Positions 1 through 50,696 of a stretch of DNA of 50,696 bases are shown here, piece after piece. The notes below the pieces were generated by a model, which was not told the DNA's origin, made no database searches, and saw only the letters and a list, made by a program, of their open reading frames with translations. The number at the start of each line of letters is the position of its first letter. The first letter of the stretch is position 1. The translations under genes and the position numbers were made by a program. The stretch is from an uncultured Mediterraneibacter sp. (lineage in GTDB: Bacteria > Bacillota > Clostridia > Lachnospirales > Lachnospiraceae): NCBI RefSeq assembly GCF_944377805.1, contig NZ_CALWFZ010000005.1, positions 1 through 50,696 on the forward strand, written 5' to 3'.

Positions 1-106
1 CGATTCAAATATAACACAAAAGAGGCTGTCCTCGCTTTTTAATTATTCAGTTGTAACACATGTATTGTAATCCTACACAGGACGGTTTCAGGCGGCGTGA
101 AATTTC

Positions 107-135
107 TTGACTAATATTGATAACTTTGGTATAAT
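107..135 (+). promoter_or_regulatory. Sigma-A promoter of tRNA-Cys
   Basis: A -35 box TTGACT (107-112) and a consensus -10 box TATAAT (130-135) are separated by 17 bases. The tRNA begins about 80 bases downstream. The leader between them contains a small hairpin (AGCACCT 180-186 with AGGTGCT 194-200). No protein gene lies between the promoter and the tRNA. Confidence 0.75.
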
Positions 136-215
136 TCTCAAAGTGCTGAAATACAATATGCACATATGGATCGCATGTAAGCACCTAAAGAACAGGTGCT
201 AAGTGCTCATACTCA

Positions 216-287
216 GGCGCAGTAGCCAAGTGGTAAGGCGTGGGTCTGCAACACCCTGATTCACCGGTTCAAATCCGGTCTGCGCCT
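216..287 (+). tRNA. tRNA-Cys (anticodon GCA)
   Basis: The 7-bp acceptor stem pairs GGCGCAG (216-222) with CTGCGCC (280-286), followed by U as discriminator base, which is usual for tRNA-Cys. The D arm is GCC/GGC. The anticodon loop CTGCAAC carries GCA. The T arm is ACCGG-TTCAAAT-CCGGT. The 3' CCA is not encoded. It is a single-gene unit with its own promoter and terminator. The sequence just downstream is a scar of broken genes, as is common beside tRNA genes, but no repeated tRNA 3' end was found. Confidence 0.95.
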
Positions 288-290
288 CTT

Positions 291-330
291 AAAAATCCCG
301 GAGACATTGAATCTCCGGGATTTTTATTTT
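291..330 (+). terminator. Rho-independent terminator after tRNA-Cys
   Basis: A 14-bp perfect stem pairs 291-304 with 312-325 (GC core TCCCGGAGA/TCTCCGGGA). The right arm runs into a T-rich tail (321-330). The A-rich left arm could also serve the minus-strand remnant that ends nearby. Confidence 0.85.
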
Positions 331-332
331 TG

Positions 333-614
333 TTATATATTATCTTCATTGTTGATAATCGGAAATGTGATGGTAACAACAAATCCCCCTTGCTTTCCGT
401 GGTCAAAAAACACTGTTCCCTTATGTGCGGAAACAATCTGTCCTACAATCAAAAGACCTAAACCGTGCCGTGGTTCGGCGGCTCCACTGTCACTCATCAT
501 ATAGTGAGGTGTAGTTCTGAGTTTTGCACCGGTCATTTTCCGGTGTCTTTGGCAGGCGCTTTCTTGCGGCAGCCTTTCCGTTTGCTCCGCCGTATCAAAT
601 GATTTCTGAAGCAA
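333..614 (-). pseudogene. 3' remnant of a sensor histidine kinase gene
   Basis: Only the last part of a kinase ATP-binding domain survives. The conserved stretch begins near LRTTPHYMMSD, continues with the G2-box-like HGLGLLIVGQIVSAHKG, and ends with GGFVVTITFP. The dimerisation domain, the phosphorylated histidine and all membrane segments are missing. About 25 residues at the start of the open frame do not look like kinase. The join lies near 525-545, where CACCGG and CCGGTG form a small inverted repeat. The kinase type with PHYMMSD is familiar from lantibiotic or bacitracin-type regulatory systems in gut Firmicutes; that assignment is from memory of the family. It is unlikely to make a working protein. 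Confidence 0.6.
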
Positions 615-713
615 TGAAAAATAGCCGTGCCGTCTTGTTTTTAGCTGTTTGCGGAACCGAAACGGTTGTATTTGGCATGGCGGAGGTCATTTATCTGAAA
701 GTAAGGAGGGATT
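546..713 (+). other. Unassigned stretch between two gene remnants
   Basis: One plus-strand frame stays open from about 524 to 739 and reads like the C-terminal end of a membrane or exporter protein (for example AVLFLAVCGTETVVFGMAEV), but I cannot name the family. No ribosome binding site precedes a plausible start. It is most likely more debris from the rearrangement that truncated the flanking kinase and permease genes. Confidence 0.3.
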
Positions 714-719
714 TTGAAA

Positions 720-1217
720 ATGTTGTCCCTTCCGATTAGTACGACAAAACTGTGTTTTGCGAAATTTACTGTTTTGCTGATACTGGCGACAGTTCAGATG
801 ATGATGTCGCTCGCAGCGTACTATATCTGTGCGGCAATCGTTACGAATATGCAGGATTATAACTTTATCCTTGAACCGCTATATGTGTGTAAAAATGTAT
901 TCAGCATATATGCCGCCGCAATCCCGATGGCTGCTGTATATTGGGCGATTTCCAATTTGATTCGGTCTCCTGTTTTTTCGGTTGGTATCGGTTTGGCTTC
1001 TATTATACCTTCCGTGCTTATAATAAATACCAAAATCTGGTTTGCCTATCCGATGAGCTATCCGTTCTATTTGCTGATGGTAGAGTATGGCAGAGCCGCT
1101 GAGGGCGTTTATGAAACACGAATTGTCTGGCTCCCGTGGCTGCCTGTCGCAGTCGGGATCACGATTTTAGCACTTGCCTTATCTTGCATCCGATATGGCG
1201 CATCTGAAAGGAAATAA
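720..1217 (+). pseudogene. 5'-truncated ABC-2 permease, lantibiotic-immunity type
   Basis: About 165 residues remain of a permease that is normally near 240-250. The retained part starts at the typical LSLPISTTKLCFAKF coupling-loop region and carries about four hydrophobic segments, with PMSYPFYLLMVE near the end as in MutE/EpiE/LanG-type permeases. The N-terminal first helices are missing. A good ribosome binding site (AAGGAGG near 703-709) stands before ATG 720, with TTG 714 as an alternative, so a short protein could still be translated. No partner ATPase gene is present. With the kinase fragment on the other strand, it looks like the leftover of an antimicrobial-peptide resistance locus. 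Confidence 0.6.
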
Positions 1218-1297
1218 TTATTCAATAGTATTTATACTGTCAGTGCTATTGCGATTATTTGCATGATAATTCCGGGATTTGCTAACGGATGATTTTT

Positions 1298-1323
1298 TTT
1301 AATTTCTTTAATGTTCCTTTAAT
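1298..1323 (+). promoter_or_regulatory. Triple TTTAAT direct repeat before the PepSY lipoprotein gene
   Basis: TTTAAT occurs at 1298, 1307 and 1318, with start-to-start steps of 9 and 11 bases, close to one DNA turn. A consensus -10 hexamer TATAAT follows at 1334-1339, and no good -35 box is present. Weak -35 plus turn-spaced direct repeats is the usual layout for activation by an OmpR-family response regulator. The activator is inferred, not shown. Confidence 0.45.
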
Positions 1324-1368
1324 CTTTCTCATCTATAATGCAGTTACATGAAGAGAGGAGGAACGAAA

Positions 1369-1881
1369 ATGAGGAAAAGATATATAGGTATTTCAGCAGG
1401 CCTGATGCTTGTGTTACTGATGTTTACAGGATGTGGCGCAGGGCCGGTAAATCAGGGCAACACTTCCGGCAGTACGCAGAGAGAGGAAGAGTTACAGGCA
1501 GAGATCGACGCCCTTCAGCAGGAGATCGATAACCTGAAGAACTCCCAGAACCAGCAGGATGCGTCCGCTTCAGATGGAAGCCAGGCGACAGACAGTACTC
1601 AGACACCGGATAATAATCAGGCGGCGAATAACAGCGCCACCCCTTATTCTTCCGGCAGTACAGGAAACGAAGTTAACGTGGCGATCAGCCTTGAAGAGGC
1701 TCAGAATATCGCGCTGGAGCGGGTGCCGGGAGCGACATCCCAGAACATTTCCGTGAAGCTGGACTGGGATGACGGCTGGTATATCTATGAGGGAGATATT
1801 CTATACAACCGGATGGAGTATGAATTTGAGATTGACGCCAATACAGGAAATATCCTGAAGTGGGAAGAAGAGAGATGGTAG
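1369..1881 (+). CDS. PepSY-domain lipoprotein
   Basis: A 170-residue exported lipoprotein of unknown exact role. The start at 1369 is chosen because GAGAGGAGG lies just upstream and the signal peptide begins MRKRYIG. The lipobox is LMFTGC, so the mature protein should be anchored through its cysteine. A short heptad-like coiled coil (EEELQAEIDALQQEIDNLKN) follows, then a Ser/Thr/Gln/Asn-rich linker, then one C-terminal PepSY domain (about residues 105-170, from ISLEEAQNIALERVPGA to the closing KWEEERW). PepSY domains are often found in inhibitors or sensors outside the cell. It is monocistronic, with turn-spaced repeats upstream and a strong terminator after it. Confidence 0.85.
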   Translation: MRKRYIGISAGLMLVLLMFTGCGAGPVNQGNTSGSTQREEELQAEIDALQQEIDNLKNSQNQQDASASDGSQATDSTQTPDNNQAANNSATPYSSGSTGNEVNVAISLEEAQNIALERVPGATSQNISVKLDWDDGWYIYEGDILYNRMEYEFEIDANTGNILKWEEERW

Positions 1882-1895
1882 ACATTATAGGGTTG

Positions 1896-1938
1896 AAAAG
1901 ATTTCAGCGCCGGGAGACCGGCGCTGAAATCTTTTGTT
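1896..1938 (+). terminator. Rho-independent terminator after the PepSY lipoprotein
   Basis: A perfect 18-bp stem pairs 1896-1913 with 1918-1935, closed by a GAGA tetraloop. The left arm starts with AAAAG and the right arm ends in CTTTT, so it could work in both directions. Confidence 0.9.
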
Positions 1939-1965
1939 TACGTTGTCGTTTTCCGGTGCTATACT
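1937..1965 (+). promoter_or_regulatory. Candidate sigma-A promoter of asnS
   Basis: TTTACG (1937-1942) and TATACT (1960-1965) are 17 bases apart and lie about 34 bases before the asnS start. The -35 box begins within the T-run of the preceding terminator. Confidence 0.5.
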
Positions 1966-1998
1966 AATATGTGAATATTGCGATAAGGAGTTTTTACT

Positions 1999-3390
1999 AT
2001 GGAACTGATAACGATCCGGGAATTATTTAAAAACAAGGACGCCTATCTGGATAAAAAAGTTACGGTCGGAGGCTGGGTGAGAAGTCTTCGCGATTCCAAG
2101 ACATTTGGATTTATCGTGGTGAATGACGGCTCCTATTTTCAGCCGCTTCAGGTAGTGTATCACGACAGGATGGACAACTTTGCCGAGATCTCAAAGCTCA
2201 ATGTAGGGGCTGCGGTGATCGTGACAGGTACGCTTGTGGCCACGCCCCAGGCGAAGCAGCCGTTTGAGATCCAGGCGGACGAGGTGGAGGTAGAGGGAGC
2301 TTCGGCACCGGACTATCCGCTTCAGAAGAAACGTCACAGCTTCGAATATCTCAGGACGATCTCCCATCTGCGTCCAAGGACGAACACATTCCAGGCGGTG
2401 TTCCGCGTGCGTTCCCTGGCGGCGTATGCCATCCACAAATTTTTCCAGGAGAGAGGATTCGTGTATGTGCATACCCCGCTGATCACCGGAAGCGACTGCG
2501 AGGGCGCGGGCGAGATGTTCCGCGTGACGACTCTGGACATGCAGGATGTGCCGAAGAATGAGGACGGCGCGGTCGATTACACGAAAGATTTTTTCGGGAA
2601 GGAGACAAGTCTTACAGTGAGCGGGCAGCTCAACGGAGAGACATATGCCCAGGCCTTCCGAAGCATCTATACGTTCGGCCCTACATTCCGTGCGGAGAAT
2701 TCCAACACGACGCGCCACGCTGCGGAGTTCTGGATGATCGAGCCGGAGATCGCATTTGCGGATCTTGAAGATAACATGGATCTGGCGGAAGCGATGCTCA
2801 AATATGTGATCAGCTATGTGCTTGAAAATGCTCCGGAGGAGATGAACTTCTTCAATTCTTTTGTGGACAAGGGACTTCTGGACCGCCTTCACAATGTAGC
2901 GGGGTCGGACTTTGCGCGTGTGACGTACACAGAAGCGATTGCGATTCTGGAGAAGAATAACGACAACTTTGAGTATAAAGTCTCCTGGGGATGCGACCTT
3001 CAGACGGAGCATGAGCGGTATCTGACCGAGCAGGTCTACAAGCGTCCTGTATTTGTGACGGATTATCCGAAGGATATTAAGGCGTTCTACATGAAACAGA
3101 ACGAGGACGGCAAGACAGTTGCGGCAGTGGACTGCCTTGTTCCGGGAATCGGAGAGATTATCGGCGGCAGCCAGAGGGAGGACGATTACGACAGGCTGAG
3201 GGAACGGATGAAGGAGCTGGATCTCAAAGAGGAGGATTACAGTTTCTATCTTGACCTGAGAAAATACGGTTCTACAAGGCATGCGGGATTCGGACTCGGA
3301 TTCGAGCGCTGCGTAATGTATCTGACGGGAATGTCCAACATCCGTGATGTCATTCCATTCCCGCGTACAGTAAACAACTGCGAGTTATAA
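1999..3390 (+). CDS. asnS: Asparaginyl-tRNA synthetase
   Basis: This class II aminoacyl-tRNA synthetase charges tRNA-Asn with asparagine, using ATP, in the cytoplasm. Its 463 residues are the usual bacterial length. An N-terminal OB-fold anticodon-binding domain (about 1-110, with [21 protein letters not shown]) is followed by the catalytic domain. Motif 2 is seen as [21 protein letters not shown] and motif 3 as [15 protein letters not shown] near the C-terminus. The ribosome binding site AAGGAG is well placed before ATG 1999. It is a single-gene unit between its own promoter and a GC-rich terminator. Confidence 0.97.
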
Positions 3391-3433
3391 GAGAAGTCTG
3401 TCTTTTGTGAAAGATGTAAAAGACACTCAGAAA

Positions 3434-3466
3434 GGGGGCGCCACATATCGGATGTGCGCCCTTTTT
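3434..3466 (+). terminator. Rho-independent terminator of asnS
   Basis: GGGCGC-C-ACAT (3436-3446) pairs with ATGTGCGCCC (3452-3461) with one bulged base, followed by TTTTT (3462-3466). A member of the dispersed repeat starts on the next base. Confidence 0.85.
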
Positions 3467-3517
3467 GTGGCGACTGCTTACAATCCCGGAATATGCCTTT
3501 TGGCACTTTCGGCGATT
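3467..3517 (+). repeat. Dispersed post-terminator repeat, copy A
   Basis: This copy starts directly after the T-run of the asnS terminator. Its core can fold as a hairpin: AATC (3482-3485) with GATT (3514-3517), CCGGAA with TTTCGG, and GCC-TTTT-GGC at the tip. Copies B (11047-11136) and C (26432-26481) share the core, and D (45697-45755) shares the first half. The ribosome binding site and start of the sbcD-like gene follow 20-30 bases later. It does not match a named element I know. Confidence 0.65.
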
Positions 3518-3549
3518 TGTCTTTAGAGGACAAAGATCAGGAGGCGTTT

Positions 3550-4602
3550 ATGAAGTTTATCCATATTGCGGACGTTCATCTGGGAGCAGAACCGGATGCC
3601 GGGCCGCTGTACAGCAAAATCCGTCCGCAGGAGCTGTGGAGCTCGCTGGAATCCGTGGTGAAGACCTGTGAGGAAGAGCAGATTGATCTTCTTCTGATCG
3701 CGGGTGATCTGTTCCACCGGCAGCCCCTTATGAGGGAGCTTAAAGAGGCGGACGCCATATTTGCGGAACTGACGCACACGAAAGTAGTGCTGATTGCAGG
3801 GAATCATGACTATGTACGAAAAGATTCCAATTACCGTACATTTAAGTGGAACGGGAACGTGTATCCTCTGTTGGAAAAGACTATGGAATATGTAGATTTT
3901 CCGGAATTTGAGACTGCTGTGTACGGGATGAGCTATCACAGCAGAGAGATCCGGGAGAATGTCTGTGCCGGGGTGAGGGCATGTGGTGCAAAGCCCATTG
4001 AAATCCTTCTGGCGCACGGAGGCGATGAGAGACATATCCCGCTGGATGTCCGGGATCTTGAGCGTTCTGGGTTCGATTACGTTGCTCTGGGGCATATTCA
4101 TAAACCGCAGGCTGTCATAAGGGATCAGATTGTCTATGCCGGGGCGTTAGAGCCGATCGACAGAAATGATACAGGGCCGCACGGATATGTAAAAGGCGAG
4201 ATTACTTCCCGCGGCGTGCATACCGTATGGATTCCCTGTGCAAAAAGAGCTTATATTCACCTGGAAGTTCATGTGGATGAGAAGGAAACGAATGGAAGCG
4301 TCAGGGCGGGGATCAGGGAGCAGATCCGTGAGCGCGGCTCAGAGAATATCTATAAGATCATTCTGAGAGGGAAGCGCGACGCTGATATTGTCTTTGACGC
4401 GGCGCGCCTGACGGAGGGGGAGAATATTACAGAGATTGTCGATGAGACGAGCCCGGCCTATGATTTTGACCGGCTATATGAGGAAAACAAAGACACGATT
4501 CTGGGAAAATATATCGGACGCTTCCGGGGATGCCGGGAGGGGAGCGTTGAGTATCGGGCGCTGTGCGAAGGCGTGGACGCTCTTCTTGGAAGCAGGGAAT
4601 GA
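3550..4602 (+). CDS. SbcD/YhaO-like DNA repair metallophosphoesterase
   Basis: A predicted calcineurin-like nuclease subunit of 350 residues that would act with the ATPase encoded next to it on DNA ends. The five metal-binding motifs appear in order: DVHLG (near residue 8), GDLFH, GNHDY, AHGG and GHIH. The start at 3550 is chosen for the AGGAGG about 6 bases upstream and because the metal motif region begins there; the frame is open further upstream but that part runs through the repeat. The family is known from YhaO and SbcD. The stop codon is inside the ribosome binding region of the next gene, so the two are translationally linked. Confidence 0.9.
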   Translation: MKFIHIADVHLGAEPDAGPLYSKIRPQELWSSLESVVKTCEEEQIDLLLIAGDLFHRQPLMRELKEADAIFAELTHTKVVLIAGNHDYVRKDSNYRTFKWNGNVYPLLEKTMEYVDFPEFETAVYGMSYHSREIRENVCAGVRACGAKPIEILLAHGGDERHIPLDVRDLERSGFDYVALGHIHKPQAVIRDQIVYAGALEPIDRNDTGPHGYVKGEITSRGVHTVWIPCAKRAYIHLEVHVDEKETNGSVRAGIREQIRERGSENIYKIILRGKRDADIVFDAARLTEGENITEIVDETSPAYDFDRLYEENKDTILGKYIGRFRGCREGSVEYRALCEGVDALLGSRE

Positions 4603-4612
4603 GGGCGACACT

Positions 4613-6247
4613 ATGGTGATAACAGAACTGTATATTAAGAATTTCGGCAAATTCTCGGAGCGGCACTTTTATTTTCGGGATGGTATGCAGGTGATCCAGG
4701 GCGAGAATGAGTTTGGGAAGACTACACTTCACGCGTTTATCCGGGCGATGCTTTTCGGCATGGAGAGGGGGCGCGGAAGGGCGGCGGCGAAAGATACGTT
4801 CAGCCGATACGAGCCCTGGGATAACCCGGGATATTATGGGGGAATGATGCGGTTTGCCTGTGGGGGAAAAAGCTTCAGACTGGAGCGGAGCTTTTCCCGT
4901 TTCGCAAAAGGAGCTTCGCTCATCTGTGAAGATGACGGAGAAGAACTTTCCGTAGGTGACGGTGATCTGTCCATACTGTTGGGCGGCATATCTGAAGATC
5001 TGTTTGACAGTACAGTGTCTGTGGGACAGATGAAGGCAGAGCCGGGGCAGGAATTGTTTCATACACTTGAAAACTATACTTCCGGCTATTTTGAGACCGG
5101 AGGAGGCGAGTATGATTTAAACGCCGCCCGCAAGGCCCTAAGGACAAGAAAGAGAGAGACAATGGCGGCGCTGGAGGAAGAAAGAGCGGCTCTGGAAGCC
5201 GGGAGGGAGAGACTGCTGCAGGAATGCCGATTTCTGGAACGCGACATGGAGCGGCTTCGCGGTGAATATGAAGAGAGAGAGGCAGAGCTTAAGAGGCTGG
5301 GCCTCACATCCCAAAGGCGCAAAGACATGGAAAGAGAGGCCCTCCGTGAGAATCGGGATGACCGGGAGAGGCGGGAGACCGGGAAGCGCTCACGAGGTCT
5401 TCTGGCAGGAGGCGCCGCGTGCGCTGCCGCGAGTGGTCTCGGCTTTCTGTGGAGCAGAATATCTGGCGGGCTGTCGGGAGGCCTTGAGATGTTTTCTCTG
5501 ACTGCGCCTGTTGAGGTCATTGCCGGAATCGCCGGCGCTGCGGGGCTCCTTCTCCTGATTGCGGGAATCGCGGTAAGAATAGCCGGAATCGCAGCAAAAA
5601 CCGGAAAATACAGAGCGGACAACGATGGAAAAGAAACAGACGACTTATGTCAGGAAGCGGATACCGGGCGGGAACAGGAGAAAACGCAGGAAGCGATGAA
5701 AAGGATCGAATGGGAAATGAGAAGGATCCGCTCTGAGCGGAAGGAAAAGGAACTCAGGCGTGACAACTTAAAAGAGCAGTATGATGAGACAGAGCCGGGA
5801 GATAAGGAAGTCCGACTGAAAGAGAAGATACGCGCTCTTACTCTTGCCGAAGAAGCGCTTGAGGCGGCAGGGAAGGCGACGGCGGAATCGATGGAGATGA
5901 CAGTCGGACGCAGGGCTTCCGCGATTTTTTCGGAGATCACGGAAGGGCGCTACCGCAGCCTTGCATCCGACCGGACCGGAGGGATTACTGTGTGGGACGG
6001 CGTTCGGCGAATTCCCGCGCATCAGTTAAGCCGGGGAACAGTGGAACAGATCTATTTCTCAATTCGGATGGCCGCCGCAGAAATGCTGCCTGACGAGCCC
6101 ATGCCCGTTATACTGGACGATGTGTTCGCGTTTTATGATGACAAAAGGCTGGAATGTGTATTAAAATGGTTGAGCGGACAGAAAAAGCAGGTTATAATAT
6201 TTACCTGCCACAGGCGCGAAGAAGAGATGATCAATTCGTTTTTGTGA
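4613..6247 (+). CDS. SbcC/YhaN-like AAA ATPase
   Basis: The predicted partner of the SbcD-like nuclease, 544 residues. It starts MVITELYIKNFGKFS as SMC/Rad50-type ATPases do, with Walker A GENEFGKTT near residue 35. A long arginine- and glutamate-rich coiled coil follows (about 170-260). Two hydrophobic stretches rich in Gly and Ala (near residues 265-285 and 300-325) could be a membrane hairpin, as in YhaN relatives. A second coiled coil leads to the signature-like QLSRGTVEQIYFSIRMA and Walker B VILDDVFAF. It is much shorter than SbcC or B. subtilis YhaN because the coiled coil is short. The start at 4613 is chosen from the GAGGG site overlapping the sbcD stop. Confidence 0.85.
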   Translation: MVITELYIKNFGKFSERHFYFRDGMQVIQGENEFGKTTLHAFIRAMLFGMERGRGRAAAKDTFSRYEPWDNPGYYGGMMRFACGGKSFRLERSFSRFAKGASLICEDDGEELSVGDGDLSILLGGISEDLFDSTVSVGQMKAEPGQELFHTLENYTSGYFETGGGEYDLNAARKALRTRKRETMAALEEERAALEAGRERLLQECRFLERDMERLRGEYEEREAELKRLGLTSQRRKDMEREALRENRDDRERRETGKRSRGLLAGGAACAAASGLGFLWSRISGGLSGGLEMFSLTAPVEVIAGIAGAAGLLLLIAGIAVRIAGIAAKTGKYRADNDGKETDDLCQEADTGREQEKTQEAMKRIEWEMRRIRSERKEKELRRDNLKEQYDETEPGDKEVRLKEKIRALTLAEEALEAAGKATAESMEMTVGRRASAIFSEITEGRYRSLASDRTGGITVWDGVRRIPAHQLSRGTVEQIYFSIRMAAAEMLPDEPMPVILDDVFAFYDDKRLECVLKWLSGQKKQVIIFTCHRREEEMINSFL

Positions 6248-6277
6248 TAAAGAGTATGTAAGAAAGAAGAGTTTTAG

Positions 6278-7612
6278 ATGAAGATAACATTGCCAAGAAA
6301 AGTGCTGATGATTATTAATAATCTGCAGCTTCACGGATATGAGGCGTATGCGGTGGGCGGCTGCGTGCGCGATTCTATTCTGGCACGGCGTCCGGAAGAC
6401 TGGGACATTACGACATCGGCCAGGCCTGAAGAGATTAAGAAACTGTTCCGCCATACTGTGGATACCGGGATTGAACACGGCACAGTTACAGTGCTTCTGG
6501 GAAAGGACAGCTATGAAGTGACGACCTACCGCATCGACGGGGTGTATGAGGACAGCAGGCATCCGAAGGAAGTGCGGTTTACTGAAAATCTGAAAGAAGA
6601 TCTGAGGCGGCGCGACTTTACGATTAATGCGATGGCCTATAATGATGAGGCAAGGCTGGTGGATGCTTTCGGCGGTATGCAGGATCTCAACCATCATCTG
6701 ATCCGCTGTGTTGGAGACCCGAAAGAGCGGTTTTCCGAGGACGCGCTGCGTATCTTAAGAGCGGTGCGGTTCTCCGCTCAGCTTGATTTTCCCATTGAGG
6801 AGAGGACTGCGGAGGCGGTCAGGGAACTGGCGCCATCCCTTGAAAATATCAGCGCAGAGCGGATACAGGCGGAGCTGGTAAAGCTGCTTGTCTCACCCCA
6901 TCCTGAACGGATACAGGATGCCTGCGAACTGGGAATCACCAAAATCATTCTCCCCGAGTGGGATGCCATGACAGGAGTGGCGCAGAATACGCCTCATCAT
7001 AAATACGATGTGGCAGAGCACACCCTCCATGCGCTGAAAAATGTGAAGCGGGATAAGGTTCTCCGTCTGGCGATGCTCTTTCACGATATGGGCAAGCCAT
7101 CCGCGAAGACGACCGATGAGAACGGAAGAGATCATTTTAAAGGACATGCTCTTATCAGCGAAGAGATTGCCCGTAAGGTTATGCGCAGGCTGAAGTTTGA
7201 CAACGATACGGTGAAAAAAGTGACCAGGCTTGTCTGTTACCACGACTATCGTGTGGAAGCTACGCCTGTGAATGTGCGCCGTGCGATGAACCGCATCGGA
7301 GTGGATTTGTTTCCTTATTATCTGGCCGTACGCATGGCTGATGTGAAGGCGCAGAGTTCCTACAGAAAGCGGGAGAAGATCGAGAATATAGTGGCCATGA
7401 GAGTGCTGTACAGGGAGACGATTCTTAACAATGACTGCGTGACCCTGCGCCAGCTTGCCGTAGGAGGCCGGGATCTGATGGAACTGGGAATGCGGCCCGG
7501 CCGGGAGCTGGGCAGTATGCTCAGCGAACTTCTGGAATATGTGATCGATGACCCGCAGAGGAATAAAAAAGAGATTCTGTGCAGCTATGTAAAAGAAAAA
7601 CTGGATTTATAA
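6278..7612 (+). CDS. cca: CCA-adding tRNA nucleotidyltransferase
   Basis: This enzyme adds or repairs the 3' CCA of tRNAs without a template. At 444 residues it has the class II layout: GGCVRD (residues 27-32) that binds the triphosphate, the metal pair D41 and D43 in EDWDITTS, and an RRRDFTINAMAY motif. An additional HD domain (FHDMGKPS, H269-D270) follows, with further histidines (CYHDY) toward the C-terminus. The HD part suggests extra phosphohydrolase activity, as in several bacterial forms. It is the third gene of the sbcD-sbcC-cca run, 30 bases after sbcC, with AGAAAGAAGAG before the start. The tRNA-Cys here lacks an encoded CCA and so would need it. Confidence 0.95.
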   Translation: MKITLPRKVLMIINNLQLHGYEAYAVGGCVRDSILARRPEDWDITTSARPEEIKKLFRHTVDTGIEHGTVTVLLGKDSYEVTTYRIDGVYEDSRHPKEVRFTENLKEDLRRRDFTINAMAYNDEARLVDAFGGMQDLNHHLIRCVGDPKERFSEDALRILRAVRFSAQLDFPIEERTAEAVRELAPSLENISAERIQAELVKLLVSPHPERIQDACELGITKIILPEWDAMTGVAQNTPHHKYDVAEHTLHALKNVKRDKVLRLAMLFHDMGKPSAKTTDENGRDHFKGHALISEEIARKVMRRLKFDNDTVKKVTRLVCYHDYRVEATPVNVRRAMNRIGVDLFPYYLAVRMADVKAQSSYRKREKIENIVAMRVLYRETILNNDCVTLRQLAVGGRDLMELGMRPGRELGSMLSELLEYVIDDPQRNKKEILCSYVKEKLDL

Positions 7613-7614
7613 TC

Positions 7615-7641
7615 ATACTCGGGCTGTCCCTTTCATAGATT
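7615..7641 (+). promoter_or_regulatory. Sigma-E-like sporulation promoter of cotS-like gene
   Basis: ATA (7615-7617), 16 bases, then CATAGATT (7634-7641) fits the published sigma-E pattern ATA-N16-CATACAnT with one mismatch. It starts just after the cca stop codon. Transcription would begin near 7648, 30 bases before the start codon. A sigma-K match (CATA-N3-TA) is also possible. Confidence 0.5.
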
Positions 7642-7677
7642 AGAAAGAGTCAGAATATGCGTTGACAGGGGGCAGCC
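7622..7677 (+). promoter_or_regulatory. Helix that can hide the cotS ribosome binding site
   Basis: GGCTGTCCC (7622-7630) can pair with GGGGCAGCC (7669-7677, one G-U), with CTTTC (7630-7634) and GAAAG (7643-7647) as an inner stem sharing one boundary base. The right arm contains the G-rich ribosome binding site and ends on the base before ATG 7678. The left arm lies upstream of the predicted sigma-E start, so only read-through RNA from cca would carry it. Confidence 0.45.
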
Positions 7678-8694
7678 ATGAGAGAGGAATACGAACTTGA
7701 AGTATTGGAGCGGTATGATATAGAAGTGAAAAGCACCCGAAGAATAAGGGGTGCGTTTTTTTGCGATACAAATGAGGGGACGATGCTGCTGAAAGAGACC
7801 AGGGTATCCGGGCAGCGGGCCCCCTTATTGTATATGGTTTTAAGCTGCCTTGAAGCGGAGGGGAATGTAAAAGTTGACACTCCGGTTTTTACGAGGGATG
7901 GAGAACTGCTCGTGTCTTCCCGTGACGGGAAAACATATATGTTAAAAAAATGGTATCATGGGCGGGAGTGCGATGTTCGCCAGGAACCGGAAGCCGCGCG
8001 GGCAGCGGAACGGCTCGCCGTGCTTCACGCAGGACTTGGGAATGAGAGCATCTCAGGGATGAGGGAGCAGCTCGTCGCAGGGCTGGGCGCAGTGCGAAAT
8101 CCGGTGGAGGAACTTAAAAGGCATAATCGGGAACTGAAGAAGATACGAGGCTTTATACGGGGCCGAGTAACGAAAAATGAGTTTGAATATCTGTTTCTTG
8201 ACAGTTTTGATAAAATGTACCGGCTGGCGGAACTGGTTGTAAAACAGATGGAGGCTTCCGGTTGCGACAGGCTCTATCAGACCAGTGTAAAGGACGGGCG
8301 CCTCGTTCACGGCGAGTATAATTACCATAATATACTCGTACAGGGAGGCAGTATGGCCGTGACCAATTTTGAACATATGAAAGTGGGTATCCAGGTTCAC
8401 GATCTGTACTATTTTGTGAGAAAGGCTATGGAAAAATATTCGTGGAAGCAAAAGACGGGACTCAGACTTCTGGAAGCTTATACAGAGGCCAGGGCACTGG
8501 ACACAGCAGAGAGGGAGTATGTGGGGCTTCGCCTTGCATATCCGGAAAAATACTGGAAAACCGCCAGCAGTTACTACCATTCCAACAAAGCGTGGCTTCC
8601 GGAGAAGAACGTGGAAAAACTAAAGATCGCGCTGCGCCAGAATGAGGAAAAGAAGGCGTTTCTGGAAAATATATTTTCTCTTGGGATCTGGTGA
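7678..8694 (+). CDS. CotS/YutH-type spore coat protein, kinase-like
   Basis: A 338-residue protein of the CotS family, which has an aminoglycoside-phosphotransferase fold and is built into the spore coat. The N-lobe is visible around FCDTNEGTMLLKET, and the catalytic-loop region is HGEYNYHN (residues 211-218). In active kinases this motif is HGD and the metal site is a DFE-like aspartate. Here they are E213 and N230 (TNFEH), so catalysis is doubtful. The C-terminal YYHSNKAWLPEKNVEKL is typical of clostridial members. It follows cca by 65 bases, with a sigma-E-like promoter and an SD-masking helix between them. It is probably a structural coat protein made in the mother cell. Confidence 0.8.
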   Translation: MREEYELEVLERYDIEVKSTRRIRGAFFCDTNEGTMLLKETRVSGQRAPLLYMVLSCLEAEGNVKVDTPVFTRDGELLVSSRDGKTYMLKKWYHGRECDVRQEPEAARAAERLAVLHAGLGNESISGMREQLVAGLGAVRNPVEELKRHNRELKKIRGFIRGRVTKNEFEYLFLDSFDKMYRLAELVVKQMEASGCDRLYQTSVKDGRLVHGEYNYHNILVQGGSMAVTNFEHMKVGIQVHDLYYFVRKAMEKYSWKQKTGLRLLEAYTEARALDTAEREYVGLRLAYPEKYWKTASSYYHSNKAWLPEKNVEKLKIALRQNEEKKAFLENIFSLGIW

Positions 8695-8700
8695 GACCGG

Positions 8701-8729
8701 TTGCCGTTTTGGTGGAAACATGATATATT
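8701..8729 (+). promoter_or_regulatory. Candidate promoter of phosphohexomutase gene
   Basis: TTGCCG (8701-8706) and TATATT (8724-8729) are spaced by 17 bases, with TG just before the -10 region. The untranslated leader is about 65 bases. Confidence 0.5.
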
Positions 8730-8800
8730 AGTACTGAATTTATCGTGATTATTGATGAAAAATCACCGGAAATTTAGTAAGAGCAATAGGAGAGGTCAAA

Positions 8801-10483
8801 ATGTATCAGGAAGAGTATAAACGCTGGATGGCGGCAGATCTGGAAGATCCGGACCTGAAACCGGAGTTATCGAAAATCGAGGGAAATGATGATGAGATCA
8901 AAGAGCGTTTCGCGGTAGCGCTGAAGTTCGGCACCGCCGGTCTGCGCGGTATTCTCGGAGCGGGAACGAACCGTATGAATATCTACGTCGTTCGCCAGGC
9001 AACGCAGGGACTTGCAAACTGGGTGAAAACACAGGGCGGTACACAGACTGTAGCGATCAGCTATGACAGTCGGATCAAGAGCGATGTGTTCGCCAAGACA
9101 GCGGCGGGAGTGCTGGCTGCCAATGGAATCAAAGTAAGGATCTACGACGCGCTGATGCCGGTGCCGGCGCTCTCGTTTGCGACACGCTATTATAACTGTA
9201 ATGCCGGCGTTATGGTAACCGCATCCCATAATCCGGCAAAGTACAATGGATACAAGGCATACGGCCCGGACGGATGCCAGATGACAGACGACGCGGCAGC
9301 TGTCGTATATGAGGAGATCCAAAAGACCGATGTGCTGGACGGAGCGAAATATATGTCCTTTGCCCAGGGTGTGGAGGAAGGTCTGATCCGTTTTGTGGGA
9401 GACGACTGCAAGAGAGCGCTCTATGACGCGATTGAATCCCGTCAGGTGCGCCCGGGGCTGTGTAAGAGCGCAGGTCTGAAGCTGGTTTACAGCCCGCTTA
9501 ACGGTTCCGGATTGATGCCTGTAACTCAGATTCTCAAAGACATCGGCGTGACGGATATTACTATTGTTCCTGAGCAGGAGTATCCGAACGGATACTTTAC
9601 GACATGCAGCTATCCGAACCCTGAGATCTTTGCCGCTCTGGAACAGGGTCTGAATCTTGCGAAAGAGACGGGAGCTGACCTGATGCTTGCCACCGATCCT
9701 GACGCTGACCGTGTCGGCATCGCGATGAAGTGCCCGGACGGCTCGTATGAGCTGGTCAGCGGAAATGAAGTGGGGGTTCTTCTCCTTGACTACATCTGCG
9801 CGGGACGAATCGAGAAAGGGACGATGCCGGAGAATCCGGTGGCGGTCAAATCCATCGTATCCACACCTCTTGCCGATGCTGTGGCAGAGCATTACGGAGT
9901 AGAACTCAGAAACGTACTGACCGGATTCAAGTGGATCGGCGATCAGATCGCTCAGCTTGAAGAGGCCGGAGAGGTGGATCGATTTATCTTCGGATTTGAG
10001 GAAAGCTACGGATATCTTGCGGGCCCGTATGTGCGTGATAAAGACGCGGTGATCGGCTCCATGCTGATCTGTGAGATGGCGGCTTACTACAGAAGCATCG
10101 GAAGTTCTCTCAAGCGAAGAATGGAAGAGATCTATGCACAGTACGGACGCTATCTGAACAAGATCGACAGCTTCGAGTTCCCGGGACTGAGCGGAATGGA
10201 CAAGATGGCCGGAATCATGCAGGAACTCAGACAGAATCCGATGACAGAGATCGGAGGATATAAGGTGACGTCTGTGACTGATTATCAGAAACCGGAGGAG
10301 ACAGGTCTTCCGGCAGCTAATGTGCTGATCTATAAGCTGGAAAACAATGCCACTGTGATCGTACGTCCGTCAGGAACAGAGCCGAAGATCAAAGTGTATT
10401 ATACGACTCTGGGGAAAGACCTGGCTGAAGCAGAGAGAGAAAAAGAGAAGTTATCAGAGGCCCTGAAGCCGGTTATGGCATAG
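8801..10483 (+). CDS. pgcA: Phosphoglucomutase/phosphomannomutase family enzyme
   Basis: An alpha-D-phosphohexomutase of 560 residues that interconverts hexose 1- and 6-phosphates in the cytoplasm, feeding glycogen, teichoic acid or cell wall sugars. Four hallmarks are seen in order. The phospho-serine loop is TASHNPAKYNGYK with S142. The metal loop is DPDADR (D299, D301, D303). The sugar-binding loop is GFEESYGYL. The phosphate-binding loop is RPSGTEPKIK. Length and GTAGLRG near residue 45 place it with the PgcA/YhxB-type long mutases. A ribosome binding site AGGAGAGG precedes ATG 8801. It is monocistronic. Confidence 0.93.
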   Translation: MYQEEYKRWMAADLEDPDLKPELSKIEGNDDEIKERFAVALKFGTAGLRGILGAGTNRMNIYVVRQATQGLANWVKTQGGTQTVAISYDSRIKSDVFAKTAAGVLAANGIKVRIYDALMPVPALSFATRYYNCNAGVMVTASHNPAKYNGYKAYGPDGCQMTDDAAAVVYEEIQKTDVLDGAKYMSFAQGVEEGLIRFVGDDCKRALYDAIESRQVRPGLCKSAGLKLVYSPLNGSGLMPVTQILKDIGVTDITIVPEQEYPNGYFTTCSYPNPEIFAALEQGLNLAKETGADLMLATDPDADRVGIAMKCPDGSYELVSGNEVGVLLLDYICAGRIEKGTMPENPVAVKSIVSTPLADAVAEHYGVELRNVLTGFKWIGDQIAQLEEAGEVDRFIFGFEESYGYLAGPYVRDKDAVIGSMLICEMAAYYRSIGSSLKRRMEEIYAQYGRYLNKIDSFEFPGLSGMDKMAGIMQELRQNPMTEIGGYKVTSVTDYQKPEETGLPAANVLIYKLENNATVIVRPSGTEPKIKVYYTTLGKDLAEAEREKEKLSEALKPVMA

Positions 10484-10571
10484 AAAATTCCGGTGGACGC
10501 TTTTCGGGATATATATCCGGGGCAAAAGTGCCTGAATTACAGCAGAATACGGTAAAAAACGGCGAAAAATC

Positions 10572-10640
10572 TTGACAAAATTTACAGAAACCGTTATAAC
10601 AATACATAAAGGCGGAAAATGCGTCCGGTTTGGCATTTTC
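10572..10640 (+). promoter_or_regulatory. Promoter and leader hairpin of hup
   Basis: A consensus -35 TTGACA (10572-10577) and TATAAC (10595-10600) are 17 bases apart. The leader is about 90 bases. It contains an 8-bp hairpin near its 5' end, GAAAATGC (10615-10622) with GCATTTTC (10633-10640), which may protect the abundant mRNA. Confidence 0.75.
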
Positions 10641-10699
10641 TCCTTTAGAAAATCAGAATAAAATTGTATGCATGTACAATAAAGAGGAGGAATTAATCC

Positions 10700-10972
10700 A
10701 TGAACAAAACAGAGTTAATCGCAGCAATCGCAGAGAAAGCAGAAATTTCCAAAAAAGATTCTGAGAAGGCACTGAAAGCTTTTATTGATGTTGTGACAGA
10801 TCAGCTCAAAAAAGATGACAAAGTGCAGCTCGTTGGATTCGGTACATTCGAGGTGAGCAAGAGAGCGGCAAGAGAAGGAAGAAATCCTCAGACAGGTAAG
10901 ACAATGAAGATCGCAGCTTGCAAGGCTCCGAAGTTCAAAGCCGGAAAAGCTTTAAAGGACGCTATCAACTAA
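10700..10972 (+). CDS. hup: DNA-binding protein HU
   Basis: A 90-residue histone-like protein that bends and compacts DNA. The full HU pattern is present: [14 protein letters not shown] at the start, the beta-arm region [21 protein letters not shown] with the DNA-intercalating proline, and the lysine-rich end [17 protein letters not shown] strong ribosome binding site (GAGGAGGAATT) and a near-consensus promoter fit high expression. In many Clostridia it opens the yabO-yabP-yabQ-divIC block, as here, but a terminator separates it from them. Confidence 0.97.
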
Positions 10973-11009
10973 TTCGGAATATAGAATAAAGTGATAAAAG
11001 TATGTACAG

Positions 11010-11045
11010 GCACTTACGATGGGACGACATTGTAAGTGCTTTTTG
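11010..11045 (+). terminator. Rho-independent terminator of hup
   Basis: GCACTTACGATG (11010-11021) pairs with CATTGTAAGTGC (11028-11039) with one G-U, followed by TTTTT. Repeat copy B follows within a few bases. Confidence 0.85.
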
Positions 11046-11046
11046 T

Positions 11047-11136
11047 AATGGCTATGAGCCAAAGTCCGGGCTTGCCCGAGACATTGGCTGCCGCTGACAA
11101 TCCCGGAATGGGCCTCTTGGCGTTTCCGGTGGTCAA
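11047..11136 (+). repeat. Dispersed post-terminator repeat, copy B (longest)
   Basis: This copy has two hairpins. The first (11058-11088) pairs GCCAA with TTGGC, GTC with GAC and GGGC with GCCC around a TT loop. The second (11099-11134) matches the hairpin of copies A and C, with GCC-TCTT-GGC at its tip. It fills the space between the hup terminator and the rqcP ribosome binding site. The first hairpin resembles the start of copy D. Confidence 0.65.
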
Positions 11137-11181
11137 CAGAATAAGCTTCCGTATGATGCGGGAGTTCAAGGAGGAAGCAAG

Positions 11182-11421
11182 ATGAGACTGGACAAGTTTC
11201 TGAAAGTGTCACGGCTGATTAAGCGCCGGACTGTTGCGAATGAGGCGTGTGACGCGGGACGTGTCATGATAAATGACAGACCCGCCAAAGCCTCAGCCCA
11301 GGTGAAGCCGGGAGATGTGATCGAGATTCAGTTCGGAACGAGGAATGTGAAGGCAGAGGTGCTGAAACTTCAGGACACTACGAAAAAGGAAGAGGCCGCC
11401 GAACTCTTTAAATATATCTAG
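11182..11421 (+). CDS. rqcP: S4-domain RNA-binding protein RqcP (YabO)
   Basis: A 79-residue protein made of one S4 domain (MRLDKFLKVSRLIKRRTVANEACDAGRV). RqcP, known from B. subtilis YabO, works with RqcH on stalled 50S subunits in ribosome quality control by helping to add alanine tails. The gene position before yabP, yabQ and divIC is the conserved clostridial and bacillar order. HslR is the distant relative with the same fold, but context favours RqcP. The ribosome binding site is AAGGAGG, 8 bases before the start. Its own promoter is not obvious; it may use hup read-through. Confidence 0.88.
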   Translation: MRLDKFLKVSRLIKRRTVANEACDAGRVMINDRPAKASAQVKPGDVIEIQFGTRNVKAEVLKLQDTTKKEEAAELFKYI

Positions 11422-11423
11422 GC

Positions 11424-11470
11424 ATAAATCTGTTCTCTCCCACATATATATTAAAGCAGAGTGGGAGGGA
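11424..11470 (+). promoter_or_regulatory. Sigma-E-like promoter and SD-masking helix before yabP
   Basis: ATA (11424-11426), 16 bases, then CATATATA (11443-11450) resembles a sigma-E promoter with two mismatches in the -10. TCTCTCCCAC (11434-11443) can pair over 10 bp (one G-U) with GTGGGAGGGA (11461-11470), which holds the yabP ribosome binding site. The left arm lies between the promoter boxes, so RNA started here, near 11457, would lack it. RNA reading through from rqcP would carry both arms. Confidence 0.45.
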
Positions 11471-11476
11471 ATACAG

Positions 11477-11761
11477 ATGGAAGAACAGCGCATTGCAAAG
11501 ACACATAAACTTGTGGTGAACAACAGGAAAACAAGCATGGTGACAGGAGTTCTTGATGTACTCTCTTTTGATCTGAATGAAATCCTGCTTGAGACGGAAC
11601 AGGGGATGCTGATGGTGAAGGGGACTGATCTTCATGTCAACCGCCTGAGCGTGGAAAAAGGGGAGGTCGACCTGTCGGGGAATATCGACAGCATTGCTTA
11701 TTCCAGTGTGTCCCAGACAAGCAGACAGGGAGAGAGCTTCCTGTCCAAACTGTTTAAGTAG
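11477..11761 (+). CDS. yabP: Sporulation protein YabP
   Basis: A 94-residue sporulation protein of the YabP/YqfC family, needed with YabQ in B. subtilis spore formation; its biochemical role is not known. The family pattern is clear: HKLVVNNRKTSMVTGVLDVLSFD, then LLETEQGMLMVKGTDLHVNRLSVEKGEVDLSGNI. It lies 55 bases after rqcP and 8 bases before yabQ. The start at 11477 follows GGGAGGGA. Expression in the mother cell is inferred from family knowledge and the upstream sigma-E-like site. Confidence 0.93.
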   Translation: MEEQRIAKTHKLVVNNRKTSMVTGVLDVLSFDLNEILLETEQGMLMVKGTDLHVNRLSVEKGEVDLSGNIDSIAYSSVSQTSRQGESFLSKLFK

Positions 11762-11769
11762 GTCTGCGT

Positions 11770-12102
11770 ATGATTATAGGAATCGGAAATGAAGCGGGGA
11801 TCTTTTTGTACGCGGCGCTCACGGGCGTGATCGTAGTGATGGTGTATCAGATTCTCAGATGTCTGAGAAGGCTGATACGCCACAGTATGCTGGCCGTAGG
11901 GATAGAGGATCTTCTGTTCTGGATCGCGGCCAGTATTTATATTTTCAGAAAAATGTATGATACGACTTACGGGAGTATCCGCTGGTTTTTTGTTCTGGGG
12001 GCAGTGGCGGGAGCCGGAGCGGGAGAGCTGACCCGGCGCCTGTTCGGCAAAATTTTAATAAAGGGAAAGAAAAGTCTTGAAAAGTACAGAAAAACCCGAT
12101 AA
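11770..12102 (+). CDS. yabQ: Spore cortex biosynthesis protein YabQ
   Basis: A membrane protein of 110 residues. One hydrophobic segment lies near the start (IFLYAALTGVIVVMVYQILR), a second near residues 42-60 and a third near 70-90. The pattern LRRLIRHSMLAVGIEDLLFW and the basic tail are typical of YabQ. In B. subtilis YabQ sits in the outer forespore membrane and is needed for cortex formation. It follows yabP by 8 bases, so the two probably form one sporulation transcript. A divIC promoter overlaps its end. Confidence 0.88.
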   Translation: MIIGIGNEAGIFLYAALTGVIVVMVYQILRCLRRLIRHSMLAVGIEDLLFWIAASIYIFRKMYDTTYGSIRWFFVLGAVAGAGAGELTRRLFGKILIKGKKSLEKYRKTR

Positions 12103-12160
12103 AATATTTGTTATTAACAGGGGGTGCGTCAGTGGAGGATTTTCCTCTGAGCATTGACGC
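12077..12160 (+). promoter_or_regulatory. divIC promoter and leader hairpin
   Basis: TTGAAA (12077-12082) and TAAAAT (12100-12105) are 17 bases apart and overlap the end of yabQ. This lets divIC be expressed in growth, apart from the sporulation genes. The leader holds a two-step hairpin, GCGTCA (12126-12131) with TGACGC (12155-12160) and GAGGA with TCCTC inside, without a T-run. Confidence 0.5.
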
Positions 12161-12188
12161 TGAATATCAATAAGACGGGTGAGTATAG

Positions 12189-12524
12189 ATGGAGAAAAAG
12201 AGACGTGCCGGAACAGGAATCCGGCGGAAGAAGAGAGATTCGAGACTTCGCCGCTATAAGAGAAGTATTCTGATGATCTGTGCGGTTCTCATATGTCTTA
12301 CGGGAGTCCTCGCGGTAAGTTCAATCAGGCTGCAGGCGAGGAATGCACAGTACAGAGCGCAGGAAGAAGAACTGGCGGCGCAGATCAGAGAAGAAGAGCA
12401 GCGCGCTGAAGAAGTGAAAGAGTATGAGGAATATGTAAAGACGGATGACTATATCAAGGAGACAGCGGAGGACAAGCTGAACCTTGTTGATCCCAATGAG
12501 ATTATATTTAAGCCGTCGGAATAA
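12189..12524 (+). CDS. divIC: Septum formation protein DivIC (FtsB family)
   Basis: A bitopic division protein of 111 residues. A basic cytoplasmic tail (about 1-28, many Arg and Lys) precedes one membrane helix (ILMICAVLICLTGVLAV). A coiled coil follows outside (EEELAAQIREEEQRAEEVKEY), and the usual extracytoplasmic end is IKETAEDKLNLVDPNEIIF. DivIC pairs with FtsL and DivIB in the divisome. The start at 12189 follows GGGTGAG. The position between yabQ and spoIIE is conserved. Confidence 0.92.
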   Translation: MEKKRRAGTGIRRKKRDSRLRRYKRSILMICAVLICLTGVLAVSSIRLQARNAQYRAQEEELAAQIREEEQRAEEVKEYEEYVKTDDYIKETAEDKLNLVDPNEIIFKPSE

Positions 12525-12561
12525 TAATCTGACATATAACAAAATAAAGATGATTACCAAT

Positions 12562-12593
12562 GAAGACTCCGGGAGAATGCTCCCGGAGTCTTC
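12562..12593 (+). other. Perfect 14-bp hairpin without T-run before spoIIE
   Basis: GAAGACTCCGGGAG (12562-12575) pairs perfectly with CTCCCGGAGTCTTC (12580-12593) around AATG. The bases after it are not T-rich, so simple termination is doubtful. The CTCCC of the right arm is also complementary to GGGAG in the spoIIE ribosome binding region (12603-12607), so an alternative pairing is possible. Confidence 0.6.
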
Positions 12594-12615
12594 GTCTATG
12601 AAGGGAGATTAGGGC

Positions 12616-14013
12616 ATGAATGAGGGACAGGCACTGCATGGAAGCCCTTATGTGGAGCAGATAGAAAAATATGCGGACTCGCTGAAACAATTATCCAGGA
12701 CATTTCTGGATCTGGAGGAGAAGAAAATGTCGTTTTCCAGCGAGGAGATCGACAATATGTTTGCCCGTGTCAGGGAGAAGGTATGCGGTAAGTGCGAGAA
12801 ATGCGGATGGTGCTGGGGAGAGAACTTTATACATACATATCAGATGGGGTATGAGATTCTCTCGGCGGTAGACCACTATGGGAACGAGCTGAATACGGAA
12901 GTTAAGCGCAAACTGATGCAGCGCTGTATCATGGCGCCCAGATTCCTGCGGGAGATGCTGACCGGGTTTCACGAGGCGAGACAGAACATCATATGGGTCA
13001 ACCGGATGGCCAGGAGCAGGGAGAGCTGCGCGATTCAGATGGACACCTTCGCGGATATGATCAGGAATACGACAAGGGAACTGGAGAACAGTATTTTCAC
13101 CGATGAGAGACTGGAGAAGAAAATATCAGGCGCGCTCAGGAAAAAGGGAATGCGTGTTTTGTATACCCATTTCTTTATGAACGCCGAGGGGAAATATGAG
13201 ATCCATGTTACGGTCCGTAGCATGGGAAAGCAGAAGGGCACAGTAAAAGAAGTAGTCAGGGCGGTTACAGAAGCGGCAGGCCGAAAGTTCGTCCTTCCGG
13301 GGGACAGCGCCCGGATGGTGGGACAGGAGTATATGACGGTAGTGTGTATGGAGGGGCCCGCCTTTTACACAATGCAGGGCGCCGCAAGAATTGGCAAAGG
13401 CTGCGCTCAGATTTCTGGGGATAATTTCTCGCTTATGGATATGCCGGGCGGGAAGCAGGTGGCCGCTCTGTCCGACGGGATGGGATCAGGTGAGAACGCG
13501 TGCCGTGAGAGCACTATGGTGATCGAACTTCTTGAAGAACTTTTAAGCGCGGGATTCCCGGAGAAGACAGCGATTCAGATGATCAATACCACCCTTGTGA
13601 TGGGGAGGGAAGAGATTCACTATTCCACAGTGGATATGACGGTGTTTGACCTGTATACCGGGGAATGTGAGATTATCAAAGCAGGGGCATCCTCCACTTT
13701 TATCAAGAAAAAAGACGCGGTGGAACATTTGAGCTCGTCAAGCCTGCCCATTGGCGTGATGAATCACATCGAGATCGATTCGGTAAAAAGATCGCTGGAA
13801 AACGGTGATTTTGTGATTATGGTTACAGACGGCGTCCTTGACGCGCTGCCGGTCGGGGAGCAGGATATTCTGCTGGAGACGATCATACAGGGCAGCGATA
13901 TATGTAATCCGAAGGAGATGGCCCACCATATTCTGGAACAGGTGCTGGCCTGGACGGGGAAAGAGCCGGCAGATGATATGACAGTGCTTGTAGTCGGCAT
14001 ATGGAAGGAATAG
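12616..14013 (+). CDS. spoIIE: SpoIIE-type PP2C phosphatase lacking the membrane domain
   Basis: A PP2C-family serine phosphatase of 465 residues. In the model system SpoIIE dephosphorylates SpoIIAA and so frees sigma-F in the forespore. The phosphatase domain covers about residues 255-465, with metal aspartates in SDGMGSGE, TDGVLDAL and ADDMTVLVVG. The middle region (about 60-250) matches the SpoIIE central domain and carries a cysteine cluster C57, C60, C63, C66 (CGKCEKCGWC). B. subtilis SpoIIE is about 830 residues with ten membrane helices at the front; here none is present. Context (divIC before, tilS-hpt-ftsH after) supports orthology. Loss of septal anchoring is the odd feature. Confidence 0.88.
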   Translation: MNEGQALHGSPYVEQIEKYADSLKQLSRTFLDLEEKKMSFSSEEIDNMFARVREKVCGKCEKCGWCWGENFIHTYQMGYEILSAVDHYGNELNTEVKRKLMQRCIMAPRFLREMLTGFHEARQNIIWVNRMARSRESCAIQMDTFADMIRNTTRELENSIFTDERLEKKISGALRKKGMRVLYTHFFMNAEGKYEIHVTVRSMGKQKGTVKEVVRAVTEAAGRKFVLPGDSARMVGQEYMTVVCMEGPAFYTMQGAARIGKGCAQISGDNFSLMDMPGGKQVAALSDGMGSGENACRESTMVIELLEELLSAGFPEKTAIQMINTTLVMGREEIHYSTVDMTVFDLYTGECEIIKAGASSTFIKKKDAVEHLSSSSLPIGVMNHIEIDSVKRSLENGDFVIMVTDGVLDALPVGEQDILLETIIQGSDICNPKEMAHHILEQVLAWTGKEPADDMTVLVVGIWKE

Positions 14014-14053
14014 AACTCTTTACTTTTGGAAATGAATTGGTTATAGTTTACAT

Positions 14054-15523
14054 ATGATGAAACAGAATCTGGTGGAACTGACAGAAAAATATATCAGAAC
14101 CTGCGGCATGATTGAGCCGGGGGATGTGGTTATTGCGGGTGTATCGGGAGGTGCGGATTCGATATGCCTGCTTTTTGTGCTCTGCGCTCTTCGCGAGAAG
14201 ATGGGATTCCAGGTGAAAGTATGTCATGTAAATCACGGGATACGAGGAGAAGAGGCGGAGGCGGATGAAGCGTATGTAAAGGAACTGTGCAGGCGTCTGG
14301 GGGCAGAGGCCAGATTTTTTCATGAAAATGTGGAATTAATTGCAAGAAAAAGGAAACAATCTTCTGAGGAAGCAGGGCGGGAGGTGCGCCGCGCGGCGTT
14401 TGCCAGAATGTGTGAAGAGGACGGAGGCACAAAGATTGCCACTGCCCATCACCAAGACGACAACGCGGAGACAGTCCTTCTCAATCTGTCCAGAGGCACC
14501 GGGTTTAAGGGACTGTGCGGTATCTGGCCGGTCCGCGGGAGATGGATACGCCCTCTTCTGTACCTTAACAGAGAACAGACTGAAAGCTGGCTTTGTGAGC
14601 AGGGAATCGCCTGGCGTACAGATGAAACGAACGAAGAGGATGCCTATACACGAAACCGGATTCGACATCACATCCTCCCGATGCTGGCAGACCAGGTGAA
14701 TCCGAAAGTGGTGAGCCATCTGGAGGAACTGTCCATCCAGGCCAGAGAGGCTCTGGAATATCTGGAGCAGGGAACGGATCAGGCGTGGGACAGATGTGTA
14801 TCCAAGGCGGATCCGGACAGAATTCTTCTCGACAGAACGGCTCTGGCCCGTGAACCGAAAGTCCTGCAGAGGCAGCTGGTGAAACGGTGCATTTCTACTG
14901 TCAGGGGAACTGAAAAAGATATAGCGTCCGTGCATATAGCGGCGGTGCTGGAACTGGCGAAGAGCCGGACCGGAAAGCGCGTAGATCTTCCGGGGCATGT
15001 GGCCGCCCAGAACGAATATGCAGGAATTGAGATACTAAGAGAATCGGGAGAAAAAAACGGGCAGAAGATAGAGGGCATGAAGGAAATCATGCTCAACATT
15101 CCCGGAGAGACGAAGGTGCCGGGGCAAAACCTTGTCATATCCTGCCGTTTGCTGGAAGGACATTGCGCTAAAGAGGCGGAAGAGATCCCGCAAAAAAGTT
15201 ACACGAAGTGGATGGATTATGATATAATAGAACATGGACTTTCTGTGAGAACAAGGCGGTGCGGCGATTATCTGACAGTGGATGATAAGGGGAGCCGTCA
15301 GAAGCTGAAGTCCTATTTTATCAATGAAAAAATCCCCAGGGAAGAAAGGGAAAAGATGCCGCTTATTGCAGACGGACATGAGATCGTTTGGATACCGGGT
15401 TACCGGATGAGCCAGGCGTATTATGTGAGCAGCGATACAGAAAAGATTCTTGAGATAAAGATAACGGAGGAGAAAGAAAATGTCAGAGACAATCAGGGTG
15501 CTGGTTCCGGAAGAGAAGGTTGA
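14054..15523 (+). CDS. tilS: tRNA(Ile)-lysidine synthase
   Basis: TilS converts the wobble cytidine of tRNA-Ile(CAU) to lysidine so that it reads AUA. At 489 residues it has the PP-loop SGGADS (31-36), the HVNHGIRGEEAEADE motif, TAHHQDDNAET, and the C-terminal TilS domains ending near the FINEKIPREERE and PLIADGHEIVWIPGYR region. The reading frame runs 44 bases into the next gene, hpt, so translation is coupled. The gene order spoIIE-tilS-hpt-ftsH is conserved across Firmicutes. The start ATG 14054 is followed by a second Met; either is possible, and no strong ribosome binding site is seen. Confidence 0.93.
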   Translation: MMKQNLVELTEKYIRTCGMIEPGDVVIAGVSGGADSICLLFVLCALREKMGFQVKVCHVNHGIRGEEAEADEAYVKELCRRLGAEARFFHENVELIARKRKQSSEEAGREVRRAAFARMCEEDGGTKIATAHHQDDNAETVLLNLSRGTGFKGLCGIWPVRGRWIRPLLYLNREQTESWLCEQGIAWRTDETNEEDAYTRNRIRHHILPMLADQVNPKVVSHLEELSIQAREALEYLEQGTDQAWDRCVSKADPDRILLDRTALAREPKVLQRQLVKRCISTVRGTEKDIASVHIAAVLELAKSRTGKRVDLPGHVAAQNEYAGIEILRESGEKNGQKIEGMKEIMLNIPGETKVPGQNLVISCRLLEGHCAKEAEEIPQKSYTKWMDYDIIEHGLSVRTRRCGDYLTVDDKGSRQKLKSYFINEKIPREEREKMPLIADGHEIVWIPGYRMSQAYYVSSDTEKILEIKITEEKENVRDNQGAGSGREG

Positions 15524-16019
15524 TCGGAAGATCAGAGAACTTGGAAAAAAAATCAGTGAGGACTACGCGGGTAAGCAGATCCATCTGATCTGTGTGCTCA
15601 AAGGCGGTGTGTTCTTTATGTGCGAGCTTGCGAAGCGCATTACAGTGCCGGTATCTATGGATTTTATGTGTGTGGGCAGCTATGGAGACGGAACGACTTC
15701 GAGCGGCGTGGTGCGTATTGCGAAAGACCTCGATGAGTCAATCGAAAATAAGGATGTGCTGATTGTTGAGGATATCATAGACTCGGGAAATACCCTGTAC
15801 TATCTGATGGACGTCCTCAAGAAGAGAAACCCGGCAAGCATGAGGCTGTGTACGCTTCTCGATAAGCCGGAACGCCGGGTAAAAGATGTGAAAGTTGATT
15901 ACTGTGGATTTAACATCCCGGATGAGTTTGTAGTCGGGTATGGTCTTGACTATGCCCAGAGATATAGAAACCTTCCTTACATCGGCGTGGTGGAAGGACT
16001 GGAACAGGAAGGAGTATAA
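15480..16019 (+). CDS. hpt: Hypoxanthine phosphoribosyltransferase
   Basis: A purine salvage enzyme of 179 residues that joins hypoxanthine or guanine to PRPP, giving IMP or GMP. The PRPP-binding motif VLIVEDIIDSGNTL is plain, and LICVLKGGVFFMCELAKRI near the start and a base-contacting end (FVVGYGLDYAQRYRNLPYIG) fit the family. The start at 15480, with GGAGGAGAAAG upstream, lies inside the last 44 bases of tilS. The stop lies 3 bases before the ftsH start. Confidence 0.95.
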   Translation: MSETIRVLVPEEKVDRKIRELGKKISEDYAGKQIHLICVLKGGVFFMCELAKRITVPVSMDFMCVGSYGDGTTSSGVVRIAKDLDESIENKDVLIVEDIIDSGNTLYYLMDVLKKRNPASMRLCTLLDKPERRVKDVKVDYCGFNIPDEFVVGYGLDYAQRYRNLPYIGVVEGLEQEGV

Positions 16020-16022
16020 GTT

Positions 16023-17864
16023 TTGGACAATAACAGAAAATACAGGAGCGTCAACGTCTCTACAATTGTAATGTTCATCATAATCGTTGTAGCGGCGCTC
16101 TGGATGGCGAGCCGGCTGCAGATGCACCGGCAGGAGATGTCGTACACGGATTTTGTTGCCGAGGTGCGGGAAGATAATATAACGGATGTATATATCGATC
16201 TGAACAGTGCTGTGCCTACGGGTACAGTGTCCTTTATGTTAAGGGATGAAGACATGACGAGAACAGTCAACGTTTCCAATGTGGAGACCGTGGAAGATCT
16301 GCTGGATGAGCATGATGTGCCCTACAGCATGTCAGCGATACCGGAAGATTCCATCTTTACTTCCGTTCTTCTTCCGCTTCTGATCACGCTGGGCGGTGTG
16401 CTTCTGATCTTCTATCTGATGAACCGTCAGGGCGGCGGCACGAATGCCAAGGCAATGAATTTCGGCAAGAGCCGGGCGCGGATGAGCACGCAGAATGAGA
16501 TAAAGGTGACGTTCGCGGATGTGGCCGGACTAAAAGAGGAAAAAGAAGAGCTGGCGGAGATTGTGGATTTCCTGAAAGCTCCGAAGAAGTATGTTCAGGT
16601 GGGAGCCAGAATTCCAAAAGGCGTCCTTTTGGAGGGCCCTCCGGGAACCGGTAAGACTCTGCTTGCAAAGGCCGTGGCGGGAGAAGCCGGAGTGCCTTTC
16701 TTCAGTATATCGGGTTCGGATTTTGTGGAAATGTTCGTGGGAGTGGGTGCTTCCCGAGTGCGCGATCTGTTCCAGGACGCAAAGAAAAACGCGCCGTGTA
16801 TCGTCTTCATTGATGAGATCGACGCCGTGGCAAGACGCCGGGGAAGCGGTCTTGGAGGCGGACATGACGAGAGGGAGCAGACGCTCAACCAGCTTCTTGT
16901 CGAGATGGACGGATTCGGCGTCAACGAGGGGATTATCGTTATGGCTGCGACCAACCGGAAAGACATTCTCGATCCCGCGATCTTAAGGCCGGGACGTTTT
17001 GACCGCAATGTGATTGTCGGACGGCCCGATGTAGGCGGAAGAGAAGAGATTCTCAAAGTCCATGCCAGAAATAAACCGCTTGGCGATGATGTCGATCTTA
17101 CTCAGATTGCCCAGACCACAGCGGGATTTACCGGGGCTGATCTGGAGAATCTGCTCAATGAGGCCGCTATTTTGGCGGCGAAGGAGAACCGGATGTATGT
17201 CCAGCAGAAGGATATACGGCATGCGTTTGTCAAAGTCGGGATCGGGCCGGAGAAGAAGAGCCGTATCGTATCTGACAAGGAGCGCCGGATTACAGCTTAC
17301 CATGAGGCGGGCCACGCGATCCTGTTCCATGTGCTTCCGGACGTGGGACCGGTGTACAGCGTGTCGATTATACCGACCGGAGGAGCGGGCGGATATACAA
17401 TGCCGCTTCCTGAGAAAGACGATATGTTCAACACAAAGGGGCATATGCTCCAGGAGATCACAGTTGCGCTTGGCGGGCGTGTGGCGGAGGAGGAGATATT
17501 CGACGACATAACGACCGGAGCCTCTCAGGATATCAAGCAGGCGACTGCTATTGCAAAGTCCATGATTACGAAGTTTGGTATGTCAGAAAGACTTGGCCTG
17601 ATCAACTATGACAATGACAGCGACGAGGTGTTTATCGGGCGCGATTTCGGCCATACATCCAGGGGATACGGCGAAAAGATCGCGGGAACAATCGATGAAG
17701 AAGTAAAGAGAATTATTGACGAGTGCTATCTGAAGGCGCGTGCGATTATTCAGGAATACCATGATGTATTGGATGCGTGCGCAAAACTTCTGCTCGAAAA
17801 AGAGAAGATCACAAGAGCGGAATTTGAAGCGTTGTTTGAGGACGGCCGGGAAGAGGAGGCCTGA
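16023..17864 (+). CDS. ftsH: ATP-dependent zinc metalloprotease FtsH, TTG start
   Basis: A membrane-bound AAA protease of 613 residues for quality control of membrane and regulatory proteins. Two membrane helices (about 12-32 and 112-131) frame a small outside domain. The AAA domain has Walker A GPPGTGKT (205-212), Walker B VFIDEIDA, and the arginine-finger region [20 protein letters not shown]. The zinc protease site is HEAGH (427-431). The start is taken as TTG 16023 because AAGGAG lies 7 bases upstream, at the end of hpt; the first in-frame ATG comes about 17 codons later, inside the first membrane helix. It has the full usual length. Confidence 0.95.
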
Positions 17865-17868
17865 TAAT

Positions 17869-19908
17869 ATGAACAGAGATGCGCTGTTCTGTGACGGCAC
17901 GCAGGATTATGTGATCCCGGCGGAGCCCGGGCAGAACGAAAAGATCAAACTGCGCTTTCGCACTGCTCATAATGATGTAGAAGAAGTATCTCTTCTCACA
18001 GGAGATCTCAGATATTCTATGTGGAAGATGCGTTCCGGGAGTGAGTTTGATGTTTACGAGATAGAATGGCAGCTTGGAACCGAGCCCTTTCGCTATTCGT
18101 TCGAGATCAAAAGCGGAGATCAGATATTGTATTACAACCGTTACGGCGTGACAGACCACAGGGAAGACTACTATTCCTATATTATCGTTCCGGGCTTTCG
18201 GACCCCGGACTGGGCAAAAGGCGCGGTGATGTATCAGATTTTTGTGGACCGCTTTTATAACGGTGATCCGTCCAATGATGTAGAGGACGGAGAATACATT
18301 TATATCGGCGCTCCGAGCAGGAAGATCCGGAACTGGGACCAGGTTCCCGCGGCTCTTGACATCAGAAACTTCTATGGAGGAGACCTTCAGGGAGTGATGG
18401 ATAAGCTGGACTATCTGCAGGATCTGGGGGTTGAAGTGATTTATTTTAATCCGCTGTTTGTATCACCGTCCAATCACAAGTATGATATTCAGGATTACGA
18501 CTATATTGATCCGCATTACGGGAAGATCGTTGCCGACGGAGGAGATACTCTGCCGGAGGGATCAGGAGACAATACAGGCGCGACAAAATATCAGAAGAGA
18601 GTGGGAGACATACGAAACCTGGAGGCAAGCAATGAACTCTTTGCCCGCCTGGTCGAGGAGATGCACAGGCGCGGAATGCGTGTGATCCTGGACGGTGTGT
18701 TTAACCACTGCGGATCTTTCAACAAATGGCTGGACCGCGAGCGGATCTATGAGCAGAGGCCGGAGTATCCGAAAGGCGCTTATGTGAGCCCGGACAGCCC
18801 TTACCGCAGCTTCTTTCATTTCCACGACGGCAGACAGGAGGCCTGGCCGTACAACAACAGTTATGACGGATGGTGGGGACACGACACACTTCCGAAGCTG
18901 GCGTATGAGGATTCGCCGGAGCTCGAGCAGTACATTATGGATATTGGGAAGAAGTGGGTTTCCGCGCCCTATAATGTAGACGGATGGCGTCTGGACGTGG
19001 CAGCTGATCTGGGCTGCAGTAACGAATATAACCATATGTTCTGGAAACGGTTTAGAAAAGAAGTCAAAGAGGCTAACCCCGACGCGCTTATTCTTGCGGA
19101 ACATTATGGAGATCCCATTGAATGGCTCCAGGGTGACGAGTGGGACAGTGTCATGAACTATGACGCTTTTATGGAGCCTCTTACCTGGTTTCTGACCGGA
19201 ATGGAAAAACACAGTGATGAGCGCCGGACCGATCTGTGGGGGAACCCGGACAACTTTATCGGGGCAATGCGGCACTTTATGGCAAGCATGCTTACGCCGT
19301 CTCTTCAGGTCGCAATGAACGAGCTGTCCAATCATGATCACTCCAGGTTTCTGACCCGCACGAACCATATTGTGGGCCGGGCAGAGCATGTGGGCTCAAA
19401 GGCGGCCGAGGAAGGCATCAACCATGCGGTATTAAGAGAGGCGGTGACGGTTCAGTTTACCTGGGTAGGCGCTCCGACGATCTACTATGGAGACGAGGCT
19501 GGGCTGTGCGGTTTTACCGATCCGGACAGCAGGAGAACTTATCCGTGGGGAAAAGAGGATCAGGGACTTCTTGAATTTCATAAAGAAATGATAAAGATCC
19601 ATAAGGAGGAAAAACCGCTCAGGAAAGGCTCTATCAAGCTTCTTCACGCGGACTTTAACATACTGGCATACGCGAGATTCCAGGAAGACGAGCAAATCGT
19701 AGTAGTGCTCAACAACAGCAAGGAGCTAAAACAGGTAACTGTTCCTGTGTGGCTCTCCGGCGTACGCAGGCGAGGCAGGATGAAACGTCTGGTCTATACA
19801 TATGAGGAAGGTTTCACAACAGCCTATGACGAGTATATAGTCGAGGACGGAGAGATCGTGCTCAATATGGGGCGTCACTCGGCTATCGTACTGAAACCAA
19901 TTGAATAG
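17869..19908 (+). CDS. Cytoplasmic GH13 alpha-glucan hydrolase (neopullulanase/alpha-glycosidase type)
   Basis: A glycoside hydrolase family 13 enzyme of 679 residues without a signal peptide, so it should act on imported or stored alpha-glucans. An N-terminal beta domain (about 1-110) precedes the barrel, which starts at WAKGAVMYQIFVDRFYNGD. Catalytic residues are D376 (GWRLDVAAD), E411 (LILAEHYGD) and D490 (LSNHDHSRF), with the GVFNHCGSF motif before them. A C-terminal beta domain ends the protein. The start at 17869 follows AGAGGAGG at the end of ftsH, only 4 bases away, so it probably shares the ftsH transcript. Exact linkage specificity cannot be read. Confidence 0.88.
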   Translation: MNRDALFCDGTQDYVIPAEPGQNEKIKLRFRTAHNDVEEVSLLTGDLRYSMWKMRSGSEFDVYEIEWQLGTEPFRYSFEIKSGDQILYYNRYGVTDHREDYYSYIIVPGFRTPDWAKGAVMYQIFVDRFYNGDPSNDVEDGEYIYIGAPSRKIRNWDQVPAALDIRNFYGGDLQGVMDKLDYLQDLGVEVIYFNPLFVSPSNHKYDIQDYDYIDPHYGKIVADGGDTLPEGSGDNTGATKYQKRVGDIRNLEASNELFARLVEEMHRRGMRVILDGVFNHCGSFNKWLDRERIYEQRPEYPKGAYVSPDSPYRSFFHFHDGRQEAWPYNNSYDGWWGHDTLPKLAYEDSPELEQYIMDIGKKWVSAPYNVDGWRLDVAADLGCSNEYNHMFWKRFRKEVKEANPDALILAEHYGDPIEWLQGDEWDSVMNYDAFMEPLTWFLTGMEKHSDERRTDLWGNPDNFIGAMRHFMASMLTPSLQVAMNELSNHDHSRFLTRTNHIVGRAEHVGSKAAEEGINHAVLREAVTVQFTWVGAPTIYYGDEAGLCGFTDPDSRRTYPWGKEDQGLLEFHKEMIKIHKEEKPLRKGSIKLLHADFNILAYARFQEDEQIVVVLNNSKELKQVTVPVWLSGVRRRGRMKRLVYTYEEGFTTAYDEYIVEDGEIVLNMGRHSAIVLKPIE

Positions 19909-19941
19909 TCTGTGAGTGTGAGACAGAGAGGAACAGGATAA

Positions 19942-20793
19942 ATGACGAAGAAAATAGCGGTTATCAATGATCTGTCAGGATTCGGCAGATGTTCCCTGAC
20001 AGCGGCGATCTCGGTGATTGCGGCTATGGGCGTGCAGCCCTGCCCTTTGCCGACCGCCATTTTAAGCGCTCAGACGGGATACCCAAGCTATTACTATGAC
20101 GACTACACCGATAAAATGGAACTGATCTACCGTCAGTGGGATAAGATGGAAGCCCGGTTTGACGGTATATATACCGGTTTTATGTCAGGTGAGCGCCAGG
20201 TCCGAAAGGCGGCGGAATTTGCCGATCTGTTCTGCCGAAAAGATACATTCCTGCTCGTAGATCCTATTATGGGAGACAACGGGGAACGCTTTTCCTTTGT
20301 CACTGCCGGAATGCGGGCGGAGGTGAAAGCGTTAGCCTCACGGGCGGATATTATCACCCCGAATCTTACGGAACTGTGTCTGCTGACCGGGACGGATTAT
20401 CGTATGGTCGGGGAAATGACAGAAAAAAAGCATCTGGTCACAGCGGCGGAGCAGATGGCGGGAAATATGATAGCTGCCGGAACAAAAGAAGTAGTCGTTA
20501 CGGGGATTCGCTATAAAGACGAAAACAACGGTGCAGAGATGATGGCGAATTTTGCGGTGACGGGAGAAGCTACTTTCCTGTCAGCCTGTCCGTTTATCGG
20601 AGAGAGTTATTCCGGTACAGGAGATCTGTTCGCGTCCGTAATCGCCGGAGGTAAGGCGAGAGGGAATAAACTTTCAGACACAGTGCAGCTGGCAGGAGAG
20701 ATGATTACAAGAGCAGTAGAGGAATCTGTAAAAAATCAGGTGCCGAGAAACGAAGGCGTGGATTATGAGAAATATCTGGGGATGGTAATGTGA
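19942..20793 (+). CDS. pdxY: Pyridoxamine/pyridoxal kinase
   Basis: A PfkB/ribokinase-like vitamin B6 salvage kinase of 283 residues, making pyridoxamine or pyridoxal 5'-phosphate from ATP and the vitamer. INDLSGFGRCSLTAAISVIAAMG at the start, LPTAILSAQTGYP, the middle DPIMGDNG, TPNLTE and the anion-hole end YSGTGDLFAS (catalytic Asp in GTGD) fit the family. It lies 33 bases after the GH13 gene with GAGAGGA before ATG 19942. A terminator stem starts within its last codons. The symbol is by family; pdxK-type naming would also be acceptable. Confidence 0.85.
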   Translation: MTKKIAVINDLSGFGRCSLTAAISVIAAMGVQPCPLPTAILSAQTGYPSYYYDDYTDKMELIYRQWDKMEARFDGIYTGFMSGERQVRKAAEFADLFCRKDTFLLVDPIMGDNGERFSFVTAGMRAEVKALASRADIITPNLTELCLLTGTDYRMVGEMTEKKHLVTAAEQMAGNMIAAGTKEVVVTGIRYKDENNGAEMMANFAVTGEATFLSACPFIGESYSGTGDLFASVIAGGKARGNKLSDTVQLAGEMITRAVEESVKNQVPRNEGVDYEKYLGMVM

Positions 20794-20810
20794 AGCCATC
20801 CCCTTTTATT
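20778..20810 (+). terminator. Terminator overlapping the end of pdxY
   Basis: GGGGATGG (20778-20785) pairs with CCATCCCC (20796-20803), followed by TTTTATTTT. The left arm encodes the last residues of the kinase, its stop codon is in the loop, and the T-run extends into the stop of the opposing map gene. The convergent genes thus share a compact end. Confidence 0.8.
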
Positions 20811-21669
20811 TTGTCAGTACCTCAACTCCGTCTTCCTTTACAAGTACCATATACTCGATCTGGGCCGACAGACCGCCGTCGATAGTATACACGGTCCAGT
20901 CGTTGTCTTCATCGACATAGAACTCAGGACTTCCCTCGTTGATCATAGGCTCGATTGTAAACATCATACCCGGAACGAGGAGCATCTCGCTGCCTTTCGG
21001 CGTCACATAGCTGACAAAAGGATCTTCGTGGAAGGCCAGGCCGATGCCGTGTCCGCCGATCTCCTCCACGACAGAATACCCGTTGGCGCGGGCGTGTGTG
21101 TTGATTGCGTCAGCTATATCACCAAGATGGCCCCACGGCTTTGCCGCGGCCAGCCCAAGTTTTACGCACTCCTCCGTGACACGGACCAGTCGCTCGGCGT
21201 TCTCGGGAATATTTCCCATCTTAAACATACGGGAAGCGTCAGAAAAATAACCGTCTACGATGGTGGATACATCAACATTGACAATATCTCCTTCCCTGAG
21301 AATCACATTTTTATCCGGTATGCCGTGGCAGATCTCGTTGTTGACCGATGTGCACACGCTTTTCGGAAATCCCTGATAGTTCAGGGGAGCGGGGATTCCG
21401 CCGTGCTCCGTAGTAAAACGGTACACGATCTGGTCGATTTCCTCGGTGCTCATTCCGATGCGGATATGCTTTGCGACCTCATCGAGAACCGCCGTGTTAA
21501 GAGCGGCGCTCGTCTTTATCTTTTCTATCTGAGCCGGTGTTTTGAGCAGCTTGCGGCTGGGAACGATCTCTCCTTTCTCCGCGTGAACCATCATTTTTTC
21601 CTCGATCGGCATATGGCATTTTTTATATTTTTTGCCGCTTCCGCACCAGCAAAGGTCATTTCTTTCCAT
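20806..21669 (-). CDS. map: Type I methionine aminopeptidase with N-terminal SEC-C zinc motif
   Basis: This enzyme removes the initiator methionine from new proteins. At 287 residues it is longer than the basic 250-residue form because of a front zinc-binding SEC-C motif (CWCGSGKKYKKCH, residues 7-19), thought to help ribosome docking. The metal ligands of the pita-bread fold are seen in DIVNVDVS, DASRMF, GGHGIGLAFHEDP and FTIEPMINEGS. The start is at 21669 with AGGAGATG upstream on the minus strand. It is probably co-transcribed with the DUF1015 gene, whose stop is 54 bases upstream. Confidence 0.95.
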   Translation of the reverse strand: MERNDLCWCGSGKKYKKCHMPIEEKMMVHAEKGEIVPSRKLLKTPAQIEKIKTSAALNTAVLDEVAKHIRIGMSTEEIDQIVYRFTTEHGGIPAPLNYQGFPKSVCTSVNNEICHGIPDKNVILREGDIVNVDVSTIVDGYFSDASRMFKMGNIPENAERLVRVTEECVKLGLAAAKPWGHLGDIADAINTHARANGYSVVEEIGGHGIGLAFHEDPFVSYVTPKGSEMLLVPGMMFTIEPMINEGSPEFYVDEDNDWTVYTIDGGLSAQIEYMVLVKEDGVEVLTK

Positions 21670-21723
21670 GAATTACATCTCCTCTTAAAAAATAATCGCA
21701 GCAGCAGGCCTGCGTTTCCGGCA

Positions 21724-22959
21724 TCAGAACCGGTGGATAAACAGTCCGCTGCGGAGTTTTGGCTCAAACCATGTGGACTTTGGCGGCATGAGTCTGCCGG
21801 CGTCGGCAACTGCGAGCAGCTCCTCCATAGACGTAGGATACATGGAGAATGCGATGCCTCCGGAACTGTCAGCAGCTTCTTCCAGAGCGCCAAGTCCTCT
21901 GATGCCTCCGATAAAACGGATACGGGAATCTGTTTTCGGATCCTGTATGCCAAAGACCGGGGCAAGTATCTGATCCTGCAAAACAGAGACATCCAGATCT
22001 CTGACCGGGTCGCCCGCGAAAAGTTTCTGTCCGGCACGAAGACGGTACCACACGCCACCGCTGTACATGCCAAACTCTCCCTTTTTCGCCGGATGACATG
22101 CCTGAGCCCCAAGTTTTTCTATTTGAAACCTATCCTCTATCTTATCAAGAAATTTCTCAAATGTACACCCATTCCTGTCGATAACGACGCGGTTGTAATC
22201 GTAAATATGAAGTTCATCTGCGGAGAAAAGGACGGAGAGGAAATAGTTATATTCTTCTTTGCCTGAAAATCCGGCATCTTCCGCCCTTCTTTTCAGTCCG
22301 ACTTTAACGGCGGAAGCGGCCCGGTGATGTCCGTCGGCAATGTAGAGATGGGGGATTTTGGCGAAAAGATGAGAAATCTTATCAATATATGCCCGGTCAG
22401 CAATCTTCCATACCTGATGCCGAATCCCATCGTCACTGGTAAAATCATACAGAGTCGAAGTCTGTCTTACTTCCTCCAGCAGATCGCGGATCGTCCGACT
22501 GGGCCTGTACGCGAGGAAGATCGGCCCGGTCTGGGCACTGCATGCGTCTACATGGCAGATGCGGTCCTGCTCTTTCGCCTCCAGGGTGTTTTCGTGTTTT
22601 AGTATAACGCCGTTTACATAGTCGTCGATGGAAGCGCATCCGACAAGACCTGTCTGGGTTCTTCCATTCATCGTAAGCGCGTATATGTAGTAACAGGCGG
22701 TGGCATCCTGCAGAAAGGAGCCGTCCTCAATCATCGCGTCAAGCGTATTGCGGGCCGTGCGGTATACTTCCGGGGAATATACGTCGGTATCTTCCGGCAG
22801 AAGTGTCTCCGCCCGGTCAATTTTAAGAAAAGACAGAGGATTGGCACGGACGATTCGGCGGGCTTCTTCGCTGTTGTATACGTCATAGGGAAGGGCGGCG
22901 ATTGACGAGGCAAGATCCTGCCTTGGCCGGATTCCCTGAAAGGGTCGGATTATACTCAT
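21724..22959 (-). CDS. DUF1015 family protein of unknown function
   Basis: A 411-residue conserved protein. It starts MSIIRPFQGIRP and contains PYDVYNSEEAR, FLKIDRAE and the family motif IADGHHRAASA, whose histidines suggest a metal or phosphate site. Older annotations call the family SpoOJ/ParB-like, but no reaction is established. In Clostridia it often stands near serine biosynthesis genes; none is present here. It is transcribed toward map. Two Spo0A-like boxes lie 70-105 bases upstream, in the shared region with the divergent FHA gene, so a link to sporulation or stationary phase is possible. Confidence 0.85.
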   Translation of the reverse strand: MSIIRPFQGIRPRQDLASSIAALPYDVYNSEEARRIVRANPLSFLKIDRAETLLPEDTDVYSPEVYRTARNTLDAMIEDGSFLQDATACYYIYALTMNGRTQTGLVGCASIDDYVNGVILKHENTLEAKEQDRICHVDACSAQTGPIFLAYRPSRTIRDLLEEVRQTSTLYDFTSDDGIRHQVWKIADRAYIDKISHLFAKIPHLYIADGHHRAASAVKVGLKRRAEDAGFSGKEEYNYFLSVLFSADELHIYDYNRVVIDRNGCTFEKFLDKIEDRFQIEKLGAQACHPAKKGEFGMYSGGVWYRLRAGQKLFAGDPVRDLDVSVLQDQILAPVFGIQDPKTDSRIRFIGGIRGLGALEEAADSSGGIAFSMYPTSMEELLAVADAGRLMPPKSTWFEPKLRSGLFIHRF

Positions 22960-23032
22960 ATTCAGTCTCCTTTTCGTAAACTCTGATATTATGATTATTT
23001 TAACACAGACAGAGCGCTTTTACTACCGCGCC

Positions 23033-23063
23033 TTTCGACAAAAGGCAGCTCCCTTTACGACAA
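23033..23063. promoter_or_regulatory. Pair of Spo0A-box-like sites between divergent genes
   Basis: TTTCGACAAA (23033-23042) is the exact complement of TTTGTCGAAA, which contains the core 0A box TGTCGAA. A second site, ACGACA within TTTACGACAAAA (23054-23065), matches 6 of 7 core bases in the same orientation. They lie about 21 bases apart, upstream of both the DUF1015 gene and the FHA gene. Confidence 0.5.
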
Positions 23064-23074
23064 AAACCGTCAAT

Positions 23075-23103
23075 TTTACTTGCCCGTAGGGGAAAAGTAT
23101 AGT
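23075..23103 (+). promoter_or_regulatory. Candidate promoter of the FHA gene
   Basis: TTTACT (23075-23080) and TATAGT (23098-23103) are spaced by 17 bases, 37 bases before ATG 23140. The Spo0A-like boxes lie 12-40 bases upstream of the -35 box. Confidence 0.5.
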
Positions 23104-23139
23104 AGTATGTATTAAGATTCAAAGGAGTGAAATATAATT

Positions 23140-23703
23140 ATGTGGTACTGGATCGTTATGATCATACTTATTGCCGGCAGTGCTGGTATGCTGGCAGTGT
23201 CATTTGACAGTATAAAAAAGAATAAAGCTCTGGCAGCGGCCGGTATAGGAGGGCGCAGTCGCGGACGGAAGGACGATTATGATGAGGAAGACGACTACGA
23301 TGAGCCTCCGAGACGCCGCAGGCAGGAGAAGGCGCCGGAAGAGCCGAAGCGTTCCGCAAAGAAAAAGAGGCGTCAGTGGAAGATTATCCTGGAGGACATC
23401 GACAGCTGGGATAAATACAGCTTTACCTTTTATGACTCCGTCGGGATCGGACGCGGAAAAGACGGCAGCATATATGAGAAATATCTTCCGATCACTGGGG
23501 ATGGCAGGGTTTCCAAAATGCACTGCGTGATCATTCACCGGGGGGATAAGCTTTACCTCAAAGACGAGGGTTCAAGAAACGGAACTTATCTGAACGGTGA
23601 GCGGATCGACAGACCGGTAGTGATTCAGAGGGATGATATTATCGGTCTGGGAGAGACCCGGCTGGAAGTACAGAAGATTCTGAGAGAAAGCGCGGAAGAC
23701 TGA
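23140..23703 (+). CDS. Membrane-anchored FHA domain protein
   Basis: A 187-residue signalling adaptor. One N-terminal membrane helix (WIVMIILIAGSAGMLAVSF) precedes a highly charged linker rich in Asp, Glu, Arg and Lys (about 35-80). A C-terminal FHA domain (about 85-185) binds phosphothreonine peptides; its key motifs are GIGRGKD, VSKMHC and GSRNGTYLNGERI. FHA proteins are usually read-out partners of Ser/Thr kinases such as PrkC, but no kinase gene lies nearby. The start ATG 23140 follows AAAGGAGTG. It is monocistronic, followed by a GC hairpin. Confidence 0.9.
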   Translation: MWYWIVMIILIAGSAGMLAVSFDSIKKNKALAAAGIGGRSRGRKDDYDEEDDYDEPPRRRRQEKAPEEPKRSAKKKRRQWKIILEDIDSWDKYSFTFYDSVGIGRGKDGSIYEKYLPITGDGRVSKMHCVIIHRGDKLYLKDEGSRNGTYLNGERIDRPVVIQRDDIIGLGETRLEVQKILRESAED

Positions 23704-23729
23704 GAACAACAGATGAAAAGAAAGATTTG

Positions 23730-23754
23730 GCGGCGGTGATTTTTTCACCGCCGC
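23730..23754 (+). other. GC-rich hairpin after the FHA gene
   Basis: GCGGCGGTGA (23730-23739) pairs perfectly with TCACCGCCGC (23745-23754). The T-run is in the loop rather than after the stem, so it is not a classical terminator. It may act as a 3' stabiliser or weak stop. Confidence 0.55.
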
Positions 23755-23809
23755 ATCTGCGCCGGCATATATTATAACTGTATAATGTCAGTCTGGGAGT
23801 GAATAGAGC

Positions 23810-24166
23810 ATGAATGAAAAGATGCCTTACTATATGGCGTATCCGGTTCCGTTTTCTTATGATGACGACAGAACCGAGCGGCTGGATTTTGAATATTTAA
23901 AGAGTATGTATCCTGATCTGCCCAAACGTATTCTTCCCTATGTGGAAGAAGAATGCGACCGTATGGAGTATGAGAACAGTATGGTGTACGACCAGTATCC
24001 CGACAAACTGCAGCTCAAACTGATGTGCCGGAGGGCATATGAGAATGTGACAGGGCATGAGAAGGATCTTTCTGATGACGTAAGAGATCTGATTGAAGTT
24101 ATGCTGTATCAGGAACTCTATAAACGCAGATGTGATCGCAGACGGAAGTACAGACGATTGTATTAA
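23810..24166 (+). CDS. Small protein of unknown function
   Basis: A 118-residue acidic-to-basic soluble protein with many Tyr (MAYPVPFSYDDD, EYLKSMYPDLPKRILPYVEEECDRMEYE) and a strongly basic end KRRCDRRRKYRRLY. No membrane segment and no known domain is recognised. GGGAGTG precedes ATG 23810. It stands 53 bases before the shikimate-kinase-like gene, so the two may be co-transcribed. The codon use and ribosome binding site make a real gene likely; I recall similar short proteins in related genomes but have no function for them. Confidence 0.75.
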   Translation: MNEKMPYYMAYPVPFSYDDDRTERLDFEYLKSMYPDLPKRILPYVEEECDRMEYENSMVYDQYPDKLQLKLMCRRAYENVTGHEKDLSDDVRDLIEVMLYQELYKRRCDRRRKYRRLY

Positions 24167-24219
24167 CAGACAGGTCCGTGATATAATGTGGGAAAAAGAA
24201 AATAAAGAGAGAATGTGAC

Positions 24220-24780
24220 ATGAAGAAAAACCTTATATTTATCGGCATGCCGGCCGTAGGGAAAAGCACTGTTGGAATCGTGGTGGCAAAGCGTCTCGGT
24301 ATGCGCTTTATAGATACGGATCTTCTCATTCAGGAGCAGGAACATAAACTGCTCCGTGAGATCATAGCGGAAGTTGGAGAGGAAGGGTTTCTTGAGATCG
24401 AGAACCGGGTCAATGCCTCGATCGAAGCGAGAAACGCCGTTATCTCACCGGGAGGGAGCGTGATCTACTGTGAAGATGCGATGAGACATTTCAAAAAGAT
24501 AGGAACGATCGTATATTTAAAGGCTTCTTATCAGACAATAAAGAGAAGAATCCGCAATCCGAAAAAGCGAGGGGTCGTCCTCAGGGAAGGGCAGACTCTG
24601 AGAGATCTTTATTACGAGCGGGTTCCCTACTTTGAGAAATATGCTGATATTACAGTGTGCGAGGACGGATGCCGGATTGAAGACACGATTAAAAACGTCC
24701 TGAATGCCGTGAAAAAATATAAAAAAGCGTCACAACCCCGGAAAAAACTTGACAACAGGCGGAAACGCGCACTAAAATAA
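24220..24780 (+). CDS. Shikimate kinase-like P-loop protein
   Basis: A 186-residue nucleoside-monophosphate-kinase fold. The P-loop is GMPAVGKST, then the substrate aspartate region FIDTD, then ENR, as in shikimate kinase AroK. The third shikimate site, normally GGG, is PGGS here. The lid and R-x2-P-Y helix (RDLYYERVPYFEKYAD) are kept. The tail KKYKKASQPRKKLDNRRKRALK is basic and unusual. No aromatic-pathway genes are nearby. It may be a stand-alone shikimate kinase or a related kinase with another substrate. Confidence 0.7.
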   Translation: MKKNLIFIGMPAVGKSTVGIVVAKRLGMRFIDTDLLIQEQEHKLLREIIAEVGEEGFLEIENRVNASIEARNAVISPGGSVIYCEDAMRHFKKIGTIVYLKASYQTIKRRIRNPKKRGVVLREGQTLRDLYYERVPYFEKYADITVCEDGCRIEDTIKNVLNAVKKYKKASQPRKKLDNRRKRALK

Positions 24781-24821
24781 CTACTTGGCCGGAGCTGTTT
24801 TATACTTCCGGCAAAAAGGAA

Positions 24822-24850
24822 TTCAAAAACAGAATACTTTGTGGTATAAT
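24822..24850 (+). promoter_or_regulatory. Candidate promoter of murA
   Basis: A consensus -10 TATAAT (24845-24850) has a weak -35 TTCAAA (24822-24827) with 17 bases between them. The leader is about 105 bases and no terminator was seen in it. Confidence 0.5.
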
Positions 24851-24961
24851 ATATGCGCAAGTGCAATCTGTTCGGATTTTCTTGCATAGGCTTAAAAGTA
24901 TCGGACTTGAAATACAGAGGGGAATACAAATAAGATAATAAGATCAAAGTCGAGGTGCGAA

Positions 24962-26254
24962 ATGGAGCAATATATAATTAAAGGCGGCAATCCACTTGTG
25001 GGAGAAGTGGAGATTGGGGGCGCCAAAAATGCAGCTCTTGCTATTCTGGCAGCAGCGATTATGACGGATGAGACGGTTGTGATTGACAATCTGCCGGACG
25101 TCAACGATGTCAATGTCATGCTTGAGGCAATCAGTGGGATCGGAGCAATGGTGCAGCGGATTGACAGACACACAGTTAAGATCAATGGCAGCACGATCAG
25201 CAATTTTGACATTGAGTATGACTATATTAAGAAAATCAGAGCTTCCTATTATCTGCTGGGAGCGCTGCTCGGAAAATACAAGCGGGCGGAAGTTGCGCTG
25301 CCCGGAGGATGCAATATCGGAAGCAGGCCGATAGACCAGCATCTGAAAGGTTTTCGCGCGCTCGGCGCGGATGTGGATATTGAACATGGCAAGATCGTCG
25401 CCGAGGCGGAACAGCTCAGGGGAACTCATCTGTATTTTGATGTTGTTACCGTGGGAGCCACGATTAACGTGATGATGGCCGCGTCCATGTCTGAAGGGCT
25501 TACCATTATGGAAAACGTGGCAAAAGAGCCACATGTTGTAGATGTGGCAAATTTCCTCAACAGTATGGGAGCGAATATCAGAGGCGCAGGAACAGATGTA
25601 ATTAAGATCAGAGGCGTGCGTTCTCTCCACAAAACCGAGTATTCCATCATCCCGGATCAGATCGAGGCCGGTACATTTATGTTTGCCGCCGCGGCTACGA
25701 AGGGGGACGTCACGGTTATGAACGTGATACCAAAGCATCTGGACGCCACGATTTCAAAGCTGATTGACATTGGATGCGAGGTGGAGGAGTTCGATGACGC
25801 CGTACGAGTCGTGGCAAAAGGACGTCTGAGAAATACCCAGGTAAAGACGCTTCCGTATCCGGGCTATCCGACAGATATGCAGCCTCAGATCGGTGTGGTT
25901 CTTGCGCTGGCCAGAGGCACGAGCACGATCACGGAGAGTATCTTCGAGAACCGCTTCAAGTATCTCGCCGAGCTTGCCCGTATGGGCGCCCGGGTGAAAG
26001 TAGAGGGCAACTCTGCTACGATAGAGGGTGTTGAGAACTTTTCGGCGGCCAGGGTGAGCGCACCGGACTTAAGAGCCGGCGCGGCACTGTGTATCGCGGG
26101 GCTGGCGGCGGATGGAATCACCATAGTAGATGATATCGTCTATATTCAGAGAGGATATGAGAGATTTGAGGAGAAGCTCAGAAGTCTCGGCGGTATGATT
26201 GAGAAGGTGACCAACGAAAAAGAGATACAGAAGTTCAAACTGAAAGTAGGATAG
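24962..26254 (+). CDS. murA: UDP-N-acetylglucosamine 1-carboxyvinyltransferase
   Basis: MurA transfers enolpyruvate from PEP to UDP-GlcNAc, the first committed step of peptidoglycan synthesis. Its 430 residues are full length. The PEP-binding region begins GGNPLVGEVEIGGAKNAAL with the catalytic lysine in GAKNA. The mobile loop PGGCNIGSRPIDQH carries the active-site C117, the fosfomycin target. YPTDMQPQ and the C-terminal DLRAGAALCIAGL are also typical. The start follows GAGGTGCGAA. Firmicutes often have two MurA copies; which one this is cannot be told from the window. Confidence 0.95.
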   Translation: MEQYIIKGGNPLVGEVEIGGAKNAALAILAAAIMTDETVVIDNLPDVNDVNVMLEAISGIGAMVQRIDRHTVKINGSTISNFDIEYDYIKKIRASYYLLGALLGKYKRAEVALPGGCNIGSRPIDQHLKGFRALGADVDIEHGKIVAEAEQLRGTHLYFDVVTVGATINVMMAASMSEGLTIMENVAKEPHVVDVANFLNSMGANIRGAGTDVIKIRGVRSLHKTEYSIIPDQIEAGTFMFAAAATKGDVTVMNVIPKHLDATISKLIDIGCEVEEFDDAVRVVAKGRLRNTQVKTLPYPGYPTDMQPQIGVVLALARGTSTITESIFENRFKYLAELARMGARVKVEGNSATIEGVENFSAARVSAPDLRAGAALCIAGLAADGITIVDDIVYIQRGYERFEEKLRSLGGMIEKVTNEKEIQKFKLKVG

Positions 26255-26284
26255 AGTATAAAAAATAAACATAGTATTGACTTT

Positions 26285-26428
26285 CTCTTATTCAGAGCAG
26301 TGGAGATACAAAGGATCTGTGAAGCTGCGGCAACCCCTTGACAGGAAGGTGCCAACCTGAGCGAGTAATCGAACAATAAGAGGGTTGTTGAATCAATATC
26401 AGCAGTCCGCTTCGCGGACTGTTTTTTT
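26285..26428 (+). ncRNA. SAM-I (S-box) riboswitch with terminator, before metK
   Basis: P1 pairs CTCTTATT (26285-26292) with AATAAGAG (26375-26382). Inside are the family signatures CAGAG, GTGGAG, GCGGCAACC, AAGGTGCCAACCTGAGCGA. The P3 arm (AGATACAAAGGATCT) is more A-rich than the usual GGGA-GGCCC type. A terminator follows: CAGTCCGC (26403-26410) with GCGGACTG (26414-26421) and T7. High SAM should stabilise P1 and stop transcription before metK, a standard off-switch for SAM synthesis. Confidence 0.9.
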
Positions 26429-26431
26429 ATG

Positions 26432-26481
26432 ATGGCGACCGCTTACAATCCGGAATGTGTCTTTTGGCGTTCCCGGTGATT
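26432..26481 (+). repeat. Dispersed post-terminator repeat, copy C
   Basis: It begins just after the T-run of the riboswitch terminator. The order is GGCGAC-CGCTTAC, AATC (26447-26450), CGGAA, a GTC-TTTT-GGC tip, CCGG and GATT (26478-26481), matching copy A along the whole length with a few changes. It lies between the riboswitch and the metK ribosome binding site, so it is on every metK mRNA. Confidence 0.65.
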
Positions 26482-26542
26482 ATGAGGCGATTCAGGGAGA
26501 AAGTCGGGCCGGTATATCCGGCGGAAAGAAAGGAGAAGAGTT

Positions 26543-27733
26543 ATGATGGAAAAATTATTATTTACGTCAGAGTCTGTTACGGAGGGGCATCCCGATAAGA
26601 TGTGCGATCAGATCTCAGACGCGATTCTGGACGCGCTGATGGAACAGGATCCCATGAGCCGCGTGGCATGTGAGACATGCTGCACGACAGGTATGGTAAT
26701 GGTCATGGGAGAGATCACTACAAAAGCATATGTGGATATTCCCAAAATTGTGAGGGATACGGTCCGCGAGATCGGTTATACAAGGGGGAAATACGGTTTT
26801 GACGCAGATACATGCGGTGTGATTACTACGATCGACGAGCAGTCGGCGGACATTGCCCTTGGCGTTGATAAGGCGCTTGAGGCCAGAGAGAATACGATGA
26901 GCGAGGAAAATATCGAGGCGATCGGAGCCGGAGACCAGGGAATGATGTTCGGGTACGCGTCGGATGAGACGGAAGAATACATGCCCTATCCGATAGCGCT
27001 GGCGCATAAGCTCTCCCGCAGGCTTACCGAGGTGCGCAAGGACGGCACCCTTCCTTATCTTCGCCCGGACGGCAAAACTCAGGTCACGGTGGAATACGAT
27101 GAGAACCGCATCCCGAAAAGGCTGGACGCGGTAGTACTGTCCACTCAGCATGATCCGGATGTGACATGTGAGCAGATACACGCCGACATCAGGAAATATG
27201 TGTTTGATAAGATCATACCGGCAGAAATGACAGATGACAATACGAAGTTCTTTATCAATCCCACCGGAAGGTTTGTCATCGGCGGCCCTCACGGCGACAG
27301 CGGACTTACCGGCCGCAAGATCATCGTGGATACATACGGCGGGATGGCCAGACATGGCGGCGGCGCGTTTTCAGGAAAGGACTGTACGAAAGTAGACCGT
27401 TCCGCCGCGTACGCGGCCCGCTATGCGGCGAAAAATATTGTAGGAGCAGGACTTGCGAAGCGCTGCGAGATTCAGCTCTCCTATGCAATCGGCGTGGCCC
27501 GGCCCACATCCGTCTCAGTGGATACATTCGGCACCGGACGGGTGTCGGATGAGAAGTTAGTTGAGATCATCCGGGAGAACTTTGATATGAGGCCCGCGGG
27601 CATCATCCGTATGCTTGATTTGCGCAGACCAATCTACAGACAGACGGCTGCTTACGGACATTTCGGTCGTACGGACCTGGATCTTCCGTGGGAGCGTCTG
27701 GACAAGGTTGACGAGCTGAAGAAATATCTGTAA
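26543..27733 (+). CDS. metK: S-adenosylmethionine synthetase
   Basis: MetK makes S-adenosylmethionine from methionine and ATP. Its 396 residues are full length. Signatures seen are [20 protein letters not shown] at the start, the hexapeptide-like [33 protein letters not shown], and [19 protein letters not shown] with the phosphate-binding P-loop. The start has two adjacent Met codons (26543, 26546) after AAGGAGAAGAG. Control is by the SAM-I riboswitch 115 bases upstream. Confidence 0.97.
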
Positions 27734-27799
27734 AATATTCACCAAACAGATGCCAACCGTGTGTTTACTGAAGCGCGCTTGTTTAGAGAGGAACTGTGG

Positions 27800-28858
27800 A
27801 TGAAATTAAAAACAAAGCTTGTCATTGTGTTTATAACCGTTATGATTCTGCCGACGATCTTTATGTCGGTGGCTATGTATACGTTCGGAACCGGAGGGGA
27901 GGCCGCTGAAATACTCCAGCTGTATATGATGCTGGTATTTCTCACGACAGCGCTTCTGATCTACTGGATCTACCGGTCTGTGTCGGTTCCGCTTACGAAA
28001 CTTCAGAAGGCGGCCCGCAATATCAAAGAAGGAAATCTGGACTTTGAGATCAGGCAGGAGTCGGACGATGAGATAGGACAGCTTTGCCAGGATTTTGAAG
28101 AGATGCGCCTGCGCCTGAAAGCGAATGCGGAGGAGAAGGTTCAGTTTGACCGTGAAAACAAGGAGCTGATAAGCAACATCTCCCATGACCTGAAGACGCC
28201 CATCACTGCCATCAAAGGTTATGTGGAAGGAATCATGGACGGCGTGGCGGATACTCCGGAAAAGATAGACAGATATATTAAGACCATATATAATAAAGCC
28301 AATGAGATGGATCTCCTCATCAATGAGCTGACTTTGTACTCCAAGATTGATACGAACAGGATCCCCTATGATTTCGCGACGATCTCGGCAAAGGAGTATT
28401 TTGAAGACTGTGCCGCGGATCTTCACATGGAACTGGAATCAAAAGGCGTATCCTTCCATTATAACAATACGATGGAAGAGGACTGCAAGGTGATCGTAGA
28501 TCCCGAGCAGCTGAGGAGAGTCATCAATAATATCGTGTCAAATTCCCTGAAGTATATGGATAAACCGAACGGGAGAGTCACGATGGAGCTAAAGGACGTG
28601 GGAGATTTTGTCCAGATTGAGCTGGGCGACAATGGAAAAGGGATAGCAGCAAAAGATCTGCCCTATATTTTCGACAGGTTCTACCGGACGGATGCGTCCA
28701 GGAACTCGTCAAAGGGTGGAAGCGGCATCGGACTTTCTATTGTGAAAAAGATCGTCGAGGAGCACGGAGGTAATATCTGGGCCACCAGTGACGAGGGCGC
28801 TGGTACGACTATGTATTTTGTAATCAGAAAATATCAGGAGGTACCAATTGATGAGTAA
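27800..28858 (+). CDS. Membrane sensor histidine kinase
   Basis: A two-component sensor of 352 residues. Two membrane helices lie near 5-25 and 36-58 with almost no outside loop, so it may sense something within or at the membrane. A HAMP domain (about 58-110) is followed by the dimerisation domain with H129 in NISHDLKTP. The ATPase domain has the N box VINNIVSNSLKYM, DNGKGI and GGSGIGLSIVKKIVEEHGG. The start 27800 is chosen for GAGGAAC upstream and for the helix that begins there. The stop overlaps the start of the partner regulator by 8 bases. The stimulus is unknown; short-loop kinases often sense antibiotics or envelope stress. Confidence 0.92.
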   Translation: MKLKTKLVIVFITVMILPTIFMSVAMYTFGTGGEAAEILQLYMMLVFLTTALLIYWIYRSVSVPLTKLQKAARNIKEGNLDFEIRQESDDEIGQLCQDFEEMRLRLKANAEEKVQFDRENKELISNISHDLKTPITAIKGYVEGIMDGVADTPEKIDRYIKTIYNKANEMDLLINELTLYSKIDTNRIPYDFATISAKEYFEDCAADLHMELESKGVSFHYNNTMEEDCKVIVDPEQLRRVINNIVSNSLKYMDKPNGRVTMELKDVGDFVQIELGDNGKGIAAKDLPYIFDRFYRTDASRNSSKGGSGIGLSIVKKIVEEHGGNIWATSDEGAGTTMYFVIRKYQEVPIDE

Positions 28859-29543
28859 GCGTATATTGATTATCGAAGATGAGGAGAGCATCGCTGATCT
28901 GGAGAAGGACTATCTGGAGCTGAGTAATTTTGAAGTCGAGGTGGCCAACGACGGGCAGGCGGGTCTGACAAAAGGATTGAATGAAGACTTTGACCTCATT
29001 ATCCTTGACCTGATGCTTCCGGGAGTGGACGGATTTGAGATCTGCCGGCAGATCAGAGATAAGAAAAACACCCCGATCATTATGGTGTCGGCGAAAAAGG
29101 ACGATATTGACAAAATCAGGGGTCTCGGTCTGGGAGCGGACGATTATATGACAAAACCTTTCAGCCCCAGCGAGCTGGTAGCCCGAGTGAAAGCCCACCT
29201 TGCCCGGTATGAGAGACTGATCGGCAGCAATGTGGAGGAGAATGAAGTCATTGAGATCCGTGGGCTGAAGATCGACACAACAGCAAGGCGTGTGTGGGTG
29301 AACGGCGAGGAGCGGTCATTTACAACGAAAGAATTCGATCTGCTCGCTTTTCTGGCAGGGCATCCGAATCATGTATACACGAAGGAAGAGCTATTCCGTG
29401 AGATCTGGGACATGGAGTCCATCGGAGATATTGCGACTGTAACTGTCCACATTAAGAAGATCAGGGAAAAGATAGAGTACGATACTTCACACCCACAATA
29501 TATCGAGACGATCTGGGGTGTGGGATATCGGTTTAAGGTATAA
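28851..29543 (+). CDS. OmpR-family response regulator
   Basis: A 230-residue DNA-binding response regulator. The receiver domain (1-120) has acidic residues EDEE, the phosphorylated D53 in ILDLMLPG, and K103-type lysine in TKPF. The C-terminal winged-helix domain (about 130-230) ends WGVGYRFKV, typical of the PhoB/VanR group. The start 28851 follows AGGAGG and overlaps the kinase stop. One possible target type, a turn-spaced direct repeat, is seen at 1298-1323 but nothing links them. Confidence 0.95.
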   Translation: MSKRILIIEDEESIADLEKDYLELSNFEVEVANDGQAGLTKGLNEDFDLIILDLMLPGVDGFEICRQIRDKKNTPIIMVSAKKDDIDKIRGLGLGADDYMTKPFSPSELVARVKAHLARYERLIGSNVEENEVIEIRGLKIDTTARRVWVNGEERSFTTKEFDLLAFLAGHPNHVYTKEELFREIWDMESIGDIATVTVHIKKIREKIEYDTSHPQYIETIWGVGYRFKV

Positions 29544-29565
29544 AGCTAAAAAATAAAACAGACAT

Positions 29566-29612
29566 CTGCCGTCCGGCAATACCAGTTGCGGTATAACCGG
29601 GCGGTATTTTTT
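29566..29612. terminator. Bidirectional terminator between convergent genes
   Basis: CCGTCCGG (29569-29576) pairs with CCGGGCGG (29597-29604, one G-U), with AATACC/GGTATA inside. It is followed by TTTTTT (29607-29612) on the plus strand and by a T-rich stretch on the minus strand. It serves the two-component pair and the YczE-type gene. Confidence 0.8.
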
Positions 29613-29640
29613 GCGCCGGCGACGAGCATAGCAGCGATAG
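29613..29640 (+). repeat. Weak post-terminator repeat match, copy E
   Basis: The sequence after the T-run reads GCGCCGGCGACGAGC, the same opening as copy D (GACGGCGACGAGCC), but the rest is not conserved. It may be a decayed copy or a chance match. Confidence 0.35.
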
Positions 29641-29643
29641 TTG

Positions 29644-30303
29644 TCAGAACGTCTGCGGTCCCTCCTGTGAACGAAAGAACAATGCATCGAGAAAAGAAAG
29701 CTTTCTTCCGAACAGTCTGGCGATGAAACCGACCAGAAGCGCCGCGATGATGGTTCCCTCTCTGACTCCGTCCAGGCGGTGTGAAAAGGCCAGAGAGAGC
29801 ACGGCCGCGATGACAGTCAGCGACACATCAAATGCTACCTTTGTTGCGCCAAATTCTGTATTCCATACGGAGGAGACGGCCCGGACAAAAGATTCGCCCG
29901 GCAGCATTGCTACATTTGCCAGCACTTCAGTGTATACGCCGAATCCCAGAATCAGACATCCGATCAGAAGATAGATCACACTGGATATGTATGACTGAGG
30001 ATTGACGAAGAAAAGAATCATCATAGTCAGGTCGATAAAATATCCAAATACAATCGAAATTGGAATCTGCAGCAGATGCTCCGCCTTAAAATTCCTGCGA
30101 AGTATGATAAGCTGGAACAAGATGAGCAGCAGGCTGAAGGCAATCGTGAACTGCCCGAGCGTAAGCGGGAAATTCAGGCTGAGTACATAAGGGATCGAGG
30201 AGATTGGAGAGGTACCAAGATTCGCCTTTGTGATCAGACTGACGCCCAGTGAATTGATGAAAAGTCCGGTGAAAAATATAATATAACGTTTCAGTTTTTC
30301 CAT
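29644..30303 (-). CDS. YczE/YitT-type integral membrane protein
   Basis: A 219-residue protein with about five hydrophobic segments. It begins MEKLKRYIIFFTGLFINSLGVSLITKANLGTSPISSIPYVLSL, split in family style by TKANLGTSP, and later has GFGVYTEVLANVAMLPGE and VAFDVSLTVIAAVLSL. This pattern is the YczE/DUF6198 group; function is unknown, although B. subtilis YczE has been linked to bacillaene-type metabolite production. The start 30303 is preferred over an upstream frame because the family begins there. It follows the MarR gene by 7 bases on the minus strand, so it is likely its regulated partner. Confidence 0.8.
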   Translation of the reverse strand: MEKLKRYIIFFTGLFINSLGVSLITKANLGTSPISSIPYVLSLNFPLTLGQFTIAFSLLLILFQLIILRRNFKAEHLLQIPISIVFGYFIDLTMMILFFVNPQSYISSVIYLLIGCLILGFGVYTEVLANVAMLPGESFVRAVSSVWNTEFGATKVAFDVSLTVIAAVLSLAFSHRLDGVREGTIIAALLVGFIARLFGRKLSFLDALFFRSQEGPQTF

Positions 30304-30310
30304 AGTTCTG

Positions 30311-30727
30311 TCATTCCTTTGTGTTTTTATAAATTCTCTGGAACAGCTCCATAAAGTGTTCCCTGTCTTCCGCAGAGATACCTCTGAATGCTTCTTCTTC
30401 CAGTTTATCGAAAGCATTTGTTACAAACTCTAACTTTGATTTCCCCTGCTCAGTCATGAAAACGTAGCAGCTTCTGCGGTTGCCTTCGAGCATACGGCGT
30501 TCGACAAGCCCGGTCTCTTCCATGCGATTTAAGAGTGTGGTGAGAGTGCCCGGCTCGATATGGCATCCATATGCGATGTCTTTCTGACTGGCGCCATCGT
30601 GGTCTTTCAGATAGTCAAGTACTTTGGGCTGCCCGATGGTCAGGCCGGTTCCTTTGAGACTGGCGAGAAGTTTCTTTTGCAACATGGAGTGTTCAGCCAT
30701 AATCAGATAGTGGAAAGAACTGCTCAT
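30311..30727 (-). CDS. MarR-family transcriptional regulator
   Basis: A 138-residue winged-helix repressor. The DNA-binding region is seen as KDIAYGCHIEPGTLTTLLNRMEETGLVERR, with the wing in LEGNRRSCYVFMTEQGK. N- and C-terminal helices would form the dimer. It is the first gene of a two-gene minus-strand operon with the YczE-type protein. A perfect palindrome lies just after its predicted transcription start, which suggests that it controls itself and the membrane protein. The ligand is unknown. Confidence 0.9.
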   Translation of the reverse strand: MSSSFHYLIMAEHSMLQKKLLASLKGTGLTIGQPKVLDYLKDHDGASQKDIAYGCHIEPGTLTTLLNRMEETGLVERRMLEGNRRSCYVFMTEQGKSKLEFVTNAFDKLEEEAFRGISAEDREHFMELFQRIYKNTKE

Positions 30728-30769
30728 GATAGTATCTCCTCTCGTGACAAATTGTTTGAAAGAAAACAG

Positions 30770-30825
30770 TTTGAATTCAAATTATACAGCATTATCCATT
30801 ATACGAAGAGAAAAGAATATGTCAA
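30770..30825 (-). promoter_or_regulatory. marR promoter and candidate MarR operator
   Basis: On the minus strand, TTGACA (30825-30820) and TATAAT (30803-30798) are spaced by 16 bases, a near-ideal promoter. The 12-bp perfect palindrome TTTGAATTCAAA (30770-30781) lies about 10 bases downstream of the expected start, a blocking position. A related half site, TTTTGAATTC, occurs at 30852-30861. Confidence 0.7.
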
Positions 30826-30892
30826 GAATAAATTATGATGATAAAAATTCCTTTTGAATTCACGCCACTCCATATTGTGCAATTTGCATAAT

Positions 30893-30906
30893 ATTAAACG
30901 TTTAAT
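30893..30906. promoter_or_regulatory. LacI-type operator O1, perfect palindrome
   Basis: ATTAAACGTTTAAT is a perfect 14-bp palindrome with a central CG, typical of LacI-family sites. It lies about 295 bases before the giant surface protein gene and is flanked by further near-symmetry (GCATAA on the left, TTATGC on the right). The other copies are at 31036, 38344 and 43795. Confidence 0.75.
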
Positions 30907-31200
30907 TTATGCTTGCGTATATAAGTAATGCATGGTATTATTCTAAATAACATAAAAAAATTGAGAGGATGTGGTTTGAAAAAAGTATAAGAATGAAACG
31001 GGCAGAGAAAATAAAGGGGGATAATGCTTAAAATATAAAACGTTTAACTTACCTGATATGAAGCAAAACTCTGTACTCTGCCGGCTGATGCATGGCTCTT
31101 TTGTTACAGTAAATTGTCTGTATCGGCAGGTAACTATGGGATAGTATGCGTGTACAGGAAATACCTGCACACGGACGCCTTTAGCAGAAAGGAAAAAGTT
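30907..31200 (+). promoter_or_regulatory. Long leader of the surface protein gene with operator O2
   Basis: No gene is seen here. TAAAACGTTTAA (31036-31047) is the second operator, one base off the perfect palindrome. With O1 it forms a pair 142 bases apart, a spacing that would allow DNA looping. A TATATAAG stretch near 30918 may be a -10 region but has no convincing -35, so the promoter is unresolved. The ribosome binding site AGAAAGG stands near 31187-31193. Confidence 0.5.
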
Positions 31201-34200
31201 ATGAAGAAAGGGCTTTCTATTGTGCTGTCATCAGTTATGGTGGCAACCACATTGTCGGTGATCCCGGCGGCAAAAGTTGAGGCGGCGCCGTCATCCGATG
31301 CAATCTCCAACACCAGTCTCAGCGCGGAAATCGGAGATCTGGGGCAAATTTCTTCTCTGACGATCAACAACAATAGAAAGAACAGCTACGGACAGGACGT
31401 AAATTTTGTACTGCCAAACGATTCGTCAGGACAGAACAATGAGGCGCATCAGTGGATGGGAGAGATGATCTTTTCATACAGAACAAGTGAGGACGGAACT
31501 TTTCCCGATGACAGAAGCGGATTTGTTGAAGTAGATACAAACAGAACACTGGCAGCAGGCGGATCCACTACATATTCGGATGCATCCGAGAACCTGGAGT
31601 CCAATCCTTACATTGAGAAGAATGTTGAGGATGACAAGGTGGAAGTCACCTTCAGGGGACAGGATCCTGCTTCCGCAGATGAGCGTACAATGAAGGGATT
31701 CGATGTGCATTCAGTGTTTGATATGGGAACAGATGACGGGTCCCTGCTCTGGTCGATTACACTGGAGAACACAAGCGGGGACTACATTGAGTTCGGGGAT
31801 GTGGGACTTCCCATGCCGTGGAACAATAAGTATGCGGATATCAGCGATACATACAATAACCGCATGACGGTGCATACTTTTGCAGGCGCTGACAGCGGGT
31901 ACGCTTACGCTATCCGAACCAGTGGGGAAGGAAACTATATTATGTTTACTCCGGTCCCGGAAACCGGCGCAAGAATCGAATACATTGATCAGTGGATCGG
32001 CAGTACAGGCGGCGGAATGAACGGCGTGCAGGGGACGCGAGACGGAGAGCTGTATGCAAACTGGACAAGCGATACCGGCGGATGGTTCCCGGGACTGAGC
32101 GTATATTACATTCACTCTAAAGATATTCAGAAGACGGGGCGAGGTTACTTTACAGATGCTACCAGTCTTGTGCTGAAACCGGGCGAGAGCAAGACATATC
32201 AGTTCAAGTTCTCGGCAGTGCGCGCGGGTGACAATACTCCTCAGGAAAGCGCTGAGGAGTATAATAACGCATCGGATTCTGTAGAAGAGCGCGAGAACAA
32301 CCAGCGTTCCATCCTATATGATTCGGGAATGATTGACGCAGTTGCAGTGCCGGGATTTCAGACGGCCATCAATATGCCTGCAGAGCTGGATCTTCATTAT
32401 GATCCCGACAGAATTACAGATGTACATGTGGAAATCCAGTGTGTGCATGAGAATGATCCCTGGGACGAAGAACATATCCCGGAGCAGGCAGAGGGGATGG
32501 TAAATAATTCCAGAAGTGTAGAGCACTCGGATACAGATTCTGTCACATGGAAAGAATCGAAAAAACTGGATGGTGAGATGCATAATATTTATGAATTGAC
32601 TTTTGGATGCATCGGAAACAACAGTGTGCGCGTGGAATATACACTGGATGGTAAATATGAGAAATTTACGCAGTTTGAGTTCAATGTACTCGAAGAACTG
32701 GATCAGACAATTGAAGCGCACTCTGACTTTATGGTAGAAAATACACAGGATAATGACCCGGACAGCGCTACATACGGTATCTACAGCGACTGGTATCTTT
32801 CAAGCGGACTTGATCCGTATGAGAGCACACACTGGGGTGACGACTGGAGTCATGATAACATCAACTTCATGACAATGAAGAACTATCTTGATCCGGAGCC
32901 GGAAGAGGTAGAATCGATTGAGAAGTATCTGATTGACTTCATGTGGAACACTTACATGAAAAATACGCAGGATAACTACATAGTGGCAAACTATCTGAGC
33001 GGATCCGGAGCATACAGTGACACAAGTTCGCCATATACGAGAACATTTTCTGAGGTAATGGAGGCCACCGGTTTTTTCAATATGTACCGGATCGTAAAGT
33101 CATATCCCGATTTGATCGATTACCGTGAGCCTGCGGAGTGGTATTTGGAAAAGGCATATAATATTTACAATAAGCGCGTGGGAGCCAGCGCGGTCGGCTT
33201 TTACGGAGAACAACAGGTGCCCCAGATTATCGAGGCGCTCCGCGAGGAAGGCATGACGGAAGAGGCGGCTGTGCTGCAGGAACAGTTTGCTCTGGATAAG
33301 GGAACGATCATGGCCACTGCAGATTATCCCTACGGCTCAGAGTTTGAGTATGATAATACAGGTGAAGAGGGCGCTTACGCTGCTGCAAACGCACTTATAC
33401 AATATTATCCCGACAGCGAGCATACGGAAGCGGCTCTTAATAATATGGAAAGAGCGGAGTGGAAGACCCGCGCGATGCGTGGCATACAACCTACATGGTA
33501 CTATTATGCAGACCCGGTATTCCGAGGCGGTGAGAGCTGGTGGAATTTTCAGTATACCGCGTCTCTGGCAGGATCCATTATGGATGACTGGCTCAGATAT
33601 CAGGACAATGGCTGGGATACAGATTCCAGCGCATGGGCACAGCGCGTGAACTATGCGGCGAAACTTTCCAACTTTAATGCGATCAATATGGGGCAGATTT
33701 CAGCTGAATCCATAGGAGGCATCAGCTGGAGATATACAGCTTCAAAAGGAGGGAACGGGGCTCAGAATGTAAATGACGGCGGAACCCGGGTGATGAACAA
33801 TGGCTGGAACGATTTTTCGGGTGAGAGTGAAGAGGGTCTTTACGGTTCTCTGCTGAGGATCAGCGCTGATGTTACAACAGATCCGGTGTTTGGCCTGACA
33901 GGTTATGGCGCAGAAGTGTCCAAGGAAGGTACGCGCTACACAGTTGCTCCGCTGGATGGGATCGGCAAGAGAATCAACCTTATTGACGACAAAGTATATG
34001 TAGAACTGGAGCAGGATTCTTGTACAACAGCTGTGATTGACGAGGCCGGCGATTATATTAACCTGACAGTAAACAATATAACAGGCACAGAACATCTGTC
34101 AAAAATCACATTAAGCGGAGCGGGCGTTGAAAACGGATACTATAGCGTGAAAGTAAACGAAGAAGCAGGAGAGCAGTGTTGTGTATCCGGAAATGAAGGC

Positions 34201-36912
34201 ATAGCATATGCGGTTGTTCCGGCAGGTGAATCTGCAACGATCACTATCGAGAAAATGGACGGCGGAGAGAATCAGGCACCGAAGATCTATTCCCTTAAAG
34301 CGGATGATGCGCCGCGAGCTCTTATTCCGTTCCGGGTGGAAGCATCTGCCTATGATGACGGAGCTCCGAACGGAACTCTGACGTACAACTGGGAAGTTAC
34401 AGACGCGCCGGAGGGCGGAGAGCTCACATTTGACGCTGACAGTAAACCGTATGCCGAAGCAACGGCATCGCTTGACGGACAGTATACAGTAACGCTGACG
34501 GTAAGCGACGGTGAGAAGCATGTTGCGGAAGAGCTGGTGATCAATATCGGAACAGCTCCCGAAAAGAGCGCGCCGGTCATTGATGAAGTGACAGCGGTAC
34601 AGAGTCCGACAAATACGACGGCAGCTGAGCTGAGCGGTTCTGCGACAGGAGATTCTGCCTACGGAAATGAACTGGAGTATGCATGGAGTATTGTTGCCCG
34701 GCCGGAAGACGGAAACGCAGTGCTTGCAAATGCAGACCAGGAGGATGCGATGATGAAAGCATACGCGCCCGGAATCTATACTGTACGGCTCACTGTAACA
34801 GATAAGAAGTCAACCGTTTACGATGAAGATGTATCATCCTATAAAGACGTAACGTTTGAGATGACTGGAAATGTAGACGGTATTGAACGTGCGGGGACTG
34901 TGATCACCCAGGTGGGAACAGCGCCGGAGCTTCCGGAGACACTTGAGGTAATTTATCCGGACGGTACAATTCGGGCCAGCGGTATCACATGGGACAAAAT
35001 AGCAGAAGGCAGTTATGCTGAAAAAGGAAACTTTACAGTAGGCGGAACCGTGGACGGCACGGAAATGCGTGTAGAAGTGACAGTTATGGTTGCGGAGGGG
35101 GAAGCGGCAAATGTTGCTCTGATCGCAGAACCAAGCGCGATCATTAACACCCCGGAAGACCTGGGCGGCGTAGCAGGTCTGAATGACGGCTACGATCCTG
35201 TGAGTTCCAGAGACACCTCTCATGGCGTATGGCATAACTGGCTCGGTGAACAGGGGGCGGACGCCTGGATACAGTATGACTGGGATTCTGCGGTTACGAT
35301 CTATCAGTCCAACGCATACTACTATACAGACGGAAATTTTGCTCCGGCAGAAGTGTGGTATGAGTATAAGGATGCAAACGGGGAGTGGCGTCCTCTTCCG
35401 AATGTGCAGGGATGCGGCACAGAACTCAACCAGTACAATGCAACCACATTTGATCCGGTGATTACGACTGCGATCCGTATGAATATGTCACCCAGAACAC
35501 TGGGCTGCGGCGTTATTGAATGGCAGATTATGGGGTATGCGGATAATGTAATCGATAAGACACAGCTAAGACGCGTGATTGACAGAGCGAATAATCTGGA
35601 TCTGTCACTGTTTGACACAAGCGAGGAGCAGCTCGCCGAACTGCAGGCTGCAATTGATGAAGCGCAGAGAATAAGCGACAGCAGCGACGCGACACAGGAA
35701 GAAGTGGACGCGGCAGCAGAGAAACTGGCAAATCTGATTCTGACACTGCCGACAGCAGAAGGAAATATGGCTTACAGTGCAAGCGCGACTGCCAGCTTTG
35801 TGTCCTCCTGGGAAAATCTGGGCGCGGTAAATGATGGGGCAATTCCGGAAAGTTCGTATAATCCGCCTATGTCCAGATATGGTTCATGGGGGAATTCAAG
35901 TGCTTATGAGACGATTACCTACACATGGAATTCTGAGGTGGCTTTGAGCGGAGCAGATATCTACTTCTGGTATGACGGCGAGCAGGGCAATTATACAAGT
36001 GGTGGAATTCAGGCTCCCCGAGAGTACTGTTACGAATATCTTGACAGCGAAGGCAACTGGCAGCAGGTAGAAAATGCATCAGCATATGATATTGCGATGG
36101 ATGGATACAATAACACCACATTTGATGAAATAACTACAACATCGATCCGGGTTACCCTGACGAAACAGGCTAATGACGGCAACGGCGTCGGTGTGATGGA
36201 ATGGAAGGTATACGGGACGGCGGCAGGCAGTGAAGAAGAACCGGTTATCAAAGACGCTTTGAACGCTGCAATCGAAGAAGCGGAGAAGCGCCTGGAGGCT
36301 GACTATACAGCAGAGTCCTGGGCTGATTTCGCAAGAGCTCTTGAGAACGCGAAGACTGTAGCAACAGATAAGAACGCGGGTCAGACAGCAGTTGACGAGG
36401 CAACTACTCTTCTGAATGAGGCGATGAGATCGCTTGTAGCAGCGCAGCCAGAACCGGTACCTCCGGTAGAATCAGATAAGGCAACTCTTGAAGCATTGAT
36501 CGCAGAAGCGGAAAATTACAGGCGGGCAGACTACACAGAGGAAACCTGGACGGCGTTTGCAGAGGCGCTTTCAAACGCGCACCGTGTTGTGCAGAACGAA
36601 GCGGCTTCACAGGACGATGTGGATCAGGCGGTGTCCGCTCTTGAGAAAGCCATAAACGCCCTTGAAAGGATAGAATCGGGTGAGGGATCAGCAGGAAAAG
36701 TACCGGGAGGAGAAACCCCAGACGGAAATACCGGAACAGAAACTGATAAAGAGCCAAACAAAAACACAGAAGCAGAAACAGATGAAGGCCAGAACAATGG
36801 CACAGCTGTACAGACCGGAGATGACAGTTCAGTCATGACTTATGGCATACTTACTGCAATTACCGCTGCAGCTATCATATGTATCGCTGGCATAAGGAGA
36901 TGCCGCAGATAA
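31201..36912 (+). CDS. Giant surface-anchored multidomain protein, putative arabinoside-active glycosidase
   Basis: 1,903 residues. A signal peptide (cleavage near VEA-A, residue 28) leads to an N-terminal region of about 990 residues. This starts with a beta-rich part (HQWMGEMIFSYRTSEDG) and continues with a helical part (about 530-930, Trp/Tyr-rich, for example GGESWWNFQYTASLAGS) that looks like an alpha/alpha-toroid. It resembles DUF5695-type proteins, a recollection I cannot verify. Then come two PKD-like domains (about 1023-1115, 1124-1206), a Big_4 Ig-like domain (1224-1297), a discoidin-like domain (1303-1447), FIVAR (1450-1518), a second discoidin-like domain (1520-1674), two more FIVAR (1684-1749, 1759-1822), a polar linker, the sorting-like motif VQTGD (1870-1874), a hydrophobic segment and RRCRR. 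Two operators stand upstream. Placement beside GH127 and GH51 suggests it binds or cuts an arabinose-decorated plant polymer. Confidence 0.75.
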   Translation: MKKGLSIVLSSVMVATTLSVIPAAKVEAAPSSDAISNTSLSAEIGDLGQISSLTINNNRKNSYGQDVNFVLPNDSSGQNNEAHQWMGEMIFSYRTSEDGTFPDDRSGFVEVDTNRTLAAGGSTTYSDASENLESNPYIEKNVEDDKVEVTFRGQDPASADERTMKGFDVHSVFDMGTDDGSLLWSITLENTSGDYIEFGDVGLPMPWNNKYADISDTYNNRMTVHTFAGADSGYAYAIRTSGEGNYIMFTPVPETGARIEYIDQWIGSTGGGMNGVQGTRDGELYANWTSDTGGWFPGLSVYYIHSKDIQKTGRGYFTDATSLVLKPGESKTYQFKFSAVRAGDNTPQESAEEYNNASDSVEERENNQRSILYDSGMIDAVAVPGFQTAINMPAELDLHYDPDRITDVHVEIQCVHENDPWDEEHIPEQAEGMVNNSRSVEHSDTDSVTWKESKKLDGEMHNIYELTFGCIGNNSVRVEYTLDGKYEKFTQFEFNVLEELDQTIEAHSDFMVENTQDNDPDSATYGIYSDWYLSSGLDPYESTHWGDDWSHDNINFMTMKNYLDPEPEEVESIEKYLIDFMWNTYMKNTQDNYIVANYLSGSGAYSDTSSPYTRTFSEVMEATGFFNMYRIVKSYPDLIDYREPAEWYLEKAYNIYNKRVGASAVGFYGEQQVPQIIEALREEGMTEEAAVLQEQFALDKGTIMATADYPYGSEFEYDNTGEEGAYAAANALIQYYPDSEHTEAALNNMERAEWKTRAMRGIQPTWYYYADPVFRGGESWWNFQYTASLAGSIMDDWLRYQDNGWDTDSSAWAQRVNYAAKLSNFNAINMGQISAESIGGISWRYTASKGGNGAQNVNDGGTRVMNNGWNDFSGESEEGLYGSLLRISADVTTDPVFGLTGYGAEVSKEGTRYTVAPLDGIGKRINLIDDKVYVELEQDSCTTAVIDEAGDYINLTVNNITGTEHLSKITLSGAGVENGYYSVKVNEEAGEQCCVSGNEGIAYAVVPAGESATITIEKMDGGENQAPKIYSLKADDAPRALIPFRVEASAYDDGAPNGTLTYNWEVTDAPEGGELTFDADSKPYAEATASLDGQYTVTLTVSDGEKHVAEELVINIGTAPEKSAPVIDEVTAVQSPTNTTAAELSGSATGDSAYGNELEYAWSIVARPEDGNAVLANADQEDAMMKAYAPGIYTVRLTVTDKKSTVYDEDVSSYKDVTFEMTGNVDGIERAGTVITQVGTAPELPETLEVIYPDGTIRASGITWDKIAEGSYAEKGNFTVGGTVDGTEMRVEVTVMVAEGEAANVALIAEPSAIINTPEDLGGVAGLNDGYDPVSSRDTSHGVWHNWLGEQGADAWIQYDWDSAVTIYQSNAYYYTDGNFAPAEVWYEYKDANGEWRPLPNVQGCGTELNQYNATTFDPVITTAIRMNMSPRTLGCGVIEWQIMGYADNVIDKTQLRRVIDRANNLDLSLFDTSEEQLAELQAAIDEAQRISDSSDATQEEVDAAAEKLANLILTLPTAEGNMAYSASATASFVSSWENLGAVNDGAIPESSYNPPMSRYGSWGNSSAYETITYTWNSEVALSGADIYFWYDGEQGNYTSGGIQAPREYCYEYLDSEGNWQQVENASAYDIAMDGYNNTTFDEITTTSIRVTLTKQANDGNGVGVMEWKVYGTAAGSEEEPVIKDALNAAIEEAEKRLEADYTAESWADFARALENAKTVATDKNAGQTAVDEATTLLNEAMRSLVAAQPEPVPPVESDKATLEALIAEAENYRRADYTEETWTAFAEALSNAHRVVQNEAASQDDVDQAVSALEKAINALERIESGEGSAGKVPGGETPDGNTGTETDKEPNKNTEAETDEGQNNGTAVQTGDDSSVMTYGILTAITAAAIICIAGIRRCRR

Positions 36913-37075
36913 AAACAGAATTTCGATGGCAGGCAAATATTTACTGCTTAAGGCTGGAAGGAGTCCTGAAAGATTGAAAAGTGTACCCGGAATATGTTAT
37001 TCTATACTTATATATAACTGCAGAAATACTATGGATTGAAATGGTGCAGTATTTTGACTAAGAGGGAAGGATAAT

Positions 37076-38149
37076 ATGGTAACGATCAAAGAAATCGCGC
37101 AGATGTGTGGTGTTTCAATTGCGACGGTCTCAAATATATTAAACGGAAAACCAAACGCAAGTGATGCGACAAGACAAAAGGTCCTAAAAGCTGTAAAAGA
37201 AATGAATTATACGCCAAACAGCATCGCTAAGAACCTGAAGTTGAAAAAGAGCCAGGCGATTGGGATCGTGGCGGAGGATCTTACGGTTTTCTGTACACCG
37301 GGCATCATAGACGGAATTACACAATGCTGTGAAGAAAGAGGATATCATATACTGCTTACCAACCTCCGTCTGTACCAAAAATACCGGGATGCTTATTATG
37401 CGAACGATAATTTCGTCAAGATAGTGGAAAAAGAGATAAAAGAGCTTTTGGCCAAGCAAGTGGAGGGGATCGTCTATGTAACGTCCCATGAACGGATTCT
37501 GAAAAAATGTCTGCCTGAGCATCTTCCGGTACCGGCCAGTATGGCATACGGGTACAGTAAATCAGAAGAATATCCGTCTGTGACCGTGGATGATAAAAAC
37601 GGAGCGTATACGCTGATCCGCTATCTGACAGGTAAAGGACACCGATCTATCGGGGTGATTATGGGAAAAGAAGAAAGTATACACACTCACGACAGGCTGA
37701 AAGGTTACCAGAAAGCCTTATATGATGAAAAGATTTTCTTTAATCCGGATATTGTAGTGCAGGGAGACTGGAACAGAGAAGGCGGATATCACAATACAGA
37801 TTATCTGCTCTCCAAAGGTGTGACGGCTATTTTCTGTATGAACGATATTATGGCCGGCGGCGTATATGACCGTCTGGAGGAGAAAGGACTCCTCCCCGGA
37901 AGGGATATCTCGGTAGTAGGGTTCGATAATAGAGACCTGTCTAATTATTACAGACCACCTTTGACTACGATCGCGCTTCCCCTGAGCAGCATCGGCTATA
38001 CGGCATGCAAGGTAGTGATCGATACGATAGAAAACAAGGGCAGAGAAAAGGACGGGAAAGAAACTTCTGATGGCCCAAAGGAAGTTTATGAGACATGCAG
38101 CCTTCTGGTAAGGGATTCTGTGGCAGATCTGAATCAGGCCATGTGCTAA
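37076..38149 (+). CDS. LacI-family transcriptional regulator of the arabinoside locus
   Basis: A 357-residue sugar-responsive repressor. The N-terminal helix-turn-helix and hinge are clear (VTIKEIAQMCGVSIATVSNILNGKPNASDATRQKV, then YTPNSIAKNLKLKKS). A periplasmic-binding-protein-like domain follows (about 60-340), with IGVIMGKEES and the typical VVGFDNRDLSNYYRPPLTTI near the end. LacI-family operators are CG-centred palindromes, and TTAAACGTTTAA occurs in front of three transcription units here, so this protein is their likely reader. No such site precedes its own gene. A GGGAAGG ribosome binding site precedes ATG 37076. The effector is probably arabinose or an arabino-oligosaccharide. Confidence 0.9.
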   Translation: MVTIKEIAQMCGVSIATVSNILNGKPNASDATRQKVLKAVKEMNYTPNSIAKNLKLKKSQAIGIVAEDLTVFCTPGIIDGITQCCEERGYHILLTNLRLYQKYRDAYYANDNFVKIVEKEIKELLAKQVEGIVYVTSHERILKKCLPEHLPVPASMAYGYSKSEEYPSVTVDDKNGAYTLIRYLTGKGHRSIGVIMGKEESIHTHDRLKGYQKALYDEKIFFNPDIVVQGDWNREGGYHNTDYLLSKGVTAIFCMNDIMAGGVYDRLEEKGLLPGRDISVVGFDNRDLSNYYRPPLTTIALPLSSIGYTACKVVIDTIENKGREKDGKETSDGPKEVYETCSLLVRDSVADLNQAMC

Positions 38150-38168
38150 ATAAAATAGAACGAAAAAT

Positions 38169-38210
38169 AAATGCACAAATTTCTAATGAGGAATTTGTGC
38201 ATTTATTATA
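38169..38210 (+). terminator. Terminator of the lacI-type gene
   Basis: A 13-bp stem pairs AAATGCACAAATT (38169-38181) with AATTTGTGCATTT (38192-38204), followed by ATTATA. The T-run is weak, so termination may be partial. Confidence 0.6.
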
Positions 38211-38213
38211 ATG

Positions 38214-38355
38214 TTAAACGATATATCACAAGGTTTATTGACAAAATAGACTGTATATGATATAAAAATTGAAGATAAGAAAAAGTGATTACGCATATGT
38301 GATGGAAAACCACGGGAGGCGTAATTATTTTTTACAATTATAGTTAAACGTTTAA
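38214..38355 (+). promoter_or_regulatory. Control region of the GH127-ABC-GH51 operon
   Basis: A consensus TTGACA (38238-38243) and TATAAA (38261-38266) are spaced by 17 bases. A half operator TTAAACG (38214-38220) lies upstream. The perfect operator TTAAACGTTTAA (38344-38355) lies about 70 bases after the start point, where a bound repressor would block moving polymerase. Between them, ATTACGC (38288-38294) pairs with GCGTAAT (38319-38325) and is followed by TTTTTT (38328-38333), a terminator-like stem in the leader. Confidence 0.65.
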
Positions 38356-38382
38356 TTAAAAACGGAAAGCGGAAGGAGAACT

Positions 38383-40335
38383 ATGAAAAAGGCAGCAAAT
38401 TCAAGTATTTCTCTCAGAAACATTCATATTACAGACGTGTTCTGGAGAAAGTACATCAAACTGGTAAAAAATGTGATCATCCCTTACCAATGGGACATTC
38501 TGAACGACAATCTGCAAGGGGTGGAAACAAGCCACTGTATTGAAAATTTCAGGATTGCCGCCGGAGAAAAGGAAGGTGAATTTTACGGGGCGGTATTTCA
38601 GGACACCGATGTAGCTAAATGGCTTGAGGCAGTAGGCTTTGTCCTGAACTACGAGAGAGATGAAAAATTGGAAAAACTGGCAGATGAGACTATAGATCTG
38701 ATCGGGCGCGCCCAGCAGCCGGACGGGTATCTGAATACATATTTTACGATCAAAGAGCCGGGGCTTCGATGGACTAATTTAATGGAAGGCCATGAGCTGT
38801 ATACGGCGGGACATATGATCGAGGCTGCGATTGCGTACTATGAATCTACGGGAAAAAGAAGATTTCTTGACATTGTATCAAAGTTCGCTGATTTGATCTG
38901 CAGGACATTTGGACCGGAAGAGGGTAAGATACACGGCTATCCCGGACATCAGGAGATTGAACTCGCCCTGGTTAAACTGTACCGGGTGACAGGAGAACAA
39001 AAGTATCTCGATATGGCGAAATATTTTATTGACGCGCGCGGCGTGGGTGAAAATTATTTCCTCAATGAAATAAAATCGGATAAGTATAAGTTGATCATGC
39101 CGGAATTTTCTGATTATGATCCGGTGTACTCTCAGTCGCATATGCCGGTCAGAGAACAGGACAAGGCAGTCGGACATGCCGTCCGCGCGGTATACATGTA
39201 CAGCGCTATGGCAGACCTTTCCTGCGAGTATGACGATGACGGCCTGTTTGAGGCCTGTAAAAGACTGTGGAACAACATGACGCAGAAACAGATGTATATT
39301 ACGGGGGGCATCGGATCATCGGGCATACTGGAACGTTTTACGGCGGACTATGATCTGCCGAATGACTGCAATTATTCAGAGACCTGCGCGTCTATAGGTC
39401 TTGCGTTGTTCGGCAAGAGGATGGCTGATATAACGAAAGATGCTTCTTATATGGATGTGGTGGAAAGAGCGCTCTACAATACACTTCTCTCGGGTATCGC
39501 TATGGACGGAAAGAGCTTTTTCTATGTGAATCCTCTGGAAGTGTGGCCTGCTAACTGCATAGAGAAAACATCCAAGGGGCATGTGAAGCCGGTGCGTCAG
39601 ACATGGTACGGGGTGGCCTGCTGTCCGCCTAATATTACACGGACACTGGCGTCTCTCGGACAGTACATTTATTTACAGGAAAAGGACAGGATTTACACCA
39701 ATCTCTACATAGCCAATCGGACAGAAGTGGAAATAAACGGAGTGAACTTTACTCTCGAACTGACAGGTGATTTCCCCTGGAAAAGTGAGATGAAGTTTCG
39801 GATTAAAGGGGAAAGCAGGACATATGCGTCGCTTTATTTCCGCATTCCGGGATATGCGAGACAGTTCACTATCCGCCTTAACGGCCGTAGCACTGATTTT
39901 TCAGTGGAAAACGGTTATGCAAAGGTGGAGGGCGATTTTGAAGATGACTGTCTGGAGATTTCTTTTGAGACTCCGGCAGAATTCGTGCATGCAAATCCTC
40001 AGGTAAGGGCGGATTCGGGAAAAATCGCTCTGGTAAAAGGCCCTCTTGTCTATTGTCTGGAGGAAACAGACAACGGCTCGAACCTGGCTTCAGTGTTTGT
40101 ACAGTCAGGTCAGGAAATAAAGGAGGAGTACGAGAAGAATCTTCTGGGAGGATGTGTGCTCCTTAAAGTCGAAGGGAAAAAACTTTCTGAAGACGGATGG
40201 GACGAACAGACTCTGTACAGGGGAGGAGGACAGCCGGCGCTTGAGGAGACTGAGCTTACTTTTGTTCCGTACGGGTACTGGGGGAATCGGGACAAAGGCG
40301 AAATGCTTGTCTGGCTAAAAGAAATACTAGGATAG
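38383..40335 (+). CDS. GH127 beta-L-arabinofuranosidase
   Basis: A 650-residue enzyme of glycoside hydrolase family 127 (formerly DUF1680), which removes terminal beta-L-arabinofuranosyl residues with a cysteine nucleophile held by zinc. The family site is complete: E333 and C335 in YSETCAS, and C413 and C414 in GVACCPPN, matching E338, C340, C417 and C418 of Bifidobacterium HypBA1. The (alpha/alpha)6 barrel is seen through QQPDGYLNTYF, GHELYTAGHMIEAA and YITGGIGS. No signal peptide, so it acts in the cytoplasm. AGGAGAA precedes ATG 38383. It leads an operon with two permeases and GH51; the next gene starts 12 bases on. Confidence 0.95.
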   Translation: MKKAANSSISLRNIHITDVFWRKYIKLVKNVIIPYQWDILNDNLQGVETSHCIENFRIAAGEKEGEFYGAVFQDTDVAKWLEAVGFVLNYERDEKLEKLADETIDLIGRAQQPDGYLNTYFTIKEPGLRWTNLMEGHELYTAGHMIEAAIAYYESTGKRRFLDIVSKFADLICRTFGPEEGKIHGYPGHQEIELALVKLYRVTGEQKYLDMAKYFIDARGVGENYFLNEIKSDKYKLIMPEFSDYDPVYSQSHMPVREQDKAVGHAVRAVYMYSAMADLSCEYDDDGLFEACKRLWNNMTQKQMYITGGIGSSGILERFTADYDLPNDCNYSETCASIGLALFGKRMADITKDASYMDVVERALYNTLLSGIAMDGKSFFYVNPLEVWPANCIEKTSKGHVKPVRQTWYGVACCPPNITRTLASLGQYIYLQEKDRIYTNLYIANRTEVEINGVNFTLELTGDFPWKSEMKFRIKGESRTYASLYFRIPGYARQFTIRLNGRSTDFSVENGYAKVEGDFEDDCLEISFETPAEFVHANPQVRADSGKIALVKGPLVYCLEETDNGSNLASVFVQSGQEIKEEYEKNLLGGCVLLKVEGKKLSEDGWDEQTLYRGGGQPALEETELTFVPYGYWGNRDKGEMLVWLKEILG

Positions 40336-40347
40336 GAGGAAAAGGAA

Positions 40348-41247
40348 ATGAAGAAAATTTTATATTCCAAAAAGGCGGCACCCTATATGTTTATCCTTCC
40401 TTTTGTGCTGACTTTTGCGATATTCTGGATCGTTCCGCTGTTTAAATCCGGGATCATGAGCACGCAGAAGATACTGCCGGGGGAGGAGACATTCATCGGA
40501 CTTCAGAATTATACCCGGCTTCTGGGTGACCGTGTGTTTATGGTAGCAGTAGGAAACAGTTTTAAATATATGATATTTACACTGCTCCTGCTGATTCCGA
40601 TCCCGATGCTTCTGGCGTGTCTGGTCAACTCAAAGCAGGCAAACGGAAAAGTGAAAAGCTTTTTCAAATCATCTTTATTTGTTCCGGCATTAACTTCTGT
40701 AGTTGTTGCGGGTACTATCTTCCGTCTGATCTTCGGTGAGATGGATACTTCGCTTATGAATCAGTTTGTGGGCCTGTTTGGTATAGGGCCGATAAAATGG
40801 CTGAAAGGAGAAGTTACAGGCTTTATTGCACTTCTGGCTCTTGCCTGCTGGCGCTGGTGGGGAGTTAATATGATGTATTTCCTGTCTGGTCTGCAGAGCA
40901 TCCCGGAAGATTATTACGAAGCGGCGTCCATAGACGGAGCGACTACATGGCAGAAATTTACCAGAATTACGATTCCCCAGCTGAAACCCACGATTGTCTA
41001 TGTGCTTACGATCAGTATTTACGGTGGTCTGGCAATGTTTAATGAAAGCTATATGCTGTATCAGGGAAACAATTCTCCGAATAATATCGGTCTGACGATC
41101 GTTGGATATCTGTACCGTCAGGGAATTGAGAAAAATGATATGGGATACGCCAGCGCAGTAGGGAGTGTGCTGCTTGTGATCGTCATGGTGATCAATATCA
41201 TACAGCTTACTGCGACGGGAACATTCAAGAAGGAGGTTGACAGATAA
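40348..41247 (+). CDS. Sugar ABC transporter permease (MalF/UgpA type)
   Basis: A 299-residue membrane subunit of a CUT1 carbohydrate importer. Six hydrophobic segments are visible, starting with MFILPFVLTFAIFWIVPLF. The ATPase-contacting EAA loop is EAASIDGATTWQKFTRITIPQL, in the usual place. It shares the TAATG overlap with the next permease gene, so the two are translated together. The substrate is inferred from the neighbouring arabinofuranosidases to be an arabino-oligosaccharide. No ATPase gene is in the cluster. Confidence 0.92.
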   Translation: MKKILYSKKAAPYMFILPFVLTFAIFWIVPLFKSGIMSTQKILPGEETFIGLQNYTRLLGDRVFMVAVGNSFKYMIFTLLLLIPIPMLLACLVNSKQANGKVKSFFKSSLFVPALTSVVVAGTIFRLIFGEMDTSLMNQFVGLFGIGPIKWLKGEVTGFIALLALACWRWWGVNMMYFLSGLQSIPEDYYEAASIDGATTWQKFTRITIPQLKPTIVYVLTISIYGGLAMFNESYMLYQGNNSPNNIGLTIVGYLYRQGIEKNDMGYASAVGSVLLVIVMVINIIQLTATGTFKKEVDR

Positions 41248-42092
41248 TGAAAAAAAGTAAAGGGGGGAAAATTGTCCTTAGTATCTGCACAGTTGTTTTG
41301 TTTCTCCTGCTGGCAGTAATGATTCTTCTGCCGATCTGGGCGATTTTTGTAGGAACTTTCCAGGATGGCAGTATGCTGATTCGCTATGGGCTGAATTTGA
41401 CAATTGATTTTTCACAGGCGAATTTTGACAACTTTATCATGCTCTTTACTGATTCGGGAGATTATTTTATATGGTTCCTTAACAGTGTTATGCTGACAGT
41501 GACTCAGGTTGTGCTGACACTGCTCATCAGCGCTTTTGTGGCATATGGATTTGCGGCATATGAGTTCCGGTTTAAGAACTTCTTTTTCATATGTGTTCTG
41601 CTGATCATGTCCGTGCCGTTTGAGATGATCATGCTTCCCCTGTATGTACAGATCAATGATATGGGGCTTTCAGACAATTACTCAGCCGTTCTTCTTCCGT
41701 TTCTGGCAAATGCTTCGACGATCTTCTTCTTCCGCCAGTATCTTTTGGGTATCCCCAAGGAGATCATTGAGGCAGGAAGGATCGACGGGGCAACTGAATA
41801 TGGAATTTTCTTTAGACTGATTATGCCGATCATGAAACCCTCCTTTGCGGCTATGGCTATACTGAACGGCATGAACAGCTGGAATAATTTCCTCTGGCCT
41901 CTGCTCGTGCTTCGTTCCAGTAACAAATACACACTTCCGATCGGATTAAACACACTGATCACACCGTATGGGAACAACTATGATCTTCTTATCGTTGGCT
42001 CATTTTTCTCTATCCTGCCAATTCTGATCTTGTTCCTGTGCTTCCAGAAATACTTTATCGAAGGCATGACAGCTGGAGCTGTAAAAGGTTAA
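41247..42092 (+). CDS. Sugar ABC transporter permease (MalG/UgpE type)
   Basis: The second 281-residue permease subunit of the importer. It has six membrane segments and the EAA loop EAGRIDGATEYGIFFRLIMPIMKPS, followed by NGMNSWNNFLWPL as in MalG. Its start codon shares one base with the stop of the first permease gene. The C-terminal QKYFIEGMTAGAVKG is the standard family ending. Confidence 0.92.
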   Translation: MKKSKGGKIVLSICTVVLFLLLAVMILLPIWAIFVGTFQDGSMLIRYGLNLTIDFSQANFDNFIMLFTDSGDYFIWFLNSVMLTVTQVVLTLLISAFVAYGFAAYEFRFKNFFFICVLLIMSVPFEMIMLPLYVQINDMGLSDNYSAVLLPFLANASTIFFFRQYLLGIPKEIIEAGRIDGATEYGIFFRLIMPIMKPSFAAMAILNGMNSWNNFLWPLLVLRSSNKYTLPIGLNTLITPYGNNYDLLIVGSFFSILPILILFLCFQKYFIEGMTAGAVKG

Positions 42093-43655
<1,563 letters not shown>

Positions 43656-43751
43656 ACGTATTATAAGGAAAATTATTATTTAATATGCATAAAAATAATA
43701 AGATAATATAGTGCATAGTTGATAAAAATGATAATTAAAGTGAAAAAGATA

Positions 43752-43806
43752 TTTACAAAGAATCAGCAATATGATATATCTATAGAAAACAAAGTAAAAC
43801 GTTTAA
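43752..43806 (+). promoter_or_regulatory. Promoter and operator of the sugar-binding protein gene
   Basis: TTTACA (43752-43757) and TATATC (43775-43780) are spaced by 17 bases. The operator TAAAACGTTTAA (43795-43806), identical to the site at 31036, lies about 8-20 bases after the expected start, a typical repressor position. The ribosome binding site follows at once. Confidence 0.65.
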
Positions 43807-43825
43807 TTAAAGGGAGGAAAGAAAC

Positions 43826-45160
43826 ATGAACAAGAAAAAAGCAACGGCGCTTCTTCTTGCAACCGCAATGGTGATGGGAACACTTGCCGGATGTGGCAGC
43901 AGCGAATCTGAGACGGAAGAAACGAAAACAACATCTGACGGCGCAGCGGTTCTGGACTTCTGGACATTCACAGAAATCCACGGCGATTTCTATGAGACGA
44001 TGGCTGAGAAGTGGAACGAGGAGAATCCGGACAAGCAAGTAAGCATCAACGTAAACGTAATGCCCTATGACGATATGCATAATAAACTGCAGATTGCGCT
44101 AAACTCTGGAGAGGGTACACCGGATTTCGTAGATATCGAGCAGGGCAAGTTCGCTAACTTTACCCAGGGAACACCGGCTCTGATGGATCTGACGGAAACA
44201 GCAGGTTCCTATACAGCTGACGGAAAGATTGTTCAGTCCCGTCTGGATCTTTACAGCAAAGACGGAAAACTGTACGGACTTCCGACACATGTGGGCGCAA
44301 CAGTCGCTTTCTATAATACAGAACTTCTGGAAGCGGCAGGCATTGACTATACAACGATCGAGACCTGGGATGATTTTAAAGAGGCCGGAAGCAAATATTA
44401 TGAGGCAACAGGCAAATATCTCGGAACAGCAGACACAAGTGCCCTTTGGACAGAGAACCTGTTGATGGCTGAACTGGGAGGCGAGTATACAAACGGCGAT
44501 GACGTGACAGTAAATAGTCCTGAGATGGTTGAGGCTATGACAATCCTGAAAGACCTCTACGATGCGCACGCAATCGGAACTGTACCGGGAGGAAATCCGG
44601 ACAAAGAAGAAGCTTACGGCGCGTTCAACAACGGAGATTTCGCATGTGCGATCATGCCGTTCTGGCAGATGTCCAGATACACAAGCTATATGCAGGATCT
44701 GTCAGGGAAAATTGCAATCGCAGTAGCTCCGCAGCTTGAGAGCGGGCAGAACGTATCCGTCGGCGGCGGTGGAACAGGCACAGCGGTTGTAGCAGACAAG
44801 CCGAATTCTGAACTGGCAGCCGAATTCATTGCATACGCGAAACTGTCTGACGAAGGCTCTGTTGAGATCTGGAATATGCTTGGGTTTGACCCGTGCAACA
44901 CAAGCGTATGGGATAATGAAGAAGTGACAAATAACCCGGATAATCAGTATGTACAGTACTTCCAGAACAATCCGTTTGATGTGCTGAAAGAGATAAGAGA
45001 CAGCATTGTCGGTCTTGAGTCACATGCGTCCTCTTCCTATCCTTCTATCAACAATCAGTTCACCACTGTAACATTAAATGCAATCTTTGAGGATGGAACA
45101 GATGTACAGACAGCTCTTGATCAGGCACAGTCAGATCTGAAAAATGAGTTGGGGCAGTAA
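43826..45160 (+). CDS. Sugar ABC transporter substrate-binding lipoprotein
   Basis: A 444-residue CUT1 extracellular binding protein. The signal peptide ends in the lipobox TLAGC, so it is anchored on the outer face of the membrane. The mature part has the family pattern VLDFWTFTEIHGDFYETMAEKWNEENP, then a Gly/Trp-containing middle (GTADTSALWTENLLMAELGG) and a Trp-rich ligand region. GGGAGGAAAG precedes ATG 43826. It has its own promoter and operator, unlike the permeases; the binding protein is usually needed in excess over the membrane subunits. Its ligand is expected to be an arabino-oligosaccharide. Confidence 0.93.
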   Translation: MNKKKATALLLATAMVMGTLAGCGSSESETEETKTTSDGAAVLDFWTFTEIHGDFYETMAEKWNEENPDKQVSINVNVMPYDDMHNKLQIALNSGEGTPDFVDIEQGKFANFTQGTPALMDLTETAGSYTADGKIVQSRLDLYSKDGKLYGLPTHVGATVAFYNTELLEAAGIDYTTIETWDDFKEAGSKYYEATGKYLGTADTSALWTENLLMAELGGEYTNGDDVTVNSPEMVEAMTILKDLYDAHAIGTVPGGNPDKEEAYGAFNNGDFACAIMPFWQMSRYTSYMQDLSGKIAIAVAPQLESGQNVSVGGGGTGTAVVADKPNSELAAEFIAYAKLSDEGSVEIWNMLGFDPCNTSVWDNEEVTNNPDNQYVQYFQNNPFDVLKEIRDSIVGLESHASSSYPSINNQFTTVTLNAIFEDGTDVQTALDQAQSDLKNELGQ

Positions 45161-45196
45161 GAGTGAACTTAATAGTCTGTGATTAAAACATAATAT

Positions 45197-45272
45197 TCCG
45201 CGGAATCGTGACTGCGTATATATTGAAGCCCTGCTTCGATTTGCTGCCGGCAGTATGGTTCCGCGGATTTTT
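45197..45272 (+). terminator. Branched terminator of the arabinoside locus
   Basis: A 9-bp outer stem pairs TCCGCGGAA (45197-45205) with TTCCGCGGA (45259-45267), followed by TTTTTATG. Inside it, ACTGC (45211-45215) pairs with GCAGT (45250-45254), and GAAGC (45225-45229) with GCTTC (45233-45237). The distance between the outer arms is much longer than in the other terminators here. Confidence 0.65.
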
Positions 45273-45312
45273 ATGTCGACGACAAAAAACCGAGCGCAAT
45301 CTGATTTTTCTA

Positions 45313-45340
45313 TTGACAATTCAAAAATCTGAGATATAAT
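45313..45340 (+). promoter_or_regulatory. Promoter of the T-box leader
   Basis: Consensus boxes TTGACA (45313-45318) and TATAAT (45335-45340) with 16 bases between them. The RNA would start near 45347. Confidence 0.8.
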
Positions 45341-45346
45341 TAAATC

Positions 45347-45696
45347 GGATTGAGAAAGCCAATGCGAAGAACAGGACAGGACTTCCATGACTGACATGCT
45401 TTCAGAGAGTTTCCGGGAGGTGTGAGGAAACAGCAGGGTCGGGGAAGCTATCACCTGCGAGCAGTCAGGATGAAAAGAATCTGAGCAGAGAGATGCAATT
45501 GACAGATCCGATTAGTCCGGACCGGGATTCCCCCGTTATAGGGAAATCTGTTAAACCGCAGTATAAAACCGGATGTACGGGTACATATGCGGGAGACGGA
45601 ACCGAGAGACCGGGATTCCCGGTAACAGAAGTGGTAACGCGGAGGAAATATACTTCGTCTTCTGACAGAGTGATCTGTCGGAGGGCGATTTTTTTT
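45347..45696 (+). ncRNA. T-box riboswitch, probably isoleucine-specific, with terminator
   Basis: Stem I carries AGAGAG (45404-45409) and GGTGTGAGG. Its base pairs TGC (45363-45365) with GCA (45461-45463) around a kink, then CAGG (45372-45375) with CCTG (45454-45457). The loop before CCTG reads ATC-A, with ATC at 45450-45452 as the specifier codon (Ile). The T-box is AAGTGGTAACGCGG (from 45629), whose TGGT fits a tRNA ending in ACCA, as tRNA-Ile does. The terminator pairs 45656-45669 with 45674-45687 and ends in T8. Uncharged tRNA should turn on the downstream CstA-type transporter. Confidence 0.85.
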
Positions 45697-45755
45697 GTGA
45701 CGGCGACGAGCCAGAGTCCGGGCGTGACTGCCTTTACTTGCCGGCTTTGATCCGG
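45697..45755 (+). repeat. Dispersed post-terminator repeat, copy D
   Basis: The copy follows directly on the T-run of the T-box terminator and reads GACGGCGACGAGCCAGAGTC then CGGGC, like the first hairpin of copy B, then diverges, with CCGG motifs near its end. It lies between the T-box and the cstA ribosome binding site. Confidence 0.5.
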
Positions 45756-45817
45756 AAATGCCTGATAAACAGACACTTCCTAACTTGTTACAGTCTTATA
45801 AAAAAGGAGAGAGGATT

Positions 45818-47506
45818 ATGAACACTTTAGTAATCGTACTGATCGCCGCTGTGTGCCTTATAGCAGCCTATGCTCTGTACGGACGCTGGCTGGCGAAGAA
45901 ATGGGGCATCGATCCGAAGGCAAAGCCCCCGGCTGTTCTTCATAATGACGGGCAGGATTATGTGCCGACGGACGGCTGGACGGTATTTGCCCATCAGTTT
46001 TCATCCATCGCAGGCGCCGGGCCTGTCACCGGAGCGATCCAGGCGGCGGCATTCGGATGGCTGCCGGTTCTTCTGTGGATCGTCCTTGGAGGAATCTTCT
46101 TCGGAGCCGTGACGGACTTCGGAGCGTTGTATGCAAGTGTAAAAAATGACGGAAAATCGATGGGACTTCTGATTGAGAAGTACATCGGAAAAGCGGGACG
46201 CAAACTGTTTCTCGGCTTCTGCTGGCTGTTCTGTCTGATTGTTATCGCGGCGTTTGCGGATATGGTGGCGGATACATTTAACGCATATGTCGTGACAGAC
46301 GGCGTAACGACGCTTTCTGAGAACGCTGCCGTAAATGGGGCGGCGGGAAGTATCTCTCTGTTTTTCATCCTGTTTGCCGTTGTGTTCGGCGTGATACAGC
46401 ATAAAGTGAAACTCACCGGATGGAAAGAAGTGGCATTCGGACTGGTGTGCACGGTTCTGGCCTTTGTATTCGGTATGAACTTCCCGGTAATTCTGGGCAA
46501 GGATATGTGGGTATATATCGCGTTTGTTTATATTTTCCTTGCGGCAGTGCTTCCGATGTGGTTTGTTATGCAGCCGAGAGATTATATGTCTACCTTCATG
46601 TTTGTCGGAATGATCGCGGGTGCGGCGCTTGGACTTCTGTTTGCGCATCCGACAATGAATCTTCCGGCATTTACGGGATTCCAGAATGAGAGTCTTGGTA
46701 CGCTCTTCCCGATCCTGTTTGTAACAGTTGCCTGCGGCGCGGTCTCAGGATTCCACAGTCTGGTATCCTCCGGCACCTCGTCCAAGACGATCTCAAATGA
46801 GAAGGATATGCTGAAAGTCGGATACGGTGCAATGGTGCTGGAAAGCCTTCTGGCGGTTATCGCTCTGTGCGTGGCGGGCGCTGCTGCTGCGGCGGACGGA
46901 ACTGCTGCAGTGGGAACTCCTTTTCAGATCTTCTCATCAGGAGTGGCAGGTTTCCTTGAGATGTTCGGCATCCCGGTTTATGTGGCGCAGAGCTTTATGA
47001 CGATGTGTGTGTCCGCTCTGGCGTTCACGACTCTGGACTCGGTTGCGCGTATCGGACGTATGTCCTTCCAGGAACTGTTCAGCGTGGACGATATGGAGCA
47101 TGCGGAAGGCTGGAGAAAACTACTGTGCAACAAATACTTCTCAACGATAATCACACTGGTATTCGGTTATATTCTGACACAGGTGGGATACTCCAATATC
47201 TGGCCGCTGTTTGGAAGCGCGAACCAGCTTCTGAGCGCGCTCGTGCTCATTACGCTCTGTGTATTCCTGAAAGTCACAGGCAGAACGCTCAAGACACTTG
47301 TTCCGCCGTTTGTGATTATGCTGATAGTGACTTTCTCAGCGCTGATTCAGAGATTTATCGCGCTGGTCAAAGCCTTTTCGGCCGAAACAGGTGTGTTCAT
47401 GGTTGAAGGACTGCAGCTGATCGTCGCAGTACTGTTGATGATCCTGGGAGTAACGATCGTGGTTACTTCCGGAAAAGAACTGATCAGAAAAAAAGCGGCA
47501 AACTAG
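45818..47506 (+). CDS. cstA: CstA-family transporter
   Basis: A 562-residue membrane protein with about 15 hydrophobic segments, of the carbon-starvation CstA family, whose known members import peptides or pyruvate. Landmarks are ALYGRWLAKKWGID near the start, PTDGWTVFAHQFSSIAGAGPVTG, FFGAVTDFGALYASV, and SGTSSKTI in the middle. The start at 45818 follows AAAAGGAGAGAGG; an upstream in-frame ATG at 45758 lies in the repeat and lacks such a site. The T-box leader ties its expression to a shortage of charged tRNA, so an amino acid or peptide substrate is more likely here than pyruvate; this is inference. Confidence 0.9.
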   Translation: MNTLVIVLIAAVCLIAAYALYGRWLAKKWGIDPKAKPPAVLHNDGQDYVPTDGWTVFAHQFSSIAGAGPVTGAIQAAAFGWLPVLLWIVLGGIFFGAVTDFGALYASVKNDGKSMGLLIEKYIGKAGRKLFLGFCWLFCLIVIAAFADMVADTFNAYVVTDGVTTLSENAAVNGAAGSISLFFILFAVVFGVIQHKVKLTGWKEVAFGLVCTVLAFVFGMNFPVILGKDMWVYIAFVYIFLAAVLPMWFVMQPRDYMSTFMFVGMIAGAALGLLFAHPTMNLPAFTGFQNESLGTLFPILFVTVACGAVSGFHSLVSSGTSSKTISNEKDMLKVGYGAMVLESLLAVIALCVAGAAAAADGTAAVGTPFQIFSSGVAGFLEMFGIPVYVAQSFMTMCVSALAFTTLDSVARIGRMSFQELFSVDDMEHAEGWRKLLCNKYFSTIITLVFGYILTQVGYSNIWPLFGSANQLLSALVLITLCVFLKVTGRTLKTLVPPFVIMLIVTFSALIQRFIALVKAFSAETGVFMVEGLQLIVAVLLMILGVTIVVTSGKELIRKKAAN

Positions 47507-47567
47507 ACACTGGCGTTTTATGGAAGAGAGCGGCAGACAATGTATGGTCTGCCTGTACAGAATCCAC

Positions 47568-47611
47568 ATATGCCGCGCGGGAGAAAAAGTACTCCCGCGC
47601 GGCATATTTTT
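47568..47611 (+). terminator. Rho-independent terminator of cstA
   Basis: A perfect 16-bp stem pairs ATATGCCGCGCGGGAG (47568-47583) with its complement at 47592-47607, followed by TTTTATAT. Very GC-rich and strong. Confidence 0.92.
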
Positions 47612-47671
47612 ATATCTGCCGGGAAAACAGCTAAGAAAGCGCCAAGAAACATTTAGAATACGGTTCTGAAA

Positions 47672-47700
47672 TTGAATCTTGCATATGTCTGTGTTAAGAT
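47672..47700 (+). promoter_or_regulatory. Candidate promoter of the potassium uptake genes
   Basis: TTGAAT (47672-47677) and TAAGAT (47695-47700) are spaced by 17 bases, 58 bases before the start codon. No c-di-AMP riboswitch, common before such genes, is visible in the short leader. Confidence 0.5.
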
Positions 47701-47757
47701 ATGCAGTACACAGTGGACGGAGGATTATATCCGTCAGTTGTAAATTGGGAGGATGTT

Positions 47758-49143
47758 ATGGACAGAAGAGAAAAGAGCCCCGGAAGAGTCAGGCTCAATA
47801 CGATGCAGATTGTAGCGCTGGGATTTTTTGGAGTGATTTTTTTAGGAGGAGTGATTTTGTGGCTTCCCTTCTGTAATCAGAAGCCCATTGAATTTACCGA
47901 TGCACTGTTTACTTCCGTGACTTCGGTCTGTGTGACAGGGCTTGTGACTGTTGTTCCGGCGGAACAGTTTACTCTGGCAGGACAGATCGTGATGCTTTTG
48001 CTGATCCAGATAGGAGGTCTTGGCGTTATCGCGTGTATGGCGTCTTTTTTCCTTTTACTGGGGAAGAAAATATCCATGAAAGGAAGGATACTGATCCAGG
48101 AGGCGTACGGCCTGGATACGCTGTCAGGGCTTGTGAAGTTCATTATCCGTATCGTGAGAGGAACCTTTATCGTGGAAGGGATTGGAGCGGTTCTTTTTTC
48201 GGTTAAATTCGTGCCGGAGTTTGGCGTGATAAAAGGAATATGGTACGGTATATTTCATTCGATCTCCGGATTTTGCAATGCGGGAATCGATATTATCGGA
48301 GACAGCAGTTTTATACAATATGTTGATTCCCCACTCGTGAGTCTGACGACCATGTTTCTGATCGTGATGGGTGGTCTCGGATTCCCGGTTTGGCACGATA
48401 TTTTTGTCACAGCAAAAAAGGGCGCGGGAGAAAAAGGCGCGAGAAAGAGAATTTTTACAAGACTTGGCCTGCAGAGTAAGATCGTGCTGTCAGTGACGGC
48501 GTTTCTGCTCATTTTCGGAACAGTGGGTTTCCTCTTTTTAGAATATAATAATCCGAATACGATGGGAGGTTTGAGTGTGCCGGAGAAGGTGCTGGCATCG
48601 GCCTTTCAGTCGGTAACAACCCGTACTGCCGGGTTTGCGTCAGTGCCCCAGTCGGAACTTACGGAGAGTTCCAGACTTCTGGGATGTATTCTGATGTTCG
48701 TGGGCGGGTCTCCTGCCGGTACCGCGGGCGGTATTAAGACAACGACATTCGCTATGCTTGTCCTGACTATTCTATCGGTTCTGAAAGGCCACAAGGACAC
48801 GGAATGCTTTGGCAGAAGAGTCGATACGGACAGTATACGGTCGGCGCTTACGATTACAATGATTACATTTACATGCTGGCTCACAGGAGTGGCAGCCATG
48901 TCGATCTTCGATCCGAAGGTGGACTTTCTGAATCTGATGTATGAGGCATCATCAGCCATCGGAACAGTCGGCCTGTCGGCAGACCTTACGCCCCATCTGA
49001 GCCGGGCGAGTCACATAGTGCTGATGATTCTGATGTACATCGGACGGATCGGACCTCTTACGATGGCGCTTGTGTTTGCCGGAAGAGCGAATAAGAGCGA
49101 CAGATTCAGAGAGCTGCCGGAGAAGAAGATCATGCTTGGATAA
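47758..49143 (+). CDS. ktrB: Potassium uptake membrane subunit (KtrB/TrkH family)
   Basis: A 461-residue K+ translocating subunit with four repeated pore units. Selectivity-filter-like turns are seen in TSVTSVCVTGLVT (first), FHSISGFCNAGIDI (second), SVTTRTAGFAS (third) and EASSAIGTVGLS (fourth). GGSPAGTAGGIKTTTF is the hallmark gating loop. The start 47758 follows GGGAGGATG; frame continues upstream to 47701 without a ribosome binding site. It pairs with the RCK-domain gene 78 bases downstream. Confidence 0.93.
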   Translation: MDRREKSPGRVRLNTMQIVALGFFGVIFLGGVILWLPFCNQKPIEFTDALFTSVTSVCVTGLVTVVPAEQFTLAGQIVMLLLIQIGGLGVIACMASFFLLLGKKISMKGRILIQEAYGLDTLSGLVKFIIRIVRGTFIVEGIGAVLFSVKFVPEFGVIKGIWYGIFHSISGFCNAGIDIIGDSSFIQYVDSPLVSLTTMFLIVMGGLGFPVWHDIFVTAKKGAGEKGARKRIFTRLGLQSKIVLSVTAFLLIFGTVGFLFLEYNNPNTMGGLSVPEKVLASAFQSVTTRTAGFASVPQSELTESSRLLGCILMFVGGSPAGTAGGIKTTTFAMLVLTILSVLKGHKDTECFGRRVDTDSIRSALTITMITFTCWLTGVAAMSIFDPKVDFLNLMYEASSAIGTVGLSADLTPHLSRASHIVLMILMYIGRIGPLTMALVFAGRANKSDRFRELPEKKIMLG

Positions 49144-49221
49144 ACGGACGACATATGCGCGAAGACACGAAGAAGAGAAAGCGCGGGATTTAGTATTAAG
49201 AAAAGACAGGAGAGTAGGAAA

Positions 49222-49884
49222 ATGAGTAAACAATTTGCTGTACTTGGACTGGGTAGTTTTGGATGGAGTGTAGCTCTGACGCTGGAGAAAATGGGCGCTG
49301 ATGTGCTCGTGGTCGATGATTCTTTTGAGAAAATTCAGGAGATCTCGGAGCAGGTATCCTACGCCCTGAAAGCGGATGTAACAGATCCGGAAGCGCTGGA
49401 AGCGCTTGGAGGACGCAACCTGGACGGCGCGGTAATCGCTGTTTCGGAGAACTTTGAAGCAAGTATTATGGCGACGATGCTCTGCAAGGAGATGGGCATT
49501 CCGATGGTACTTGCGAAGGCGAAGGATAAGCTTCAGGGAACTATTCTGAAAAAAGTAGGGGCTGATTCGGTGGTCTATCCCGAGATCGAGATGGGAGACC
49601 GGGTGGCTAAAAATCTGGTGGCAAAGGAATTCTCCGACTGGATCGAGTTGTCAGACGACTACAGTATGGTCGAGGCGGTTGTGCCGGAGCCGTGGCAGGG
49701 CAAGTGCCTTGCTGATCTGAAAGTCCGCGAGAGATTTGGCATCAATGTGGTCGGAATCATCATCAATAAAGAAGTTGACGTCACCTTTGACCCTCAGGCG
49801 CCGCTCCCGGCAAACGGGATCCTTATCATGATAGGAGCCAATGATATTCTGCAGAAATTTGACGCTAAGAAGGGGCATCGGTAA
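49222..49884 (+). CDS. ktrA: Potassium uptake regulatory subunit (KtrA/TrkA)
   Basis: A 220-residue soluble gating subunit. An RCK_N domain with a Rossmann motif (FAVLGLGSFGWSVA, then VLVVDD) binds ATP/ADP or NAD. An RCK_C domain (about 140-220) may bind c-di-AMP in relatives. It forms the ring that opens the KtrB channel. CAGGAGAGTAGG precedes the start. The stop codon shares a base with the ATG of the RNA methyltransferase gene. Confidence 0.95.
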   Translation: MSKQFAVLGLGSFGWSVALTLEKMGADVLVVDDSFEKIQEISEQVSYALKADVTDPEALEALGGRNLDGAVIAVSENFEASIMATMLCKEMGIPMVLAKAKDKLQGTILKKVGADSVVYPEIEMGDRVAKNLVAKEFSDWIELSDDYSMVEAVVPEPWQGKCLADLKVRERFGINVVGIIINKEVDVTFDPQAPLPANGILIMIGANDILQKFDAKKGHR

Positions 49885-50696
49885 TGATTACAAGTACAGC
49901 CAATGCCCAGGTAAAGGAACTGATAAAGTTAATGAAGAAAAGCCGTGCCAGGGAGGAAGCCGGCGTATTTATCGCAGAAGGCCCCCGTATGGTGAATGAA
50001 CTGCGAAACGATCCGGTCTGGAGGAAGAGGATTGAAAAGATCTGTCTTTCAGAGAGTTATGCCGGAAGGCATGAACGGGAATTGCCGGATCTGCAGAGGG
50101 CGGGCAGAACGGAGATTCTCTCGGATCCTGTGTTCGCTCATGTTTCCGACACAAAAACGCCCCAGGGAATCCTGGCGGTTGTCAGGAGAAAAGAGTACAG
50201 GATGGAGCAGATTCTGGGCGTAGACGCGTCCTGCCCCCATGTGATCGTACTCGATAATCTTCAGGACCCGGGAAACCTCGGTACGATCTTCCGTACGGCG
50301 GAGGCGGCAGGCGTGACGGGAATCATACTTGGCAGGGAATGCGTGGACATTTATAACCCTAAAGTAGTGCGCTCCACGATGGGAGCAGTGCTGCGTGTAC
50401 CGTTTCTGTATACAGATGATCTGACCGGAACGATCGGAGAGTTAAAACAGGCGGGAATAAAAGTATATGCGGCTCATCTGAAAGGAAGGGACGCATATGA
50501 TCAGGAGGACTACAAAACAGGGTGCGCGTTTCTGATCGGAAATGAAGGGAACGGGCTGAGAGACGAGGTGGCGGAGTGTGCGGATCGCTACGTCCTCATT
50601 CCCATGCTGGGCAGGGCGGAATCGCTGAATGCTGCCGTGGCTGCCTCGGTGCTGATGTTCGAGGTGAGCAGGCAGAGAAGGAACTACGACATAGAA
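49884..50696 (+). CDS. TrmH/SpoU-family RNA 2'-O-methyltransferase, cut by window end
   Basis: At least 271 residues without a stop, running to the last base of the window. An N-terminal substrate-binding part (MITSTANAQVKELIKLMKKS, then EAGVFIAEGPRMV) precedes the knotted SPOUT domain. Its three motifs are seen: VLDNLQDPGNLGTIFRTAEAAG, FLIGNEGNGL and IPMLGRAESLNAAVAASVLMFE. This is the RlmB/TsnR-like type that methylates rRNA or tRNA ribose using SAM. Start ATG 49884 overlaps the ktrA stop. Only a few C-terminal residues are likely to be missing. Confidence 0.93.
   Translation, partial: MITSTANAQVKELIKLMKKSRAREEAGVFIAEGPRMVNELRNDPVWRKRIEKICLSESYAGRHERELPDLQRAGRTEILSDPVFAHVSDTKTPQGILAVVRRKEYRMEQILGVDASCPHVIVLDNLQDPGNLGTIFRTAEAAGVTGIILGRECVDIYNPKVVRSTMGAVLRVPFLYTDDLTGTIGELKQAGIKVYAAHLKGRDAYDQEDYKTGCAFLIGNEGNGLRDEVAECADRYVLIPMLGRAESLNAAVAASVLMFEVSRQRRNYDIE

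Follow-up and report, generated by a model that had tools for sequence, protein, structure and literature searches.

The giant DUF5695 protein of an uncultured Mediterraneibacter sp. would, on a balance tipped slightly in favour of this reading, be a surface enzyme that cuts L-arabinofuranose (L-Araf)-rich chains, doing the job of HypBA2 from Bifidobacterium longum with a module related to PL27, and acting by hydrolysis rather than by beta-elimination. The strongest single result is a putative operator regulon, in which the DUF5695 gene is joined to a GH127-permease-permease-GH51 unit and to the gene of a binding protein.

Gene layout and a shared operator

The window, the whole stretch of 50,696 nucleotides that was analysed, carries the gene on its forward strand as an uninterrupted reading frame of 1903 codons, from an ATG at 31201 to a stop codon at 36910-36912. 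The DUF5695 module accounts for about 990 N-terminal residues, and the remainder is made up of accessory domains and an anchor:

31201..31284, + strand: signal peptide, MKKGLSIVLSSVMVATTLSVIPAAKVEAAP, recognised by eye
31288..34197, + strand: DUF5695 module (beta-sandwich, helical barrel, beta-sandwich), proposed to be catalytic
34375..34821, + strand: PKD / K319L-like domains (Pfam, above cut-off)
34906..35061, + strand: Big_4 Ig-like domain (Pfam, above cut-off)
35221..35481, + strand: F5/8-type-C-like (discoidin) domain (Pfam, 24.1 bits, below the cut-off of 27.8)
36040..36201, + strand: BgaA-like galactose-binding domain (Pfam, 28.3 bits against a cut-off of 27)
36475..36666, + strand: FIVAR domain, best of three stretches (Pfam, above cut-off)
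36808..36909, + strand: VQTGD sortase-like signal, hydrophobic stretch and basic tail RRCRR, recognised by eye

An earlier, sequence-only reading of this DNA had described a giant secreted and anchored protein with accessory domains, and the intact frame, the signal peptide, the Pfam domains and the VQTGD tail all agree with that description; the discoidin domain it listed is matched too, though below the Pfam cut-off. It had called the N-terminal region unplaced, which is not so, since the region belongs to a named, uncharacterised Pfam family. The GH127 and GH51 genes that it placed next to the giant gene are confirmed by the Pfam matches of the neighbours:

30893..30906, unstranded: operator 1, upstream of the DUF5695 gene (pattern search)
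31037..31048, + strand: operator 2, upstream of the DUF5695 gene (pattern search)
37076..38149, + strand: LacI-family regulator (Pfam), presumed to bind the operators
38343..38356, unstranded: operator 3, upstream of the GH127 gene (pattern search)
38383..40335, + strand: GH127 beta-L-arabinofuranosidase (PF07944, 3.2e-112), no signal peptide seen in the translation
40348..41247, + strand: ABC permease 1 (Pfam)
41247..42092, + strand: ABC permease 2 (Pfam)
42102..43655, + strand: GH51-type alpha-L-arabinofuranosidase (PF06964, 2.3e-47), no signal peptide seen in the translation
43796..43807, + strand: operator 4, upstream of the binding-protein gene (pattern search)
43826..45160, + strand: ABC solute-binding lipoprotein (PF01547; LAGC lipobox in the translation)

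The operator is a palindrome with the core AAACGTTTAA. The pattern WAAACGTTTAAY has six matches at four sites in the window against 0.01 expected, and in the 2.28-Mb assembly (92.6% complete) it occurs at only those four sites, all in this cluster, so that the claim that these genes lie under the same operators has stood up well; the reversed control pattern has one match in the same assembly. Among 60 homologous loci the pattern is present in 24 and the reversed control in none, and in five of them (L009-L012 and L015) operator sites precede both the DUF5695 and the GH127 genes. The LacI-family protein encoded at 37076-38149 presumably binds the four sites, although palindromes with a central CG are common among LacI-family operators. 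The arrangement of the HypBA type, a surface enzyme, an ABC importer and a GH127 enzyme under a shared operator, is thus found in the window cluster as far as sequence alone can tell. Apart from GH127 and GH51 the operator-linked genes include no glycosidase, and they encode neither a second surface enzyme nor an unsaturated-uronyl hydrolase, nor any enzyme for uronate or rhamnose.

Two RNA elements lie elsewhere in the window. A T-box leader (Rfam RF00230, window 45358-45665, 92.4 bits against a gathering score of 93, E 6.8e-21) stands upstream of a CstA-family transporter gene at 45758, which suggests that this transporter may be under the control of an uncharged tRNA. An ordinary SAM riboswitch (RF00162, window 26285-26382) lies upstream of the S-adenosylmethionine synthetase gene at 26543.

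The DUF5695 module compared with PL27 and GH121

The profile search of the N-terminal region that the sequence-only reading had proposed identifies it in Pfam as DUF5695 (PF18951), with an E value of 1.9e-32 and 112.7 bits against a gathering cut-off of 25.2. The score is well above the cut-off, yet the module is distant from the canonical DUF5695 protein of an Opitutia metagenome-assembled genome (MAG; locus L065), which reaches 1258 bits; the window-type group is, judged by its profile scores, divergent from the family core. The gene is rare: a search of the assembly finds a single copy, and with this genome counted it is present in three of 196 genomes of the order and in six of 398 genomes of a phylum sample. 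In one literature library, the titles and abstract openings listed hold no account of the function of DUF5695 or PF18951; the single paper listed for the family name concerns fungal velvet regulators.

The secondary structure of an AlphaFold2 model of the module runs from a beta-sandwich through a helical barrel to a second beta-sandwich. A predicted barrel and conserved acidic residues, two features that the sequence-only reading had asked for, are both there, and the fold matches of the model are (alpha/alpha) barrel enzymes including PL27 and GH76. Among the matches listed, the nearest solved relative by both sequence and fold is the PL27 L-rhamnose-alpha-1,4-D-glucuronate lyase (BACCELL_00875, PDB 5no8/5nok). 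The N-terminal beta-sandwich and (alpha/alpha)6 barrel that characterise PL27 are found in the predicted module, which would therefore have the two-domain fold common to that family; the window protein differs in its additional C-terminal beta-sandwich and its accessory domains. Sequence similarity is remote, with about 16% identity over the aligned part and a profile similarity of E about 1e-6 (single stretches reach 0.014 and 2.4), as compared with 4e-135 for a true PL27 relative. At these values the module is not close enough in sequence to share a single CAZy family with PL27. PL27, which appears to be the closest relative, was not considered in the sequence-only reading.

Conserved residues are numbered here from the ATG at 31201, and invariance was judged in an alignment of 29 sequences. 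The invariant acidic residues include Asp547, Asp548, Glu670, Glu714, Asp718, Glu723 and Glu778, and the positions that may bear on a putative active site are the following:

31873..31875, + strand: His225, invariant in the 29 sequences and also His in two PL27 sequences
32839..32844, + strand: Asp547-Asp548 (WGDDW), candidate pocket residues, invariant in the 29 sequences
33040..33042, + strand: Arg614, common to the compared DUF5695 sequences, the 810-aa relatives and PL27
33340..33342, + strand: Glu714 (GSEFEYDNTGEEG), prime candidate for the catalytic residue, common to the compared DUF5695 sequences, the 810-aa relatives and PL27
33532..33534, + strand: Glu778 (GGESWWNFQY), invariant in the 29 sequences, absent from the canonical L065 protein and from L005 and L069

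When more sequences are aligned, the canonical DUF5695 protein and two further homologues also have Glu714 and Arg614, Glu778 is restricted to the window-type groups, and His225 is kept neither in the canonical L065 protein nor in the 810-aa relatives (described below). With so little identity between DUF5695 and PL27, the finer points of their residue alignment are not secure; in it, the histidine of HEVN[YF]EQ, one of the motifs conserved in three PL27 sequences, corresponds to Ser713 of the window module, and a second such motif, GDTFPHY, aligns with GSIMDDW, leaving its histidine without a counterpart. Glu714 is set out here as the prime candidate for a catalytic residue, and its partner could be Asp547/Asp548 or Glu778.

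The sequence-only reading had also suggested a distant GH121-like enzyme, and this kinship is not supported. The full-length protein does match the NCBIfam HypBA2 model (E 3.2e-59, far under the model cut-off), with its best stretch at residues 1525-1746, in the tail. Residues 30-1042, searched alone, give no match to the model at E values up to 10, and the full-length match must therefore stem from beyond the module; it is the tail that resembles that of HypBA2. As a positive control, L021:17809-22920, a GH121 relative (6m5a, 3e-191), is matched by the HypBA2 model at E 0 from model position 6 to 1444; it lies two genes downstream of a DUF5695 gene. Profile-profile alignment with hhalign finds no relation of the DUF5695 alignment to this GH121 protein (E 0.28 over 34 columns), nor to GH127 (E 0.2 over 24 columns), the HypBA1-type enzyme that is the product of a partner gene under the same operator and a protein distinct from the module.

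What is shared with HypBA2 is architecture. The published account of HypBA2 describes a barrel between beta-sandwiches (PDB 6m5a) and the catalytic acids Glu383, Asp515 and Glu713 (PMC7263609), the hhalign match being too slight to align these with residues of the module. The AlphaFold2 prediction likewise places the barrel between beta-sandwiches, as in GH121, with no GH121 structure among the matches listed. The two proteins are also alike in surface anchoring, size and accessory tail, and their genes in clustering with GH127 and an ABC importer. They differ in the catalytic module, which in HypBA2 is unrelated in sequence or profile to DUF5695, and the systems differ in that the alpha-arabinofuranosidase of the window is a GH51 enzyme without a signal peptide. 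A search of this genome for a GH121 module found none, and the DUF5695 protein is the only candidate seen here for the surface step. Elsewhere DUF5695 and GH121 can coexist, since GH121 matches (E up to 1e-5) occur in seven of 31 DUF5695 genomes, one of the seven being weak; in the genome of L018 the match and the fetched locus share a contig, with the match directly upstream.

Homologous loci and their linkage to GH127

The 60 homologous loci (L009-L068) were obtained by a scan of genome contigs, and they belong to Mediterraneibacter and other Lachnospiraceae, Oscillospiraceae and related Clostridia, Paenibacillus, Cohnella, Pseudobutyrivibrio and one Opitutia MAG. A tblastn search with the window GH127 as query, at an E threshold of 1e-8 and within at most 10 kb of the module, detects GH127 in the fetched flank of 27 loci and not in that of the other 33, several flanks ending at contig ends. 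Where present, GH127 lies on the same strand as DUF5695 in all but one case (26/27), at a gap of 16 to 6168 bp. The 27 loci are not independent, seven of them being near-identical Pseudobutyrivibrio loci.

Family PF07944 is represented by one match in the window genome, the GH127 gene at 38383..40335, and by one to nine matches per genome, weak and split matches counted, across the genomes of 30 of the 60 loci. In these, GH127 lies in the fetched stretch at 13 of 30 loci where 0.63 would be expected by chance, a contrast inflated by the general clustering of carbohydrate genes because the expectation assumes random placement. GH51, a partial control, is mildly enriched (3/30 loci against 0.42 expected).

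In Pseudobutyrivibrio, with a module 36% identical to that of the window, the stretch up to DUF5695 encodes a histidine kinase, an AraC-type response regulator, binding proteins, two permeases and GH127, and the GH127 match stops 40 bp ahead of the DUF5695 frame. The Opitutia locus L065 holds a canonical DUF5695 gene, a window-type DUF5695 gene and a GH127 gene together.

Several loci depart from these arrangements. In Pseudoflavonifractor sp. An85 (L041, genome G605) a match to the operator pattern, at 9714, precedes the DUF5695 gene, GH127 is missing from the flank, and the single GH127 and single GH51 matches of the genome sit together elsewhere (C59:189099 and C59:193668); with the operator at one place and both enzymes at another, the regulon may have come apart. 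L013 (9842-18664 and 20613-22910) and likewise L014 have two DUF5695 genes in tandem, about 81% identical and with a binding-protein gene between them, and the fetched flanks of both lack GH127. The DUF5695 gene appears interrupted by a broken frame in the Paenibacillus loci L027 and L048. The Mediterraneibacter MAGs of L010 and L012 (G588, G589) contain several reading frames of between 1402 and 1796 aa that match PF07944, which gives the impression of GH127-like enzymes converted into surface proteins.

A further protein, of 803-832 aa and called here the 810-aa relative, is encoded near DUF5695 in ten of the 60 loci, all of them from Paenibacillus: L017 (6058-8487), L022, L023, L028, L029, L031, L033, L035, L043 and L053. 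It has no Pfam match (L017, L029), no NCBIfam match (L017, L029, L043), no meaningful PDB match in the members tested and no visible signal peptide in the two sequences read. Its kinship is drawn from hhalign, with E 2e-9 to the DUF5695 module and 6.6e-6 to PL27, the structure model (pLDDT 46.6) being left out. Only one of the ten loci (L043) has GH127 in its flank, and for this reason we offer the suggestion that the 810-aa relative may perform the intracellular step at loci that lack GH127. In L005 (G019) and L069 (G339) DUF5695 makes up a reading frame by itself, of 930 and 952 codons; that of L005 has no obvious signal peptide, which suggests that an intracellular branch of DUF5695 may exist.

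Proposed role and alternative readings

In the proposed scheme, the DUF5695 protein, anchored to the cell surface, would cut L-Araf-rich plant glycan chains outside the cell, the first candidate substrate being hydroxyproline-rich glycoproteins such as extensin and the second arabinan or arabinogalactan decorated with beta-Araf. The oligosaccharide released would carry both alpha- and beta-L-Araf, be taken up by the dedicated ABC importer, and be dismantled in the cytoplasm, where GH51 would remove the alpha-L-Araf and GH127 the beta-L-Araf units. The product would have to suit GH51 and GH127, since no other glycosidase stands behind the operator, and the chains of hydroxyproline-rich glycoproteins, which are alpha-capped beta-arabinosides, would fit. 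With no signal peptide on GH51, the one alpha-arabinofuranosidase in the regulon, the cap would come off inside the cell; in the HypBA route of B. longum, by contrast, the alpha cap is not known to be removed after uptake. The role that the sequence-only reading had guessed seems reasonable and is supported by the gene context: as a clostridial counterpart of HypBA2 the protein fits in role, given the shared operator, the linkage to GH127 at 27 of 60 loci and the lack of a GH121 match in the genome, and not in kinship. Its other suggestion, a new family acting on beta-arabinosides, is plausible.

On the chemistry, the nearest solved relative points another way. PL27 is a lyase, and His225, a residue that PL27 also has, does not vary among the 29 sequences, which counts against hydrolysis and would suit a PL27-like exo-lyase that frees an arabinosyl unit or oligosaccharide from a 4-substituted uronic acid of arabinogalactan by beta-elimination, the unsaturated uronate staying on the polymer. 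We regard this as unlikely. Two of the histidines in the PL27 motifs are lost, the aligned identity with PL27 is only 16%, and the regulon, in a further difference from PL27, lacks uronate-processing genes; hydrolysis is favoured because of the lost histidines and the missing unsaturated-uronyl hydrolase.

The substrate is a separate matter. The 33 loci without GH127 in the flank, and the Paenibacillus loci with an 810-aa relative instead, speak against the main reading. The latter, only one of the ten having GH127, would suit a target that is another plant glycan, such as pectic or arabinogalactan side chains, with a backbone other than arabinose, GH127 and GH51 only trimming arabinose off the imported product. 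A rhamnogalacturonan lyase family 11 protein near DUF5695 in Paenibacillus L054 points the same way. Such a backbone could not be finished, however, since there is no further glycosidase behind the operator here, nor is there one in the Pseudobutyrivibrio stretch up to DUF5695, and we think this account quite improbable. Least probable is that the protein is a non-catalytic adhesin, keeping the glycan in place for another surface enzyme to cut: the many accessory binding domains would suit it, but the predicted barrel resembles those of PL27, GH76 and other enzymes, several Asp and Glu residues are invariant, even the 810-aa relatives and PL27 retain Glu714, and no other surface enzyme lies behind the operator.

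For the hydrolytic surface enzyme, a broader proposal can be made tentatively, with the balance leaning somewhat against it. DUF5695 may be a new glycoside hydrolase family that arose within the PL27 lyase-fold lineage, though it may already have an assignment in CAZy. It would then provide a second, independent means of releasing beta-L-arabino-oligosaccharides at the surface, found beside GH127 in Lachnospiraceae, Oscillospiraceae, Paenibacillaceae and an Opitutia MAG, with the alpha-capped product finished inside the cell.

Extensins and other hydroxyproline-rich plant glycoproteins carry beta-L-arabinofuranosides, and few surface enzymes are known to open them. An uncharacterised Pfam family of gut, rumen and Paenibacillus bacteria would gain candidate catalytic residues and a class of substrates that can be tested. 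The gene context, of a hydrolase type, is tied here to a lyase fold, which would bear on the interconversion of hydrolases and lyases among helical-barrel enzymes.
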